DNA from: Rhodococcus sp. B7740
GTDB taxonomy: Bacteria > Actinomycetota > Actinomycetes > Mycobacteriales > Mycobacteriaceae
Assembly (NCBI RefSeq): GCF_000954115.1
Contig: NZ_CP010797.1
Span: 4,526,001-4,590,000, forward strand
Length of the DNA: 64,000 nucleotides
Direction: 5' to 3'
The translations under genes were made by a program, and so were the position numbers. Shown here in pieces: positions 1 to 64,000 of this stretch (positions are counted from its first letter, which is position 1; every line of letters starts with the position of its first letter). Under the pieces are notes generated by a model. That model was not told the origin of the DNA, ran no database searches, and saw only the letters and a list, made by a program, of their open reading frames with translations.

Positions 1-4
1 AGCC

Positions 5-136
5 TTAACCCATTCCTGCGGAGTCGATTCCGGTATCGATTCTTCGGGGGAAGGTGAAGAACGGTACGTGGCCGGGTGCGACGGTGTCTGCGGTGTGCAC
101 CCCGGTCTCACGGGCGACGACGTCGGCGAAAGGTTC
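5..136 (-). pseudogene. Severed 3' part of the serine hydrolase interrupted by the IS21 element
   Basis: This is the downstream remnant of the serine hydrolase whose 5' part lies at 2576-3122. If the insertion sequence and one GTTC target copy are removed, the minus-strand frame runs without a break from the 5' part into this segment, adding about 42 codons that begin Pro-Phe-Ala-Asp. It then meets a TAA at positions 5-7. Beta-lactamase-family hydrolases are usually about 350 residues or more, so this TAA looks premature (inference). The gene may have been decaying before or after the insertion. Sequence beyond position 1 is not visible. Confidence 0.7.
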
Positions 137-185
137 TGACGGCGCTCATCGAAATTCCCCACTAGCGCTCATCGAAATTCCCCAC
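137..185 (+). repeat. IS21 left terminal repeats (two tandem copies)
   Basis: Two near-identical copies of the transposase-binding repeat lie in tandem at 142-162 and 165-185, preceded by the TGAC tip at 137-140. They match the inverted copies at the right end. Confidence 0.85.
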
Positions 186-273
186 CCGTGTGGCACCGCC
201 AACGAGGGCGGGTCTCCAACGAAGCTGATGGTCTCTGACCACGCACCAGCTATCCGAAGGAGACCCGCTCCTC

Positions 274-1665
274 ATGCTTACACAGGAGGAAGATGTGGAA
301 ATCAACGCCTTGCACAAACGAGGCTGGAAGATCGCGGACATCGCGCGTCACACCGGCCGCGACCGCAAGACCATCAGGTCGTACCTGAACGGCACCACCA
401 CTCCCGGGGTGCGTAAACGCAGCGCACCGGACCCATTCGAGGTGTTCCTCGCCTACGTCACTGCACGTCTGATCGACGACCCACACCTGTGGGTCCGCAC
501 GCTCTGCGACGAACTCGAGGACCTCGGCTATCTGATGTCGTATCAAACGCTGCACCGCAAGATCCGCGAACTCAAACTCCGGCCGATCTGCCAAGCGTGC
601 CTGACGGCCACCGAAAGACCCAACGCGGTCATCGAACACCCGCCAGGGGAAGAGACACAATGGGATTGGGTCGATCTACCCAACCCACCCGCCTCGTGGG
701 GCTGGGGATCGATGGCCCACCTGTTCGTCGGAACTCTGGCGTGTTCGGGCAAATGGCGCGGCGTCCTCGCACCGAACATGACCCAACCACATGTCGTCGA
801 CGGACTCGACCGGATCTGCCGAGGCCTCGGCGGGATCAGCCGAGTCTGGCGGTTCGACCGAATGGCCACAGTCTGCCACCCCGAGTCCGGCCGGGTCACC
901 GCCAGCTTCACCGGCGTCGCGAAACATTACGGTGTCTCCGTTGCGATCTGCCCACCGAGGCGCGGCAACCGCAAAGGTGCAGTGGAGAAGTCCAATCACA
1001 CTGCAGCGCAGCGGTGGTGGCGAAATCTCTCCGACGATCTGAGCGTCGAGCAAGCCCAAGCGAGCCTCGATCGGTTCTGCAGTCTGCGCGGCGATACTCG
1101 CTTGCGGCCGACGAAGGACGGCAAAACTTCGGTAGCGACGATCGCCACCGCCGAAGGACTGCATCCGATGCCGCCGTCCGCGTATCCCGCGATCCTGTCC
1201 ACTCATCGAGTCGTATCCCGGCAGGCGTTGGTGTCCTACCGCGGCAACCGCTACTCAGTGCCGCCCGAGCTCGCGTCCGCGCAGGTCACCGTCACCCACG
1301 TTCTCGGGACCGACGTCATCGACATCGTCACCACCTCGGGTATCGCCATCGCCCGGCACCGGCTGGCGGCCGATGGGACCGGGGCGATGGTCCGCGATCA
1401 CGGCCACATCTACGCCCTCGAGCAAGCAGCGATGGCCGGCGCGAACACCGGACGTCCGCACCGCCGCAAGGAACGTATTCCGCCCGGACCGGACGCACTC
1501 GCCGCTGCAGAGAAGCTCCGAACAACAACCAGTGCAACATATCCCGACGCAGCGGACAGATCGGAAAACGACAGTCACGCAACCGAATCCGATACCGCAG
1601 GAGCGATTATCTACGACCTGTCGATCTATGAACGCGCCGCACACGGAAGGAACACCCTGTCATGA
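274..1665 (+). CDS. istA: IS21-family transposase IstA
   Basis: This 463-residue DDE transposase cuts and joins the ends of the element with the help of the IstB ATPase. A helix-turn-helix lies at residues 17-38 (GWKIADIARHTGRDRKTIRS). The integrase core follows, with the first aspartate in WDWVD (about 134), a second in RFDRM (about 195) and the glutamate in GAVEKS (about 237). The start ATG has a GGAG-type site upstream. The stop overlaps the istB start as ATGA at 1662-1665, so the two genes are translationally coupled. Length is normal for the family. Confidence 0.95.
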   Translation: MLTQEEDVEINALHKRGWKIADIARHTGRDRKTIRSYLNGTTTPGVRKRSAPDPFEVFLAYVTARLIDDPHLWVRTLCDELEDLGYLMSYQTLHRKIRELKLRPICQACLTATERPNAVIEHPPGEETQWDWVDLPNPPASWGWGSMAHLFVGTLACSGKWRGVLAPNMTQPHVVDGLDRICRGLGGISRVWRFDRMATVCHPESGRVTASFTGVAKHYGVSVAICPPRRGNRKGAVEKSNHTAAQRWWRNLSDDLSVEQAQASLDRFCSLRGDTRLRPTKDGKTSVATIATAEGLHPMPPSAYPAILSTHRVVSRQALVSYRGNRYSVPPELASAQVTVTHVLGTDVIDIVTTSGIAIARHRLAADGTGAMVRDHGHIYALEQAAMAGANTGRPHRRKERIPPGPDALAAAEKLRTTTSATYPDAADRSENDSHATESDTAGAIIYDLSIYERAAHGRNTLS

Positions 1666-2513
1666 CCGACCAGAAAGCTGCCACGAACGCCGACCGGTTA
1701 CCGGCCCCGAACACCGCCGCTGCAGCCAGCCTTTACCAACGCCTGCGGGGGCATCTCGCTGTCCTGAAACTTCACGACGCCGCCGAAGCGCTGCCGTCGG
1801 TCCTCGATCAAGCAGCCGCCGAAGAACTGTCGATGACCGCGGCGTTGGACCGGTTGCTCTCGATCGAGGTCGAGGCCACCGAAGCCCGCCGACTGAACGG
1901 CAGACTCCGATTCGCGTGCCTGCCGACACCGGCATCGCTCGAGGACTTCGACTACGACGCAGCCGCTGGTGTCGACAGGAAGTTGATCGAGGAGTTGGCG
2001 ACCTGCCGATACTTGGAGACAGCGACGAATGTGCTGCTCATCGGCCCGCCCGGGGTCGGCAAAACGCATCTGTCGGTCGGGCTGGCGCGTGCCGCAGCTC
2101 ATGCCGGCTATCGAACGTATTTCACCACCGCAGCTGATCTCGCTGCCCGCTGTCATCGAGCCGCTCTCGAAGGAAGGTGGGCTACGACGATGCGGTTCTA
2201 CGCTGGACCGACACTTCTCGTCGTTGATGAACTCGGCTACCTACCGTTGCCCGGCGAGGCAGCGTCGGCGTTGTTTCAGGTTGTCTCGCAACGGTATATG
2301 AAGACGTCGATCGTGATGACCACCAACCGTGGCGTGGGATCGTGGGGTGAAGTGCTCGGTGACAACACCGTCGCAGCAGCCATGCTCGACCGGCTTCTGC
2401 ATCGATCCGTCGTGCTCAACCTCGACGGTGATTCCTACCGTCTCCGAGACCACAACGCCAGATCGGAGAAGCTCCGCAAAGCCACCACAGGAACCCGCCA
2501 ACCACTACAGTGA
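1662..2513 (+). CDS. istB: IS21-family helper ATPase IstB
   Basis: This 283-residue AAA+ ATPase belongs to the DnaC-related IstB family and assists IstA in target selection. Walker A, GPPGVGKTH, is at residues 128-136, and Walker B, LLVVDELGY, is near 185-193. A roughly 125-residue N-terminal region precedes the ATPase core, as is usual in IstB. It starts within the last codon of istA and ends 13 bp before the right terminal repeats. No frameshift or missing motif is visible. Confidence 0.95.
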   Translation: MTDQKAATNADRLPAPNTAAAASLYQRLRGHLAVLKLHDAAEALPSVLDQAAAEELSMTAALDRLLSIEVEATEARRLNGRLRFACLPTPASLEDFDYDAAAGVDRKLIEELATCRYLETATNVLLIGPPGVGKTHLSVGLARAAAHAGYRTYFTTAADLAARCHRAALEGRWATTMRFYAGPTLLVVDELGYLPLPGEAASALFQVVSQRYMKTSIVMTTNRGVGSWGEVLGDNTVAAAMLDRLLHRSVVLNLDGDSYRLRDHNARSEKLRKATTGTRQPLQ

Positions 2514-2526
2514 AGTTCGCTCACGA

Positions 2527-2575
2527 GTGGGGAATTTCGGTGAGCGCGGTTGGGGAATTTCGCTGAGCCTCGTCA
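2527..2575 (-). repeat. IS21 right terminal repeats (two tandem copies)
   Basis: Two copies of the terminal repeat stand inverted relative to the left end, at 2527-2547 and about 2549-2568, followed by the outer GTCA tip at 2572-2575. The next four bases, GTTC, repeat those just outside the left end. Confidence 0.85.
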
Positions 2576-3122
2576 GTTCGGCGGTGGCCTTCTCGACGAT
2601 CGCTTGCAGCAGTAGGTAGTTCAGGCTCGAGTAACGGAAGGTGCCGCGTTCGGCGGCCCTGACGTCCAGGGCGGGGAGGATGTCGAGCGCTCGCTCCGTG
2701 CGCCCCCACACGTCCAGTTCGGTCACATCGTGCGGGAGGCCGCTCGTGTGGTGGATCAGGTCGTCGATCGTGACGTTGTCCGGAAGGATCGAATCGCTTT
2801 CCGGCAGAATCGAATTCACGGATCCGTCCAGCGTCAGGGCTCGGTTTTCGGCGAGTGAGTACACCGTGGCCGCCGTCACCGACTTCGATACCGAACCCCA
2901 CACGAACGGAGTCGTCTCGTCGATCGGCGCACCGTCTCCGTCCACCCCGTACTCGACGTTCTCCAAGACTTCGTGCTCGGAGACGACGCGGAATGCGACT
3001 CCCGGCAGTCCGAGTTCGTCTGCAACGGCTCGGATGTCCGACGCCACGCCGGGGTCCGGTGGGGTGGGGGAGCCTGCGGTCAGGACTGCTACGACGGTCA
3101 GCAGGGCGTGGACGATGCGCAT
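2576..3122 (-). pseudogene. Serine hydrolase (beta-lactamase family), 5' part, cut by the IS21 element
   Basis: The N-terminal 182 residues of a secreted serine hydrolase of the beta-lactamase/penicillin-binding fold. A hydrophobic start suggests export. The catalytic SxxK motif is SVSK at residues 77-80, and FRYSSLNY at 162-169 matches the family's FxYSNxxY region with Ser in place of Asn. The frame is broken after Ala-Glu, where the insertion sequence begins. The uninterrupted frame on this side runs a few codons into the element. The C-terminal half, including the usual HxG motif, is absent, so the product is probably inactive. The remainder lies at 5-136. Confidence 0.85.
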
Positions 3123-3198
3123 GATTGGAGTGAATCAACCTCATCGCGGTCGACGCCTCGGTGAACACCCTGATTTCACACCTGAGATCAGCTTCCGC

Positions 3199-4464
3199 CT
3201 ATCGGGTCGTTCCTGCAAGCTCCACTCCTGCGCGGACGAGGCCTGCGATCCAGGGCATCACGTCGTCGTAGGCCGCCAGGGATCCGGGTAGGTGGTTCGC
3301 GCCCTCCACCGGGATGGCCGGCAGATCGTATTCGCGGTAGGTGACGTCTGCGCCCAGATCGCGCCAGCGCCCGAGCAGGGTGCGGCTCTGCTCGACGGGC
3401 ACGGTGTCGTCCTCGACTGCGTGCGAGAGATACACCGGCATGGCAGGGGCGATGCGCCCGACGGTGTTCGTCTCGGTGATCTCGGCCAGCACCGGGTTGC
3501 TCAGTTGCTCGGTCAGTGGTCGGCCGTCGCGGGTGAGCTCGGTCGTTCGTACGGTTGCGGTGGCCGCGGGGTCGGTGGTGCACCAGTTCTGTGCGGCGTC
3601 GAGCGCGGCGATCCCGTCGGAGTCGAAGAGGTCGCGGATGCCTGCCGCTCGTTCCGGGTAGGCGTTGATCATCCCGTCGACCGTGAAGAGCGCGGCGCTA
3701 CCGAGGCGGGTGTTGTCGAGCGTGTCGATGTTGAGGGTCGGATCCGCCGGTGGCGCACCGACGTACGCGCCCCGGACGTTCAGCTCGGGAGCGTAGGTGG
3801 AGGCGAGTTCGGCAGCGGATGCGGACGCGAACCCGCCTTCGGAGTAGCCGAACAGCACCACCGGGGTGGTCGGCTCGACGTCCGCGGTTCTGGCGGCGTC
3901 CAGCAGCGCACGGCCCGAGGCGACTCGGTTCAGGTACGTGTGCCCGCCGGGGGTGCCCAGGCCCTGGTAGTCGGTCGCGACGACGCGATATCCGGCCAAC
4001 AGCAGCGGCAGGATGGCCGGGGACGAACCGACTGTCCCGAGAACAGCCGATCCGGCGCAGCGGTCCGCCATACCGGAGGTGCCGGGCGCGTACGCGATCA
4101 CCGGCCGGGGTCCGGGGCCGACCCACGGAGCGGTAGGGGTCATGGTGTAGCCGGATACGACCATGGGCTGATCGTGTGTGTCGGTGGACCGATAGAGAAT
4201 CCGCTCGATGTCGAATCCGAGACCGAACCCTTTGGGCGAGTTGACGGGCAGGCTTCGGACCACCTCGCCGAGCGTCGCGCTGTCGACCGCCGCAACCGGC
4301 GCGTCGTAGAACTCCGTCAGAGGGCTCGCGCCGGCCGTCGGCGTCGAGAATCCGGCGATCGCGATCGACAGGATCGCGGTTGCCACGATCGTCGCTGCGC
4401 GCGGGCAGTTCCTCGATTGTCGCACCCGTCGTGTCGACATCTTCGCACTCGGTAGCCCGGTCAC
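3199..4464 (-). CDS. Secretory lipase (LIP family), alpha/beta hydrolase
   Basis: A 421-residue exported lipase or esterase that probably hydrolyses acylglycerols or other esters outside the cell. A basic N-terminus is followed by a hydrophobic segment ending near TAGASP, which looks like a signal peptide. The nucleophile elbow is GYSEGG, near residue 208. A later EDDTVP probably holds the acid, and GANHLPG probably holds the histidine. The order matches the secretory lipase family common in Rhodococcus and Nocardia. An internal ATG at 4440 gives a shorter alternative start with a more ordinary signal peptide. It is monocistronic on the minus strand, divergent from the OsmC gene. Confidence 0.8.
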   Translation of the reverse strand: MTGLPSAKMSTRRVRQSRNCPRAATIVATAILSIAIAGFSTPTAGASPLTEFYDAPVAAVDSATLGEVVRSLPVNSPKGFGLGFDIERILYRSTDTHDQPMVVSGYTMTPTAPWVGPGPRPVIAYAPGTSGMADRCAGSAVLGTVGSSPAILPLLLAGYRVVATDYQGLGTPGGHTYLNRVASGRALLDAARTADVEPTTPVVLFGYSEGGFASASAAELASTYAPELNVRGAYVGAPPADPTLNIDTLDNTRLGSAALFTVDGMINAYPERAAGIRDLFDSDGIAALDAAQNWCTTDPAATATVRTTELTRDGRPLTEQLSNPVLAEITETNTVGRIAPAMPVYLSHAVEDDTVPVEQSRTLLGRWRDLGADVTYREYDLPAIPVEGANHLPGSLAAYDDVMPWIAGLVRAGVELAGTTR

Positions 4465-4526
4465 CCCGCTGACGTTAGCCTGAGAAACAGGCCCACAGAG
4501 GGTCGACTACGAAAGGATTCGGTTCG

Positions 4527-4964
4527 ATGCCAACTCGTACTTCACGCACAGCTTGGAACGGAACGCTGGAACAAGGTTCCGGTCAGGTCGAGCTGTCCAG
4601 TTCCGGCGCGGCGACTTTCGATGTGTCGTTTCCCAAGCGCGCCGCCGAGAACGCCGACGGCACCACCAGTCCCGAGGAATTGATCGCCGCGGCTCACTCG
4701 AGTTGCTATGCGATGCAGTTGTCGGCGTTGATCGCCGAGGCGGGCGGCACCCCACAGAGTCTCGAGGTCACCGCCGATGTCTCGCTGGGTCCCGATGAAC
4801 CGGGTTTCAAGCTGACCGGCATCAAACTCACCGTGCGGGGCGAGGTCGAGGGTCTCGATGCAGACGGGTTCGCGAAGGCGGCTCAGGCGGCAAAGGAAAC
4901 CTGCCCCGTCAGCAAGGCTCTCACCGGTGTCGAGATCACATTGGACGCGGCTCTCGAAAGCTGA
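4527..4964 (+). CDS. OsmC family peroxiredoxin
   Basis: A 145-residue OsmC-type thiol peroxidase that reduces organic hydroperoxides in the cytosol. The two redox cysteines are in HSSCYAM (C60) and KETCPVSK (C126), at the spacing expected for the family. The length is typical. GAAAGGA lies upstream of the ATG. The gene stands alone, and both neighbours look unrelated. It is of the OsmC rather than the Ohr type judging from the SSCYAM context, though the two subgroups are hard to separate by eye. Confidence 0.9.
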   Translation: MPTRTSRTAWNGTLEQGSGQVELSSSGAATFDVSFPKRAAENADGTTSPEELIAAAHSSCYAMQLSALIAEAGGTPQSLEVTADVSLGPDEPGFKLTGIKLTVRGEVEGLDADGFAKAAQAAKETCPVSKALTGVEITLDAALES

Positions 4965-5007
4965 ACGGACAAATCGCCCGATGTGAGACTGGCGAACGAT
5001 CGTCAGG

Positions 5008-5068
5008 TTTGAAATAGTTCGTTACTCGACCCATCTGCAGGGTGATTCGGTAACGAATCGTGTTCAAA
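5008..5068. promoter_or_regulatory. Inverted repeat upstream of the GGDEF-EAL gene
   Basis: TTTGAAATAGTTCGTTAC at 5008-5025 is matched by GTAACGAATCGTGTTCAAA at 5050-5068, an imperfect inverted repeat with arms of about 18 bp and a 24-bp spacer. There is no T-run, so a regulator-binding site is likelier than a terminator. It lies about 70 bp before the ATG at 5140. Confidence 0.5.
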
Positions 5069-5139
5069 CGTCGGGTTCGATCGGCTGATGCGTACGTTCG
5101 GGGTATGCACCGACCGGCCTAGGAAGGATCAGCCCCACC

Positions 5140-7446
5140 ATGTTGTGGACGCGCTTCCTGGGCTTCGGTGTACTCGCCGTAGCGGCGTACGCAATAGCCC
5201 CGCCGGGCATACCCCAGGGTGCGATATACGCAATCGTGCTTCTGGCCACAATCGTCGCGTTCGTCTACCGCTACTTTCGGGAACCCGGGCCGGACAAGCG
5301 GACGTGGAAGTACATGGCCGTCGGCGTCGGCTCCTGGGGTATCGGCGACGTGCTGATCGCGATGGTACAGGTCAGCGGTGGACGAGTATCGACGTTCTCC
5401 TCGTCCGACATCTTCTACCTGTTCGGCTATCTGGTGATCGCCGTCGGCTTCGCACGAGCCGCCGACGAGAACGGGCTCGTGTTCGGGTGGGAAGAACTGC
5501 TCGAGTGTCTGGTGGTTGCAGTCGGTATCGGACTCGCCACTTGGGTGTTCGTCATCCCCGGCGATTCGGCGTTGTCGTTTCCGTCGGCGATGGAATTGTG
5601 GCCTGCCACGGTCTACCTCACCATCGACGCGTTTCTGCTCACGCTCGTCGGAAGTCTGTACCTGCTGACCCGCTCGACAACGGTGCCGTTCCTGGCGGCA
5701 GCGGCCGGAGTCGTGTTCCTGGTGTCTGCCGATTTCGCGTCCTATGCCACGGTCGACTCGTCCGAGCTCTACCGTTCGACCCTCCTGAACACGCTGTGGT
5801 TGGCCGCGTACGTGTGTTTCGGAGTGATCGCCCTGCACATTCCGGAGCGGGCGGTGTCGCGGGTCGACCGGTCCAGCCCCTTCAGATTCGGGCGTGTGAG
5901 ATTTCTCGGACTCGCGGTCGCGGTCGCCGTGACACCCCTCGCGATGGCTGTTCAGTTGGCCCGGGGGGTTCCGGTCCAGCAGTGGGGGTGGGTGATCGTG
6001 CTGTCGTCGGCGATGATCATCGCGCTCGTCGGGTGCCGTATCGCGTACTTCCTCGAGACGCTGCGGCGGCAGGCCGCAGTGCTCGAGGACGTGGCTCGGA
6101 CGGATGCGGTGACCGGGCTGGCCAGTCGCCGCCTGCTCCGAGAGCGGTTGGACACGATGCTCGCCGGACGCGGCGAGTCGGACGTATTCACGCTCGTGGT
6201 GGACATCGACCGCTTCGCGCAGATCAACGAGACCTTCGGGTACAGCGTGGGAGACAGTGTCCTGCGCGAGATCGGTCATCGCCTGGTCGCATCGGTGCGA
6301 TCCGACGACCTCGTCGGACGGCTCGGTGGGGATCAGTTCGTCGTCGCCATGCGCAGGCGTCCCGGCCAGATCGACGTATCGGACACCGCCGAGCAACTCC
6401 AGTTCGCAGTCAGTAGAACGATGTTCGTGCACGACATCAACGTGGCACTCGACGCGACGGTCGGAATCGCAGCCATAGAAGTCTGCCCGGCGGTCTCGGG
6501 TTCGGGTTCGGCGACCGTGTCGATAGACGGCGAATCGATGCTGCAGCGGGCGCACGTGGCCCTGACTGCCGCGAAGGCGGGCCACACTCGTATCGGTCGC
6601 TACGAACCCGACATGGATCGCGACCGACACGATCACATGCGGTTGCTGGGCGAACTCGACAAGGCCATCGGTGACCACCAGCTTCGAGTGTTCTTTCAGC
6701 CTTGCCTGGATCTGGAATCCGGCAGTGTCGATCGCGTCGAGGCGTTACTGCGGTGGCAGCACCCACGTGAGGGTCTGATCGGACCGTCGATGTTCCTGCC
6801 CGACGCCGAGCGCACCGGTATGTTGCCCGCCATCACCGCCCTCGTGCTCGACGAGGCCTTGGCTCAGTGCAGCGAGCTGCGTCGACGTGGAGTCAATCTG
6901 TCTGTCTCGGTGAATCTTTCGGTGAGAAACCTACTGGACGAGACGCTCACCGAACAGGTCGCGGCCGCGTTGGCGAAACATTCGGTTCCCGCGCATGCCC
7001 TGGAGTTCGAGGTCACCGAGACAACGGCGATGACCGATCCGGTGCGCTCGGTGAACGCGTTGACGTCCCTTCGTGGCCTCGGCGTCACCATCGCGATCGA
7101 CGACTACGGCACCGGCTACAGCTCGTTGGCCTATCTGCAGACTCTGCCGGTGCAGACTCTCAAGATCGACCGCTCGTTCGTGTCGAAGATGAACACCGAA
7201 GAGACCGACGCATCGATCGTGCGCTCGACCATCGACCTGGCTCGAAGTCTCGGGGTGCGGGTGATGGCAGAGGGAGTCGAGGACGCGGGCACGTTGGACG
7301 CGCTCCGAGAATTGGGCTGCGACGGTGCTCAGGGCTACTTCCTCGGCAGGCCGATGCCGGCCGAGTTCCTGGCGGAAGCTGTGGCGAAACTGGATTCGCA
7401 GATGCCGACGAGACTCGAATGGGAGCTCGCCCGCGAACGCATCTGA
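5140..7446 (+). CDS. Membrane GGDEF-EAL protein (c-di-GMP turnover)
   Basis: A 768-residue protein with a long hydrophobic N-terminal sensor of about nine membrane spans (roughly residues 1-310), then GGDEF and EAL domains. The GGDEF signature reads GGDQF (about 396-400), so the catalytic Glu is replaced by Gln. The allosteric I-site, RSDD five residues upstream, is kept. The EAL half looks active: EALLRW near 533, then SVNLS, EVTET, DDYGTGYSS and KIDRS. The likely activity is c-di-GMP phosphodiesterase with a non-catalytic, possibly ligand-binding GGDEF domain (inference). A paralogue is encoded at 37366-39687. Confidence 0.88.
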   Translation: MLWTRFLGFGVLAVAAYAIAPPGIPQGAIYAIVLLATIVAFVYRYFREPGPDKRTWKYMAVGVGSWGIGDVLIAMVQVSGGRVSTFSSSDIFYLFGYLVIAVGFARAADENGLVFGWEELLECLVVAVGIGLATWVFVIPGDSALSFPSAMELWPATVYLTIDAFLLTLVGSLYLLTRSTTVPFLAAAAGVVFLVSADFASYATVDSSELYRSTLLNTLWLAAYVCFGVIALHIPERAVSRVDRSSPFRFGRVRFLGLAVAVAVTPLAMAVQLARGVPVQQWGWVIVLSSAMIIALVGCRIAYFLETLRRQAAVLEDVARTDAVTGLASRRLLRERLDTMLAGRGESDVFTLVVDIDRFAQINETFGYSVGDSVLREIGHRLVASVRSDDLVGRLGGDQFVVAMRRRPGQIDVSDTAEQLQFAVSRTMFVHDINVALDATVGIAAIEVCPAVSGSGSATVSIDGESMLQRAHVALTAAKAGHTRIGRYEPDMDRDRHDHMRLLGELDKAIGDHQLRVFFQPCLDLESGSVDRVEALLRWQHPREGLIGPSMFLPDAERTGMLPAITALVLDEALAQCSELRRRGVNLSVSVNLSVRNLLDETLTEQVAAALAKHSVPAHALEFEVTETTAMTDPVRSVNALTSLRGLGVTIAIDDYGTGYSSLAYLQTLPVQTLKIDRSFVSKMNTEETDASIVRSTIDLARSLGVRVMAEGVEDAGTLDALRELGCDGAQGYFLGRPMPAEFLAEAVAKLDSQMPTRLEWELARERI

Positions 7447-7463
7447 GCGGACGCGTGCGCTCT

Positions 7464-7775
7464 TCAGGACGCGGCAGGCACGTCCAGTACGACCTCGAAT
7501 TCGAGCAGGGATGCTCCGGACGAGACCGGCTTCGCAGAACTGGCTCCTGCGTGAGCCTCCCGCGACGGTCCCGCCGACCATGCCTGGAACGACTCCTCGT
7601 CCTCCCATTGGGTGACGACGAAGTAGCGCGACTCGCCCTTGACCGGCCGCAGCAGTTGGAACCCGAGGAAACCCGGGGAGCCGTCGACCGACCCGGCGCG
7701 CGCGGCGAAGCGCTTCTCGAGTTCGGGGCCCGCGCCCTCGGGTACGTCGATCGCATTGATCTTCACAATGGCCAT
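7464..7775 (-). CDS. mhuD: Haem-degrading monooxygenase MhuD
   Basis: A 103-residue antibiotic-biosynthesis-monooxygenase-fold enzyme that oxidatively opens haem and releases iron. The sequence closely resembles mycobacterial MhuD: it begins MAIVKIN, with the haem-site Asn at position 7, and contains GFLGFQLLRPVKGE and FQAWSAGPSREAH with the expected Trp and His ligands. MhuD makes mycobilin and retains the meso carbon, unlike classical haem oxygenases. The reading frame stays open upstream, but ATG at 7775 is chosen from the match to the family N-terminus. It is divergent from the hydrolase at 7812, as in mycobacteria. Confidence 0.9.
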   Translation of the reverse strand: MAIVKINAIDVPEGAGPELEKRFAARAGSVDGSPGFLGFQLLRPVKGESRYFVVTQWEDEESFQAWSAGPSREAHAGASSAKPVSSGASLLEFEVVLDVPAAS

Positions 7776-7811
7776 GCCCGCGAGATTACTCCGCCGATAT
7801 GCTCGGTGGTG

Positions 7812-8549
7812 ATGCTCTACGACGAGGGTGGATCCGGCCGTTCGATTCTGCTGCTGCACGGGCTGATGGGCAGCGCCGCCACCTGGCGGCGGCAGGTTCC
7901 GTGGCTTCGAGAATTCGGGCATGTGCACTCCTACGATGCGCCGGGGCATCGCCGTCCTGCGCCGACCGAGCTCACGACCGAGTTCTTCGTGGCCGACCTG
8001 CTCGAGCATCTCGAGGCGTTGGGTCCCAGTGTGTTGATCGGTCATTCGATGGGCGCACTGCACGGTTGGTGTGCCGCCGCCGAGCGCCCCGACCTGGTTT
8101 CCGCCATGGTGGTCGAGGACATCTCTCCGGATTTCAGGGGACGGACCGCCGATGATTGGGCAGCGATGATGCGGGCGTGGCCGCAACCCTTTCCCGACGC
8201 CGATGCGGTGCTGGCGTTCTTCGGAGATGTTGCGGGACAATACTTTCTGGATTCCTTCGTGCGAAGTGACGATGGCTGGCGCCTGCACGGTGAGGTGGAC
8301 GTCTTCGAGGCGATCTCGCAGGAGTGGGGGACTCGACACTTCTGGGACGAGTGGGAGGCCGTCGAGGCTCCGGTGTTGCTGATCGAAGGTGAACACACCA
8401 TCACCCCGGCCGGTCAGATGCAGCGAATGCACTCGGGCAAGCCCGGATCGGCGTACGTGCGGATCGAGAAGGCGGCGCACCTGATTCACGACGAGGCACC
8501 CGAGGGGTATCGCACGGCGGTGCAGGAGTTCCTGCGCGCACTAGGATGA
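7812..8549 (+). CDS. Alpha/beta hydrolase (Rv3591c-like)
   Basis: A 245-residue alpha/beta hydrolase of unknown substrate. HGLMGS forms the oxyanion loop, the nucleophile is the Ser of GHSMGA, and AAHLIHDE supplies the histidine. The acid position appears as EGEHT, a glutamate rather than the usual aspartate. The frame is open far upstream, but ATG at 7812 (or the GTGs at 7806 and 7809) agrees with the fold's first strand. The stop overlaps the next hydrolase start as ATGA, so both are probably one operon beside mhuD. Confidence 0.8.
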   Translation: MLYDEGGSGRSILLLHGLMGSAATWRRQVPWLREFGHVHSYDAPGHRRPAPTELTTEFFVADLLEHLEALGPSVLIGHSMGALHGWCAAAERPDLVSAMVVEDISPDFRGRTADDWAAMMRAWPQPFPDADAVLAFFGDVAGQYFLDSFVRSDDGWRLHGEVDVFEAISQEWGTRHFWDEWEAVEAPVLLIEGEHTITPAGQMQRMHSGKPGSAYVRIEKAAHLIHDEAPEGYRTAVQEFLRALG

Positions 8550-9364
8550 TCCGAATGCCGCTCGCGAAGCTCAACGGAATCGACCTCAACTACGACGTCA
8601 CCGGCGACGGTCCGCTGGTGGTGTTGGTGATGGGTACCGGTAGCCCGGGACGCGTGTGGCGAACCCATCAGGTTCCGGTGCTGGTGAAGCAGGGGTACCG
8701 GGTGGTGACCTTCGACAATCGGGGTATCGCACCGTCTTCCGAGTGCGCGAGCGGAATGACGCTCGACGATCTGGTCGCCGACACCGCTGCCCTCATCGAA
8801 CACCTCGGTGGCGGGCCTGCACGCGTCGTGGGCACCTCGATGGGAGCGCGCGTGACGCAGGAACTGGCCTTGGCCCGGCCGGATCTGGTGTCGCATGCAG
8901 TGATGATGGCCACCTTCGGCAAGACCACCACTTTTCGTGCGCAGATGTCGAAGGGTGAGAAGGATCTTCACGACGCCGGGGTCGAACTCCCCGCGTCGTA
9001 TCGGGCGGCGATGACTGCGATGCAGAACTTTTCGCCGAAGACCCTCGCCGACGACTCGGCGATCGGTGATTGGCTGGCGATCCTCGAATACTCCGGTGGC
9101 AGAAAGACTGCGGGTATGCGTGCGCAGATCGGACTCGAAATGCGTTCAGGGACGGACCGATTGGCGGCGTACCGGGCGATCAGGGCGAAATCTCTGGTGA
9201 TCGGATTCGCTGATGATCGCATGATTCCGGTACAGCAGTGCCGCGACGTCGCCTCCGCGATACCCGGTGCGCAGTACGTCGAAATCGCCGACACCGGTCA
9301 CTTCGGATACCTCGAACGCCCCGATGCGGTCAATGCCGCGCTGGTGGAGTTCCTGGCGTCCTAG
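8546..9364 (+). CDS. Alpha/beta hydrolase
   Basis: A 272-residue alpha/beta hydrolase. The nucleophile is in GTSMGA, the acid is probably in FADDRMIP, and the histidine is in DTGHFGYLERP. The general shape resembles non-haem haloperoxidase or esterase-type hydrolases, but the substrate cannot be read from sequence. It is coupled to the upstream hydrolase by a 4-bp overlap. An ATG at 8555 (MPLAKLNG) is an alternative start. The end overlaps the convergent mutY by 4 bp. Confidence 0.82.
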   Translation: MIRMPLAKLNGIDLNYDVTGDGPLVVLVMGTGSPGRVWRTHQVPVLVKQGYRVVTFDNRGIAPSSECASGMTLDDLVADTAALIEHLGGGPARVVGTSMGARVTQELALARPDLVSHAVMMATFGKTTTFRAQMSKGEKDLHDAGVELPASYRAAMTAMQNFSPKTLADDSAIGDWLAILEYSGGRKTAGMRAQIGLEMRSGTDRLAAYRAIRAKSLVIGFADDRMIPVQQCRDVASAIPGAQYVEIADTGHFGYLERPDAVNAALVEFLAS

Positions 9365-10293
9365 CCGTCCGAGCCCTCGCCCGCGAGGGCGAACAATCCC
9401 GATTCGGTTTGTTCGATCAAGCCGTCGGTGAGCAGTGAATCGAGAGCTCGGTCGCGTTGGGTCGGGTCGGTGGTCCAGACGATGTCCAGCTGAGCGCGCT
9501 CGACCGGTCCGGTGCTCTCGCGCAGCACCGACATGAGCTTGCCGCGCACCTGACGATCCGTCCCCGCGAACTTCTGGACCTTCTTGGCCGGGCCGGTGTG
9601 CGCGGGCCTGCCTGCCTCGATCCAGGCGCACTCCGGCAGTGGGCACAGCAGGCAGGCCGGATTCTTGGCGGTACAGATCAGTGCGCCCAGTTCCATCAAC
9701 GCCGCCGAGTAGCGCGCGGCGCGCGGGACGCTCTCGGGAAGCAGCTGTTCCACATCGGCCAGATCCCGCGAGGTCGAGGGATTTCCGGGCTCGGCGTTGC
9801 CGTGCATCGCACGCGCGACGACGCGTCGAACATTGGTGTCCACCACAGGAACTCGCTGACCGTAGGCGAAAGTCGCGACCGCTCTTGCGGTGTATGCGCC
9901 GATGCCCGGCAGACCCAACAGAGTCTCGACGTCGGTGGGCACCTCGTCGCCGTACTCTTCGGAGAGCACCCGGGAGCACTCGTGCAACCGCAGTGCTCGA
10001 CGCGGATAGCCCAACTTGCCCCACGCGCGGAGCACTTCGGCCTGCGAGGACGCGGCCATCGCCGACGGCAGCGGCCAACGCTGCACCCACTGCTCCCAGA
10101 TGGGCGCGACCCGCACCACCGGCGTCTGCTGCAGCATGATCTCGCTCATCAGGATCTGCCACGCGCTGACGCCGGGCCTTCGCCACGGCAGGTCGCGTCC
10201 GTCGGTGTCGAACCACCCGAGCAGTGCGTCGGCATCGATCGGCAAGTGGTCGCCCTTCTCGTCGTGTCCGTGATCGGTCCCAACAGTAGTCAA
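9361..10293 (-). CDS. mutY: A/G-specific adenine glycosylase MutY
   Basis: A 310-residue base-excision repair enzyme that removes adenine mispaired with 8-oxoguanine. The catalytic Glu is E51 in SEIMLQQTP. The helix-hairpin-helix is LPGIGAYTARAV, and the catalytic Asp is D152 in VVDTNVRR. Four cysteines, C207-x6-C214-x2-C217-x4-C222, hold the 4Fe-4S cluster, with the last gap one shorter than in E. coli. The C-terminus is short and looks like a winged-helix segment rather than a full Nudix-like domain, as I recall for mycobacterial MutY. It is divergent from canB. Confidence 0.93.
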   Translation of the reverse strand: MTTVGTDHGHDEKGDHLPIDADALLGWFDTDGRDLPWRRPGVSAWQILMSEIMLQQTPVVRVAPIWEQWVQRWPLPSAMAASSQAEVLRAWGKLGYPRRALRLHECSRVLSEEYGDEVPTDVETLLGLPGIGAYTARAVATFAYGQRVPVVDTNVRRVVARAMHGNAEPGNPSTSRDLADVEQLLPESVPRAARYSAALMELGALICTAKNPACLLCPLPECAWIEAGRPAHTGPAKKVQKFAGTDRQVRGKLMSVLRESTGPVERAQLDIVWTTDPTQRDRALDSLLTDGLIEQTESGLFALAGEGSDG

Positions 10294-10335
10294 CCCGACT
10301 CGCCGGTAACTCGATCCACGTGCACAATGAAACCC

Positions 10336-10962
10336 ATGCCTGCTTCGAATCCGATCGCTGCCTGGAAGTCACTCAAGGAAGGCAACCAACGGTTTGTCTC
10401 CGGAGAGGTCCTGCACCCGTCGCAGGGTATCGAGGATCGCGCCCGCCTCGAGAGCGCTCAGCATCCCGGTGCCATCCTCTTCGGCTGCGCGGACTCGCGT
10501 GTTGCTGCAGAGATCATCTTCGATCAGGGCCTCGGTGACATGTTCGTGGTGCGCACCGCGGGCCATGTCGTCGACTCTGCGGTTCTGGGCTCGATCGAGT
10601 ACGGCGTCGCGGTGCTGAAGGCGCCGCTGATCGTGGTGCTCGGCCACGATCATTGCGGTGCAGTCAAGGCGACCGTCGACGCCCTCGAGAGTGGCGACGT
10701 ACCCGGTGGCTACATCCGCGACGTCGTCGAACGCGTCACCCCGTCGGTGCTCTCGGCCCGCCGCGACGGCTACCATGCCGTCGACGAGTTCGAGGCCCGC
10801 CACGTCGAGGAAACCGGAAATCTGCTGATGCAGCGTTCCCGAATCGTCGCCGAGAAGGTCGAAGCCGGAGAGCTCGCGATCGTCGGGCTCACCTACCAAC
10901 TGTCGAAGGGTCATGCGCAGTTGCGTGAGGTGATCGGCGACATCGGCGAAATACCAGCCTGA
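10336..10962 (+). CDS. canB: Beta-class carbonic anhydrase
   Basis: A 208-residue zinc enzyme interconverting CO2 and bicarbonate. Zinc ligands are C51 in FGCADSR, H104 and C107 in LGHDHCGA, and the Asp/Arg dyad of CADSR is present. The protein closely follows mycobacterial CanB throughout. ATG at 10336 (MPASNPIAAW) is chosen because it aligns with that family's N-terminus. An ATG three codons upstream at 10327 is also possible. It is divergent from mutY, with only about 40 bp for both promoters. Confidence 0.93.
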   Translation: MPASNPIAAWKSLKEGNQRFVSGEVLHPSQGIEDRARLESAQHPGAILFGCADSRVAAEIIFDQGLGDMFVVRTAGHVVDSAVLGSIEYGVAVLKAPLIVVLGHDHCGAVKATVDALESGDVPGGYIRDVVERVTPSVLSARRDGYHAVDEFEARHVEETGNLLMQRSRIVAEKVEAGELAIVGLTYQLSKGHAQLREVIGDIGEIPA

Positions 10963-11052
10963 ACCACTCCGATCCCATCTCGGTGAGTTCGCTGACGCGA
11001 CACGCCGCGTGGGCTCAGGGATAGCGTGGCCTCGGCCGCATACGGTTGATTC

Positions 11053-11808
11053 GTGTTGGAACCGACCGGGCCTTTGCCTCCCGAAATCTACTGGCGACGC
11101 CGTGCGCTCGCCATCGGTGCGGCCGTTGTCGTCCTCGGATTGATCGTGTGGTTCATCGCCTCGCTCAGTGGCGGTTCCGACGACACCGAGGCCGCTCCTG
11201 CAGGTGTCGTTGCGGCTCCGGCGACGTCCTCGGCTCTGCCGTCACCCAGCTCCTCTGCCTCCGATGCGGATTCCGCCGGTGCAGGTGGCTCCGGTGGCGG
11301 TTCGGGTGGATCAGGTGGTTCCGGCGGTTCCGGCGGCTCGGGTGGAGCCACCGACTCCGCTGCCGGTGGTGGCGCAGCTGCGACCACCAGCGGCGCGCCG
11401 GCTCCGGTGATCGCCAATCAGTGCTCGGATCAGTCGCTCGCGATCAAGGTGACGCCGGAGCAGGCCACCTACCGGCTGGGCGAAGAGCCCGTGTTCACCG
11501 TGGTCATCACCAACATCGGCTCCACCGAATGTCAGCGCGACGTCGGTGCCGGTCTGCAGCAGGCGCTCGTCTACACCCTCGACAATCAGCGCATCTGGTC
11601 CAACATCGACTGCTTCCCCAACGCTGCTTCGGATCTGCGCACCTTCAAGCCCGGCGAGCAGGCCGGCTTCACCGTCAAGTGGTCGGGTACCAACTCGGTT
11701 CCCGGCTGCGGCGAAGAGCGCATCCCGGTCGGCGTGGGTGCCTACCAGGCAATCGCTCAGCTCGGCGAGCTCAAGAGCGCGCCGGAGCCGTTCAACATCA
11801 CGGGCTGA
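11053..11808 (+). CDS. Membrane-anchored secreted protein (Rv3587c-like)
   Basis: A 251-residue protein of unknown function. A short cytosolic N-terminus is followed by one membrane helix (about residues 18-38), then a low-complexity Ser/Gly-rich linker with GGSGGSGG repeats (about 70-110), then a compact beta-rich domain of about 125 residues. That domain has cysteines in NQCSDQ, ECQRD, DCFPN and GCGEE, probably paired as disulfides outside the cell. The start is GTG. It sits between canB and disA, the place of Rv3587c in M. tuberculosis. Confidence 0.78.
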   Translation: MLEPTGPLPPEIYWRRRALAIGAAVVVLGLIVWFIASLSGGSDDTEAAPAGVVAAPATSSALPSPSSSASDADSAGAGGSGGGSGGSGGSGGSGGSGGATDSAAGGGAAATTSGAPAPVIANQCSDQSLAIKVTPEQATYRLGEEPVFTVVITNIGSTECQRDVGAGLQQALVYTLDNQRIWSNIDCFPNAASDLRTFKPGEQAGFTVKWSGTNSVPGCGEERIPVGVGAYQAIAQLGELKSAPEPFNITG

Positions 11809-11823
11809 GTACGGTCGACTCTC

Positions 11824-12699
11824 ATGACCACCTCGACAGCACTCGCCCGAGCGGCCTACAAGACGCTCGAACCCTTCCACGTCACCGCGTACTTCAATCC
11901 CGAACTGGGATCGGCGTACGAGGACACCGGCCTCGACGGGCACGCCTGGTACGTCGGAGCTCGGGCTGCTCCGATGGGTCCGTGCGCGCCGAGTGTCGTC
12001 GCTGCTGCGTTCTACAACTTCAATCCGGTACTGATCGAGCGTGCGTGGCCTGCCGCCGTGGCCGTCGGGCTGGAGACGGTGTCCGATCGTCGGTGGGCCC
12101 TGCTCGACTCCGTTCTCGGCACGGCTCTCGGCTCCCTGGCGGACGACCCTGCGCTCACCGAGTTGGCGGGGCGTCTGGGCGATATCGGCGACACCGCCTC
12201 GTTCGCGGGCCGACCTCTCGCCGCCGCGTGGCACTCCGCCGCTCGACCCGAGGTACCGCATTTGGCCCTCTGGCACTCGATCACCGTCCTCCGTGAGTGG
12301 CGCGGTGACGGCCACCTCGCCGCGCTGATCGACGCAGAACTCGATCCAACGGAAGCGGCCGTGTTCCACGAGGCCGACCGGCCGAACCCGCAGCCCGGCC
12401 GTCGGGCGCTCGGCAAGCGCATCACGCAGCTCACCCGGGAATGGTCCGAGAGCGAATGGGGTTCTGCCGCAGAACGACTCGCTGCCCGTGGACTGCTCAC
12501 CGTCTCCGCCGAGGGCGAGACGTTGACCGATGACGGCGTCGCGCTCGATCAGCACATCGAGGATCGCACCGACATCATGGCGTCGGCCGTGTGGAGAGAC
12601 GTCCCCGATGCCGAGGAGTTGATCACGAGCGCACGACCGTACGTGAAGGCCGTGATCGATGCAGGCTTCCTGCCGGGGACGAAGAAGAAGGCGTCCTAG
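11824..12699 (+). CDS. SCO6745 family protein
   Basis: A 291-residue protein that I assign to the actinobacterial SCO6745 family, of unknown biochemical role. The N-terminal region ([16 protein letters not shown] and [17 protein letters not shown]) carries the family's conserved aromatic and glycine residues. The C-terminal third resembles a small winged-helix unit ([20 protein letters not shown]). No signal peptide or membrane segment is seen. It follows the previous gene by 15 bp and overlaps the end of convergent disA by 4 bp. It looks like an insertion into the otherwise mycobacterial gene order. Confidence 0.65.
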
Positions 12700-13781
12700 T
12701 CGTACGGTCCCGAGATCGAGGCCTCGGCCAGTCTGGAGAGGCCTTCGCGGATGTGACGGGCCCACAGTCCACCGATGCCGTCGACGGACTGCAGGTCGGC
12801 CGAGGTGGCCGCGAGTAGCCCCTGCAGGGTGCCGAACGCGCCGACGAGTCGGTGAATCTGGCTGAACTGCAACCGCGGAACTCGGGTGAGCACCCGGTAC
12901 CCGCGGGGGCTCATCGGGGTGTCGAGGGCCTCGATGGTCGCGGGATATCCGAAGGCTCGGGCCAGCGTCGTCAGATCCAGCAGATCGACGTCGGTCAGCT
13001 TGTCCAGTGCGGCGAGTGCCTTCTCGACTCCGGTGGTGCTCGACGGTTCGTTCCCGGCGAGGTAGTCACGGACGATCAGTTGGCGATCGACGTCGTTGTC
13101 GCCCAACAACTCTTCGAGCTGGAGCGCGAGTTGCCTGCCGTCGGTGCCGAGTTCCAGGACGTTCTGTTCGATCTCCACCGACACTCGCCGCACCATCTCG
13201 AGACGCTGCGCGACGGTCAGGGCATCCCGCAGGGTCACGAAGTCCTCGATCTCGACGACCGAGAGTTGACGAGTGTTGTCGTCGAGCCTGGCTTTGTAGC
13301 GCTCGAGGGTCGCGACGGCCTGATTGGCGCGCGAGAGGATGGTGGCCGAGCCCTCCACGACGTGCCTGACGCCGCCGATGTAGACGCTGACGATGCTCAT
13401 CGACTGGCTCACCGAGACGACGGGATAGCCGGTTTGCATGGCGGTTCGCTCGGCGGCGCGGTGCCGGGTGCCGGATTCGACGGTGGGGATCTTGTGGTCC
13501 GGTACGAGCTGCACATTGGCCCGGACGATTCGTTTGCCGTCGGTCGAAAGTACTACTGCGCCATCCATTTTCGACAGCTCGCGAAGTCTGGTCGGCGCGA
13601 ACTCGACATCGAGCTCGAATCCGCCGTCACAGATGGCCTCGACCTCGTCGTCGTATCCGAGGACGATCAGGCCGCCGGTGCGGCCGCGCAGAATTCGCTC
13701 GAGACCGTCGCGCAGGGCGGTTCCCGGTGCGAGCCGGGCGATGGTCTCGCGCAACGCTGGGGACGGCGTGGTGCCCTCCAT
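12696..13781 (-). CDS. disA: Diadenylate cyclase DisA
   Basis: A 361-residue octameric enzyme that makes c-di-AMP from two ATP and scans DNA for branched structures. The DAC domain is N-terminal, with DGA at D73-A75 and the RHR motif at 106-108, here RHRAAE instead of the commoner RHRTAE. A central helical spine and a C-terminal helix-hairpin-helix DNA-binding region ([10 protein letters not shown]) follow. ATG at 13781 (MEGTTPSP) is preferred over an open extension of 29 codons because it gives the family's usual length. It lies downstream of radA, as in mycobacteria. Confidence 0.93.
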
Positions 13782-13849
13782 GGCCAACCCCCTCGTGTCG
13801 TCTCGGCGTGCGGCGTGGTTGCTGCCCGTGCGGGCGATGCATGTCTGCG

Positions 13850-13900
13850 GATAAAGAGTACTGCGCAACTACGTGCAGGCAGCCCGACAAAGAATACTGC
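13850..13900. repeat. Two 15-bp direct repeats between radA and disA
   Basis: GATAAAGAGTACTGC at 13850-13864 and GACAAAGAATACTGC at 13886-13900 differ at two positions and are 36 bp apart. They occupy the gap upstream of disA. Their spacing suggests paired protein-binding sites, but no regulator is identified. Confidence 0.4.
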
Positions 13901-13906
13901 CCGGTG

Positions 13907-15304
13907 TCATACGGGCCGCATACGCGTGTAGGTCAACGCCTCGCCGACGTTGGTGACGGTCTTGACCTTGATGCCGTCCGGTATGGGGCCTGCATCCTCG
14001 GGGACGATGGCGTAGTTGAAGCCCAACCGCGCGGCCTCGGCGAGGCGGCGACCCAGTCCGGCGACGCGGCGCACCTCGCCTGCCAGCCCCACCTCGCCCA
14101 GAATCACCATGCCCGGGGGCAGCGGCTGATCGCGGACCGCCGACGCCACGGCCGCAGCCAGCGCGAGATCGGCGGACGGTTCGCTGGTGCGCATGCCGCC
14201 GACCGTCGCCGCATAGACCTCCGCCTTGGACACCTTGACCCCGCAGCGGCGTTCCAACACGGCCAGGATCATCGCCACGCGGGCGTGATCGAGCCCGCTG
14301 ACCGCGCGCCGGGGCGACGGCATCGCGGTGTCCACGATCAGTGCTTGCAGCTCGGCCAACAGCGGCCGTTTGCCGTCCATCGTGACGGTGACGGCAGTGC
14401 CGGGCACGGCGTCGCCCCGATGATGCAGGAACAGCCCGGACGGATCACTGATGCCGACGATCCCGGTTTCGCGCAGCTCGAAGCAGCCGACCTCGTCGGA
14501 TGCGCCGAACCGATTCTTGACGCCGCGGATCATCCGCAGAGTCGAGTGCTTGTCGCCCTCGAAGTTGAGGACCACGTCGACAAGGTGCTCGAGCGAGCGC
14601 GGACCTGCCACCGCGCCCTCCTTCGTGACATGCCCGACGAGCAGCACCGCAACCCCGGTCGTCTTGGCCAGCGTGGTCAGCGCGCTCGTGATGGCGCGAA
14701 CCTGCGTGACACCGCCGATGACGCCGTCGACGTCCGCGGCGAGCATCGTCTGCACGGAATCGACGATCAGCAGGCTCGGCTCGACCTGCTCGACGTGGCC
14801 GAAGACGGTGGCGAGGTCGGACTCGGCGGCGAGGAAGACGCGCTCGTGTACCGCGCCGGTCCGATCGGCACGCAACCTCACCTGACCCGCCGACTCCTCG
14901 CCCGTGACGTAGAGCGCTCGGCGATCGGGCGCCGATCGGGCCCACCGATGCACCACCTCCAGCAGCAGCGTCGACTTGCCGACTCCGGGCTCGCCGGCGA
15001 GGAGCACGACCGAACCGGGGACGAGGCCGCCACCCAGAACACGATCGAACTCGTCGATTCCGGTGGTGTTGGCCTGCGAGGTGGCACTGCTGATGGTCGT
15101 CAGAGCTGCAGCGGGCGTGGTGGGAATCATGGCCCCACCGCCCGAACGAAGGGCCGATGCGCCTGCGCGTGTGGCGAGCGGAGCAGCGGTGGCCTGGACT
15201 TCGTCCATCGAGCCCCAGTCACCGCACTCGGGGCAGCGACCGACCCATTTGGAGACCGAGTGACGGCACGCGGAGCAGCGGTAGCTCGACTTCAGTTTGA
15301 CCAC
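13907..15304 (-). CDS. radA: DNA repair protein RadA
   Basis: A 465-residue RecA-like helicase that processes recombination branches. The N-terminal zinc finger uses C10, C13, C24 and C27. Walker A, GEPGVGKS, is at 104-111. The RadA-specific KNRFG motif is near residue 263. The C-terminal third is the Lon-protease-like domain ([16 protein letters not shown]). The start is GTG. It lies between lpqE and disA on the same strand. In mycobacteria RadA is linked to regulation of DisA, which the adjacency fits. Confidence 0.95.
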
Positions 15305-15347
15305 GCCGCGAGCCTAACGATGGGCACCGACAGTGTCGGGGCGGCGG

Positions 15348-15956
15348 CTACTCGCCTTCGCTGTGCTCGGTCACCGCGGACTCGTCGCGCTCGAGCTCGT
15401 GGCCGGCATCGACGGGAACGTTGACGACGACCTCGCCCGCGTTGGCGAACTCGAACGTGACCGGCAGGGTCAGGCCCGGCCGAACGTTCTCGGAGATGTC
15501 TGCCATCTCGACCTTGATCAGCTGGATCGGCAGCAGCGGATCGTCGAGCTGAACGTCCGCGGGCGTACCTGCGCCGAGCGCGGTCAGCGGAGCGATCTCG
15601 GTGCTGCCCGATTCCGCCTCGTCGACGATGGTGACCTCGGCCTCGGGGGAGGAGATGCCGGTCAGCTCGTCGGCCACACCCGGGTTGGAGTTGATGGCCG
15701 TGAAACCGAGCTCGACGGTGCCGCCGGGCTCGATGCTGTACTCCTGCGAATCGGGGTACACCACGTGCACGTTGCGCAGCTGGATGTCGCCGACGTCGAC
15801 GGAGTTGCCGTTGACCGCGGCGACCTGAGTGGCCGTCTGGGAGATCTGACCTGCGCCGCACGCGGTGAGGGCGAGCGCGCCACCGGCGAGAAGAGCGAGG
15901 GCAGCGGCCGTCCTGCGATGGCGGCCAAGCGGTGTCGCAGCGTCGATTGCAGTCAC
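15348..15956 (-). CDS. lpqE: Lipoprotein LpqE
   Basis: A 202-residue exported lipoprotein. A basic N-terminus and hydrophobic stretch end in the lipobox LTAC, with the cysteine near residue 31. The mature part is beta-rich with copper-chaperone-like proportions, and the C-terminus is acidic. The function is unknown to me. In M. tuberculosis LpqE lies at the same place and is reported to belong to a copper-responsive group, which cannot be judged here. The GTG at 15956 is chosen because GGAGG lies at the right distance upstream. The frame is open further. Confidence 0.8.
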   Translation of the reverse strand: MTAIDAATPLGRHRRTAAALALLAGGALALTACGAGQISQTATQVAAVNGNSVDVGDIQLRNVHVVYPDSQEYSIEPGGTVELGFTAINSNPGVADELTGISSPEAEVTIVDEAESGSTEIAPLTALGAGTPADVQLDDPLLPIQLIKVEMADISENVRPGLTLPVTFEFANAGEVVVNVPVDAGHELERDESAVTEHSEGE

Positions 15957-16733
<777 letters not shown>

Positions 16734-16734
16734 A

Positions 16735-17400
16735 GTGAACGGTACTTCCGGCGACGTGGTCGCCCTGGTACCCGCAGCAGGCAAAGGCCTTCGGCTCGGA
16801 CACGACGAGCCGAAGGCATTCGTCTGTCTGGGCACCGATTCTCTCCTGACACGGTCCGTGGACGGTCTTCGGGCCTCGGGGGCCGTCGATCGCATCGTCG
16901 TCATCGTGCCGGCCGAGCTGCTCGACGCGGCCCGTCGTCATGTCGGCGACGACGTCGACGTCGTGGCCGGAGGGCTCGAGCGCACCGATTCGGTGCGCGC
17001 CGGTCTGGCCGCTGTCGGCGATGCGGCCGTCGTACTCGTCCACGACGCAGCCCGTGCCCTCACCCCACCGACGCTGATCGCCCGCGTCGTGGCCGAGGTG
17101 CGGGCCGGACGCTCCGCCGTCATCCCCGTCCTCCCGGTCGTCGACACCATCAAGGAAGTCGACATCATGGGCGCGGTGGTCGGTACCCCGGACCGCGCGA
17201 GTCTGCGCTCGGTGCAGACTCCGCAGGGATTCGACGCCGACGTCCTGCGCCGGGCGTACGACGCCGCATCCGACATCTCCACCGACGACGCGGGCCTCGT
17301 CGAGCGCATCGGCGAGACGGTGCACTCCATCGTCGGCGACGCACTCGCGTTCAAGATCACCACTCCACACGACCTACTACTGGCACAGGCCCTGCTGTGA
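16735..17400 (+). CDS. ispD: 2-C-methyl-D-erythritol 4-phosphate cytidylyltransferase
   Basis: A 221-residue MEP-pathway enzyme coupling CTP to methylerythritol 4-phosphate. The nucleotide-binding N-terminus is [13 protein letters not shown] followed by [22 protein letters not shown] and the QTPQGF signature follow in order. The GTG start lies one base after the carD stop, so translation is probably coupled. The frame is open into carD, but the start is fixed by the family N-terminus. ispF follows 10 bp downstream, as in mycobacteria. Confidence 0.95.
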
Positions 17401-17410
17401 GAGGCGCGCT

Positions 17411-17875
17411 ATGAGAGTCGGCATCGGAACCGACGTCCATCCCATCGCTCCCGGTCGGCCCTGTTGGCTGGCGGGTTTGCTGTTCACCGACGCGGACGGA
17501 CTCGACGGGCATTCCGACGGCGACGTGGCCTCGCATGCCCTGTGCGACGCATTGCTGTCCGCGGCGGGACTGGGTGATCTCGGATCGGTGTTCGGGACCG
17601 GGCGTCCGGAATGGGACGGGGTCAGTGGAGCCGCCATGTTGACCGAGGTCAAGCGGCTGCTCGACGAGGACGGTTTCGCGATCGGCAACGCTGCGGTGCA
17701 GATCATCGGCAATCGGCCCAAGATCGGACCGCGCCGTGTCGAGGCTCAGGAAGTTCTTTCGCGGGTGCTCGGTGCGCCGGTATCGGTGTCTGCGACCACC
17801 ACCGACGGGCTGGGGTTGACCGGTCGTGGTGAAGGAATCGCGGCCATCGCGACCGCACTTGTCATGACGAGGTAA
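17411..17875 (+). CDS. ispF: 2-C-methyl-D-erythritol 2,4-cyclodiphosphate synthase
   Basis: A 154-residue trimeric zinc enzyme forming the cyclodiphosphate of the MEP pathway. The metal ligands lie in GTDVHP near the N-terminus, and SDGDV begins the next conserved block. [19 protein letters not shown] and GEGIAA match the family. Together with ispD it covers two successive regions of the pathway. Confidence 0.96.
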
Positions 17876-17898
17876 AACCACCGGTAGCATTGCTGGTC

Positions 17899-19314
17899 GT
17901 GACCCTTCGCCTGCATGACACCGAGACGAGGGCCCTGCGGGAATTCACCCCCTTGGTCCCTGGCCATGTATCGGTGTACCTGTGTGGGGCGACGGTGCAG
18001 GGCGAACCGCATATCGGCCACGTGCGCAGCGGCGTCGCCTTCGACGTACTGCGCCGCTGGTTGCTGGCGCACGATTACGACGTGGCGTTCGTACGCAACG
18101 TCACCGACATCGACGACAAGATCCTCAACAAGGCACGCGATGCCGGCCGTCCGTGGTGGGAGTGGGCTGCTACCTACGAGCGATCCTTCACGTGGGCGTA
18201 CGACCGGCTCGGGGTGCTGCCGCCGTCGGCGGAGCCGCGCGCGACCGGGCACATCACCCAGATGGTGCAGATGATCGAGCGCCTGATCGAACGCGGCCAC
18301 GCCTACGCCGATTCGTGCGGTGACGTGTACTTCGACGTGCAGAGCTTCCCGAGCTACGGCGCACTGTCCGGGCACAAGCTCGACGACGTGCACCAGGGCG
18401 AGAGCGTCGCCGAGGGCAAGCGTGATCCCCGCGACTTCACGCTGTGGAAGGGCGCGAAGCCCGGCGAGCCGTCGTGGCCGACGCCGTGGGGTCCCGGCCG
18501 CCCGGGCTGGCATCTCGAATGCTCGGCGATGGCAGAGAACTACCTCGGCTCGGAGTTCGACATCCATTGCGGCGGCCTCGATCTGGTGTTCCCGCACCAC
18601 GAGAACGAGCGGGCGCAGTCCATGGCGGCCGGTGACGGCTTCTCGCAGTACTGGCTGCACAACGGGTGGGTGACGATGGGTGGGGAGAAGATGTCGAAGT
18701 CACTCGGCAACGTTCTCTCGGTACCGAACGTACTCGAGAGGGTTCGGCCGCAAGAGCTTCGGTTCTACCTCGGTGGTGCGCACTATCGGTCGATGCTCGA
18801 GTACTCCGACACCGCTCTCGAGACCGCCGCCGTGACGTACCGGGGAATCGAAGGGTTCGTCCGTCGAGCCGTCGAACGTGCCGGTGAGGTACCGATGGGC
18901 AAGTGGACCGCCGGGTTCGCCGAGGCCCTCGACGACGACCTCGGAGTTCCCAAGGCGTTGGCCGAGATTCACGCCACCGTCACACTCGGCAACACCGCAC
19001 TCGAGTCCGGCGATCTAACGGCTGCGGCGGAGTACGCGGGCAGCGTGCGAGCGATGCTCGACATCCTGGGTGTCGATCCGCTCGATCCGCATTGGAGCCG
19101 CGACAGCGGTTCCGACTCGGCCGCCCTCGGCGCTCTCGGCGTGTTGGTCGAGGCCGAGCTGGAGCGTCGAGCATCGGCGAAGGCGGCCAAGGACTGGGCC
19201 ACTGCCGACGACATACGGACACGACTGGCGAAGGCCGGAGTCGACGTGACAGATACACCCAACGGGCCCGAATGGTCGCTGGGTACGAGCAAGACCGACG
19301 AAGCAGGTTTGTGA
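17899..19314 (+). CDS. cysS: Cysteinyl-tRNA synthetase
   Basis: A 471-residue class I aminoacyl-tRNA synthetase. The HIGH motif is HIGHVRSG. The KMSKS loop is intact. Zinc-site residues are in LCGATVQ, LECSAM and HHENE. It tracks mycobacterial CysS1 closely. GTG at 17899 is preferred to the upstream TTG at 17890. The stop overlaps the rlmB ATG by one base. Confidence 0.95.
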
Positions 19315-20297
19315 TGGCAGGCAATTCGAGTAGGCGCGGCGCGATCCGCAAGGACGGCACCAAGAAGGGGCAGGTCGCCGGTTCCGGCGGCAAGCGTCGT
19401 AAGGGCCTCGAGGGTCGTGGGGCGACGCCTCCCGCCTCCGAGCGCACCAAGCATCCCGCCGCGCGTCGGGCCAAGCTCGCCGAGAAGTCCGCGCAGAATC
19501 GTGGCGGCAGCACCGGTGGCCGCGCGGGTGGCAGGCCGGCCGGACGCAAGGCCGAAGACGGTCCCGAGGTGGTACTGGGCCGCAACCCGGTCGTCGAGTG
19601 CCTGCGGGCAGGCGTGCCCGCCACCGCACTGTGGGTTGCCGTCGGCACCGACAGCGACGATCGCCTCAAGGAAGCCGTGCAGCGCGCAGGCGATGCGCGG
19701 ATCTCCATCCTCGAAGTTCCTCGCTCGGATCTGGACAAGCTCAGCGCCAACGGATTGCACCAGGGCCTGGCCCTGCAGGTGCCGCCGTACCGCTACGCGC
19801 ACCCCGACGATCTGATCTCGAACGCGCGCACGCACCAGGAGCCGGCTCTGCTCGTGGCTCTCGACAACATCACCGACCCGCGCAACCTCGGTGCCGTCGT
19901 GCGTTCGGTGGCTGCCTTCGGCGGTCACGGCGTGGTGATTCCGCAGCGGCGCAGCGCGAGCGTGTCGGCAGTGGCATGGCGAACCAGTGCCGGTGCCGCA
20001 GCTCGCCTGCCCATCGCGCGAGCAGTGAATCTGACTCGCACACTGAAGGATTGGCAGTCCAAGGGTGTCACCGTCGTCGGTCTCGACGCGGGCGGCGACA
20101 CCGAACTCGACACCTTCGACGGTAAGGGGCCGGTAGTCATCGTCGTCGGTTCCGAGGGCAAGGGCCTGTCGCGTCTGGTCAGCGAGACCTGCGATCACAT
20201 TCTGTCGATCCCGATGGCGGGGCCGGTGGAATCGCTCAACGCGTCCGTCGCCGCAGGCGTCGTGCTGGCCGACATCGCTCGGCAACGCCGCGGGTAG
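19314..20297 (+). CDS. rlmB: 23S rRNA 2'-O-methyltransferase (RlmB/SpoU family)
   Basis: A 327-residue SPOUT methyltransferase. A very basic Gly/Lys/Arg-rich N-terminal extension (about 80 residues) precedes a substrate-binding domain, then the knotted catalytic domain with motif 1 [15 protein letters not shown], motif 2 VVGSEGKGL and motif 3 [16 protein letters not shown]. The likely target is G2251 (E. coli numbering) of 23S rRNA, or a related rRNA guanosine. The N-terminal tail is typical of actinobacterial members. It completes the conserved block that begins at carD. Confidence 0.92.
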
Positions 20298-20299
20298 AC

Positions 20300-21091
20300 C
20301 TAGGTTCTGATGCGGGCGGCGGTGTCGTGCATCGCCGGGATCACGGTCTGGACCATGTCGGTGTCGGTGTAATTCTTCGCGTGCAGTGACGTGTTCAGTG
20401 CGGCCACGACGGTGCCGTTGCTGTTCCGCAAAGGCACTGCAGCAGCACGCATTCCGACGTCCAGTTCGTCGACCACCTCGGACCACCCGGCTGCGCGCAC
20501 TCGGTCGATCTCGGCACGTAGTGCGTCTCGATCGACGAGCGTGCGCGGGGTGAGGGCTTCGATGGGCGCGTCGGCGAAGTAACGCTCCAGCTCGCTCTCG
20601 GGCAGCGCTGCGAGCAGCACTCGACCCGAAGACGTTGCGTGCGCGGGGAATCGAGTGCCCAATGTTATGACGACCCGCAGCATGCGCGACGACGGAACGC
20701 GCGCGACGTAGACGATGTCGAATCCGTCGAGGATCGCCACCGAAGTCGTTTCGCCCAATTGTCGTGCGAGCGTTTCGATGTGGGGTTCGGCCAGACGCGG
20801 CAGGTCCATTCCGGACAGGAACGTGAAGCCCAGGTTCATCACTCGTGGGGTGAGGGTGAACCGACGGCCGTCCTGGCGGACGAATCCCAGTTCGGCCAGC
20901 GTCAGCAGCAGTCGGCGGGCCGTAGCTCGTGTGACTCCGACGGCCCCGGCGACCTCGGTCAGAGTGCGGGCGGGATGTGCGTCGTCGAAGCACTGCAGCA
21001 CGCTCAGGCCTCGTTCGAGTGACTGCACGAACCAGGCGGGGCGTTGGTCGTCGGGGGCGATCTCGGCCGTCATGGTTCGAGTCTGCCTCAT
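20300..21091 (-). CDS. IclR family transcriptional regulator (PcaR/PobR type)
   Basis: A 263-residue regulator with an N-terminal winged helix (LTEVAGAVGVTRATARRLLL, about 43-62) and a C-terminal IclR effector domain (ATSSGRVLLA, then ELDVGMRAAAVPLR). The sequence resembles the branch that controls protocatechuate and related aromatic pathways. ATG at 21073 is an alternative start. It is divergent from the transporter and dehydrogenase genes and probably controls them through the palindrome at 21125-21144 (inference). The inducer may be quinate, shikimate or a derivative. Confidence 0.88.
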   Translation of the reverse strand: MRQTRTMTAEIAPDDQRPAWFVQSLERGLSVLQCFDDAHPARTLTEVAGAVGVTRATARRLLLTLAELGFVRQDGRRFTLTPRVMNLGFTFLSGMDLPRLAEPHIETLARQLGETTSVAILDGFDIVYVARVPSSRMLRVVITLGTRFPAHATSSGRVLLAALPESELERYFADAPIEALTPRTLVDRDALRAEIDRVRAAGWSEVVDELDVGMRAAAVPLRNSNGTVVAALNTSLHAKNYTDTDMVQTVIPAMHDTAARIRT

Positions 21092-21124
21092 CGCCCTGAT
21101 CGCGATGCATCACACCGCTCCGTG

Positions 21125-21144
21125 CTTGTGGTCTTGACCACAAG
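21125..21144. promoter_or_regulatory. Perfect 20-bp palindrome, likely IclR-family operator
   Basis: CTTGTGGTC-TT-GACCACAAG is a perfect inverted repeat in the gap between the IclR gene and the transporter gene. It covers the -35 hexamer of the proposed transporter promoter, so binding there would compete with RNA polymerase. Confidence 0.7.
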
Positions 21145-21163
21145 AGCTGCCTCTGGTTACAGT
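21134..21163 (+). promoter_or_regulatory. Promoter for the transporter and dehydrogenase genes
   Basis: TTGACC at 21134-21139 and TACAGT at 21158-21163 are separated by 18 bp, a good sigma-70-type promoter. The expected start site lies near 21170, about 50 bp before the GTG. Confidence 0.55.
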
Positions 21164-21182
21164 TGTGCGAATAACAAACAAC

Positions 21183-21199
21183 TGTGCGCGATGCGCACA
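21183..21199. promoter_or_regulatory. Second palindrome in the transporter leader
   Basis: TGTGCGC-GAT-GCGCACA is a perfect 7-bp inverted repeat downstream of the proposed promoter and upstream of the GTG at 21218. It includes an ATG in frame with the transporter, but that ATG has no ribosome-binding site. It may be a second operator or an mRNA hairpin. Confidence 0.5.
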
Positions 21200-21217
21200 A
21201 AATCGAAGGGCCGACAA

Positions 21218-22582
21218 GTGAACGTTGACGTCGCAGTCGCGGACGGATCCAGAGCACGGAAAGCTGCCATCGGCAGCTTCGTCGGTGCCGTGGTCGAGTG
21301 GTACGACTTCCTGCTGTACGGCATCATCGCCGCGCTGGTGTTCAACTCCCAGTTCTTTCCGAGCGTCTCGCCCGCAGTGGGCGTGATGGCCGCGTTCGCG
21401 ACCTTCGGTGTCGGCTTCCTCTTCCGGCCCCTCGGCGGAATCTTCTTCGGCCACTTCGGTGACCGCCTCGGACGCAAGCGGATGCTGATCTGGACCATGT
21501 TGCTGATGGGCGTCGCAACGGCCCTGATCGGTCTGGTTCCCAACTTCGAGTCCATCGGCTGGTTCGCACCGCTGCTGCTGGTGCTGCTGCGCGCGATCCA
21601 GGGCTTCGCCGTCGGCGGCGAATGGGGCGGAGCATCGCTGATGGCCGTCGAGAGTGCGCCGGCGAAGAAGAAGGCGTTCTACAGCAGTGGCGTCCAGGTC
21701 GGCTACTCCGTCGGCCTCATCCTCGCCACCGGCGCGGTCACCATCATGAGCAACCTGCTCAGCGACGACGCATTCACCAGCTGGGGCTGGCGCGTACCGT
21801 TCCTGGCCAGCGCGGTGCTCGTACTGTTCGGCCTGTGGATCCGATCCGGTGTCGAGGAATCGCCCGTGTTCGAGCAGGCAGTCGAGGAGAGCGGTGAGAA
21901 GAAGAAGCTACCGGTCATCCAGGCGATCACCGAGCACCCCGGTTCGTTCCTCAAGATCATCGCGCTGCGCATGGCCGAGCTGTTCACCATGTACATCGTC
22001 ACCACCTTCGCGCTCAGCTACACCGTCAACGAACTGGGCTACGAGCGCCAGTTCATGCTCAACGTCGCGCTGCTGGTCGGTGCCATCGGCATCCTGAGCA
22101 TCCCGGCCTACGCGGCGGTCGCCGACCGCTTCGGCCGCAAGCCGATCTTCGTCACCGGTGCCGTCGTGGGCGCACTGGCTGCCGTGCCGTTCTTCCTCTC
22201 CCTGCAAGCGGCCTCGGTGGTCGCCATCGTGATCCTCGCCGTCATCCTGGTCAACGTCTCGCACGACATGGTGGTCTCGGTGCAACAGCCGCTGTTCACC
22301 GAGATGTTCGGCCCGGAACTGCGCTACAGCGGTGCCGGTGTGGGCTATCAGGTCGCCAGCGCGATCGCCGGTGGCTTCACCCCGTTCATCGCGGCCGCTC
22401 TGGTGAGCTGGAACGACGGCTCCTGGCACTACGTCGCGGCGTACCTGGCCCTGGGATGCATCATCTCGGCCGTGGTCGCAGCGCTGATGAAGAACATGGG
22501 TTCCTCCGACGTCACGTCCGTCTCCGTACAGGCTCCTGCAGCAGAAGGTGTTGTTGCAGAGCGTGTCTCGAAGTCGGTATGA
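21218..22582 (+). CDS. MFS transporter of the metabolite:H+ symporter (MHS) family, shikimate-type
   Basis: A 454-residue proton symporter with twelve predicted membrane helices. The N-terminal SFVGAVVEWYDFLLYG, the GHFGDRLGRKRML loop and RAIQGFAVGGEWGGA are hallmarks of the MHS subfamily, which includes shikimate, citrate/proline and alpha-ketoglutarate carriers. The downstream dehydrogenase points to shikimate or quinate as substrate (inference). The GTG at 21218, with GAAGGG upstream, is preferred to an ATG at 21191. The stop overlaps the next ATG as ATGA. Confidence 0.85.
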   Translation: MNVDVAVADGSRARKAAIGSFVGAVVEWYDFLLYGIIAALVFNSQFFPSVSPAVGVMAAFATFGVGFLFRPLGGIFFGHFGDRLGRKRMLIWTMLLMGVATALIGLVPNFESIGWFAPLLLVLLRAIQGFAVGGEWGGASLMAVESAPAKKKAFYSSGVQVGYSVGLILATGAVTIMSNLLSDDAFTSWGWRVPFLASAVLVLFGLWIRSGVEESPVFEQAVEESGEKKKLPVIQAITEHPGSFLKIIALRMAELFTMYIVTTFALSYTVNELGYERQFMLNVALLVGAIGILSIPAYAAVADRFGRKPIFVTGAVVGALAAVPFFLSLQAASVVAIVILAVILVNVSHDMVVSVQQPLFTEMFGPELRYSGAGVGYQVASAIAGGFTPFIAAALVSWNDGSWHYVAAYLALGCIISAVVAALMKNMGSSDVTSVSVQAPAAEGVVAERVSKSV

Positions 22583-23415
22583 GCTCGCTGACCCTGGTCG
22601 GTTCGCACGCGTCCACCGCGATGTCACCCGCGCTGTGGACGCGTGCGTTCGAGATCGCCGAGGTCTCGTCCAGTTACGACGCCTGGGAGGTCGTCGACGC
22701 CGCCGGCCTACCCGACGTCGAGAAGGCTCTCCGGGGCGGCCGCACCGATGCTGCGAACGTGACGATGCCTTGGAAGCACTGGGCCGCAACGGTTGCCGAC
22801 GAGGCCGATCCGGATGTGACGGTCTCGGGGGTGGCGAATCTGCTGTTCCTGCGTTCGGGTGCGCTGTTCGCCATGAACACCGACATCGCGGCGGTCCGAG
22901 CCGCGACCGCAGGACGTACCTTCGGATCGGTACTTCTGCTCGGAGCCGGTGGTGCCGCGCATGCTGCGGCATTCGCCTTGCACGCCCGCATCGGCAGGCT
23001 GGTGGTCTCGGATGTCGACCGTCGTGCAGCGGCGGCTCTCGTTGCCGAACTCGACGGGTACGACGGTTCCGTCGCGGTCGTCGACTGGTCGGATCGAGCA
23101 GTGGATCTGGGCTCCTACGACCTGGTGATCAATGCGACGCCCATCGGACGAGACGGCTCGGAGGATCAGCTCGCCTGGGGCGCAGGTGAACTGGCACCGA
23201 CGGCAACGGTGTACGACTTCGTCTACGCCGACATGCGCAACGCCGCCGAGTCCTATGCCGCCGATCGTGGAATCGAACTGATCGACGGCTGGACCCACCT
23301 GTTCCACCAGGCCGATGCCATGGTTCGGCCGCTCGGACTGCCCGACCGGATGTCCGATGCGTTGCGACGAAGCATTCGTGAAATCTGTCCCGCCGCTGCC
23401 GGGATCAACCGATAG
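22579..23415 (+). CDS. Shikimate/quinate dehydrogenase-like protein
   Basis: A 278-residue member of the AroE family, which oxidises or reduces shikimate or quinate with NAD(P). It has a variant of the substrate-binding SxS motif (GSHASTAMSP), NVTMPWKHW with the catalytic Lys, AMNTD, the Rossmann glycine motif GAGGAAHA, and a C-terminal HQADAM segment. The genetic link to a shikimate-type carrier and an IclR regulator suggests a catabolic role rather than the biosynthetic aroE (inference). It is coupled to the transporter by a 4-bp overlap and overlaps the convergent pxpC by 11 bp. Confidence 0.82.
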   Translation: MSSLTLVGSHASTAMSPALWTRAFEIAEVSSSYDAWEVVDAAGLPDVEKALRGGRTDAANVTMPWKHWAATVADEADPDVTVSGVANLLFLRSGALFAMNTDIAAVRAATAGRTFGSVLLLGAGGAAHAAAFALHARIGRLVVSDVDRRAAAALVAELDGYDGSVAVVDWSDRAVDLGSYDLVINATPIGRDGSEDQLAWGAGELAPTATVYDFVYADMRNAAESYAADRGIELIDGWTHLFHQADAMVRPLGLPDRMSDALRRSIREICPAAAGINR

Positions 23416-24259
23416 CGCGGAAGCGCACCCGAGTGCCGGGGGTCAACTGCGCGGCCACGGACACGTCTGCTGCGGTGACGACGGCGATCACCGGATACCC
23501 GCCTGTGACGGGATGGTCGGCGAGAAACAGTACGGGCTTCCCTGACGGGGGAACCTGCAGAGACCCGAGAACCATTCCCTCACTGGACAACTCACCGTCG
23601 ATTGCGCGGGCCAGGGGCTCGGATCCGTCGAGCCTGATCCCGACGCGATCGGTGTCCGGTGTGACCGTCCACAGCTGCTGCACCAGCGTCTTCGAGGCGT
23701 TCTCGGTGAACCAGCCGTCACGCGGCCCGAACTTCACGTGCAAGGTCTCGTGGAGCGATGGCGGCGGCACGAAATCTGCAGCAGGCCATTCGGCACTGTC
23801 GTTGCCGACGTTCAGAACATCGCCGGGAGAGAGTGGGGCCGGGCCGATGCCCGACATCGTGTCCGTCGACCGACTGCCCAGGACTGCCGGAACGTCGATC
23901 CCACCCCGTACGGCAACGTAGCTGCGCAGACCCCATGTGGGCGCGGACAATTCCAGCGTCTGTCCGGCTCTGAGGGTGATGGTCGAGAACAGTCCCTGCT
24001 CTGTGCCGTCCACGCGGCAGTTCACCTGCGCCCCGGTGACGGCCACGAGAGCGTCGAACTCGGCGCGTAGTTTCAGGCCACCGAAAGTCACTTCCAGTGT
24101 GGCGGCGTCGGAGTCGTTGCCCACCAAACGGTTCGCGGCATCGTGCGAGAGTCGGTCTGCGGCACCCGAGCGGCCGACGCCGATCGACGCGAATCCGGGG
24201 CGTCCGCGATCCTGGACGGTGCACAGTGGTCCCGTCTGCAGAACGGTCAGGGCTCTCAT
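23405..24259 (-). CDS. pxpC: 5-oxoprolinase subunit PxpC
   Basis: A 284-residue subunit of the ATP-dependent 5-oxoprolinase PxpABC, related to the carboxyltransferase domain of urea amidolyase. The opening VLQTGPLCTVQDRGRPGF and the later FLADHPVTGGYPVIAVV are family signatures. ATG at 24259 overlaps the pxpB stop as ATGA. The complex opens pyroglutamate, a damage product of glutamine and glutamate, to glutamate. Confidence 0.93.
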   Translation of the reverse strand: MRALTVLQTGPLCTVQDRGRPGFASIGVGRSGAADRLSHDAANRLVGNDSDAATLEVTFGGLKLRAEFDALVAVTGAQVNCRVDGTEQGLFSTITLRAGQTLELSAPTWGLRSYVAVRGGIDVPAVLGSRSTDTMSGIGPAPLSPGDVLNVGNDSAEWPAADFVPPPSLHETLHVKFGPRDGWFTENASKTLVQQLWTVTPDTDRVGIRLDGSEPLARAIDGELSSEGMVLGSLQVPPSGKPVLFLADHPVTGGYPVIAVVTAADVSVAAQLTPGTRVRFRAIG

Positions 24260-24858
24260 GCCTGCTCGAATCGGACGATGGTGCCGGGCCGCAGCAGCGC
24301 GGGTGGATCGCGGTCGAGATCCCACAACCGAGCGTCGGTGCGTCCGATCAGTTGCCACCCGCCGGGGGAGGAGCGCGGATAGATGCCCGAGAACTCACCC
24401 GCCAGGCCCACCGAACCGGCCGGAACGCTGGTGCGCGGCGACGTGCGCCGCGGAACATGCAGTCGTGCATCGGTGCCTACGAGGTAGCCGAAGCCGGGTG
24501 CGAAACCGCCGAACGCGACGGTCCACGTCTGATCGACATGGGCGGCAACGACGTCGGCGGTGGACAGGCCGGTCAGTCGGGCAACCTCGTCCAGGTCCTC
24601 GCCGTCGTAGACCACCGAGATCGTCACGGTGTCGGACCGGTCGTCGGTGGTCGTGACTGCGGGTTCGGTGGCCGCGATCCAGTCCAGAACCGGCTGCTTC
24701 GGCCCGTCGAACATCACCAGGACCGTGCGTGCGGCTGGTACCAGATCCACGACCGCCGCGGGTGGGTCGGCCGTCAGAGAGCGGTAGTACGCCATCGTCT
24801 CGTCCAGCCCGTCCAATTCGACCAGCAGTGCGTCCTCACCGGCCGGGTGAATCCTCAT
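24256..24858 (-). CDS. pxpB: 5-oxoprolinase subunit PxpB
   Basis: A 200-residue partner of PxpC (KipI/allophanate-hydrolase subunit 1 fold). [11 protein letters not shown] and the [11 protein letters not shown] block are characteristic. The start ATG at 24858 overlaps the end of pxpA. The reading frame is open upstream inside pxpA, but the start is fixed by the overlap and the family N-terminus (GEDALLVEL). Confidence 0.93.
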
Positions 24859-25622
24859 CGGACGAATGCAGAGATGTCGATACCGTTGGCGCGCAACAGG
24901 TTCGATACGGCCGCGGCCATCGCGACCGCGCCGGGGGAGTCGCCGTGCAGACAGATCGACTCCGCCCGGACGTCGATGGTCGAGCCGTCGACAGCCAGGG
25001 TCGTGCCGTCGGTGATCATGGTCAACACGCGCTGGGCGACGGCGTCGGGATCGGACAGCACGGCACCGGGTTCCGAGCGGGACACCAGCGTTCCCTGCGG
25101 GGTGTACGCGCGGTCGGCGAAAGCCTCTGCGACAGTGCGCAGTCCGGCTCGTTCGGCTTCCTCGAGGAACACCGAGCCGGGCAGGCCGAGCACCGGCAGC
25201 GTGGGGTCGTAGGCGAGAACGGCGTCGACCACGGCCTTGGCCTGGCCGCGGTGGTGCACGATCGCGTTGTACAGCGCACCGTGCGGTTTGACGTAGGCGA
25301 CGGCCGAACCGGCAACCTGGGCAAGCGCGTCGAGGGCACCGATCTGATAAACCACGTCGGCGGTGAGATCGGCGGGGGAGACGTCGAGAAAGCGCCTGCC
25401 GAACCCGGCGAGGTCGTGGTAGCCCACCTGCGCTCCGATTCGTACCGCCGCTGTCGCGGCCGAGCGGCACGTCCGCAGCAGAGTGGTGGGATCACCGGCA
25501 TGAAAGCCGCACGCAACGTTGGCACTCGAGACCAGGGCGAGCATCGCGTCGTCGTCGCCGAGAGTCCACGCACCGTAGCTCTCGCCGAGATCGGCGTTGA
25601 GGTCGATGGACACCCTCGACAT
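24855..25622 (-). CDS. pxpA: 5-oxoprolinase subunit PxpA (LamB/YcsF family)
   Basis: A 255-residue metal-dependent subunit of 5-oxoprolinase. It starts with the LamB/YcsF signature [13 protein letters not shown], followed by [14 protein letters not shown] and VKPHGALYN. It is the first gene of the pxpABC operon, with 4-bp overlaps at both downstream junctions. It is separated by one base from the end of the zinc permease gene upstream on the same strand. Confidence 0.94.
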
Positions 25623-25623
25623 C

Positions 25624-26502
25624 CTAGGCGGCGACCAGTCGTCCGGAATTGGCCTTGCGGGTTCCGCCGATCGCGCGGCACACGAGGTAGATCACGAAGG
25701 AGATGGTGGTGACGAACGTCGAGACCGGCAGGCCGGGAGCAAGGGAGAGCAGGATGCCGCCGACGGCGGCGATCTCGGCGAAGACGATGGACAGCAGCGT
25801 CGCCTTCAGCGGGCTTGCCGTCACCCGTGCGGCGGCCGCGGCCGGGGTGATGAGCAGCGAGAGCACCAGCAGCGCGCCGACGATCTGCACGCCCAGCGCA
25901 CAGGCGACACCGACGAGCACGGCGAACACCACCGAGAGTGCGCGGACGGGGACGCCGCGGGCCAGCGCCACCTCGGGGTCGGTGCTGGCGAACAGCAGCG
26001 GACGGTAGACCACGGTGAGGACGATCAACACCAGGACCGCGCACACCAGCAGAAGCTGAATACCGCTCTGTCCGACGCCGACGATCTGGCCGATGAGCAG
26101 CGAGAAGCTGGTGCCGGTTCGGCCCGGGTAGAGCCAGATGAACAGCACCGACAGGCCGAGACCGAAGGACATGATCACGCCGATGACCGAGTCGCGGTCG
26201 CGGGCCTTGCTGCCGAGCAGGGCGAACATGACCGCCGCGACCACGGACCCGACGATGGCTCCGAGGCCGACGGTGATGCCCACGAGCAGTGCCGCGGAGG
26301 CACCGGTGAGCGAGAGCTCACTCGATCCGTGCACCGCGAACGCCCACTGGCGGCTGACGATCAGCGGACCGAGTGCGCCTGCGAGCAATCCGAGGATCGC
26401 GGCGGCGAGCAGTGCCTGCTGGACGAAGTCGTAGGTCAGCAGATTTGCGGTGGTATCGAAGTCGAGCATCTTCGAGAATGCGTCGAGAACCTTCTCGTTC
26501 AT
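25624..26502 (-). CDS. znuB: Zinc-type ABC transporter permease (ZnuB-like)
   Basis: A 292-residue integral membrane permease of the ABC-3 family for Zn or Mn import, with about eight hydrophobic segments. ATG at 26502 overlaps the ATPase stop as ATGA. The substrate is inferred from the histidine-rich loop of the binding lipoprotein encoded upstream. pxpA follows one base after its stop, so the zinc and oxoprolinase operons may be co-transcribed. Confidence 0.87.
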
Positions 26503-27332
26503 GCCTTGTCTTCTCTGTCGTGCGGCACGGGTGGATGGTGGGCTCCTGCCGAGCCGAGCGCGTCGATCGAGTCGCCGGTGCCGACGACGATGAGCCGGCC
26601 GCGAACTTTCAGTACCTCGACTTCGGTGCCGTACAGCTCGGAGAGCACCTCGGTGGTCATGACTTCCTCCGGCGTTCCGATACGGAACCGGCCGTCGACG
26701 ATGTAGACGATGCGATCGACGAGCGGCAGGATCGGGTTGATCTCGTGGGTCACGAACAGCACTGCGGTGTCGTGCTCCCGTCGTCGACGATCGATGAGGC
26801 TCGAGACCAGAGATTGGTTGGCGAGGTCGAGGCTGAGCAGGGGTTCGTCGCACAGCAGGACCGACGGATCGCCGACGAGTGCCTGGGCGATACGCAGCCG
26901 CTGCTGTTCACCGCCGGACATCGAGCCGACCGGCGCTCCGGCGAAGGAGTTGGCGTCGACCTGATCGATCGCGCGCTGCACCGTCTCCTTGCGCTGCCGC
27001 ATGCCGCGCAGGCCCATTCCCCACCGATGACCGTCCCAGCCGAGCCCGACGAGATCGCGTCCGCGCAGGGGGAGATCGTCGTCGATGTTTCGTTGCTGGG
27101 GCACGTAGCCGACGCCCGACTGGCCGCGACGGACGGGATTGCCGTCGATCGCGGCCGTGCCGGATGTGAGGTGATTCTGACCGAGCAGCACCTTCAGCAG
27201 AGACGTCTTGCCCGATCCGTTGGGGCCGAGAACGGCGACGAACTCGCCCTTCTCGACCGTCAGGTCCAGGTTCTGCCACAGCGTGCGCTCGCCGAACGCC
27301 AGTCCGGCATCGCGCAGTTCTACAGCAGGCAT
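26499..27332 (-). CDS. znuC: Zinc-type ABC transporter ATP-binding protein (ZnuC-like)
   Basis: A 277-residue ABC ATPase. Walker A is GPNGSGKTS (about 36-44), the Q-loop is YVPQQ, the signature is MSGGEQQRLRIAQAL, Walker B is VLLCDEP and the H-loop is FVTHE. A C-terminal tail of about 50 residues is rich in His and Pro and has no known role. It is the middle gene of znuA-znuC-znuB, with 48 bp after znuA. Confidence 0.9.
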   Translation of the reverse strand: MPAVELRDAGLAFGERTLWQNLDLTVEKGEFVAVLGPNGSGKTSLLKVLLGQNHLTSGTAAIDGNPVRRGQSGVGYVPQQRNIDDDLPLRGRDLVGLGWDGHRWGMGLRGMRQRKETVQRAIDQVDANSFAGAPVGSMSGGEQQRLRIAQALVGDPSVLLCDEPLLSLDLANQSLVSSLIDRRRREHDTAVLFVTHEINPILPLVDRIVYIVDGRFRIGTPEEVMTTEVLSELYGTEVEVLKVRGRLIVVGTGDSIDALGSAGAHHPPVPHDREDKA

Positions 27333-27380
27333 GTACTACAGCTTTCCATCAGCCGGTCCGAGATCAGGAGTCGGATCGGC

Positions 27381-28421
27381 TCAAGGGGCCGTTGCGAGGG
27401 CGGCCTGCAGATCCGTCGCTGCCTTGGTCTGCCACTCGATGTACGTCATCCCGGCGGGCAGAGTCTCGGTGACCTCGACGACGGGGATGCCCGCGGCCTC
27501 GCTCGTGGAGCGAATATCCTGCGTCACAGCATCTTCGGTCTGGATGTTGTAGATCAGAGCGCGGACGGACTTCGAGGTGAACAGATCACGCGTCGCGGCG
27601 ATCGAAGCGGGCGACGGGTCGTTGCCCTCCTCGATGGAGTCCTTGAAGTCCTCGGGAGTGCGATCGTCGAGTTCGGATTCCTCGATGAGGTAGTGCGCGA
27701 TCGGCTCGGTCTGCGCCACCGGTGCACCCGGGTGATCGGCAGCGATCTTCGCCGTCACGTCGGTGATGCCGTGTACCTGCTCGTGGAACGTTTCGGCGTT
27801 GGCGGTGTACTGGGCAGCGTTGTCGGGGTCGAGCTGACCGAGCTTGTCGGCGATCTCCTCGGCGGTGTGCGCTGCGACCTCGGCGTTGTACCAGACGTGT
27901 TCGTTGACCTCGCCGTGCGAATGGCCGTGATCGTCCGCTGCCTCTGCCTCGGCCGTCGCGTCGCCGGAGGTGGGCTCGGACTCGTGATCGTGGCTCTCGT
28001 CGAGCAGGGTGTACGCATCGACCGACGGCACGTCCTTGCCCTCGGATCCGAGGATGTCCTCGATGAACTGGTCGTAGCCGCCGCCGTTGTAGACCACGAG
28101 CGACGCCTCGGCGACGGCAGCGGCGTCGGCCGGGCTGGCCTCGTAGGAGTGCGGATCGGCAGAGGGATCGGAGATGAGCGAGGTCACTGTGGCCAGGTTG
28201 CCGGCCACTGCCTCGGCAACGCTTCCCCAGACGTTCGTCGACGCGACGATCGTGATCGGTCCGTCGACGGGGGTGGCCGGGGCAGACTCGGTGCTCGCGG
28301 AGTCGGTTGAGCTGCATGCGCTGAGCGTGAGGGCTGCGGCGCAGGTCAGGCCGAGTGCGGCCGTGAGTTTGGTCCGGGACGCGCGACGGATGGACGACAT
28401 CGATGTACTCCTGAAGGGCAA
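27381..28421 (-). CDS. znuA: Zinc-binding ABC transporter lipoprotein (ZnuA-like)
   Basis: A 346-residue cluster A-I substrate-binding lipoprotein. The lipobox is LSAC, near residue 36. An acidic, histidine-rich loop (DESHDHESE, then DDHGHSHGE) lies mid-protein, typical of zinc-specific ZnuA. NEHVWYN, the PIAHYLIEE region and the C-terminal EVTET carry the expected metal-site residues. ATG at 28400 is an alternative start with a shorter signal peptide. A Zur-like palindrome lies just upstream. Confidence 0.88.
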   Translation of the reverse strand: MPFRSTSMSSIRRASRTKLTAALGLTCAAALTLSACSSTDSASTESAPATPVDGPITIVASTNVWGSVAEAVAGNLATVTSLISDPSADPHSYEASPADAAAVAEASLVVYNGGGYDQFIEDILGSEGKDVPSVDAYTLLDESHDHESEPTSGDATAEAEAADDHGHSHGEVNEHVWYNAEVAAHTAEEIADKLGQLDPDNAAQYTANAETFHEQVHGITDVTAKIAADHPGAPVAQTEPIAHYLIEESELDDRTPEDFKDSIEEGNDPSPASIAATRDLFTSKSVRALIYNIQTEDAVTQDIRSTSEAAGIPVVEVTETLPAGMTYIEWQTKAATDLQAALATAP

Positions 28422-28432
28422 GGCTTGACGCT

Positions 28433-28447
28433 AATGGAAACCGTTAC
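28433..28447. promoter_or_regulatory. Zur-like operator upstream of znuA
   Basis: TAATGGAAACCGTTA is a 15-bp inverted repeat with one mismatched pair, 12 bp before the znuA start. AT-rich palindromes of this kind in front of zinc importers usually bind Zur. The regulator assignment is inference. Confidence 0.45.
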
Positions 28448-28541
28448 CGTTGTACTCTAGCGTTCGATTGGCCTTTGTTCGAATCGGACGAAGGCGACCT
28501 CGAGTTTCTCTGCGGTGCGTTGTGGGACTAACGTCCCGGTT

Positions 28542-29648
28542 ATGGCCAGGTCGAGCGAACCGCGACGTCAAGCGACGTTGGCGTCGATCGCAGCCGAGCT
28601 GAAGGTGTCGCGCACCACCGTCTCGAACGCCTACAACCGACCCGATCAGCTCTCCCCCGAACTTCGCGAACGCGTCCTCCAGGCCGCCAAGCGTCGCGGC
28701 TACGCGGGCCCCGACCCGGTCGCGCGATCACTGCGCACCCGCAAGGCCGGCGCCATCGGACTGCTCCTCACCGAGGCGCTGAGCTACTCCTTCCGCGACC
28801 CCGCCGCGATGAGCTTCCTCGCCGGACTCGCCGAATCCTGCGAGGCCGCCGGACAGGGACTACTGCTCATCCCCGCCGGTGCCGAACGCGACGACGTGCA
28901 GGCCGCCGCCGTCGTGCAACAGGCCGGAGTCGACGGGTTCGTCGTCTACTCCGTCGCCGACGACGACCCGTACCTCGCTGCGGTTCGCGAACGTCATCTG
29001 CCGATCGTCGTCTGCGACCAACCCCGCAACATCCCCGAAGCCGCCCTCGTCGCCATCGACGACCGGGGCGCAATGAAAATGCTTGCCGCACATCTCATCT
29101 CGCTCGGACACGAGCACCTCGCGGTCCTGTGCATGCGGCTCGGACGCGACCGTCGCGACGGCGTCGTACCCCCGGGGCGGCTGGCGGACAGTCACTTCCA
29201 CGTCCAACGAGAACGGATCGCCGGAGTCCAAGCCGCGATGATCGACGCCGGACTCGATCCCGACATCCTCACCGTCGTCGAACGCTTCGACCACACCGTG
29301 CGCTCCGGCCACTCCGCCGCCGCCCAAGCCCTCCAGGCAAACCGCGAGACCACCGCGCTGCTCTGCACCACCGACGTCATCGCCCTCGGCGCACTCAACT
29401 TCGCCAGAGTCTCCGGAATCGATGTGCCGAGCCAACTCTCGGTCACCGGATTCGACGGCATCTCCGACGCCATCCGCGAGAACCTCACCACCGTGCGCCA
29501 GGACGCCGAGGAAAAAGGCCGTCGAGCGGGCAAACTGGTGCTCTCGTCCTCGCACTCGGGCATCGTCGCCGCCGAAACCCTGCCGACCGAACTCTTCCGC
29601 GGCCGAACCGCTGGACCGCCGCCGGAACAACCGCCCGCAATCGCCTGA
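28542..29648 (+). CDS. LacI family transcriptional regulator
   Basis: A 368-residue repressor. The N-terminal DNA-binding domain is ATLASIAAELKVSRTTVSNA, followed by the hinge and a periplasmic-binding-protein-like effector domain ending around VTGFDGISDA. The ligand is probably a sugar, but nothing identifies it. It is divergent from znuA and convergent with the trehalose-phosphatase fusion gene, whose control by it is possible but not shown. Confidence 0.9.
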   Translation: MARSSEPRRQATLASIAAELKVSRTTVSNAYNRPDQLSPELRERVLQAAKRRGYAGPDPVARSLRTRKAGAIGLLLTEALSYSFRDPAAMSFLAGLAESCEAAGQGLLLIPAGAERDDVQAAAVVQQAGVDGFVVYSVADDDPYLAAVRERHLPIVVCDQPRNIPEAALVAIDDRGAMKMLAAHLISLGHEHLAVLCMRLGRDRRDGVVPPGRLADSHFHVQRERIAGVQAAMIDAGLDPDILTVVERFDHTVRSGHSAAAQALQANRETTALLCTTDVIALGALNFARVSGIDVPSQLSVTGFDGISDAIRENLTTVRQDAEEKGRRAGKLVLSSSHSGIVAAETLPTELFRGRTAGPPPEQPPAIA

Positions 29649-29686
29649 CCTTCGCCGCCGCCGCTCGCTCCGCTCGCCTTCGCGTC

Positions 29687-29791
29687 AATGGACCATTGCA
29701 CGGCTCAGACGTATGCAATGTGCCATTCACGCAGCGGACCCCCGTGGGTGAATGGACCATTGCACGGCTCAGACGTATGCAATGGTCCATT
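29687..29791. repeat. Two copies of a hairpin repeat between convergent genes
   Basis: AATGGACCATTGCA, a 13-bp spacer (CGGCTCAGACGTA) and TGCAATGGTCCATT form a perfect 14-bp-stem hairpin at 29751-29791. A second copy at 29687-29727 has the same left arm and spacer and a right arm with two changes (TGCAATGTGCCATT). GC-rich flanks around 29665-29686 and 29792-29808 are also roughly complementary. It may be a REP- or MITE-like element or a bidirectional terminator. Its distribution elsewhere is unknown. Confidence 0.75.
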
Positions 29792-29816
29792 GACGCGGAG
29801 CGGAGCGGTGCGGGGG

Positions 29817-32369
29817 TCAAGCAGGCTGGGCGCTGAGCAATCTCGCGCAGCGCAGCAGACCGAGGTGACTGTAGGCCTGCGGATGGTTGCCGAGGGAGCG
29901 TTCGGCGATGGGGTCGTATTCCTCACTGAGCAGTCCGGTGGGGCCTGCGGCACTGACGAGTTGGGCGAACAGGGCTTCGGCTTCGGCGCGCTGTCCCACC
30001 AGAAGGTATGCCTCCACCAGCCAGGCCGCGCACAGGTGGAAGCCGCCTTCGCCGCCGGGGAGTCCGTCGTCGTGGCGGTAGCGGTAGACGGTCGAGCCGC
30101 TGCGCAGTTCGGCTTCGGTGGCGGTGACGGTGGCTGCGAAGCGCGGGTCGGCCGGGTCGATCAGTCCGGACAGCCCGATGAACAGGGTCGCGGCGTCGAG
30201 GTCGGTGCCGTCGTACGCGGCGGTGAAGGACTGCACCTCCTCGTTCCAGCCGTTGGCGAGTACTTCCTCTCGGATGGTCTCGCGCAGGGGTGCCCAGCCG
30301 GGTTCCGTCGTACGGCCGAATGTTTCGGCGAGTCGGATGGCGCGATCGACGGTGATCCAGCCCATCACCTTGGAGTAGACGTGGTGGCGGGGGTTGTCGC
30401 GGATCTCCCAGATACCGTGGTCGGGTTCGAACCAGCGACGTTCGACGGCTTCGACCATGGCGCGGACGAGTTCCCAGTCATCTTCGGAGAGAACGTGTTC
30501 CGATCCTGCGGCCTTGCGTGCGTGGGCGAGGGCAGACACCAGTTCGACGATGGGGCCGAACACGTCGAGCTGAACCTGTTGGTTGGCAGCATTTCCCACC
30601 CGTACCGGACGCGAACCGGCGTAACCGGGCAGCTCGTCGATGACGGCCTCGGGTGGCAGGCCGAGGCCCCAGATGGTGTACAGCGGGTGCAGGCGTTCGG
30701 GACCCGACACCGACTCGAGTACTCCGTGGATCCAAGATAGGTAGTTCTCGGCCTCGGCCGTCGAGCCGACGTCGACCAGTGCTGCCGCCGTCAGCGCCGC
30801 GTCGCGCAGCCAGCAGTAGCGGTAGTCCCAGTTGCGCACTCCGCCGATGTCTTCGGGTAGCGAAGTGGTGGCGGCCGCCATGATCGAACCGGACTCGGCG
30901 TGCACCAGACCGCGCAGAGTCAGTGCCGATCGCTTCATCAGATCGCGCTTGAGCGGCGGCAGATCCAGGCCGTCGGCCCAGTCCTTCCAGTACGCCTCCG
31001 ATGCCCGACGACGCTCCACCTCGGCCCACGGGTGCTCGCTCAGATCATCCGTTCCGAGCCGCAATTCGAGAACGATGGGTCCGTTGGAGGGATCGACCTC
31101 GGCGTGCGCGGTTTGCTGGGATCCATCGGAGACGATGTTCCAGACGACGCCGGGGCTACGCAGCACCATCGGATCCGCGGTACCGAGGACGCGTAGGCCG
31201 TCGGCGTCGGGTTCCAGTGACGCCCATGCCTTTCCGAACTCCGGACGTGGCGCGAAGGTGACCACGGCGGTGGCCTTGCCGGTGATGACTCGCGTCAGCG
31301 CGGTCTGGCCCTGGCCGATGTCGTGCGGCAGGTAGTCGGTGACCTGCAGGCTGGCCCACTTGGTCTGCACTGTCATCGTGCCGTCCACGTACTGCTGACT
31401 CAGCGGGAGCGACGCGCGGGTGGGTCCGACGCTGAAGTGGCCGGCCTGATCGCCGCCGAGCAGGTGCGCGAACACCGCTGCCGAATCGGGTTCGGGGTGA
31501 CACAGCCAGGTGACGTCGGCGTCGGGGGTCAGCAGTGCAACGGCATTGGGGCTGGCCAACATCGTCAGTCGCTCGATACGCGGGGCGTCGGCTCCCGAGA
31601 GCCACTGGCGTCGCTCTTCGAGCAGAAATGCCAGGGCGAGCGCGACCTGCTCGGTGCTGTCGATGCGGAACTCCGCCAGGGTGTCTCCCGGTCCGATCTT
31701 GACGCCGATGTCCGGCCCGTGCAGGTGTCCGAACGCCTTCTCGTCGGTGACGTCGTCGCCGAAAAAGACTGCGGCAGTAGCGGCTTCCTGGTGGCGAAGA
31801 ATGTCGAGCGCGACGCCCTTGTCGGTGACGATGACCGCCAACTCGATGACGGACTTGCCCTCGGTGACCTGCACCCCGTCCCGCGCAGCCGCGCCGGATC
31901 GCACGGCCGCGAGGGCTTCGTCGCCTGCGGCGGTCTCGGCGTTGCGGACGTGCAACGCGACGCTGGCCGGCTTGGTCTCGATACTCACGCCTGGATGGGC
32001 GTCGGCGATGGCCTGCAGTTCGCCGGTGATGACGGTGAGGAGCTTCTTGGCGTTGTCGTCGATGGCGTTGACGAACCCGGCGTCGAACTCGCTGCCGTGG
32101 CTGCCCACCAGCTGCACCTCGGACGGCAGCCGCGAGAGGATCGCGAGATCACGCAGGGCGCGTCCGGAGATGACGGCGGCGTTGGTTCCGGCCAGGGAAG
32201 CGAGCCCGCGCATGGCGCTGACCGACTCGGGGTGTGGGAACGCCTTCTGCGGGTCGGAGACGATCGGCGCCATGGTGCCGTCGTAATCGGACGCGACGAG
32301 CAGACGCGGAGTCCGAGCTACTCCAACGAGTGCGCGGCGAAGTTCGAGCGGCAATTCGAGAGCAGTCAC
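29817..32369 (-). CDS. Trehalose-6-phosphate phosphatase fused to a GH15 glycoside hydrolase
   Basis: An 850-residue two-domain protein. Residues about 1-255 are a HAD-type trehalose-phosphatase: DYDGT at 28-32, VISGR, GSHG and GDDVTDEKAF. Residues about 265-850 are a GH15 glucoamylase/trehalase-type domain, with LTMLASPNAVALLTPDADVTWLCHP at its start (quoted in two overlapping parts in the family) and NWDYRYCWLRDAA in the toroid. Each half looks complete. Together they could turn trehalose 6-phosphate into trehalose and then glucose, but GH15 specificity (trehalose or alpha-glucan) is not settled. No signal peptide is seen, so the protein is cytosolic. Confidence 0.85.
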   Translation of the reverse strand: MTALELPLELRRALVGVARTPRLLVASDYDGTMAPIVSDPQKAFPHPESVSAMRGLASLAGTNAAVISGRALRDLAILSRLPSEVQLVGSHGSEFDAGFVNAIDDNAKKLLTVITGELQAIADAHPGVSIETKPASVALHVRNAETAAGDEALAAVRSGAAARDGVQVTEGKSVIELAVIVTDKGVALDILRHQEAATAAVFFGDDVTDEKAFGHLHGPDIGVKIGPGDTLAEFRIDSTEQVALALAFLLEERRQWLSGADAPRIERLTMLASPNAVALLTPDADVTWLCHPEPDSAAVFAHLLGGDQAGHFSVGPTRASLPLSQQYVDGTMTVQTKWASLQVTDYLPHDIGQGQTALTRVITGKATAVVTFAPRPEFGKAWASLEPDADGLRVLGTADPMVLRSPGVVWNIVSDGSQQTAHAEVDPSNGPIVLELRLGTDDLSEHPWAEVERRRASEAYWKDWADGLDLPPLKRDLMKRSALTLRGLVHAESGSIMAAATTSLPEDIGGVRNWDYRYCWLRDAALTAAALVDVGSTAEAENYLSWIHGVLESVSGPERLHPLYTIWGLGLPPEAVIDELPGYAGSRPVRVGNAANQQVQLDVFGPIVELVSALAHARKAAGSEHVLSEDDWELVRAMVEAVERRWFEPDHGIWEIRDNPRHHVYSKVMGWITVDRAIRLAETFGRTTEPGWAPLRETIREEVLANGWNEEVQSFTAAYDGTDLDAATLFIGLSGLIDPADPRFAATVTATEAELRSGSTVYRYRHDDGLPGGEGGFHLCAAWLVEAYLLVGQRAEAEALFAQLVSAAGPTGLLSEEYDPIAERSLGNHPQAYSHLGLLRCARLLSAQPA

Positions 32370-32428
32370 CCGTCGAATCTAGGCGATGAACCCCGCCTCG
32401 GCGTACCTGGCTTTGTGCGCTCGGTGTA

Positions 32429-33172
32429 TCACTGCTGGTCGGGCACCAGACCGGGCGACGGCGTCACACCCGAGGCCGCCGACATCGATGCAGCTGACTT
32501 GGTGACGATGGCCAACATGGCTCGCTGTGCGGCGTCGGCGTCACCGGACTGGATCGACGAGGCGACCACCCCGTGCAGTCGAATTGCCTCCGGGTCGGCC
32601 TGCCTCGACATCAGGGCATGGCGGGTACGTCCGGCGAGTACCTCGACCACGATGTCGGACATCGATCGCAACATCGGATTGCCCGACGCCGCGAGCAACG
32701 TGCGATGAAAATTGCAGTCGTGTTCGAGGTAGGCCTCGGAGTCGGCTGCTCTCGACGTCGACGACATTCCGATGACGGCGGCGGTCAACGCCCCGCATTG
32801 CTCGGGTGTCGCTCGGTGGGCGGCCAGCTTGGCTGCCAAAGGTTCGATCCCCGAACGTAATTCGCTGAGCAGTAGCAACTGTTCGGCGCGAGCCGGCCCG
32901 GCCAGTTGCCAGCGGATCACCTCCGGGTCGAGTGAATTCCAGTTCTCCGAGCCCTGCACGGTGATTCCGACGCGACGACGCACCGTGAGCAACCCCAGCG
33001 ACTCGAGAACGCGCACGACTTCCCGTACGACGGTCCGCGACACGGTGAACCGCACGGCGACGTCGTCTGCCGAGATTCGGGTCCCGCTCGGGATCGCACC
33101 GCTGACGATGTCGCGCCCGAGCTCGTCGAGCACCGAATCGTGCAGTTGGCGGAAGTCGTTGGTCTCGCTCAT
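32429..33172 (-). CDS. GntR family regulator (FadR/FCD type)
   Basis: A 247-residue regulator with an N-terminal winged helix (SADDVAVRFTVSRTVVREVV) and a C-terminal all-helical FCD effector domain. It is divergent from the gluconokinase gene, so control of gluconate use is likely (inference). ATG at 33172 (MSETNDF) is chosen over an open upstream extension because it starts right before the winged helix, as in the family. Confidence 0.87.
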   Translation of the reverse strand: MSETNDFRQLHDSVLDELGRDIVSGAIPSGTRISADDVAVRFTVSRTVVREVVRVLESLGLLTVRRRVGITVQGSENWNSLDPEVIRWQLAGPARAEQLLLLSELRSGIEPLAAKLAAHRATPEQCGALTAAVIGMSSTSRAADSEAYLEHDCNFHRTLLAASGNPMLRSMSDIVVEVLAGRTRHALMSRQADPEAIRLHGVVASSIQSGDADAAQRAMLAIVTKSAASMSAASGVTPSPGLVPDQQ

Positions 33173-33234
33173 GTCCGGTCGATCGTCCCACGGGTTGCCC
33201 GGTTTCTCGCGTCTGTCCGATCCAGGCGGGCGCG

Positions 33235-33813
33235 ATGGAGCAGTATCGAGGGATGGCATCGCAGACGACAGGTAGAGCACATCATCCGGTACTCGTGGTG
33301 ATGGGAGTGTCCGGATCGGGCAAGTCCACGGTGGCGGGCATCCTCGCAGGTGCACTGAAATGGGACCTGCAGGAGGGCGACGACCTGCACCCGGACGCCA
33401 ACGTGGCCAAGATGGCGTCGGGTCAGCCGCTGACCGACGAGGACAGATGGCCGTGGCTGGACGTGATCGCGGAATGGATCACCGACCACACCACCACGGG
33501 GCGATCGGGGATCGTGACGTGCTCGGCGCTCAAGCGGACGTATCGGGACGTGCTGGCTGCCGGGTCGAGGGAGGGGGCGGAAGTGATCTTCGTGCACCTG
33601 GCCGGAACGAAGGATCGGATCAGCGGTCGCCTCAACGCACGGATGGACCACTTCATGCCGTCGTCGCTGCTCGACACCCAGATCTCGACCCTCGAGCCGC
33701 TGGGCGACGACGAGAACGCCATCGTCGTCGACATCGGTCCGCCCCCGACCAAGATCGCCGAGCGCATCCTCGTCGAACTCGAGACGCGGGCCGGGATGTC
33801 GGAGAGTCACTGA
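33235..33813 (+). CDS. gntK: Gluconokinase
   Basis: A 192-residue kinase that phosphorylates D-gluconate to 6-phosphogluconate, feeding the pentose phosphate pathway. Walker A is GVSGSGKST. EGDDLHPDANVAKMASGQPL and the later CSALKRTYRD are diagnostic. ATG at 33253 is an alternative start. The window shows no gluconate permease next to it. Confidence 0.93.
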   Translation: MEQYRGMASQTTGRAHHPVLVVMGVSGSGKSTVAGILAGALKWDLQEGDDLHPDANVAKMASGQPLTDEDRWPWLDVIAEWITDHTTTGRSGIVTCSALKRTYRDVLAAGSREGAEVIFVHLAGTKDRISGRLNARMDHFMPSSLLDTQISTLEPLGDDENAIVVDIGPPPTKIAERILVELETRAGMSESH

Positions 33814-33825
33814 CCGCCGGTTTTC

Positions 33826-33843
33826 AAGCAAGCGCGCTTGCTT
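33826..33843. terminator. Perfect 18-bp palindrome after gntK
   Basis: AAGCAAGCGCGCTTGCTT lies 12 bp after the gntK stop and is followed by TTAA. As RNA it gives a 7-bp stem with a CGCG loop and a short U-run, a plausible weak terminator. It could equally be an operator of whiB3, which starts 90 bp downstream. Confidence 0.45.
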
Positions 33844-33932
33844 TTAAGTACTACGAATGGACAAAAGAACTTGTAAAAGTACGACGAATGCGAGATAGTG
33901 AGCTTGTTCACTTTTCAGTGAGGAGACAGCTC

Positions 33933-34235
33933 ATGGTGCGAGGCGCACCCGCCAGGCCGGTCCAACTTCCCGTTCCCAACGCCGATGTCTGGGACTGGCA
34001 ACTCGACGGTCTGTGTCGTGGACTGGACTCGTCCGTGTTCTTCCACCCCGAAGGCGAGCGAGGTCGCGCCCGCACCTCGCGCGAGAAGTCCGCGAAGCAG
34101 GTCTGCGGCCGCTGCCCGGTACTCGAACAATGTCGCCAGCACGCACTGGAGGCCAACGAGCCCTACGGCGTGTGGGGCGGAATGTCCGCGCACGATCGCG
34201 CCGACTTCTACCGCGGAGCCATCCGGACCGCTTGA
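33933..34235 (+). CDS. whiB3: WhiB family iron-sulfur regulator, WhiB3-like
   Basis: A 100-residue 4Fe-4S transcription factor. The four cluster cysteines are C28, C58, C61 and C67, and the turn motif is GVWGG. The segment LPVPNADVWDWQLDGLCRG and FFHPEGERGRARTSRE match mycobacterial WhiB3, a redox- and NO-sensing regulator that contacts the principal sigma factor. AGGAG lies 5-10 bp before the ATG. GTG at 33936 is a trivial alternative. The long AT-rich leader before it probably holds its promoter. Confidence 0.88.
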   Translation: MVRGAPARPVQLPVPNADVWDWQLDGLCRGLDSSVFFHPEGERGRARTSREKSAKQVCGRCPVLEQCRQHALEANEPYGVWGGMSAHDRADFYRGAIRTA

Positions 34236-34329
34236 TCCCGCCGGGGCATACGGGTGCGCTGCAGACGCGCGCGCATGTGCCGAACGCGGTCGTAATTGTC
34301 AACGCGCACATGGCAATTACGCGTGCTGC

Positions 34330-34349
34330 TGGCAAACGCGCTCGCGTTT
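34330..34349. repeat. GC-rich palindrome downstream of whiB3
   Basis: GCAAACGCG-CT-CGCGTTTGC is a perfect 9-bp inverted repeat. A second, looser repeat, CGTAATTG at 34289-34296 and CAATTACG at 34312-34319, lies just before it. There is no U-run. The pair fills the 200-bp gap between whiB3 and the next gene and may mark the end of the whiB3 transcript or regulate the next gene. Confidence 0.45.
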
Positions 34350-34435
34350 GCGGGGACTGGTTCGCAGTGCCTTCGAGCCCTGACCGTCGCGGGCTCGACC
34401 GAACTTGTCGGTGGTCTCGTGTTCCATGACGACCC

Positions 34436-35155
34436 ATGAACAAGGTCCTGCGTGCGACGCTCGTCAGTGCGGTCGTCATCACCACCGTCATCGGAATCGC
34501 GTCGTTCGTGCTCAGTTTCGCCGCACTGTGGGATCTCGCCACGATGGCAGGCGTTCCGCGCTCACTGTCCTGGCTGTGGCCGGTGATCGTCGACGGCACC
34601 ATCCTGCAGGCCACCATCTCCGTCATCGCCTTGGCTCAATTCGAGGAGCAACGCAGTGGTCGACGCTTCTTCTGGGGCGTGCTGATCACGGCCGCTCTGG
34701 TCAGTATCGGCGCAAATGCCATGCACGCCTTCATCTCCGACGCCGGCACGCTGCATCCGGCCCTGTCGGCGGCCATTGCGACCGTCGCCCCAGTGAGCCT
34801 GTTGGCCGCGACCCACGGACTCGGCATCCTCGTTCGGGTACCGGCGGAACTGCCGAAGACCGCAGGCATCGCCGACGAACAACCCGTCGTGGACGAGGTG
34901 GCCTTCGCACCGAGCGCCGAACCGGCGACGCGTGCGCCCGAACTCACCACCCTCGAGACGCCGGCACCCGCGCCGACGAAGCGCGTCGAGCCGGTCCACA
35001 CCGAGCCGGAGTACATCCAGCCGGTCCGCGTCGAGCAATCCGTGCCCGAATCTCCCGTCACCTCGGTGCGCACGGTCGAGCCGCTCGACGAGGTGGATCG
35101 ATGGATTCTCGACGAAGAACGAGTGGACGATCTCTATCCCGTCGACGCTCCGTGA
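34436..35155 (+). CDS. DUF2637 membrane protein
   Basis: A 239-residue protein with four membrane helices in its N-terminal half (about residues 8-130) and a Pro/Glu/Thr-rich cytosolic tail. The membrane part (PVIVDGTILQATISVIALAQ) fits DUF2637, an actinobacterial family found on chromosomes and conjugative elements. The function is unknown. The tail has VE/PV repeats and ends in an acidic patch (DEVDRWILDEERVDD) that could bind a partner. No mobile-element genes lie nearby. Confidence 0.72.
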   Translation: MNKVLRATLVSAVVITTVIGIASFVLSFAALWDLATMAGVPRSLSWLWPVIVDGTILQATISVIALAQFEEQRSGRRFFWGVLITAALVSIGANAMHAFISDAGTLHPALSAAIATVAPVSLLAATHGLGILVRVPAELPKTAGIADEQPVVDEVAFAPSAEPATRAPELTTLETPAPAPTKRVEPVHTEPEYIQPVRVEQSVPESPVTSVRTVEPLDEVDRWILDEERVDDLYPVDAP

Positions 35156-35177
35156 CATCCGGTGGCACCATCGAAGG

Positions 35178-35690
35178 ATGAGTCAGAACTTGCCGAGATC
35201 CGTCGTTCCCGAGAAGCCGAAGCCGGGCCAGGAGTCGGTGTGGGATTACCCCCGCCCACCGCGGCTCGAGTCCTCCAACCGATCGCTGGTCGTCCGTCTA
35301 GGCGGTCAGGTGATCGCCCGCACCACCGCCGCGTACCGAGCGCTCGAGACAAGCCACCCACCGACCTGGTACATCTCATGTTCGGACGTGGTCCCGGGTG
35401 CGCTGACGCCCTCGGACGCCCGCTCGACGCACTGCGAGTGGAAGGGTGCGGCGACGTACTGGGATGTGCACGGAGGCGACGCAGTGGCACCGGCGGCGGC
35501 GTGGAGTTACGAGAACCCGACGCCACGGTTCGTCGACATCGCCGGCTACCTGGCCTTCTCGCCGAGCCGCGTCGAATGCGAGATCGACGGTGAGGCCGTG
35601 CGACCACAGGAAGGCGGGTTCTACGAGGGCTGGATCACCGACGATGTCGTCGGGCCGTTCAAGGGAATCCCCGGCTCCTACGGGTGGTGA
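35178..35690 (+). CDS. DUF427 family protein
   Basis: A 170-residue beta-rich protein with DUF427 features: the PRPPRLE lead, RLGGQVIART, HCEWKGAATYW and PRFVDIAGYLAFSP. No catalytic mechanism is established to my knowledge. ATG at 35178 follows GAAGG. It starts 22 bp after the DUF2637 gene and may share its transcript. It converges on the beta-propeller lipoprotein gene. Confidence 0.85.
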   Translation: MSQNLPRSVVPEKPKPGQESVWDYPRPPRLESSNRSLVVRLGGQVIARTTAAYRALETSHPPTWYISCSDVVPGALTPSDARSTHCEWKGAATYWDVHGGDAVAPAAAWSYENPTPRFVDIAGYLAFSPSRVECEIDGEAVRPQEGGFYEGWITDDVVGPFKGIPGSYGW

Positions 35691-35693
35691 GGG

Positions 35694-36737
35694 CTAACCG
35701 CCGGGCAACTCTGCGCGGGTGATGATCTGAATCGAACTCGCCGCACCGGGGTCGCTACCGGTCACCAGCACGTCCCCGGTGCGCGGATCGACGGCGACGG
35801 AATTGGCCTGCGTCACCGTCGGAACGTCGCCCAGAGTCCGAGGAGCGGCTGGATCGGACACGTCGACCACCCGCAGGAGATTCGACGCTGTCAGCGTCAC
35901 GAACAGCAGCCGGCGTTCGGGATCGACGGCGAGCCCGTAGGGGTTGCCGGGCGCATCGATCGACGCGATCTGGCGAATGCCTCCGGCGGTGTCGACCAAG
36001 GCGAGAAGGACCGTGCCGCCGTCGGTGTCGGCGAACCCGGCCACCGTCTGATTCACCGTCACCGCGTGCGTGAGCTTGACCCCGATCGGAGCCTGCGCCA
36101 CCTCCTGGCGCGTCGCACCGTCGTAGACCCACACACCGTTGCCCTGCACGTCCGCGACGGCAGCGTAGGGACCGAGAGCGGCGACTCCACCGGGTTGGAC
36201 GGGCCCGGGCGGAAGCTCCGACACCACCGACCCGTCGCGGAGGAAGATCACTCCGCCACCCATTTCGTTGGTGGCCACGATGGTGCCGTCGGAGGTCTGC
36301 ACGGCGTCGTGTGGTTGACGGCCCACCCCCGTGGCGGTCGACAGGATCGCGCCGTCGTCGAGTGAGATCTCGAGCAGTTCGTCACTGCCTTCGAGCGGAA
36401 CCAACACCGGGCCGTCGGGACCTGCGAGCGAGAGATGGCGCGGTGCACCCGTCGTCGCGACCATCTGGCGCACGACACCGGTGGCCGCATCGAACAGCAC
36501 CACCCCGTCGGGCTCACGTACCCCGGCAGCTGCGATGCCGGACGAGCCGACCACGACACCCTCGGGAGCACCAGGAAGGGCGACGACGGTTCCGATCGGG
36601 TCGGCCGAGTCCGGGGCCTGTGCCGGCTCGGCCGCCGGAGTCGTTGCGGGAGGCGCGGTTTCGTCGACAGTGTCGGCAGAGCAGCCGGTCACCAACAGGA
36701 GCGCGGCCGCAACCGTCACCAGGCGTGCCCGCATCAT
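35694..36737 (-). CDS. Beta-propeller lipoprotein (YVTN/NHL-like)
   Basis: A 347-residue exported lipoprotein. The lipobox is VTGC, near residue 19, followed by a Pro/Ala/Thr linker and a seven-bladed-type propeller with repeated blade motifs such as GVVLFDAATG, GVWVYDGATR and NPYGLAVDPERRLLFVT. It is probably a ligand-binding or scaffold protein on the outer face of the membrane. It begins four bases inside the end of bluB, so it is translationally coupled to it, though no functional link is evident. Confidence 0.78.
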   Translation of the reverse strand: MMRARLVTVAAALLLVTGCSADTVDETAPPATTPAAEPAQAPDSADPIGTVVALPGAPEGVVVGSSGIAAAGVREPDGVVLFDAATGVVRQMVATTGAPRHLSLAGPDGPVLVPLEGSDELLEISLDDGAILSTATGVGRQPHDAVQTSDGTIVATNEMGGGVIFLRDGSVVSELPPGPVQPGGVAALGPYAAVADVQGNGVWVYDGATRQEVAQAPIGVKLTHAVTVNQTVAGFADTDGGTVLLALVDTAGGIRQIASIDAPGNPYGLAVDPERRLLFVTLTASNLLRVVDVSDPAAPRTLGDVPTVTQANSVAVDPRTGDVLVTGSDPGAASSIQIITRAELPGG

Positions 36738-37369
36738 CGGCGGTACTGCTCGAAGTGCAGGGCGTCGTCGAGAGGACGGCGGGTGCGCCACCCGAAGCGC
36801 TCCAGATCGGGAACCTCCTGGAACGATTCGACCGGACCCACACACAGCCACGCGATGGGGCGAACCGGTGCGGGGATGTCGAGCAGTTCGGTGAGATAAG
36901 CCTCGTCGTAGAAAGAGACCCAGCCGACGCCGACATTCTCGGCTATCGCTGCGAGCCAGAGATTTTCGATGGCCAGTACGGCGGAGAACAATCCGGTGTC
37001 GTCGACGGTGTCGCGGCCGAGGACGTGCCGCCCTCCACGGCCCGGATCGTAGGTGACCACCACCCCGGTTCCGCTCGTCTCGATTCCCTCGATACGGATG
37101 GGGTCGAACGTCTTTCGGCGTTCGGCATCGAGCTTGTCCGCGAAGTCCTGTCGGCAGCCGGCCACGTGGGCGGCGAAGGCGCTCAGGGTATCGGGCTTGC
37201 GGACGATCACGAAGTCCCAGGGTTGGGTGTTGCCGACGCTCGGGGCCTGATGCGCGGCACCGAGGATGCGGCGCAGCGTCTCGTCGTCGACGACGGTTCC
37301 GTCGAACTCGGCGCGAACGTCGCGGCGAGATCGAATGGCTGCATACACCGACAGGGCTGCCTCGGTCAT
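36734..37369 (-). CDS. bluB: 5,6-dimethylbenzimidazole synthase BluB
   Basis: A 211-residue flavin-dependent enzyme of the nitroreductase fold that cleaves FMNH2 to dimethylbenzimidazole, the lower ligand of vitamin B12. RSRRDVRAEF, AAHQAPSVGNTQPWDF and VGWVSFYDEAYLTELLDIP follow BluB rather than generic nitroreductases. The start ATG overlaps the stop of the GGDEF-EAL gene as ATGA. No other cobalamin genes are in the window. Confidence 0.82.
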   Translation of the reverse strand: MTEAALSVYAAIRSRRDVRAEFDGTVVDDETLRRILGAAHQAPSVGNTQPWDFVIVRKPDTLSAFAAHVAGCRQDFADKLDAERRKTFDPIRIEGIETSGTGVVVTYDPGRGGRHVLGRDTVDDTGLFSAVLAIENLWLAAIAENVGVGWVSFYDEAYLTELLDIPAPVRPIAWLCVGPVESFQEVPDLERFGWRTRRPLDDALHFEQYRR

Positions 37370-39687
37370 GATATCCGTTCTCCTGTAACACTTCTCAGAC
37401 GTTCGTCGAGCTCGGCGACGAGGGCGGGCAGTCGATCTGCCGAGGTGGGCCGGCCGAGGTGGAAACCTTGTGCCCGACCGCACCGGAGCTCACGCAACGC
37501 CGTCATCGTCATCTCGTCCTCCACGCCCTCGGCCGTCACCGACAATCCCAGAGTACGGGCCAGTTCGACGGTCGAGCGCACGATGGCGGCGTGCGCGGGA
37601 TTGTGGGCCATGCCGGCGATGAAGGCGCGATCGATCTTCAACTCCTGGACCGGCAACCGCTCGATGTAGGCAAGTGAGCTGTAGCCCGTGCCGTAGTCGT
37701 CGATGGCGACCTGCACACCCATCGCGTGCAGAATCGACAGCTTCTCGGTCGCGCCCACCGGGTCGGTCATCGCCGAGGTCTCGGTGACTTCCACCGTCAA
37801 TCGCCACGGAGGACAGTCGAATTCGGTCAGCGCCGTGCACACCTGCTCGATCAAGGTGTCGTCGAACAGATTTCGAGTCGAGATGTTGACAGCGATGCTC
37901 AGGTCGAGACCGTCGGCCAGCCATTGCCTGCGTTGGGCGAGGGCGTGCGTGAGAACGTAGTTCGTCAGCGGCCGGATCAGTCCGGTACGTTCGGCGGTGG
38001 GCAGAAATGCGCTGGGGGACAGGACGTTGCCGTTCGGGTGATGCCACCGCAGCAGTGCTTCCACGCCGACGACGCTCATCGTCCTGAGGTCGACCTGAGG
38101 CTGGTAGTGCAGCCGCAGCTGGTCCGATTCGAGTGCTGTGGTGAGCTCGCCGAGCATGATGAGTTGCTCGCTCTTGTCCCGGTCCATCGATCGGTCGTAG
38201 TACGCAATGCGCGACTGAGCGGCTTTCGCCGTCTGGACGGCGAGGTCGGCGCGCTGCACGAGGCGATCCGGTGTGGTCTCCTCGTCGCCCTCGGTAGCCG
38301 GCGAATTGGACGCGACACCGACGCTCGCCTCGATGAGCAGAGTCATGTTCTCCACCTCGAAAGGCGTGGCGAATTGCTGTTGAATCTCCTCGGCCAACGC
38401 GGCCGGGTCCATCGATTCCGCCGGCCCGCACAGCGCGAACTCGTCACCGGCCAAGCGCGCCAGCAGAATCGAGTCGTCGACGATACTTCGTAGGCGCTCG
38501 GCGACCACCACGAGAACCCGGTCGCCCAGGCCGCGCCCGAACGTGTCGTTGATCTCTTTGAAACGATCGATATCGACGGTCAGCAATGTCGATCCGCCGG
38601 CATTGCTCCAGACCTGATGTTCCAGCGCGCGCAAATTGGCCAACCCGGTGAGGTGATCGGTGTCGGCGACTGCACGCAACTGCACCGTTTGAGTGTGCAG
38701 CAACCGCAACAGATCGGTGATGCGAAACACCACCAGGATCACCAACGCCCCGGCACAGAGCAGAACTGCCCAACCCCACTGCTCGATCGGTTCGTCGCGA
38801 ACGACTTCGATGAACATGACGATCGGTGCGGTCAATGTGGCCGCAGTGAGCACGACGACAGTGGGGGTGGTGAACGACGCCATCAGATGTGCGTCGGATT
38901 CGATGTTCGGGTTGGTGATGCGGCGCATCGACGGGTGCAGGGCGGCGACGCCGATCAGGACGTAGGACAGGGTCCATCCGACGTCGAACAGCGACCGCTG
39001 GGACGAGGACGCGGGCATGATCGCGAAGTTGTTGACGGTGTCGGTGACGACGAGCAACAACACGGCGCAGGTGAGCAGTCGGTAGGACAGGGCTCGCCAT
39101 TGTCGTGATCCGACGAAGTGGGCCAACAGTCCGAGCAGGAAGATGTCCATCGCGGGGTACGCGACGTCGACGAGTCCGCCCAATCCGGAGATTCCTTCCG
39201 CGCCGAGCGTCGGCTGGACGGCGAAGACCCAGGTGAGCAGTCCGAAGGCCACCATGATGATGGCACTGTTGGCGACATGCCCACGCTCACTGGCCCGCCA
39301 CTCGTGGCGGGCCAGCAGAAACAGGCCGAAACCGTAGATCGGATAGCCGACGAGGTACAGCGCATCGGCGATCGAGGGATACGGCACGCTGCCGCGAGTG
39401 ACGTGGATCCACTCGAACACGATGTCGCCGAGCACCCACAGTGCGGTTCCGGTGGCGATGGCCAGCCAGGCTCTGCGGTTGGCGGGCCGGTGCATCCTGG
39501 TACCGATCACGGTGGCAGCGACGGCGGACGCTCCGACGAGTACGAAGACCGACTGAGCCCAGACGATCGTGGGGACGAGGAAGTAGACGACGCAGCCGAC
39601 TGCGCCGAGCGCTGCGTACCACCGCCACCAGGCCGTCACGATTTTCTCCAGCCGTTCACGCCGATCCGACGGCTTCAACAATGTCAC
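37366..39687 (-). CDS. Membrane GGDEF-EAL protein (second copy)
   Basis: A 773-residue paralogue of the protein at 5140-7446, with the same plan: about nine hydrophobic helices (1-320), GGDEF, then EAL. Here the GGDEF motif reads AGDEF, keeping the catalytic acidic pair, and the RxxD inhibitory site is missing. AGDEF variants can be active in some enzymes, so cyclase activity is possible. The EAL half has EALLRW, DDYGTGYSS and KIDRA and looks active. The C-terminus overlaps bluB by 4 bp. It is divergent from the TetR gene at 39796. Confidence 0.88.
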   Translation of the reverse strand: MTLLKPSDRRERLEKIVTAWWRWYAALGAVGCVVYFLVPTIVWAQSVFVLVGASAVAATVIGTRMHRPANRRAWLAIATGTALWVLGDIVFEWIHVTRGSVPYPSIADALYLVGYPIYGFGLFLLARHEWRASERGHVANSAIIMVAFGLLTWVFAVQPTLGAEGISGLGGLVDVAYPAMDIFLLGLLAHFVGSRQWRALSYRLLTCAVLLLVVTDTVNNFAIMPASSSQRSLFDVGWTLSYVLIGVAALHPSMRRITNPNIESDAHLMASFTTPTVVVLTAATLTAPIVMFIEVVRDEPIEQWGWAVLLCAGALVILVVFRITDLLRLLHTQTVQLRAVADTDHLTGLANLRALEHQVWSNAGGSTLLTVDIDRFKEINDTFGRGLGDRVLVVVAERLRSIVDDSILLARLAGDEFALCGPAESMDPAALAEEIQQQFATPFEVENMTLLIEASVGVASNSPATEGDEETTPDRLVQRADLAVQTAKAAQSRIAYYDRSMDRDKSEQLIMLGELTTALESDQLRLHYQPQVDLRTMSVVGVEALLRWHHPNGNVLSPSAFLPTAERTGLIRPLTNYVLTHALAQRRQWLADGLDLSIAVNISTRNLFDDTLIEQVCTALTEFDCPPWRLTVEVTETSAMTDPVGATEKLSILHAMGVQVAIDDYGTGYSSLAYIERLPVQELKIDRAFIAGMAHNPAHAAIVRSTVELARTLGLSVTAEGVEDEMTMTALRELRCGRAQGFHLGRPTSADRLPALVAELDERLRSVTGERIS

Positions 39688-39754
39688 ACTGACGTGATGT
39701 AGGTCACCTGCACTCGCGTCCCGTGACAGAAGTATGCCTCAGCGCTACGATCGA

Positions 39755-39785
39755 TTATCGGTACGAAACTGTTTCGATTCGATAA
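39755..39785. promoter_or_regulatory. Two-tier palindrome, likely TetR operator
   Basis: TTATCG-gta-CGAAAC-t-GTTTCG-att-CGATAA is a perfect paired inverted repeat centred on position 39770, 10 bp before the TetR ATG and in the promoter gap shared with the divergent GGDEF-EAL gene. The size and symmetry fit a TetR dimer site, suggesting autoregulation and possibly control of the c-di-GMP gene. Confidence 0.7.
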
Positions 39786-39795
39786 GGGGGCACGG

Positions 39796-40389
39796 ATGAA
39801 CGGCGACGCCCCACGTCGGTCGAGGGTGAGTATGGAGCGCGAGGGCGAGTTTCTCGACGCTGCGCTGCTCTGCCTCGGGGAGGTCGGTTACGACTCGCTG
39901 TCGATGGACCTGGTTGCCGAACGAGCGCAGTGCAGCAAAGCCACCCTCTATCGGAGGTGGTCGAGCAAGGCCGAGCTGGTGGTCGCTGCCATCGAATCGG
40001 TGGGCCCCCCGCCGTTCGTGGGCATCGATACCGGCGACCTTCGTGGAGATCTGCTCGAGCTGATGCACCGGGTGTCCGAGGGGGCGGAGCACGATCAACG
40101 TTTCGCCGCGGCGATCCACCATGCGGTGATGGTCGACGAACAGTTGGCGGCAGCGGTGCGGAGAACGTTCCTCGAACCCGAGGCTCGATTCCTCGAGTCG
40201 GTCGTCATGCGTGCGGTGGAGCGGGGGGAATTGTCGACCAGACCGCCCGCTGCCGATTTTCTGCAATACATGGTTTTCAGCGCGATCATGACGGGGCCAT
40301 TGACCGATGCCAAGCCTTTGGATTCGGAATACCGAACCCGAATCATCGACGAGGTCATTCTGCCGGCCCTGCGCTCGGAGACTCGCTGA
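39796..40389 (+). CDS. TetR family transcriptional regulator
   Basis: A 197-residue repressor with an N-terminal helix-turn-helix (MDLVAERAQCSKATLYRRWS, about 38-57) and a C-terminal helical ligand domain of the AcrR_C type (FLEPEARFLESVVMRAVERGE). The ligand is unknown. A strong palindrome precedes it. An internal ATG at 39832 (MEREGEF) is a less likely start. Divergent neighbour: the GGDEF-EAL gene. Confidence 0.88.
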   Translation: MNGDAPRRSRVSMEREGEFLDAALLCLGEVGYDSLSMDLVAERAQCSKATLYRRWSSKAELVVAAIESVGPPPFVGIDTGDLRGDLLELMHRVSEGAEHDQRFAAAIHHAVMVDEQLAAAVRRTFLEPEARFLESVVMRAVERGELSTRPPAADFLQYMVFSAIMTGPLTDAKPLDSEYRTRIIDEVILPALRSETR

Positions 40390-40711
40390 TCGCGAGCCTG
40401 TTCGGTCGGAGTTACGTTGCCTGCAGTGAACAATCGAAACTCTTGCACTGCAACATGATAAGAAAATATGACCCTCCCCGACGTCCGAAGTGGCTGTCGG
40501 GTATTCGTCGTGGATCGACTGTGTGCTGCCAGGCTTCTCACGGCTGAATTGGCAGGAAACTGCCAGCTTCCTGTATGGAATTTCCGGACCGAATGTCTCT
40601 ATGGTTAACGGCATCCGAACAAACGGTAAACAGCGAGGATTTACGCCGGTGCGCGGGCCGAACCACCCCCGGTAACCAGTGCGAAATTCGATACAACTCG
40701 ATCGGAATGCG
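40390..40711. other. Long non-coding leader before the DUF4956 gene
   Basis: About 320 bp without a convincing gene. The middle part around 40450-40480 is unusually AT-rich for this genome. A compact hairpin, TGGCAG-GAAA-CTGCCA, lies at 40550-40565 and has a GNRA-type tetraloop. No T-run follows it. The region should hold the promoter, and perhaps an RNA leader, of the DUF4956-CotH cluster. I recognise no known riboswitch. Confidence 0.5.
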
Positions 40712-41389
40712 ATGAATTTCAACATTCAAGACCTGAGCGGAACGTTCTCGACGTTCGATATCGTGGTGTCTCTGACACTGTCGTTCGTCCTGTCGGCCAT
40801 CATCGGCTGGGTCTATCGACTCACCCACAAGAACGTCTCGTACAGCCAGTCCTACGTCCAAACTCTCGTCACGGTGGGCATGGTCATCAGCCTGATCATG
40901 CTGGTCGTCGGATCGAACGTGGCACGGGCGTTCGCCCTCGTCGGTGCTTTGTCCGTCGTCCGATTCCGCAACGCCATCAAGGAAACTCGCGACGTCGGCT
41001 TCATCTTCCTCGTGATGGCAATCGGCATGGCCACGGGAACTCGCTTCTACGTGTTGGCGATCGCGGCAACGTTCGCGATCTGCCTGGTGATGGTGGTGAT
41101 GAGCAAGTTCGACTGGTTCAAGCTCGATGTGCAGCGTCAGGTCGTCAAGGTTCAGGTGCCACCCGACGCCGATTACACCGATCTGGTCGAGGACGTACTG
41201 ATCAAGTACTGCAAGGAGTTCGAGCTTGTCAGTACCGAATCGGTGAGATCGGGTGCACTGACCGAGCTGTATTTCACCGCACAACTGCGGTCCGGCAAGA
41301 AGCCCGGTGAGTTGATCGCTGCCCTCAGTGAGGTCAACACCGGACAACGGGTTTCGGTACTCACCGGATACGACCAGACGGATATCTGA
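40712..41389 (+). CDS. DUF4956 integral membrane protein
   Basis: A 225-residue protein. Four or so membrane helices (about residues 12-140) contain the signature GALSVVRFRNAIKETRD between helices, a charged loop that resembles MgtC-type membrane proteins. A cytosolic ferredoxin-like domain of about 85 residues follows. DUF4956 genes often sit beside VTC-domain and CotH genes, as here. The function is unknown. The start is uncertain: ATG at 40712 or GTG at 40679. The CotH gene begins 2 bp downstream. Confidence 0.85.
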   Translation: MNFNIQDLSGTFSTFDIVVSLTLSFVLSAIIGWVYRLTHKNVSYSQSYVQTLVTVGMVISLIMLVVGSNVARAFALVGALSVVRFRNAIKETRDVGFIFLVMAIGMATGTRFYVLAIAATFAICLVMVVMSKFDWFKLDVQRQVVKVQVPPDADYTDLVEDVLIKYCKEFELVSTESVRSGALTELYFTAQLRSGKKPGELIAALSEVNTGQRVSVLTGYDQTDI

Positions 41390-41391
41390 TC

Positions 41392-43068
41392 GTGGCCGAC
41401 CCGAACACGAACTTTCCCTCCGCTCCGACGACCCTGCGAAGGAGGTTGATCCATCGAATTCCTCGGAGGGTCCGGCAGCACTGGAAGATCGCTGCCACGC
41501 TCCTGGTGTTCGTCGTGGTGATGGCGACCGTGTTCGGGTCGACCCGGATCCGCCCGTACATCACCGGCGATGCAACCGTCATCGCGTCGGAGATCACCGA
41601 GAACGTCCAGGGCACGGTCGGCCTCTTCGATCCCACTGTGTCGCATTCGATTTCGCTCGACATCGATGCCGGTGACTACCAGACCCTGAAGGACTCGTTC
41701 CAGAACGAGGGTGTCAAGGAATCGGTACCCGCCGACATCACCATCGACGGGACTCTGATCTCGGACGTCGGTATTCGACTGAAGGGCAACTCGACGCTGA
41801 GTTCGCTGAGCAACGATGACGGCACGATGCCGGGACGCGGTGCCGGCAATGCCGGCGCGGAGCGCGCAGCACCCCCTGTGAACGGCGCAACCATGCCCGA
41901 GGGCGCGGCGATGCCCGATGGCGCGGCCATGCCTGACGGCGCAGCCATGCCCGAGGGTGCGGCGATGCCCGAGGGTGCGGCGACGCCGGAGGGCGGGGGA
42001 ATGCCCGGGGGAGCCGGGTTGGCTGTGTTCGGTGAACCGCTCAGTTTCGATGCGCCCGAGGATCTTCCGTTTCTGATCGACTTCGCCGAGTACTCCGAGG
42101 GGCGGGCGTATCAGGGTCACACCACGCTCTCGCTGCGGCCGTACACTCCGGCGTTGAACGAGTCGGTCTCTCTTGCGATCACCGACGCTTCGGACCAGCC
42201 GACCCAGGACTTCACCTACACCACGTACTCGGTGAACGACTCGGCCGAGACGACGCGACTGGTGGTCGTCGCTCCCGATGACGACTACGCCAATTCTCTG
42301 GAGGACGGCGACGGGGTGTTGTACAAGACCGGAGCGAATGCGACCTTCACGTATCAGGGTGACGATCAGACCACCTATGCAGAGCAGTTCACCCAGATCA
42401 ATGCCCGCGGGACAGCGGACCTGCAACCGATCATCACGCTGTTGAAGTGGCTCGACGGTGCAGACCAGGCCGAGTTCGATGCGCATCTGGCCGACTACGT
42501 CGACGTCGACTCGCTGGCGAATTATCTTGCACTGCAGAACTTGCTGGGCAACGGCGACGACATGGGCGGACCGGGAAAGAACTTCTACCTCTACTACGAC
42601 CTGGACACGAAAAAGTTCTCCGTCGTGTCGTGGGATCTCAATCTGGCTCTGAATTCCGATTCCACCGCCGGGGCCCACGACGAAGTCTCGATGATTCCCG
42701 GTGGCGGAGGGGCAGGCGGTGGCATGCCGCAGCTGCCCGAGGGCTTCACCCCACCGGAGGGAGTGGAGCTCCCGGAAGGCGGGGGCATGCCCGAAGGTGG
42801 CCCGATGCTGGGTAATTCGCTCAAGGACATGTTCTTGGATTCGACGGAGTTCACCGACGAGTACGACACTGCGTTCCGCACGATCTACGACGAGTTGTGG
42901 GCCAGTGGCCGGGTGCTCGACATCGTCGACGAGGTCGCCGCGTCCGTTCCCACGTCGGCCGGTCTCTCCCAGGAGGACATCGATGCGGATGCTGCGGAAT
43001 TGAAGTCACGGCTGCAGATCCGAATCGACGCACTCGCCGACGATCCTGTTGTCACGGGATCGTCGTGA
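41392..43068 (+). CDS. CotH-kinase-like membrane protein
   Basis: A 558-residue protein starting with GTG. One membrane helix lies near 30-50, and the rest is predicted outside. The CotH fold is shown by VGIRLKGNSTLSS, the distal KNFYLYYD and the VSWDLNLAL block. In spore formers CotH is an atypical protein kinase. A low-complexity insert at about 168-203 has six 6-residue repeats of the MPEGAA/MPDGAA type, and a second Met/Pro/Glu/Gly-rich stretch follows WDLNLAL. The repeats are probable acidic linkers or phospho-acceptor segments (inference). It is two bases after the DUF4956 gene. Confidence 0.82.
   Translation: MADPNTNFPSAPTTLRRRLIHRIPRRVRQHWKIAATLLVFVVVMATVFGSTRIRPYITGDATVIASEITENVQGTVGLFDPTVSHSISLDIDAGDYQTLKDSFQNEGVKESVPADITIDGTLISDVGIRLKGNSTLSSLSNDDGTMPGRGAGNAGAERAAPPVNGATMPEGAAMPDGAAMPDGAAMPEGAAMPEGAATPEGGGMPGGAGLAVFGEPLSFDAPEDLPFLIDFAEYSEGRAYQGHTTLSLRPYTPALNESVSLAITDASDQPTQDFTYTTYSVNDSAETTRLVVVAPDDDYANSLEDGDGVLYKTGANATFTYQGDDQTTYAEQFTQINARGTADLQPIITLLKWLDGADQAEFDAHLADYVDVDSLANYLALQNLLGNGDDMGGPGKNFYLYYDLDTKKFSVVSWDLNLALNSDSTAGAHDEVSMIPGGGGAGGGMPQLPEGFTPPEGVELPEGGGMPEGGPMLGNSLKDMFLDSTEFTDEYDTAFRTIYDELWASGRVLDIVDEVAASVPTSAGLSQEDIDADAAELKSRLQIRIDALADDPVVTGSS
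41893..42000 (+). repeat. 18-bp tandem repeats inside the CotH gene
   Basis: Six in-frame 18-bp units encode MPEGAA, MPDGAA, MPDGAA, MPEGAA, MPEGAA and TPEGGG. Copy number may vary between strains. Confidence 0.8.
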
Positions 43069-43079
43069 TGTCCCGGCGG

Positions 43080-43247
43080 TCAGCGCAGGGTCAGGGTGTC
43101 CGCCGGGGAAACCTCGCGGCGGGGGTCGCGCAGCGGCAGTCCGTTGAGCAGGACCATGCCCTCCATCACGAAGGAGGCGGCCTGCGCGAGCGTGCGCGCC
43201 GTACCCGTGGCCACCAGCAACTCCGGAACAGAGGTTCGACCGTTCAT
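43080..43247 (-). CDS. Small S4-like domain protein
   Basis: A 55-residue frame on the minus strand between two plus-strand genes, starting MNGRTSVPELLVATG and continuing ARTLAQAASFVMEGMVLLNG then VSPADTLTL. This matches the compact S4 RNA-binding fold found at the C-terminus of tyrosyl-tRNA synthetase and in small stand-alone proteins. The ATG has a weak GGGAG about 15 bp upstream. It is convergent with the CotH gene, 11 bp from its stop. Expression is not certain. Confidence 0.6.
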   Translation of the reverse strand: MNGRTSVPELLVATGTARTLAQAASFVMEGMVLLNGLPLRDPRREVSPADTLTLR

Positions 43248-43313
43248 GAGCCGATGTTGCTCCCGGGTGGTGACGATCGCCGCTCGTTCGCGTGGCGGTC
43301 AGCCGACGCGTGG

Positions 43314-44183
43314 GTGAACAACAGGAATCGACGCGTGGGTCGGACTGTCGCCGCATGTGGGATCGGTGTGTCGGTTCTCGCGTCGTGCGGGGTGACCCAA
43401 CCGGAATCGGCGGCGGCATTCGAGACCTGGTGTACTCCGACCGATCCGGGACTGTCCGAGCTCTCGGGCCTGGCGTGGACGGGCGATACCGGATACGCGA
43501 TAGGAGATCGCGGCAGCGACGACCGGCTGGCGGTGCTCGACCGTGCCTGCGAGGTCACGAGGTGGGTCGAGGTCGGGGTCGAGACGGTCGACGTCGAGGA
43601 CATGGCCGTCGATCGTGCGGGGATCGTGTGGCTCGCCGACACCGGTGACAACGACAGCGACCGCGACAGCGTCACGCTGATCGGTGTCGATGTTCGGTCC
43701 GATCGGCGGACCTCCGTCTCTCTGCGCTACCCGGACGGCGCACACGACGTCGAGGCGTTCGCTCTGACGCCCAGCGGGCAACCGGTGTTGATCACCAAGG
43801 TCTCGGGCGGTGCGTCCGCCACGATATACAGCAGCGCCGAATCCGTCACCACCTCTCCGCAATTGATCGATCTTGCTCGCAATGGAACGGTGTCGGCGAC
43901 GGCACCGGACGGATCGAGCAGGCCGATCACCGGGGCGGCCGTCGATGCCGATGCCACTGTGGGGGCACTGCGAACGAAGAAGGATCTGCTCGTCTTCGAT
44001 ATCGCCGACGGCGATGTGGCCGCGGCATTCTCGGGCGCTCCCACCGGTGTTGTCGAGGGCCCCGATCAACCACAGGGCGAGGCCGTCGCCTTCACCGACG
44101 CGGGTGAACTGCTGCTCGCGTCCGAGGCCGACGGAGCTGCCGAACTGCCCGCCGTAGTGCTCGCTCCGTTCCACCGTTCGTAG
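43314..44183 (+). CDS. Beta-propeller lipoprotein of unknown function
   Basis: A 289-residue exported lipoprotein starting with GTG. The lipobox is LASC, near residue 23. The mature part begins WCTPTDPGLSELSGLAW and carries blade-like repeats (GYAIGDRGSDDRLAVLD, VEDMAVDRAGIVWLADTGDN) with many Asp residues, like calcium-dependent propellers of the phytase-like or esterase-like groups. I cannot assign a reaction. It precedes the VTC gene by 15 bp, so a phosphate-related role is tempting but unproven. Confidence 0.65.
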   Translation: MNNRNRRVGRTVAACGIGVSVLASCGVTQPESAAAFETWCTPTDPGLSELSGLAWTGDTGYAIGDRGSDDRLAVLDRACEVTRWVEVGVETVDVEDMAVDRAGIVWLADTGDNDSDRDSVTLIGVDVRSDRRTSVSLRYPDGAHDVEAFALTPSGQPVLITKVSGGASATIYSSAESVTTSPQLIDLARNGTVSATAPDGSSRPITGAAVDADATVGALRTKKDLLVFDIADGDVAAAFSGAPTGVVEGPDQPQGEAVAFTDAGELLLASEADGAAELPAVVLAPFHRS

Positions 44184-44198
44184 GAAGAAGGAACTCTC

Positions 44199-45116
44199 AT
44201 GAGTCTGTTCGACAAATTTCGACCCAAGGCCGCACTGGAGAAGCAGGGTGCGTCGCCGGAGGACCTGACCACCGAGCCCACCGGTTACCAGCAGACCGCC
44301 AGCAAGCTGCACTCGTTCAACCGGTACGAGATCAAGTACTTCGTCGCCGAGGCAGACGTCGCGCAGGTCCGTGAAGAGCTGACGGCGCGGATGGACACCG
44401 ATCCGTTCTCGCCGAAGGGCGGTTACCCGGTCACCTCGCTGTACTACGACACCACCGACCTGCGGTTCTACTGGGAGAAGATCGAGGGCCTGAAGTTCCG
44501 ACGCAAGGTGCGGGTGCGCCTGTACGGGGCACCGTCGGAGTGCACGGACGACACACCGGTGCAGATCGAGATCAAGCAGCGCGTCAACAGGGTCACGCAG
44601 AAGCGTCGAATCTCGTTGCCCTACGACGTTTCTCAGCGGTGGTTGAACGGACGTGAGGAGATCGACTGCGACCCGAGTCAACGCCCGTTCGTCAACGAGG
44701 TCAGTACGTTGATCGCCAATCTCGACCTGCGTCCGATGGTGACGACCGGCTATCTACGCGAGGCGTACGTCGGACGCGAGGCCGATCTGGGGCTTCGGGT
44801 CACCATCGATCACAAGGTGCACGGACGCGACCGCGACTTCCGCTTCGACTCCGGCGCCGAGAATCGGTTCATCATTCCGCCCAAGCTCGCCATCCTGGAG
44901 ATCAAGGCCAACGAGCGGGTTCCGTACTGGGTGACCGATATGACGGCTCGCATGAACATGTCCGTCATTCGCGTCTCGAAGTACTGCCAGTCCATCGAGG
45001 CATTCGGAATGGCACCCCGATCACGCGCCGGTGCACCCGAACTCGTGCTTCCCGCCGATTCCGACCATCGCGTGCCGTCGGATCTACTCGAGCCATACGC
45101 CGGCGCTCGCCGGTAG
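44199..45116 (+). CDS. VTC-domain protein (polyphosphate polymerase type)
   Basis: A 305-residue protein of the CYTH/VTC superfamily, whose yeast member Vtc4 makes polyphosphate from ATP. Residues lining the tunnel are visible in order: FNRYEIKY, SLYYDTTD, KFRRKVRVRLYG, VQIEIKQRVN, KRRISLPYD, GYLREAYVG, TIDHKV and LAILEIKANERVPYW. There is no membrane segment, so it is probably cytosolic or recruited to the membrane by the DUF4956 protein. AGGAAG precedes the ATG. It lies just ahead of DUF47 and PiT phosphate genes. Confidence 0.88.
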   Translation: MSLFDKFRPKAALEKQGASPEDLTTEPTGYQQTASKLHSFNRYEIKYFVAEADVAQVREELTARMDTDPFSPKGGYPVTSLYYDTTDLRFYWEKIEGLKFRRKVRVRLYGAPSECTDDTPVQIEIKQRVNRVTQKRRISLPYDVSQRWLNGREEIDCDPSQRPFVNEVSTLIANLDLRPMVTTGYLREAYVGREADLGLRVTIDHKVHGRDRDFRFDSGAENRFIIPPKLAILEIKANERVPYWVTDMTARMNMSVIRVSKYCQSIEAFGMAPRSRAGAPELVLPADSDHRVPSDLLEPYAGARR

Positions 45117-45141
45117 CCGACTCACCTCTAGGAGCCGCACG

Positions 45142-45759
45142 ATGTTCGCACGCTTCAAGCCCAAGTCCGTTCTGTTCTACGACCTGTTCAACTCCTCGGC
45201 TCAACTGCTGGCCACCGGAGCCAAGACGTTGACCGAACTGCTCGAATCCGCACCGGAGATCGATGCTGTTGCACGGCGCATGGTCGATCTCGAGCACGAA
45301 GCAGACAGCATCACTCACGACCTGTTCCGCACCCTGAATTCGAGTTTCATCACCCCGTTCGATCGCACCGACATCTACGTCCTGGGTTCGAGTCTCGACG
45401 ACGTGATGGACCACATGGAAGCGGCGACTCATCTGCTCTCGCTCTACCGGATCGACCGACTCACCCCGCACATGCACGACATGATCGACATCCTCGACCG
45501 GTCGGCGAAAGTCACTGCGGAAGCCATGCCGAGGCTGGCGTCGATGAAGGATCTCGAGCGCTACTGGATCGAGATCAACGAGCTCGAGAACCGGGCCGAC
45601 CATGCCTATCGGACATTCCTTGCGGATCTGTTCGATGGCCGTTTCGACGCGTTGACCGTGATGAAACTCAAGGGAGTGGGCGACGAACTCGAAGATGCCG
45701 CAGACGCTTTCGAAAAAGTCGCGCACGTCATCGAATCCATCGTGTTGAAAGAGACGTGA
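45142..45759 (+). CDS. DUF47 family protein (PhoU-like, Pit accessory)
   Basis: A 205-residue all-helical PhoU-like protein. FARFKPKSVLFYDLFNSSA, EHEADSITHDLFRTLNSSFITPFDR and the later NELENRADHAYR are DUF47 signatures, with conserved Glu/Asp pairs that may bind metal. DUF47 proteins usually accompany and regulate Pit-type phosphate transporters, and this one ends 7 bp before such a gene. AGGAG precedes the ATG. Confidence 0.92.
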   Translation: MFARFKPKSVLFYDLFNSSAQLLATGAKTLTELLESAPEIDAVARRMVDLEHEADSITHDLFRTLNSSFITPFDRTDIYVLGSSLDDVMDHMEAATHLLSLYRIDRLTPHMHDMIDILDRSAKVTAEAMPRLASMKDLERYWIEINELENRADHAYRTFLADLFDGRFDALTVMKLKGVGDELEDAADAFEKVAHVIESIVLKET

Positions 45760-45766
45760 GTGCGCG

Positions 45767-46753
45767 GTGGTAGCACTCGTTCTTGTCATCACTCTGGCGA
45801 TGGCGTTCACCTTCACCAACGGCTTTCACGATTCGGCCAATGCCATCGCGACGTCCGTGTCCACGCGTGCACTCACACTGCGTTCGGCTCTGCTCATGGC
45901 CGCGGTGGGAAACCTGCTCGGCTCCTTCTTCGGTGCGAAGGTAGCCTCGACGGTCGGCGAGGGAATCATCGCCCTCGATGTCGGATCCGACGCATTGCTC
46001 GTGGTCGGGTGCGCCCTGGTCGGTGCCATCGCCTGGAATCTGATCACGTGGTGGTTCGGGTTGCCGTCCTCGTCCTCGCACGCATTGGTCGGCGGCATGG
46101 TGGGAGCTGCACTCGCAGGCGGAATGACAGTGCTGTGGGGAGGCGTCGCGACCAAGGTGATCCTGCCGATGATCGTTTCTCCTGCAGTCGGTTTCGCGCT
46201 CGGAAGTGCCGCGATGGTGGCCATTCTGTGGATGTTCCGCCGCTCGTCTCCCAGTGCCACCAGCCGCGGATTCCGGCGAGCTCAGACATGCTCGGCCGCA
46301 GCCATGGCCTTCGGGCACGGTATGCAGGATGCGGCCAAGACGATGGGCATCGTGGTTCTGGCACTGGTGGTGTCGGGTCATCAGGCCGATTACACGATTC
46401 CTCTGTGGTGCTATTTCCTCACCGCGACGGTGCTGGCGGTCGGAACAGCGACCGGAGGAATGCGGATCATGCGCACCCTCGGCCGCAAGATCATCGAACT
46501 CGACCCACCCCAGGGCTTCGCGGCCGAGGCGACCGCATCCGCGGTTCTCTACGTGGCCTCGATCGGACTGGGAGCGCCGGTATCGACGACGCATGTCATT
46601 TCGTCGGCGATCATGGGCGTCGGGGCGACCAAGCGCACGACGGCCGTGCGTTGGGGAACGGCGGGAAACATGCTCGCGGCGTGGGTCACCACGCTGCCCG
46701 CGGCGGCAGCTGTCGCCGCGCTGACCTACGTGGTTGCCGGGGTGGTCCTGTGA
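45767..46753 (+). CDS. Inorganic phosphate transporter, PiT family
   Basis: A 328-residue low-affinity phosphate or metal-phosphate symporter. The two inverted PiT repeats are seen at NGFHDSANAIATSVSTRAL near the N-terminus and GHGMQDAAKTMG in the middle, along with LPSSSSHALVGG and APVSTTHVISSAIMG. About ten membrane helices are predicted. The start is GTG. The stop overlaps the GTG of the next lipoprotein gene. Confidence 0.94.
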   Translation: MVALVLVITLAMAFTFTNGFHDSANAIATSVSTRALTLRSALLMAAVGNLLGSFFGAKVASTVGEGIIALDVGSDALLVVGCALVGAIAWNLITWWFGLPSSSSHALVGGMVGAALAGGMTVLWGGVATKVILPMIVSPAVGFALGSAAMVAILWMFRRSSPSATSRGFRRAQTCSAAAMAFGHGMQDAAKTMGIVVLALVVSGHQADYTIPLWCYFLTATVLAVGTATGGMRIMRTLGRKIIELDPPQGFAAEATASAVLYVASIGLGAPVSTTHVISSAIMGVGATKRTTAVRWGTAGNMLAAWVTTLPAAAAVAALTYVVAGVVL

Positions 46754-47142
46754 AGTCGCGAGCAGGTCGGACAGCGGTGAGTGCTGCACTGTGTGTGGTG
46801 GCGTTGACCGCCGGCTGCAGCTACGAGCTGACGTCCTCCGGCGCAGGGAGCGATGTGTCGCGTGATGTTCAGGAGGCGCGGGACGGATTTCTCGAGACCC
46901 CGGGAATGGCCGCACTGTTCGACGACCTCTACGGGCAGGGCATCGGAACGACCGTCAACGAGGTGTTCGCGCTCGGTATCTACATCCCCGGCTTCTGCGA
47001 GACCCGCGCCCAACAGGGACTCACGGAGGAGGAAGCCGTCGCAGAGGTGACCGATTCTCTGGGAGCAACCTACGAGAAGGGGACCGGCGAACCCTGGGCC
47101 GAGCCGATAGTGCAGGCCGCGGAGGAGCACGTCTGCCGCTGA
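46750..47142 (+). CDS. Small DUF732-like lipoprotein
   Basis: A 130-residue exported lipoprotein with lipobox LTAGC near residue 23. The mature domain has two cysteines (GFCETR and the C-terminal EHVCR), probably a disulfide, and a helical plan like DUF732 proteins of mycobacteria. The GTG start overlaps the PiT stop as GTGA, so it belongs to the phosphate cluster and may serve the transporter from the outside. The function is unknown. Confidence 0.7.
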   Translation: MKSRAGRTAVSAALCVVALTAGCSYELTSSGAGSDVSRDVQEARDGFLETPGMAALFDDLYGQGIGTTVNEVFALGIYIPGFCETRAQQGLTEEEAVAEVTDSLGATYEKGTGEPWAEPIVQAAEEHVCR

Positions 47143-47181
47143 GTCGGGTGCGGTGTCGGTGGGCCGTGCGAGCATGGACTC

Positions 47182-48402
47182 GTGGAGTCCAGCGGCCGAC
47201 CCGTGGCGAGCATCATGCACGCCGATCTGGACTCCTTCTATGCCTCGGTGGAGCAGCGTGACGACCCGCGGTTGCGCGGCAGGCCGGTGATCGTCGGCGG
47301 GGGAGTGGTGCTCGCCGCCAGCTACGAGGCCAAGGCCTTCGGGGTACGCACGGCGATGAGCGGTGGGCAGGCCCGCGCCGTGTGCCCGCAGGCGATCGTC
47401 GTCCCGCCACGCATGGACGCCTATTCGCAGGCGAGCAAGGACGTGTTCGACGTCTTCCACGACACCACCCCGCTGGTGGAGGGCATCTCCATCGACGAGG
47501 CATTTCTCGACGTCGGCGGCTTGCAGAAGATTGCGGGCAGTGCGACCGAGATCGGTCGGCAACTGCGCCGGGACGTCGCCGAGCAGGTCGGGCTGCCCAT
47601 CACCGTCGGGATCGCCACCACCAAGTTTCTGGCCAAGGTGGCCAGTGCCTTCGCCAAGCCCGACGGCCTTCTTCTCGTGCCGCCCGGCGGCGAACTCGAG
47701 TTCCTGCATCCGCTGAACATCGAAAGGCTCTGGGGCGTAGGCAAAGTGACCGCCGAGAAGCTGCACGTCCTCGACATCAGGACCGTCGGGGATATCGCAG
47801 CCTACGGCGAGCGGTCGTTGGCATCGGTGCTCGGCAAGGGAGCGGGCGCCCATCTGTACGCGCTCGCCATGGGCCGGGATCCGCGACGCGTCCAACCCGG
47901 GAAGTCACGCAGTTCCATCGGCGCGCAGCGGGCACTCGGACGCGGCAGGCACGACGCGGCCGAGGTGGAGGCCTCGTTGATCGGGCTCGTCGATCGCGTC
48001 ACGCACCGTATGCGCGCAGCACAGCGTACCGGTCGAACGGTCATGTTGCGCTTGCGGTTTGCCGACTTCACTCGCGCTACCAGATCGCACACGCTCGATC
48101 GCGCCACCGCCGACACCCGAGACATCCTGGACGCCGCGCTCGAACTGCTCCGTGATGCCGCACCGCTGATCGCCGAGAAGGGCATCACCCTCGTCGGTGT
48201 CACCGTCTCGAGTATCGACAAGGGTGGAGCCGAACAGCTCGAGTTGCAGTTCGACGCACCGCAGGTGCGGACGCCGCCGGAGGCATCGGCTCTCGACCGT
48301 GCGCTCGACGGGGTGCACAAGAAGTTCGGATCGACATCGCTCACTCGTGGGGTGCTTCTCGGCCGCGATCCGGGAATCTCGGTTCCGCTGTTGCCCGACT
48401 GA
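47182..48402 (+). CDS. dinB: DNA polymerase IV (Y-family)
   Basis: A 406-residue translesion polymerase. The catalytic carboxylates are in MHADLDSFYASVEQ and SIDEAFLDVG. The palm, thumb helix-hairpin-helix (RLWGVGKVTAEKL) and little-finger domains are complete. The start is GTG. The C-terminus ends in LLPD with no obvious beta-clamp-binding consensus. Two dinB types exist in mycobacteria, and I cannot say which this corresponds to. No LexA box was recognised upstream. Confidence 0.93.
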   Translation: MESSGRPVASIMHADLDSFYASVEQRDDPRLRGRPVIVGGGVVLAASYEAKAFGVRTAMSGGQARAVCPQAIVVPPRMDAYSQASKDVFDVFHDTTPLVEGISIDEAFLDVGGLQKIAGSATEIGRQLRRDVAEQVGLPITVGIATTKFLAKVASAFAKPDGLLLVPPGGELEFLHPLNIERLWGVGKVTAEKLHVLDIRTVGDIAAYGERSLASVLGKGAGAHLYALAMGRDPRRVQPGKSRSSIGAQRALGRGRHDAAEVEASLIGLVDRVTHRMRAAQRTGRTVMLRLRFADFTRATRSHTLDRATADTRDILDAALELLRDAAPLIAEKGITLVGVTVSSIDKGGAEQLELQFDAPQVRTPPEASALDRALDGVHKKFGSTSLTRGVLLGRDPGISVPLLPD

Positions 48403-49800
48403 CTAGAGCCGAGTCGACGGTTGCACCCGAAAGCCCGTGGGCATCATGGTCAGTCGCTCCACGACCTCAAGCCGGTACGACGGGTCGGCGTGCAGATCGA
48501 AACGCTGGAGAATGGTTCCGAGTACCAGGACCGCCTCGTGAATGGCGAATTGCCTTCCGATGCAGGCACGTTCACCGGTACCGAAGGGCTTGTAGACATG
48601 AGCCGGTCTGGCCCTGATGCGGTCGGGTAGAAAGTTGTCCGGGTCGAACTCGCCGGGACGCTCGCCCCACACCGGATCGCGATGCAGGGCCGTCACCAGC
48701 ACGATCGCCCAGTCCCCGGCCGCCATTCGGTAGCCGTCACCGACGGTGGTCTCGGCCCGTGCTCCTCGGCCGAACGCGGGAACCGTCGGCCACAGGCGCA
48801 ACGATTCGTCGAGGACTCGGCGGACGTACCGTAGCTTGGGGACCTGCCCGAACTCGGGCTTGCCCGCACCCCAGACCTCGTCGACCTCGGCGCGAGCCCG
48901 TTCGAAGACCTCCGGATGTGTCGCCAGGTAGTACAGCGCGAACGACAGCGCACCGGAGGTGGTCTCGTGCCCGGCGATCAAGAACGTCAAAATCTGGTAC
49001 CCGATGTTGGCTTCGCTCAACGCATTCGGATTGTCGACGTCGCGTGCCGCGTTCATCATGATCTGCAGCAGATCGTCGAAGTTCTCGGTGGACCGGCGTC
49101 GAGTTCGGACGACGTCTGCGAGGACATCGGCCAAATACTGTTTGTTCTGCGCGTACGCGCGATCCGATCGGGCGAACAAGGGTTTGGCGAACGCGGGAAC
49201 CCTGAGCATCGCCCGCCGCTGGTTGTAGGTCAGTGCGCCGACCATCGCGGAGACGAACGGATGCGGCTCGGTTCGCGCGAACGAGCCGAAGCTGTAACTG
49301 AACCCGGTACGACCGATCGTCTCGAGCGTCAGCTTCGTCATGTCCGAGGACACGTCGGTCGTCGCCCCGGTGCGTGCGCAACCTTCCCAGTGCCGAACCA
49401 GATCGTCGGCGACGTCGACCATGATCTCGTGATAGCCGCGCATGGCACCGGCGGTGAACGCCGGACGCAACAGATCGTGGGCGCGTTGCCAATTCGGTTC
49501 GTGGTTGTAGGCGGTGAACAGACCGTCGGCTCCGATGTCGCGCAGATTCTCGACGCCGGGAGGGAGAAACTTCTCGAACCGCTTCTCGTCGCACAGTTCG
49601 CCCACCACATCGGCACCCGAGGCGAACACGAACCGTCGACCGAGGATGCTCCGCTCGAACATGGTGCCCAGGCGGCCGGCCATGGCGGTCGAGTCCTGAA
49701 CCGGTGTGCGCGGGTTGATTCCGAGAATGTCGCCGAGCACGGGGACTCGGTACGGGGGATGCGGCAGAGGGCCGTTTCGTACCGCGAACTCAGTCGACAT
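48403..49800 (-). CDS. Cytochrome P450, CYP102-like haem domain without reductase
   Basis: A 465-residue P450. The I-helix motif is AGHETTSG, ExxR is ESLRLWP and the haem loop is FGTGERACIG. The sequence (LPHPPYRVPVLGDILG, then ADGLFTAYNHEPNW) resembles the haem domain of the self-sufficient CYP102 fatty-acid hydroxylases, but the protein ends after the haem domain, so it needs separate redox partners. It is probably a fatty-acid or related hydroxylase (inference). ATG at 49800 is chosen over an open upstream extension. Divergent from a TetR gene. Confidence 0.87.
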   Translation of the reverse strand: MSTEFAVRNGPLPHPPYRVPVLGDILGINPRTPVQDSTAMAGRLGTMFERSILGRRFVFASGADVVGELCDEKRFEKFLPPGVENLRDIGADGLFTAYNHEPNWQRAHDLLRPAFTAGAMRGYHEIMVDVADDLVRHWEGCARTGATTDVSSDMTKLTLETIGRTGFSYSFGSFARTEPHPFVSAMVGALTYNQRRAMLRVPAFAKPLFARSDRAYAQNKQYLADVLADVVRTRRRSTENFDDLLQIMMNAARDVDNPNALSEANIGYQILTFLIAGHETTSGALSFALYYLATHPEVFERARAEVDEVWGAGKPEFGQVPKLRYVRRVLDESLRLWPTVPAFGRGARAETTVGDGYRMAAGDWAIVLVTALHRDPVWGERPGEFDPDNFLPDRIRARPAHVYKPFGTGERACIGRQFAIHEAVLVLGTILQRFDLHADPSYRLEVVERLTMMPTGFRVQPSTRL

Positions 49801-49827
49801 CGCCACTCCATCGTTTCGAGACAAGCC

Positions 49828-49878
49828 TGTTGAACCGGTGTCCAATAGTGACCGTACTCACTGTTGAACTCGTGTCAA
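49828..49878. promoter_or_regulatory. Paired repeats in the P450/TetR divergent promoter
   Basis: TGTTGAACCGGTGTCCAA at 49828-49845 and TGTTGAACTCGTGTCAA at 49862-49878 are direct repeats 34 bp apart. Each is itself a loose inverted repeat (TTGAAC...GTCCAA and TTGAAC...GTCAA). They are likely binding sites for the adjacent TetR regulator. On the minus strand TTGACA, a good -35, overlaps the second repeat. Confidence 0.6.
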
Positions 49879-49894
49879 GTAAAGTTCGAGGCCC

Positions 49895-50470
49895 ATGACC
49901 ACACCCCGTAAGCGGATGACGCCGACGCAACGGCGTGCGCAGCTACTCGAGATCGGCTCGGCGCTGTTCGCCGAGCGGCCCTACGAGGACGTGTGGATCG
50001 AGGAGGTCGCCGATCTCGCAGGCGTCTCCCGCGGGTTGATGTACCACTACTTCCCGTCCAAGCGTGAATTCTTCGTCGAGGTCGTGCGCACCGAATCCGA
50101 GCGAAACCTCGACCTCACCGCACCGGACACCTCCCTTCCGGTCCTCGAGCAGATCGCCGCCGGTCTCGACGCGTACATCTCCTACACCGACGAGCACGCG
50201 CACGGCGTCCGCGCCGTCAACCGCGGGTCTCTGCTGGGAGACCGACGGATCGACGACATCCTCAGGCGCGAGTTCGAGATCCAGCAGGAGCGGATCCTGG
50301 CTGCTCTGCCCGAAGGATTTCGCGACGACGAGATTGTCCGCACCGCACTGCGCGGGTGGGTGGCCTTCGTGCGAGCGGTGTGCCTGGACTGGGTGGAGCG
50401 CAGAACTCTGAGCCGAGAACAGGTTCGTGCGGTGTGTCTACGTGCCGTGGCAGGTCTTCTCGAGGTGTGA
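49895..50470 (+). CDS. TetR family transcriptional regulator
   Basis: A 191-residue repressor with a helix-turn-helix at about 37-56 (IEEVADLAGVSRGLMYHYFP) and a helical ligand domain. The P450 gene diverges from it across 94 bp that carry two matched repeats, so it probably controls that P450, perhaps in response to fatty acids (inference). Confidence 0.88.
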   Translation: MTTPRKRMTPTQRRAQLLEIGSALFAERPYEDVWIEEVADLAGVSRGLMYHYFPSKREFFVEVVRTESERNLDLTAPDTSLPVLEQIAAGLDAYISYTDEHAHGVRAVNRGSLLGDRRIDDILRREFEIQQERILAALPEGFRDDEIVRTALRGWVAFVRAVCLDWVERRTLSREQVRAVCLRAVAGLLEV

Positions 50471-50492
50471 GCTGCGGGGTTATCGTCGATGC

Positions 50493-50807
50493 ATGTGCCG
50501 AAACATCACCACCCTGCGAGGGCTGGAACCACACGCAACCGACGAGGAGATCGAAGCGGCCGCGCGTCAGTACGTCCGCAAGATCAGTGGTGTGCAGAAG
50601 ACCTCGGACGCCACCCGTGACGCCTTCGAGGTTGCCGTCGCCGAGGTGACGGCGACGACGCACCGGCTCCTCGACGCGCTCCCGGAGCGGCGTCAGCCAC
50701 CGCCGACGGTGCCGCCACTGAGGCGTCCCGAAGTGCAGGCGCGAATTGCGGCCGCGGGAGTGCAGCCTGCGGAACGACCCGTATCGGCCTCGAAAGCCGG
50801 ATCCTAG
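50493..50807 (+). CDS. DUF2277 family protein
   Basis: A 104-residue protein. It begins MCRNITTLRGLEPHAT, the DUF2277 signature, and continues ARQYVRKISGVQK. The function is unknown. The C-terminal 40 residues are proline-rich. It follows the TetR gene by 22 bp, and its end overlaps the convergent EspR-like gene by 4 bp. Confidence 0.85.
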   Translation: MCRNITTLRGLEPHATDEEIEAAARQYVRKISGVQKTSDATRDAFEVAVAEVTATTHRLLDALPERRQPPPTVPPLRRPEVQARIAAAGVQPAERPVSASKAGS

Positions 50808-51223
50808 ACGGTGCTGTCCGGCGGCACCGCTGGAAGTCCTTCGCTCACGCGCAGCTTCTCGGCCATCGAGCTGAGCAGGTTCTGAGATTCCTCGGACAGG
50901 TCGAATGCCCTGGCGGACAGGCGACGTAGGCCGTATCCCTGCAGCTGGGTGAGCAGTTCGAGGTCGTGATCGACCTTGGCCGCATAGATGTTGTCGAAGA
51001 AGTAGTCGGCCTTGACCTTGAAGAACGCGGCGAGTGCCGCCACGGTGTCGGCGGACGGATTGACGCGCTGCCCCGACCGCAGTTGCGAGATGTACGGCTT
51101 GGAGATCTGGTGCCCGCGCAGGGCGAGTGCGTCGGCGACCTCGGCATTGGTGTGAGGCTTGCGTCCGGGCGGGTGGATCGTGGCGAACAGATGGTTCAGA
51201 CGTGCGGCGAAATCAGCGGACAT
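50804..51223 (-). CDS. EspR-like XRE family regulator
   Basis: A 139-residue DNA-binding protein. MSADFAARLNHLFATIHPPG, then ISKPYISQLRSGQRVNPS and LAAFFKVKADYFFD match EspR of M. tuberculosis, a nucleoid-associated regulator of the ESX-1 locus. The helix-turn-helix is about 36-62 and a C-terminal dimerisation helix follows. ATG at 51223 is chosen from the family N-terminus, although the frame is open further upstream. No ESX genes are in the window, so a broader chromatin-organising role is likelier. Confidence 0.83.
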   Translation of the reverse strand: MSADFAARLNHLFATIHPPGRKPHTNAEVADALALRGHQISKPYISQLRSGQRVNPSADTVAALAAFFKVKADYFFDNIYAAKVDHDLELLTQLQGYGLRRLSARAFDLSEESQNLLSSMAEKLRVSEGLPAVPPDSTV

Positions 51224-51516
51224 CGGGGATGTGTGTGCCTTCCTGATACAGCCGCTGCCCACCCGGGCAGATCGGTCCGCCACGGACCGAACCGGCTCAT
51301 AGTAGCCGCTGTCGTGATCCCGTCGAATCATGGCTGACCTGCAGAAATCCCTCCCAGAATCGGACTGATCGGTTTCATGAGGTGGCTGACGTGCGGGGCC
51401 GAGTCCGCGCGGCCGGGTACCCGGGGAAACGGGATCGAACGAATGCTTTTCCGCAGAATCGGGCGCGTGATCGGAGCCTCGGTGGCAGACTGTCTTGCCA
51501 GGCGGAGGGGGTGGAG

Positions 51517-52188
51517 ATGACCGGTCGTCAACGACGAACGTTCGATTCACGAGACGGTGACGCGGAGGTGGTCGAGCCTCTGCTTCGAGCAGTGCTGTCC
51601 TACGCACCGCGGGACGAATCGCCCATGCCGCACCCGTCCGAGGGAATCATGCTCCGCGCCGAGGACGGATCCGGATTCGTTCGGCTCGAACTCGCCATCG
51701 CAGACGATCTCGGCGCAGGCATCCCGGGTCCGTTCGGATCCAGGTTCTACGAATGTGGATCATTCGAAGTGATTGTCCCGCAACGAGATCCCTGGGACGG
51801 TGCACTGCTGATGATCCACCTGCTCGACACCCGAGCGCCCCACCGCTTCGAGTTCGTCACGTCCATGCCGCCTCGGTGGAGCCTGCGGCTCGAGCACGAC
51901 GGCTCGGTGTCGGTACTCGACGATTCCGGTGATGCGGTGATCTTCATCGGCCGCCCATGGGCTTTCGACTCGGATCTGCATCCGGTTCGCGTGCACTACA
52001 CCATCGAGAACGACCTTCTGGTGCAGAACGTCCTGGCCGACGCGGACGCGGGCTATCCCATTCTGATCGACCCCGATCCCGACGCGATCATCACCGGAGA
52101 CGGCAGGCTCATCACCGAGACCTGGACTCCTCGCCTGGTGGCGGGCGGAATCGTCGAGGATCTGCCGCCGAAGTCTTTGTCGAGCTGA
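51517..52188 (+). CDS. Hypothetical protein
   Basis: A 223-residue protein that I do not recognise. No signal peptide or membrane segment is seen. The composition is rich in Asp/Glu and aromatic residues, and the predicted secondary structure is mostly beta (RFEFVTSMPPRWSLRLEHDG, RVHYTIENDLLVQNV), like a lectin- or concanavalin-type sandwich. ATG at 51517 has a strong GGAGGGGG-type site upstream. It lies alone between the EspR-like gene and the convergent flavohemoglobin-like gene. Confidence 0.6.
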   Translation: MTGRQRRTFDSRDGDAEVVEPLLRAVLSYAPRDESPMPHPSEGIMLRAEDGSGFVRLELAIADDLGAGIPGPFGSRFYECGSFEVIVPQRDPWDGALLMIHLLDTRAPHRFEFVTSMPPRWSLRLEHDGSVSVLDDSGDAVIFIGRPWAFDSDLHPVRVHYTIENDLLVQNVLADADAGYPILIDPDPDAIITGDGRLITETWTPRLVAGGIVEDLPPKSLSS

Positions 52189-52210
52189 AACCCGAGCAGC
52201 GCAACGTGAT

Positions 52211-53374
52211 TCAGAACGGATCGTGCTGAATGTGCTTCATCGGTGTGCCGACCTTGCGGAGGGCGTAGATCGTCGTCCGAACCATCGACGGCGACCCACA
52301 GATCTGAATCTGCCGATCGGCCCACGAGCCGAACTGGGTCACCACCTTGCCCACCGCGCCGTGCAGACGGTGGTGCATTCCCCACGGCAGTTCGCGAGGT
52401 GTGCCCGAGTACCACCACGGATTCTCGAGCTCCTCGGTCACCGGAACGACCGTCAGCCACGGATTGGACAGCGACAGCTGCCACAGCGTGTCCAGATCGT
52501 AGAGATCGCACGGATACGTCCCGCTGACGAACAGATGCACCCGCGGATTGTTGCTGCGCTGCGCCATCTCCATGACCTGCGCGCGCAGCGGAGCCAGGCC
52601 GGTACCTCCCGCGATCATCAGCACGTCCTCGCGGATCGCGCGATCGACGTGCATCCCGCCCAGTGGCGGGCTGATGGACCAGCGATCACCGACCGCGGTC
52701 TCGGTGACCATCGCCGGCGACACCCAGCCGCCGGATACGCGTCGGACGTGGAACTCGATCTCGCCGTACGGATTGCTGGGGATGGCCGGGGACAGATACC
52801 GCCACAGCTTGGGCCGCTGCGGAATCTGCACACTGACGTACTGCCCGGGGAAGTACGGAATTTCGCCCTCGGTCTTGAGCCGCACGACCGCGAGGTCGTC
52901 GAGAAGCCGATGATGTTCGACGACGGTGGCACTCCAGAACGGCGGCAGTTCGTCGTTGTCGGCGGCTTCGGCCATCGCATCGCTCACGACGGTGAGTGCG
53001 TCGTTCCAGGCCGTCTCGACCTCGTCGGTCCACACCTCGTTGCCGGCGAACGTGCGGAACGCGCTGATCAGGGCCGAGCTGCCCGCACGGAAGTGCGCGC
53101 CCGAGATTCCGTGCTTGCGGTGGTCCCGGCCGAGTTGCTCGAGGAACGGTTCGACGCGGTCGGGGTCGTCGAGATGCTCGAAGACGTACCCGAGGGCCAT
53201 GACGAAGTGTTCACGCAACGCATCCATCGACGCGGGGAACAGGGCGCGGAAGTGGGGGTGCTCGGCGAACAGGTGGCCGTAGAAGGACCGAGACAGCCGC
53301 GCCGGTCCGTCCTGGGCGGCCACGACGGACTTGAATCCGGTGCGAACCAGGGAGATCGTGCGTGCGTCGAGCAT
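52211..53374 (-). CDS. Flavohemoglobin-like globin/FAD-NAD reductase
   Basis: A 387-residue protein with an N-terminal globin domain (about 1-140) and a ferredoxin-reductase-type C-terminal half. The proximal histidine region is LGRDHRKHG. The FAD motif is WRYLSPA and the NAD motif is GGTGLAPLR. This plan fits flavohemoglobins, which oxidise NO to nitrate, though the actinobacterial Rv0385-type branch may act on other electron acceptors. GGAGG lies 6-10 bp before the ATG at 53374. It is divergent from clpB, as in mycobacteria. Confidence 0.87.
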   Translation of the reverse strand: MLDARTISLVRTGFKSVVAAQDGPARLSRSFYGHLFAEHPHFRALFPASMDALREHFVMALGYVFEHLDDPDRVEPFLEQLGRDHRKHGISGAHFRAGSSALISAFRTFAGNEVWTDEVETAWNDALTVVSDAMAEAADNDELPPFWSATVVEHHRLLDDLAVVRLKTEGEIPYFPGQYVSVQIPQRPKLWRYLSPAIPSNPYGEIEFHVRRVSGGWVSPAMVTETAVGDRWSISPPLGGMHVDRAIREDVLMIAGGTGLAPLRAQVMEMAQRSNNPRVHLFVSGTYPCDLYDLDTLWQLSLSNPWLTVVPVTEELENPWWYSGTPRELPWGMHHRLHGAVGKVVTQFGSWADRQIQICGSPSMVRTTIYALRKVGTPMKHIQHDPF

Positions 53375-53497
53375 CGATCTACCTCCACCCCACCGATTGC
53401 CCCACCGGTCACTGCCGTCGACCGTCTCCAAAGTAGACCGATCGAGGGTATCGCGCACGGTACGGAATGTGCAGAGTCGCGCACGAAGAAAATCAGG

Positions 53498-53518
53498 GTT
53501 GAGCGGAACAGACTCAAC
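53498..53518 (+). promoter_or_regulatory. HAIR element (HspR operator) before clpB
   Basis: GTTGAGC-N7-ACTCAAC closely matches the HAIR consensus CTTGAGT-N7-ACTCAAG bound by the heat-shock repressor HspR. It sits 59 bp before the clpB start, over the likely promoter, so clpB is probably heat-induced through HspR. Confidence 0.8.
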
Positions 53519-53577
53519 TTGTCTATGGTTGTACCCAGCGACAGTCACGAAACCCGATCCGAGAAAGAAGGTGACCG

Positions 53578-56124
53578 GTGGACAGTTTCACTCCCACCAC
53601 GAAGTCGCAGGCAGCGCTTTCTGCTGCCCTGCAGGCCGCATCCGCGGCCGGTAACCCGGACATTCGTCCGGCACATTTGTTGGTGGCGTTGCTCGATCAG
53701 ACCGACGGCATCGCCACACCCTTGTTGAAGGCCGTCGGCGTCGACCCTGCAACGGTGCGTCGAGAAGCGCAGAACCTCGTCGATCGCATGCCCTCGGCAT
53801 CCGGCTCGACCACAACTCCGCAACTCGGCCGTGAAACCCTCGCCGCGATCACCGCAGCGCAGCACCTGGCCACCGAACTCGACGACGAGTTCGTCTCCAC
53901 CGAGCACCTCATGGTGGGCCTGGCGACCGGCAACGACGACGTAGCCAAGCTTCTGAGCGGCCACGGAGCCGGACCCAACGAATTGCGCGACGCCTTCCAG
54001 GCCGTTCGTGGCAGCGCTCGGGTCACCAGTGCAGATCCCGAGAACACCTATCAGGCGTTGGAGAAGTACAGCACCGACCTGACCGCGCTGGCCCGCGAAG
54101 GCAAGCTCGATCCCGTCATCGGGCGCGATACCGAGATCAGGCGCGTCGTGCAGGTCCTGTCGCGACGCACCAAGAACAACCCGGTGCTCATCGGCGAGCC
54201 CGGCGTCGGCAAGACGGCCATCGTCGAGGGACTCGCCCAACGGGTCGTGGCAGGCGATGTTCCGGAGAGCCTGCGCGGCAAGACCGTCGTCTCCCTCGAC
54301 CTCGGTTCCATGGTCGCGGGGGCGAAGTTCCGCGGTGAGTTCGAGGAGCGGCTCAAGGCCGTGCTCGACGACATCAAGAACTCCGCGGGCCAGGTCATCA
54401 CATTCATCGACGAGCTGCACACCATCGTCGGTGCCGGCGCGACCGGCGAGTCCGCGATGGACGCGGGCAACATGATCAAGCCGATGCTGGCCCGCGGCGA
54501 ACTGCGTCTGGTCGGTGCGACGACCCTTGAGGAGTACCGCAAGTACATCGAGAAGGACGCTGCCCTCGAACGACGCTTCCAACAGGTCTACGTCGGAGAG
54601 CCCTCGGTCGAGGACACCGTCGGAATCCTGCGCGGACTCAAGGAACGCTACGAGGTGCACCACGGCGTCCGGATCACGGACTCCGCCCTGGTCGCTGCGG
54701 CAACGCTCAGTGATCGGTACATCACCGCCCGCTTCCTGCCGGACAAGGCCATCGACCTCGTCGACGAGGCCGCGTCGCGGCTGCGCATGGAGATCGACTC
54801 GCGCCCCGTCGAGATCGACGAGGTGGAGCGGGCCGTCCGTCGCCTCGAAATCGAGGAGATGGCCCTGGCGAAGGAGACCGACGACGCGTCGAAGGCTCGC
54901 CTCGACAAGCTCCGCCAGGAACTGGCCGATCTGCAGGAGAAGCTCGCCGGGCTCAGCACCCGCTGGCAGAACGAGAAGAACGCCATCGACTCGGTGCGAG
55001 TCCTGAAGGAGGAGCTCGAGAACCTGCGCGGGGAGTCCGACCGCGCCGAACGCGACGGCGATCTGGGCAAGGCCGCCGAGCTGCGTTACGGACGCATCCC
55101 GACGCTCGAGAAGGAGCTCGCCGCCAAGACCGAGGACTCTCCTGCTCAGGGCGAGGTGATGCTCAAGGAGGAAGTGGGACCGGACGACGTCGCCGACGTC
55201 GTCGCGGCCTGGACCGGAATCCCGGCCGGCCGGATGCTCGAAGGCGAGACCGCCAAGCTGCTCCGCATGGAGGACGAACTCGGCAAGCGAGTCGTCGGAC
55301 AGAAGGACGCCGTACAAGCGGTGTCCGACGCGGTCCGGCGCTCCCGTGCCGGGGTGGCCGATCCCAACCGTCCGACGGGATCGTTCCTGTTCCTCGGCCC
55401 CACCGGCGTCGGCAAGACCGAGCTGGCGAAGGCGTTGGCGGAGTTCCTGTTCGACGACGAACGGGCGATGGTGCGCATCGACATGAGTGAGTACAGCGAG
55501 AAGCATGCCGTCGCTCGGCTCGTCGGTGCACCTCCGGGTTACGTGGGCTACGAGGCCGGCGGACAGTTGACCGAAGCCGTGCGCAGGCGGCCGTACACGG
55601 TGGTGCTCTTCGACGAGGTCGAGAAGGCACACCCCGACGTGTTCGACATCCTGCTCGCAGTGCTCGACGAGGGTCGTCTCACCGACGGCCAGGGCCGGAC
55701 CGTCGACTTCCGCAACACGATCCTGATCCTCACCTCCAACCTCGGTGCCGGCGGTACCAAGGAGCAGGTGATGGACGCGGTGCGGCGTTCGTTCAAGCCC
55801 GAGTTCGTCAACCGACTCGACGACGTGGTGGTGTTCGACGCGTTGTCCGAGGATCAGCTCGAGTCGATCGTCGACATCCAGCTCGGCTTCCTGGCCAAGC
55901 GTCTGTCGGCTCGTCGCCTGACGCTCGAGGTGTCGTCGCCGGCGAAGATGTGGCTCGCGGTGCGCGGTTACGACCCGCTGTACGGTGCGCGTCCGCTGCG
56001 TCGACTGATCCAGCAGGCCATCGGGGATCAACTGGCGAAGTTGCTCCTCGCCGGTGAGGTCCACGACGGCGATGTGGTGTCGGTCAACGTCAGCCCGGAT
56101 GGCGAGCACCTGATCCTGGGCTAG
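53578..56124 (+). CDS. clpB: ATP-dependent disaggregase ClpB
   Basis: An 848-residue Hsp100 chaperone that rescues aggregated proteins with DnaK. An N-terminal Clp repeat domain (about 1-145) is followed by AAA-1 with Walker A GEPGVGKT and Walker B TFIDELH, a long coiled-coil middle domain (about 400-520), and AAA-2 with Walker A GPTGVGKT and Walker B VLFDEVE. The middle domain marks it as ClpB rather than ClpC. The start is GTG. It is preceded by a HAIR operator. A long frame on the opposite strand is only a shadow. Confidence 0.97.
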
Positions 56125-56220
56125 CCGGGGTCGCCTGTCCGAACAGGCCCGCACGAGCGCTGCTCGTGCGGGCCTGTTTCGTGCTTCGACCGGGGTGCAG
56201 CGGGTGGGTACGCTCGTGGA

Positions 56221-57276
56221 ATGACGAATCCGGACGACCCGCGGTCACCTCGAGAACGCGATCAGGACGCGGCGCGCCAGGCGGAGTCGTCCGAGCCGAC
56301 CCAGGACGACGGTCGGCCGTACTCCGGAACCCAGCAAAACCCCGACGGCGCTCACCCGACCGAGGCATATCCGACGCAGGCGTATCAAAACCCGGGCTAC
56401 GAGAACCCGGGCTACGAGAACCCGGGCTACGAGAACCCGGGCTACGAGAACGCGGCCTACCAGAATCCGGCCCAGCCGAATCCGGACCCGCAGGCGTTTC
56501 CGTCGGGGTATCAGCCGACGCAGGCGTTTCCGCCGTACGACCCCGAGCAGCAGGCTGCGGCGAATCAGGCCTACGGCCAGACCCAGCAGTACGGTCAGGC
56601 CCCGGGTTACGGCCAGGCCCCGGGGTACAACACTGCTCAGTACGGGCAACCCCAGCAGTACGGGCAGGCTCCGGGCTACGACACTGCGCAGTACGGCCAC
56701 ACTGCGCAGTACGGCCACACTCAGCAGTTCGGACAGCCGCCGGAGTACGGTGCCCCGCCTCCCACCGAAGGACCGAACGACGCCGATTCCGGCAGCAAGG
56801 GGCCCCGACCGTGGGTTCTGGCGCTCATCGGACTCGTCGTTCTCGCCATCGTCGTGGTGTTCGGCATTTCCTTCCTGAGCGGGGGATCGGACGAGCCCGA
56901 GACCACGGCGACTGCGCCGTCGACCTCGATCCGGCCGCCCACCTCGACTGCGCCCACGACCACGCCGCAGCCCACCGAATCGGGCACGGCCACCACACCC
57001 GAGCTGATCCCGGGGGGAATTCCCGAGATTCTCGGCCAGCTCGGCTCGTCGGTGGGAACGATCACCGCCAACGACGGCTCGACTCTCACGCTCGACGGTC
57101 TCGACGGCGCCCCGGTCACGGTGCAGACCACACCCCAGACCCAGATAATCTCGTTGTCCGGTAGCGATCTGGCGTCGCTGACCGTCGGTGCATTCGTCGT
57201 GGTGCAGGGCGAGGCCGTCGAGGACGGAACGATTCGCGCGAACGTCATCATCGAAACGCCGAGTCTGGGTGGTTAG
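56221..57276 (+). CDS. Low-complexity membrane protein with DUF5666-like domain
   Basis: A 351-residue protein. About 190 residues of Gln/Tyr/Pro/Asn-rich sequence include four NPGYE repeats (about 57-76) and several QYGQAPGY repeats. One membrane helix (WVLALIGLVVLAIVVVFGI) and a Thr/Pro linker precede a C-terminal beta domain of about 75 residues resembling DUF5666 (GTITANDGSTLTLDG). The cytosolic tail is prion-like and could form condensates (inference). It starts 96 bp after clpB. Confidence 0.7.
   Translation: MTNPDDPRSPRERDQDAARQAESSEPTQDDGRPYSGTQQNPDGAHPTEAYPTQAYQNPGYENPGYENPGYENPGYENAAYQNPAQPNPDPQAFPSGYQPTQAFPPYDPEQQAAANQAYGQTQQYGQAPGYGQAPGYNTAQYGQPQQYGQAPGYDTAQYGHTAQYGHTQQFGQPPEYGAPPPTEGPNDADSGSKGPRPWVLALIGLVVLAIVVVFGISFLSGGSDEPETTATAPSTSIRPPTSTAPTTTPQPTESGTATTPELIPGGIPEILGQLGSSVGTITANDGSTLTLDGLDGAPVTVQTTPQTQIISLSGSDLASLTVGAFVVVQGEAVEDGTIRANVIIETPSLGG
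56389..56448 (+). repeat. 15-bp tandem repeat, four copies
   Basis: AACCCGGGCTACGAG is repeated four times without change and encodes NPGYE. A related fifth unit follows. Exact repetition suggests recent expansion by slippage. Confidence 0.85.
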
Positions 57277-57361
57277 GCAACCCGCGTCGCAGTAGGGACG
57301 GTTCACAGGCCCCGGCGGTGGTGGGCGGCGAAGGTGTCGATGTCGATTAAGGTGGTTCGCG

Positions 57362-58417
57362 ATGACGGCAATGTGGTTCGGCCTTGCGGCAATTGCACTG
57401 ATGGGTGCAGTGGCCCTGCTCTACATCGACAGGTCCAAGCGAGATCGGTCCGGACGTGTACGGCAGATGTGGGCCAAGGCTCAGGGGTACGAGTATCGAC
57501 CGCACGATCGAGAACTGGTCACGCGGTTCTCGCGCGCTGCCCTGTCCAAGCCGGAGTTCGACGTGGCTCTCGGAGTGGTGACCGGCGTTCGACGCGGTGA
57601 GGAGTTCGTTCTCTTCGACGTCGAGGAGACAGGCACGATCGTGGCCGTGCAACGCTCGGTCGGTTCGGATGTCGACATCGATCTTCGGCCGCGCTCGACG
57701 CCACCGCCGCGCGACGAGGACATGGAACTGCTCGGTTCCATCGGTCCACGCGTGGTGTTCGCAACCGACGTCGACATCGCTCGGCGTGTCTGCGACCAGC
57801 GGATGGCAGCGTTCACCGAGTCCATCCCGGAGAATCTGCAGCTGCTGTGGAGCGAGAAGGACTGGACGCTCGGGTCACTGCCGCTCGGCAGTGTCGGTCG
57901 CGATTGGGATGCCGCGATCGACGCGGTCGCGAGACTGTCGGGCATGTTGCACGTGCTGCCGCCGGTTCGCGGAAGCGCGGTCTACGGCGCTCGCCCCAAT
58001 GATGATCGGAGTGATCCCGGTAGGCCGTCGGTGCACGAGGCACCCACGCAGCAAGCACCCGTGGCACACAATCCTCGGCCTCGCGTGGCCGAACCCCGTA
58101 TTCAGGCGGTTCGACGCCCGGAGCCGCCCGTCGCCGAGCCCAGAACCCCTGCACCCAACACGCCTGAGCCGAGGGTTCGGCCTCCTCGCGCCGCCGAGCC
58201 CCGTGTCCAGGAACCGCGTGTCCAGGAACCCCGTGTTCAGGAACCTCGTGTTCAGGAACCGCGTCCGCAGGAGCCGGGGCGCAGGCCGCGTCCGCCGAGG
58301 CCCGATGCTGCCGGTCCGCAGGCCGCAAGTAGGGCCAATCCGTCGCGTCCGGTGCCGCGTCCGCCCGTCTCGCGGCCGATTCCGTTCGACTCGGACCGCC
58401 GACGCAATCAGCCGTGA
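57362..58417 (+). CDS. Membrane-anchored protein with proline-rich repeats (Rv0383c-like)
   Basis: A 351-residue protein. An N-terminal membrane helix (about 4-22) precedes a cytosolic domain of about 180 residues (GYEYRPHDRELVTRF, FDVEETGTIVAVQR) and then a disordered Pro/Arg/Glu-rich tail with four EPRVQ repeats (15-bp DNA repeats at about 58201-58260). The function is unknown. The position between clpB and pyrE is that of Rv0383c in M. tuberculosis. Confidence 0.68.
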   Translation: MTAMWFGLAAIALMGAVALLYIDRSKRDRSGRVRQMWAKAQGYEYRPHDRELVTRFSRAALSKPEFDVALGVVTGVRRGEEFVLFDVEETGTIVAVQRSVGSDVDIDLRPRSTPPPRDEDMELLGSIGPRVVFATDVDIARRVCDQRMAAFTESIPENLQLLWSEKDWTLGSLPLGSVGRDWDAAIDAVARLSGMLHVLPPVRGSAVYGARPNDDRSDPGRPSVHEAPTQQAPVAHNPRPRVAEPRIQAVRRPEPPVAEPRTPAPNTPEPRVRPPRAAEPRVQEPRVQEPRVQEPRVQEPRPQEPGRRPRPPRPDAAGPQAASRANPSRPVPRPPVSRPIPFDSDRRRNQP

Positions 58418-58475
58418 TCGAAGTTCGGGCGTGTTTACGGGCGCAGACGCGCTTACGCGGCTAAATTCGTACCTC

Positions 58476-59054
58476 GTGACGGTTTCTTCGGGTGTTGTCG
58501 TGGCAGTCCTGGTCCTCATTGTTGTGGTCGGTTACGTGGTGGTCGCGGTGCGTCGACTCGGTCGATACAGCGATCAGACGGAGCAGAGTCTGCGGCTGGT
58601 CGATGTCGAGCTCGATCGGCGTCACGAGCAGTTGGGCCCGTTCCTCGCCGCCGCGGAGGCCACCGGGCTGTCCGCCGATCTGCTGCGTCAGCTCGGCGGT
58701 GCACGTTCGTGGTCCAAGGCCGTGCGCGATCGCAGCCTGGGTCTGCAGGCGCAGGCCGCCGCCGAGAACGCCCTGTCCGCCGCGTTTCACGCCGTGCTCG
58801 CCGATGCCGATGCGCGTCGGAACGCGTTGGGCAATTGGTCGTTTCAAGGCCCGGCCGGTGAACTGAACGTCACCGAGCGCCGTATCGCAGGCGCGGTGCG
58901 GGTGTACAACGACAACGCGTATCGGTTGTCGCAGGCGATCGGCACGTTCCCGTCCTCGCTCGTCGCCAGGGCTCGTTCGTTGACCGCACCGGAACCGTTC
59001 GTGGAGACCAAGGAACTGCTCGACGAGCAGCAGTCGGCCGAGATCGCTGCCTAG
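58476..59054 (+). CDS. LemA family protein
   Basis: A 192-residue protein with an N-terminal membrane helix (about 5-25) and a long four-helix LemA domain. The family signature is seen in ERRIAGAVRVYNDNAYRLSQAIGTFPSS. LemA proteins are of unknown function and are often linked to membrane integrity. The GTG at 58476 is chosen because it opens directly on the membrane helix. It lies 58 bp after the preceding gene. Confidence 0.82.
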   Translation: MTVSSGVVVAVLVLIVVVGYVVVAVRRLGRYSDQTEQSLRLVDVELDRRHEQLGPFLAAAEATGLSADLLRQLGGARSWSKAVRDRSLGLQAQAAAENALSAAFHAVLADADARRNALGNWSFQGPAGELNVTERRIAGAVRVYNDNAYRLSQAIGTFPSSLVARARSLTAPEPFVETKELLDEQQSAEIAA

Positions 59055-59157
59055 TGGCAGAACGATCAGCGGAGCCGGCGGGAGCGCCTGCGCGGGTCGG
59101 TAGGTAAGTTCGTACCGACCTATCGAAGATCCGTGGTGCGACGAGAGGAATCCGAAC

Positions 59158-59706
59158 ATGGCCGACAGTGCCGCGAATTCGGACCGGCAGGAACTGGCCG
59201 ATTTGGTGAAAGAGCTTGCCGTCGTGCACGGGAAGGTCACGTTGTCGTCGGGCAAGGAAGCCGACTACTACGTCGATCTTCGTCGCGCGACTCTGCATCA
59301 TCGGGCAGGCGCGCTGATCGGTTCGTTGATGCGTGATCTGGTTGCCGACTGGGATTTCGTGTCGGTCGGCGGTCTGACGATGGGTGCAGATCCGGTGGCG
59401 ATGTCGATCATGCATGCGCAGGGGCGTCCGATCGATGCGTTCGTGGTGCGCAAGGCCGCGAAGGCGCACGGCATGCAGCGTCAAATCGAGGGTCCGGACA
59501 TCGTCGGCAAACGTGTTCTGGTGGTGGAGGATACGACGACCACCGGAAATTCTCCGCTCACTGCCGTGCAGGCTCTGCGGGACGCGGGAGCGACGGTCGT
59601 CGGCGTGGCCACGGTGGTCGATCGGGCGACCGGGGCGGACGAGGTCATCGCCGCAGAGGGGCTCGAATATCGATCCCTCCTCGGCCTGGCGGACCTCGGC
59701 CTGTAG
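59158..59706 (+). CDS. pyrE: Orotate phosphoribosyltransferase
   Basis: A 182-residue enzyme that joins orotate to PRPP in pyrimidine synthesis. The PRPP-binding loop is VLVVEDTTTTGNS. DYYVDLRRATLHHRAG and VRKAAKAHG hold the substrate-binding Lys and Arg. The flexible catalytic loop is complete. GAGAGG lies upstream of the ATG. The other pyr genes are elsewhere, as in mycobacteria. Confidence 0.95.
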   Translation: MADSAANSDRQELADLVKELAVVHGKVTLSSGKEADYYVDLRRATLHHRAGALIGSLMRDLVADWDFVSVGGLTMGADPVAMSIMHAQGRPIDAFVVRKAAKAHGMQRQIEGPDIVGKRVLVVEDTTTTGNSPLTAVQALRDAGATVVGVATVVDRATGADEVIAAEGLEYRSLLGLADLGL

Positions 59707-59728
59707 CCCCTGGCTCCGAAAGAGCTTG

Positions 59729-60337
59729 TCAGCGAACGAGTTGCGCGACGACGACGAAGTTGTCGTCGGTGGGTTCGCCGCCCTGGACGTCGCAGTTGGC
59801 GAGGATCAATCGTCCCGGTACCGAGCGTCGGAGTTCGTTGTCCGCGAGCAGAGATCCCTTAGGTAGAGGGCCGACCGATTCGACCGCGTATTGCAAGGTG
59901 CCGCTCGGGGTGCGCAACACGACGGTGTCGCCCGGCGTGACTACCCGCAACGCCTTGAACGGGGCGTCACGCTTCGAATAGTTATGTCCGGCAACCACTA
60001 CCGTTTGTTCGGTCGAGGTTCCCGGCATTCCGCTCTCGGCCCACCATGCGGGCAGTTCGTCGACCGGGTTCAGCACCTGGCCACTGTCGCCGCCGCGGTA
60101 GAGCGGGTCGGGATGGATCGGGCTGCTCAGGTAGGTCGTGCCGTCCGAGGATCGGAGTTCGATGTGGTCCGGCTGAGCGGGAGCGACGTCGCTCGCCGGT
60201 GCGGCCACCGAGATCTGTGACTGCACCGGCGAGCGATCGGGTGCGGCGATCCCGACTTCGTCACTCGCACAACCTGATACGAGTAGAACGAGGGTCAGGA
60301 TCGCCGTCCACAGCCAGCGGGTTCTACGAGGTGGCAT
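59729..60337 (-). CDS. Sortase-like lipoprotein (class E/F type)
   Basis: A 202-residue exported protein. A lipobox, VSGC at C23, suggests lipid anchoring. The sortase domain carries the catalytic His in VVAGHNY (H118) and Cys in LILANC (C182). The usual Arg a few residues after the Cys is not seen: the next Arg is the last residue, R202. The TLxTC signature is changed to LILANC. It may be a sortase with altered chemistry or an inactive relative. It overlaps by 14 bp the coiled-coil surface protein gene upstream, its probable partner. Confidence 0.72.
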   Translation of the reverse strand: MPPRRTRWLWTAILTLVLLVSGCASDEVGIAAPDRSPVQSQISVAAPASDVAPAQPDHIELRSSDGTTYLSSPIHPDPLYRGGDSGQVLNPVDELPAWWAESGMPGTSTEQTVVVAGHNYSKRDAPFKALRVVTPGDTVVLRTPSGTLQYAVESVGPLPKGSLLADNELRRSVPGRLILANCDVQGGEPTDDNFVVVAQLVR

Positions 60338-62156
60338 CGGTGGAGCTGCGGCGACGCAGGTAGAACGCTCCGCCTGCTGCCGCGACCACGACCACGCCGA
60401 CTCCGGCCAGGATCACCGGGGTGTTGGACGAGCTGTCCGACCCGCCCGATGCCTCGTCGGAGGAATCGCCGAGAGCGAGATCGACCGGCGGCAGATCGCC
60501 GGCAACGCTGACGACACCGTTCTCGTCGGTGGTGAAGTAGTCCGCGACGGTGAACGATCCGTCCTCGTTCCTGACACCGACCAGGGACACTCCGGTCTCG
60601 TCGACGACGACGGTGTTCTCGTCGATCTCGGTGACCGGAACGTCCTCGCGGACAACATTTCCGAGGTTGATCGTCCACTCGAATTTCGGTCCGCTGGCGG
60701 CCAGTTCGGCTGCTGCGGCCTTCAGATCGGCCTCGGCCTTGGCCTTCGCGTCGGCATCGGCCTTGGCGGCATCGACGTCGGCCTGTACGGCTGCCAGTGC
60801 GTCCGCGGCCTCCGTCGCCTTGGCCTTGGCTGCCGCGGCTGCCTCGGTCTTGGCTGCCAGATCTGCATCGGCGGCGACAACCGCGGCGTCGGCGTCCAGA
60901 ACTGCCTGCGCGGCGTCGTCGGCCGTCTTCTGCAGTGCCGCGATGTCGGCATCCGACGGGGCGGCGTCGAGGGCGGCCTGGGCTGCGGTTGCCGCCTCAG
61001 CCTTGGCGTCGGCGTCGGCCTTGGCCGCATCGGCTGCTGTTCGGGCGTCGGCTGCAGCCTTCTGCGATTCGGTCTCCTCGCCTGCGGCAGCCTCGGCTGC
61101 GGCTTCGAGGTTCTTGGCGTTCTGCTCGGCCATCGCGGCCACGGCAGCTGCGGTCTGAGCCTCGATGTGCAAGGCCAGCGACTTGGCCGCGGTGGCAGCT
61201 GCGGCCCTGGTGGCGGCAGCGACCTTGGCGAGGTTGAAGTTCTTGAACGAGTCCTGCAGTGCCTGGAGGGAGTCCTCGACGGCCTTGGTCGACGCATCGG
61301 CCTCGACCTTGGCGCTGGCGGCGAGCTCGGCCTTCGTGTTCGCGTCGGCGCGGGCGGCCGCAGCTGCGGCGGTGGCTTCGGGGTCGCCCGATACCGCTGC
61401 GGCTTCGAGCTCGACAGCCAGATCCTCCGCCGTCTTCGCGTCGGCTGCGGCCTGGTCCGCTGCTGCCTTGGCCTCGTCGGCCGCGGTCTCGAGCTCGGCA
61501 GCGTCCTTCTTGGCTGCGGTGACCGCAGCACTCGCGGCCTCGCTTTGGATCTTGGCCGATGCGGCGGCCGTGACGGCAGCCTTGGCCTTGACGTCGGCCT
61601 CGGCTGCAGCGACCTCGGCCTTGGTGGCGTCGTTACTCGCGGCGGTGTCGGCGGCCTTGGCGGTCTCGAGGCGCACCTGAGCGGCGGCTGATGCTTCGGC
61701 GGCAAGCTTGCTGGCCGCTTCGGCGTCGGCGATCGCCTGCCTTTCCGCGTCGGACAGCTGCGGGATGACGTCGAGGTTGACCGTCGCGGTGCCGTCGTCG
61801 TTGAAGACGACGCCGCCGGTGACCTGGGGCAGCGGGCGGATGGTCGACGGTAGCTCGGGGGCCGGGACGGCTGCGGCCGCTGCGGCTGCGGCGTCTTCCG
61901 GGGTGACGGCCGGAGCAGGTGCTTCGATCTGCGCGTCGACGGTGGCGGATCCTTCGACTGCTGCGCCCTCCTCGGTGGTGGGAGCTCCGGATTCGGTGCC
62001 GCCCTCGGTGGCCGGCTGCTCGACTGCGGAGCTTTCGGGTGTCTGATCCTGCGCACTGGCAATTCCCGGTGCAGCGATGGAGAGGGACAGTGCCATGGCG
62101 GCCCCGGCAGCGGCGAGGCGCGCCTTCTTGGACCTGGCGATCGACTTCTGCGACAT
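60324..62156 (-). CDS. Alanine-rich coiled-coil surface protein
   Basis: A 610-residue exported protein. A signal peptide ends ASA-Q near residue 36. After an acidic low-complexity stretch and a small domain (about 100-135), residues about 135-480 are almost pure Ala/Glu/Lys/Asp/Thr heptads forming a long coiled coil. A small beta domain (KFEWTINLGNVVRE) and a C-terminal hydrophobic helix with RRR tail end the protein. The tail looks like a cell-wall sorting or membrane anchor but has no LPXTG. Its gene overlaps the sortase-like gene. Confidence 0.75.
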   Translation of the reverse strand: MSQKSIARSKKARLAAAGAAMALSLSIAAPGIASAQDQTPESSAVEQPATEGGTESGAPTTEEGAAVEGSATVDAQIEAPAPAVTPEDAAAAAAAAVPAPELPSTIRPLPQVTGGVVFNDDGTATVNLDVIPQLSDAERQAIADAEAASKLAAEASAAAQVRLETAKAADTAASNDATKAEVAAAEADVKAKAAVTAAASAKIQSEAASAAVTAAKKDAAELETAADEAKAAADQAAADAKTAEDLAVELEAAAVSGDPEATAAAAAARADANTKAELAASAKVEADASTKAVEDSLQALQDSFKNFNLAKVAAATRAAAATAAKSLALHIEAQTAAAVAAMAEQNAKNLEAAAEAAAGEETESQKAAADARTAADAAKADADAKAEAATAAQAALDAAPSDADIAALQKTADDAAQAVLDADAAVVAADADLAAKTEAAAAAKAKATEAADALAAVQADVDAAKADADAKAKAEADLKAAAAELAASGPKFEWTINLGNVVREDVPVTEIDENTVVVDETGVSLVGVRNEDGSFTVADYFTTDENGVVSVAGDLPPVDLALGDSSDEASGGSDSSSNTPVILAGVGVVVVAAAGGAFYLRRRSSTDATS

Positions 62157-62431
62157 GGAGATTGTGGCCCTTCGGTCAGTGGCAGCAGAGTGCTGCGCGC
62201 ACCCGCCCTCCCACGCGGAACGGGTGTAGTTGGTGAGTCACACGAACAACCGTGTTGACGTGACCGTAAACCAACCGGCCGGTCTCGGGAACCGTTCAAG
62301 CCTTTACCTGAGAATTGGTTATGAAAGTGTTACTGATGGGACTCATGTGACGAGTGAGAATCGCGAAAGCGAACGGCGGTCGAGATCCGAAGATCTCGAC
62401 CGCCGCGAAAACCTGTTCAGGTGAAGGTATT
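62157..62431. other. Intergenic region before the surface protein gene
   Basis: These 275 bp hold the promoter of the coiled-coil protein gene (minus strand) and the end of the MFS gene. I see no coding sequence. The part near 62374-62405 is a strong hairpin, listed separately. Confidence 0.5.
62374..62405 (-). terminator. Strong hairpin after the MFS gene
   Basis: CGGCGGTCGAGATC-CGAA-GATCTCGACCGCCG has a perfect 14-bp stem and a 4-base loop. It lies 26 bp beyond the stop of the MFS gene. The U-run is poor, as is common for actinobacterial terminators. Confidence 0.7.
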
Positions 62432-63658
62432 TCAGTCGCCGACCGTCACGGCCCGGGCCTCGTCGATGCTGTGAGGTGCGGGTTCGTGGTCGTCGACATG
62501 AGCGAGCACCTTCCGGCCGGTCGCCAGGACCACGATGGCGAGGGCGGTGCAGGCGGCACCCACCCAGAACGGGACGTGCATGTTCGACTCGCCCAATTTG
62601 CCGGCCAGGTAAGGAGCCGCGGCCCCGCCGGTGAAGCGAACAAAGCTGTAGGCCGCCGACGCCGTCGAGCGCTCGACCGGTGCCGAGATCATCACGGTCT
62701 CGGTGATCAGCGTGTTGTTGACGCCGAGGAACAGCCCGGCCACGACGGTTCCCACGATGAGGACGATCTTGTTCTCGGTGAACATCGCCATGACCGCCAG
62801 GTCGAGGGCGAACAGCAGCAGCGCGAGCATCATCATGTTCAGCGTTCCGAAGGCCCGCTGCAGTTTCGGTGCCACGAACACCGATGCGATCGCCAGGCAC
62901 AGGCCCCAGCCGAAGAAGATGAAGCCGATGGAGTACGTGCCCATGTCCAACGGGAACGGGGTGTAGGCGAGGAGGGTGAAGAATCCATAGTTGTAGAGCA
63001 GCGCGGTGATGCCGACGGTGAGCAGGCCGCGGTGACGAAGCGCGCGGAACGGGTCGAGGATCGAGGTGGTGTGCGCGGGCTTCGGGGTGTCCGGCAGCAT
63101 GACGATGAGCAGGATGAACGCGACGGCCATCAGTGCGGCAACGCCGAAGAACGGTCCGCGCCAGCTGAACCCGCCGAGAACGCCACCGACGAGGGGTCCG
63201 GTGGCGATACCGATACCCAGAGCGGCCTCGTAGAGGATGATCGCGCGAGCGACACCTCCCGATGCGGCACCGACGATGGTCGAGAGCGCCGTCGCGATGA
63301 ACAGAGCATTGCCCAGTCCCCAGCCTGCGCGGAAACCGATGATCTCACCGACCGATCCGGACGTACCCGCCAGTGCCGCGAAGACGACGATGATCGCCAG
63401 TCCGGCCAGCAGGGTGCGCTTGGGTCCGAAGCGGCTCGACACGACCCCGGTGATCAGCATCGCGAATCCGGTCACGAGCATGTAGCTGGTGAACAGCAAC
63501 GACACCTGAGACGGCGAGGCATCGAGTTGTTCACCGATGGGCTTGAGGATGGGATCGACGAGGCCGATGCCCATGAAGGCGATGACGCTGGCGAACGCGA
63601 CGGCCCACACCGCTCGCGGTTGCTTCAGCAGGCTGTCGGGGGAGGTGCTGGTGGTCAC
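62432..63658 (-). CDS. MFS efflux transporter (DHA1 type)
   Basis: A 408-residue drug:proton antiporter-type carrier with twelve predicted helices. The SRFGPKRTLLAGL loop after helix 2 and the ALGIGIATGPLVGGVLG motif of helix 5 are DHA1 hallmarks and imply export. The GTG at 63658 overlaps the stop of the upstream MarR gene as GTGA, so regulator and pump are co-transcribed and the MarR protein probably controls the pair. The substrate is unknown. Confidence 0.87.
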   Translation of the reverse strand: MTTSTSPDSLLKQPRAVWAVAFASVIAFMGIGLVDPILKPIGEQLDASPSQVSLLFTSYMLVTGFAMLITGVVSSRFGPKRTLLAGLAIIVVFAALAGTSGSVGEIIGFRAGWGLGNALFIATALSTIVGAASGGVARAIILYEAALGIGIATGPLVGGVLGGFSWRGPFFGVAALMAVAFILLIVMLPDTPKPAHTTSILDPFRALRHRGLLTVGITALLYNYGFFTLLAYTPFPLDMGTYSIGFIFFGWGLCLAIASVFVAPKLQRAFGTLNMMMLALLLFALDLAVMAMFTENKIVLIVGTVVAGLFLGVNNTLITETVMISAPVERSTASAAYSFVRFTGGAAAPYLAGKLGESNMHVPFWVGAACTALAIVVLATGRKVLAHVDDHEPAPHSIDEARAVTVGD

Positions 63659-64000
63659 GAAGAGGTTCCTCTCATTCCGCGATCGACGGGCTCGAGGATG
63701 CTGCGAAGCTCGCTCAGTCCGTCGGTCAGTTTCTGGATCTGTTCCGGGTCGCGGTCGGACAGGTACGGCACCAGTCCGTCGACGATGTGGCGTCGACTCG
63801 CGGCGAGCCATCGGTGGCCGTCGTCGGTCATCTCGATGAGGACGGCACGGGAATCGTCGGGATCGGCGGTTCGGGTGACGAGGCCGCTCTTGCTCAGCTT
63901 GGCGAGCAAGGCCGTCGCCGACGGTTGGGAGCAGCGGTCCAACTCGGCGAACGTGCTGATGCGCAGGGGCTGGTATTCCTCGAGCAACGACAGCGCCCGC
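63655..64000 (-). CDS. MarR family regulator, partial (N-terminus beyond window)
   Basis: At least 114 residues of a MarR-type repressor whose start lies outside the window. The winged helix is seen in FAELDRCSQPSATALLAKLSKSGLV, split by eye into recognition helix and wing (ADPDDSRAVLIEMTDDG). It is coupled to the MFS exporter by a 4-bp overlap, the usual arrangement for a drug-responsive MarR-pump pair. Confidence 0.87.
   Translation of the reverse strand, partial: RALSLLEEYQPLRISTFAELDRCSQPSATALLAKLSKSGLVTRTADPDDSRAVLIEMTDDGHRWLAASRRHIVDGLVPYLSDRDPEQIQKLTDGLSELRSILEPVDRGMRGTSS

Follow-up and report, generated by a model that had tools for sequence, protein, structure and literature searches.

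The window analysed here is a 64,000-nucleotide stretch of the Rhodococcus sp. B7740 genome (contig NZ_CP010797.1, positions 4,526,001 to 4,590,000), and the locus of interest within it comprises seven plus-strand genes, all of which are present at 40712..47142 as the original prediction had described them. The DUF4956, CotH, VTC, DUF47/PhoU_div and PHO4 products each exceed the curated Pfam cut-off of their family, and LP1 and LP2 match no Pfam family at 1e-3. These genes, the regulator gene that precedes them and the insertion in which they lie are as follows.

40712..41389, plus strand: DUF4956 membrane protein, 225 aa (Pfam 1.6e-25); core
41392..43068, plus strand: CotH-type kinase (Pfam 5.2e-26); core
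43314..44183, plus strand: LP1, probable beta-propeller lipoprotein (lipobox LASC in the sequence); add-on
44199..45116, plus strand: VTC-type domain, putative polyphosphate polymerase, 305 aa (Pfam 2e-48); core
45142..45759, plus strand: DUF47/PhoU-like PiT partner (Pfam PhoU_div 3e-25); add-on
45767..46753, plus strand: PiT-type phosphate transporter (Pfam PHO4 5e-90); add-on
46750..47142, plus strand: LP2, small lipoprotein (lipobox TAGC in the sequence); add-on
39796..40389, plus strand: TetR-type regulator (TetR_N 4.8e-14, TetR_C_11 5.7e-20); first gene of the insertion, outside the original candidate
39708..47153, no strand: whole accessory insertion, between the GGDEF-EAL gene and dinB (edges +/- some tens of bases)

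The spacing, described earlier as mostly 2-25 bp or overlapping, stands for five of the six gaps (DUF4956-CotH 2 bp, LP1-VTC 15 bp, VTC-DUF47 25 bp, DUF47-PiT 7 bp, and a 4-bp overlap of PiT and LP2) but not for that between CotH and LP1, which measures 233 or 245 bp for the two candidate LP1 starts (GTG 43314 is preferred by eye). Separate transcription units may meet at this gap; a scan returned three promoter-like sites versus 1.2 expected and one terminator-like site versus 3.3 expected.

Within the genus, the whole block, including the TetR gene, is a single 7.4-kb insertion whose site is empty in 11 relatives. Thirty dinB loci were compared, of which one (L125) is the window's own and 16 more distant ones match the dinB side only and are uninformative. 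The block is also carried by L126 and L127, and in the 11 loci with the empty site (L128-L138) the sequence at window position ~39707 joins that at ~47153 with ~38 bp between, L137 having a longer unmatched piece between the flanks. The unit of presence and absence is therefore ~39708 to 47153, with the TetR gene (39796-40389) included, and is wider than the boundaries first drawn. The only repeat at the insertion edges is a single 8-base inverted match.

Beyond the genus, three of the genes stand out as broadly conserved. A phylum sample of 119 genomes, among them the window's own, has VTC and DUF4956 together in 15 genomes and neither of them in the other 104; the co-occurrence survey suggested at the outset thus finds the two always together (15/15). 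CotH is present in 12 of these 15 genomes, leaving three without it, and in 0/104 of the others. These counts include as positives G211, in which a stop lies inside both the VTC and DUF4956 frames, and G218, in which the DUF4956 match falls just below the family cut-off. In all 80 of the loci examined, DUF4956, CotH and VTC are encoded on the same strand in a stretch of no more than 5 kb, and since the same 15/119 genomes carry the pair and the 80 loci hold the genes this close, the association of the trio is beyond chance. At order level, 25 of 29 loci (L002-L030) gave a DUF4956 match; the four without one are L023, L025, L026 and L030, L023 and L030 being one place. Elsewhere, in L112 and L114, DUF4956 is present but no VTC gene was detected next to it. 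The control genome of Bacteroides ihuae matches VTC and DUF4956 with no CotH, and that of Corynebacterium glutamicum, a harmless bacterium used in laboratories, matches all three with no PPK1; Bacillus subtilis gave a match to CotH with no VTC. The core is therefore the three genes VTC, DUF4956 and CotH, and not one ancient seven-gene system; the seven genes as one conserved unit are rejected, wide conservation being limited to the trio.

The window VTC protein scores 165.4 bits against a Pfam cut-off of 23, and VTC is the only family that it matches (Pfam, 1e-3). In a search with its model fold, solved yeast Vtc subunits outscore other tunnel enzymes by ~4-6 Z units, and R105, R107 and E234, which are invariant across 21 VTC proteins, align with Vtc4 R264, R266 and E426 (E234 in a weak second alignment stretch). 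The protein thus appears, from its alignment, to keep residues whose mutation in Vtc4 stops synthesis, in agreement with the intact tunnel that had been claimed for it, and fold match and catalytic residues together place it with the VTC/polyphosphate-polymerase type of tunnel enzyme. A PDB search with the single sequence gave no match; profile searches did. No SPX or Vtc1-type family was found among the cassette gene matches (Pfam, 1e-3), and hydropathy gave no membrane helix in the VTC protein. A polymerase step is backed by sequence and modelled fold, and its product would be polyphosphate; in the literature searched, no paper was found that measured what a bacterial VTC domain makes. A PPK1 gene lies elsewhere in the window's genome, and VTC as a simple PPK1 replacement is rejected, as 13 of the 15 VTC genomes carry both; the difference from the others (59/104; Fisher p 0.045) ignores kinship and is not used as evidence.

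The window CotH (Pfam 92.3 bits, cut-off 23.8) has a single N-terminal membrane helix with the catalytic part predicted outside, so the predicted topology agrees with the outward-facing kinase first proposed. Both catalytic aspartates are kept: D389 and D415 align with the two aspartates (NFD, WD) of the solved CotH 5jd9, which are 23 apart, the same spacing as D228 and D251, whose roles are given in the available part of PMC7821199. As a detector of the family in the loci the CotH profile is poor, having matched L117 only and missed annotated CotH genes in L111 and L113.

The third protein, DUF4956 (Pfam 90.2 bits, cut-off 30.6), has four to five membrane helices followed by an ACT/ferredoxin-like domain according to hydropathy, model and fold search. 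The model has five helices and a mean pLDDT of 61.5, its helical part being too uncertain for use. In the fold search, residues 138-223 retrieved many ACT/ferredoxin-like proteins, and because the matches are so many no function is named from them; the MgtC C-terminal domain was also retrieved, at row 50. By PDB profile search for a solved relative, two weak rows were returned (0.023 and 0.11) and were taken for chance. Pfam MgtC is matched at E 1e-3 or better by 6 of 21 DUF4956 proteins, the window's own match being 23.5 bits, below the cut-off of 31.4.

Our preferred reading, put forward with slightly less than even confidence, is that the locus represents, in mobile form, an old membrane module of three genes, in which VTC polymerises, DUF4956 anchors and exports, CotH acts outside and PiT feeds. 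The VTC domain would turn ATP phosphate into polyphosphate at the inner face of the membrane, while DUF4956 would contact it, hold it there and give the growing chain a path across, the role of the Vtc1, Vtc3 and Vtc4 helices in yeast; the channel is a guess, as DUF4956 has no solved sequence relative and a poor membrane model. Polyphosphate chains would in this way be exported, and membrane-anchored CotH would work on a target at the surface, close to where the polymer emerges, its link to the polymer and its phosphorylation of this target being likewise proposed. In this Rhodococcus lineage, the module would have acquired the cell's only PiT together with DUF47, its partner, and this pair would bring phosphate back in to balance the polymer that is made and lost outside.

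The remaining genes are less constant, and the seven-part system originally envisaged does not hold up. PiT and DUF47 (PHO4 302.4 bits and PhoU_div 89.3 bits, both over cut-off) are encoded by adjacent genes, and PiT is the single such match found in the genome. DUF47-PiT adjoins the trio in only 4 of the 80 related loci and DUF47 adjoins VTC in 1 of the 15 VTC genomes of the phylum sample, so that the pair is a local add-on to the trio. Members of the LP1 family are found in 40 of 61 order-level genomes, and the window's genome has a second member elsewhere; LP1 as a specific part of the system is rejected on this ground, and its Phytase-like match (0.23) is at chance level. Relatives of LP2 were seen close to the trio in L031, L032 and L033, three of the 80 loci. 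These counts, the commonness of LP1 without VTC and the 233-245 bp gap before it favour a reading in which only the trio is the unit, and PiT, DUF47, the lipoproteins and TetR are co-inserted neighbours serving simple phosphate uptake. Against it, Rhodococcus loci show DUF47-PiT behind the trio in two different arrangements (L031/L032 versus L035/L060, within ~100 bp of CotH in the latter two), and DUF47 is absent from the genus sample where DUF4956 is absent. This explanation, which is compatible with the preferred reading of the trio, is a real possibility, if on balance improbable; PiT may feed phosphate to the module. Across the phylum, DUF47 is present in 11/15 VTC genomes versus 43/104 others (Fisher p 0.026), a comparison that ignores kinship and is not used as evidence.

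The absence of a measured bacterial VTC product from the literature searched, the poor membrane model of DUF4956 and its want of a solved sequence relative, the two DUF4956 loci with no VTC detected alongside, the inconstancy of CotH, the local nature of the PiT link and the fit of some loci to polysaccharide assembly count against the preferred reading. Streptococci, clostridia and bifidobacteria have a CotH/DUF4956/'PPP' trio next to pelDEADAFG (PMC7112168, in the part available), and glycosyltransferases lie beside the trio in several loci of Bacillota and Actinomycetota (Pseudobutyrivibrio, Planococcus, G138, G201 and G231), as do GGDEF genes nearby (G201 and G211) and an RsgI-type anti-sigma gene ahead of it (G190 and G231). 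On this basis the trio could have an accessory or regulatory role towards surface polysaccharides: VTC and DUF4956 would be sensing or signalling components at the membrane, the protein that CotH phosphorylates would belong to the matrix or be a synthase, and any polyphosphate made would stay inside as a signal. However, a Pfam scan of ten genes, those of the cassette and its surroundings, matched no pel or glycosyltransferase family, and when 81 actinobacterial loci were clustered the largest non-trio family, present in 22, was response regulator-like by sequence; we consider this explanation unlikely. Unlikely too is that the VTC tunnel serves another triphosphate reaction, splitting a triphosphate or phosphorylating a lipid or sugar carrier with substrate brought by DUF4956, a view that draws on the other tunnel enzymes sharing the fold core (fold-search rows from 10 on), triphosphatases or cyclases by their titles, and on the ACT-like domain and weak, sub-cut-off MgtC likeness of DUF4956, but that is countered by the fold preference for VTC subunits and the retained synthesis-critical residues.

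An extension of the preferred reading, which we regard as very doubtful, is that CotH takes its phosphate from the polyphosphate exported by VTC-DUF4956, so that extracytoplasmic phosphorylation is powered by polyphosphate. ATP is all but absent outside the cell, and CotH might for this reason be fuelled by its neighbour's polyphosphate. Such an arrangement would explain why CotH never occurs without VTC in the phylum sample, and also the lone CotH of Bacillus, in which a mother cell produces the coat proteins according to the available part of PMC7821199, where the ATP source for coat phosphorylation is called unanswered. A VTC-type polymerase is here one of two constantly paired bacterial proteins, and most of the genomes concerned also carry PPK1; if the module works as preferred, bacteria would possess a counterpart of the VTC complex and with it a polyphosphate route to the cell surface, and two questions become testable, namely how polyphosphate exits bacteria and what fuels an extracellular kinase.

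Among known systems, PPK1 presumably shares its product with the window VTC, which is of another family; the parts available of PMC10657179 and PMC13318637 give VTC4 as the eukaryotic polymerase and name only PPK enzymes for bacteria. The MgtC family resembles DUF4956 in having helices and an ACT-like domain, but the window protein falls below the family cut-off. Spore-coat CotH of Bacillus is of the same family, with the two catalytic aspartates, whereas the window CotH has an N-terminal membrane helix and is predicted outside. The Clostridium perfringens NELoc-2 cluster (PMC2879425, PMC11677781, both in part) likewise combines VTC genes with CotH, and its 'tubulin' genes of 222-226 aa are probably DUF4956, from their size and the gene order in Planococcus (L113); unlike those of the cassette, its genes are followed by ones for a 685-aa product, a HEAT protein and a glycosyltransferase. 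In the literature searched, as far as its available text extends, the trio is mentioned only where it adjoins Pel and similar loci, with no explanation given. The Gram-positive pel accessory genes present the same three families side by side, and the authors offer for them only possible regulation by phosphorylation (PMC7112168, in the same part); the window cassette differs in having PiT, DUF47, TetR and two lipoproteins in place of a glycosyltransferase among the genes scanned. Compared with the eukaryotic VTC complex (Vtc4 with Vtc1 and Vtc2/3), the window VTC lacks an SPX match and a membrane helix, it is paired at the membrane with DUF4956, whose sequence retrieved no solved relative, and a kinase is added outside, but the two have in common a VTC-type domain with a conserved tunnel and a constant membrane partner, here DUF4956 in all 15 VTC genomes sampled from the phylum.

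The VTC-type polyphosphate polymerase domain, the membrane protein DUF4956 and the CotH-type kinase form a real, strictly kept module, which here lies in a mobile block together with a phosphate importer. Co-occurrence of the originally predicted gene set was surveyed at 275 loci that encode relatives of the VTC protein, taking the best 80: the trio is confined to 5 kb of the same strand in 80/80; the set did not extend to the phosphate transporter PiT and its PhoU-like partner DUF47, which stood beside the trio in 4/80, in two gene orders. The order VTC, DUF4956, CotH is kept in 77 of these 80 loci, and VTC lies behind CotH in L031, L032 and L033, the same as in the window. DUF4956 and CotH are separated by 10 bp or less in 75 of 79 of these best-ranking loci, and VTC and DUF4956 by 100 bp or less in 65 of the 66 with usable coordinates in that order. 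On Sinorhizobium meliloti pSymA (L114:4272-6642), DUF4956 directly follows a caspase-domain gene (PF00656), and a scan of these two genes gave no VTC match.

In a phylum sample of 119 genomes, including the window's own, VTC was found in 15 and DUF4956 in the identical 15 (slightly below the family cut-off in G218), while CotH was found in 12 of the 15 and in 0 of the remaining 104. P values computed for co-occurrence in this sample make no correction for kinship. By their coordinates, the VTC and DUF4956 matches are separated by 3 kb in the window's own genome, against 0.3 kb or less in each of the 14 others. CotH lies no more than a few kb from this pair in 11 of 12 genomes and on a different contig in G220; it occupies the opposite strand in G150 and in one G225 copy. 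The copy at G211:C1:191830-193102 has one stop in the VTC frame and one in the DUF4956 frame, and looks broken or misassembled. In G138 and G164, two CotH matches share a single very long open frame. Across 14 named control genomes, the VTC matches are confined to Bacteroides ihuae, C. glutamicum and M. acetivorans, as are those of DUF4956; CotH matches in the latter two and in B. subtilis, and not in B. ihuae.

In the window, the seven predicted plus-strand genes are present at 40712-47142, five of them over Pfam cut-offs, and the tight spacing ascribed to them holds for most gaps and fails between CotH and the first lipoprotein (LP1), where the gap is 233-245 bp. Both lipoproteins show lipoboxes, spotted by eye (LASC in LP1, TAGC in LP2), and a Pfam scan of the two at 1e-3 gave zero family matches. 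LP1 resembles phytase-like propellers at chance level only (0.23); for the related L060 protein there is a match to the LpqB propeller family (9.6e-6). A second LP1-like copy, 48% identical, lies at G000:C1:1363079-1363957 in the window's genome, a single 5.34-Mb contig whose nearest named relatives are Rhodococcus isolates.

The seven genes and a TetR gene constitute a single insertion. The sequence at ~39707 is joined to that at ~47153 in 11 close relatives (L128-L138), with the stretch between absent in one piece and an unmatched filler of ~38 bp (longer in L137) at the empty site. The G+C content drops to 57-62% in portions of the block. A GGDEF-EAL c-di-GMP enzyme (37366-39687) adjoins the insertion, outside its edge. 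The 30 dinB loci fetched comprise the window's own, 2 with the block, 11 empty and 16 more distant ones matching on the dinB side only; 7 of the 37 genomes in the genus sample, which includes the window's own, yielded no dinB locus. DUF4956 occurs in 4/37 genus genomes, the window's own counted; three of the four also have DUF47, which is missing from all 33 genomes that lack DUF4956. These cases do not represent many independent events, since L031 and L032 may come from the very strains sampled as G256 and G258.

The window's genome has one PiT. DUF47 is present in 54/119 phylum genomes and adjoins VTC in the window's own only; in L035 and L060, PiT-DUF47 lies ~100 bp or less from CotH. PPK1, a polyphosphate kinase of another family, is present in 13 of the 15 VTC genomes and missing from G138 and G164, in a count that covers PPK1. 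These two small genomes of one genus have the trio (loci L156, L159).

The trio seems to have been placed under many controls. Neighbour annotations, drawn from 40 of 154 listed ORFs and serving as examples rather than counts, include glycosyltransferases (Pseudobutyrivibrio, Planococcus, G138, G201, G231), two-component genes (G146, G180, Enterococcus) and further GGDEF genes (G201, G211). A clustered response-regulator-like gene lies within 4-5 kb of the trio in 19 of the best 80 of 275 loci. An RsgI-type anti-sigma gene immediately precedes VTC in G190 and G231, and a sigma factor also adjoins VTC genes in C. perfringens NELoc-2 (PMC2879425):

L162, 9164-10252: RsgI-type anti-sigma gene before VTC
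L169, 5824-6735: RsgI-type anti-sigma gene before VTC

As originally proposed, the kinase part of CotH is predicted to be outside, because a single helix near the N-terminus (78/79 proteins; a later helix in 0/79) is more positively flanked on its N-terminal side (78/79). K131, K312, D389 and D415 are invariant across 22 CotH proteins, the latter two aligning with aspartates 23 apart in a solved CotH, the spacing of D228 and D251; forms changed at either are described as catalytically inactive (PMC7821199). The Pfam match leaves 49 positions uncovered at the start of the profile and 38 at its end, and is preceded by a Met-Pro-Glu-Gly-rich stretch. CotH (window 41392-43068) has two such low-complexity stretches, and similar ones of varying length occur in relatives.

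CotH is missing from three of the 15 VTC genomes (G146, G180, G218). In G218 the contig stops where the third gene would stand; in G146 and G180, and likewise in Paenibacillus, the gene after DUF4956 encodes Cthe_2159:

L157, 4594-6624: Cthe_2159 in CotH's place behind VTC-DUF4956
L161, 4600-6714: Cthe_2159 in CotH's place behind VTC-DUF4956
L116 (Paenibacillus), 6685-8583: Cthe_2159 in CotH's place behind VTC-DUF4956

VTC-DUF4956 is thus the constant pair; the third partner is mostly CotH and at times a polymer-binding protein. In the accessible parts of the literature searched, with most subscription papers outside its scope, neither a test of a bacterial VTC domain nor an explanation of the trio was found; DUF4956 is named there in the Pel paper (PMC7112168) and in two further papers, both with gene lists. 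The VTC domain likely performs a polymerase step, judging from sequence and modelling, and the most economical reading would add export and a link to the kinase, given which genes travel together and their membrane sides. Cthe_2159 is reported to bind cellulose and polygalacturonic acid (PMC6712302), with ligand recognition requiring calcium (PMC8746771), and both it and CotH are among the domains listed as unique to anaerobic rumen fungi (PMC6712302); a polyanion emerging outside would suit the two alike.
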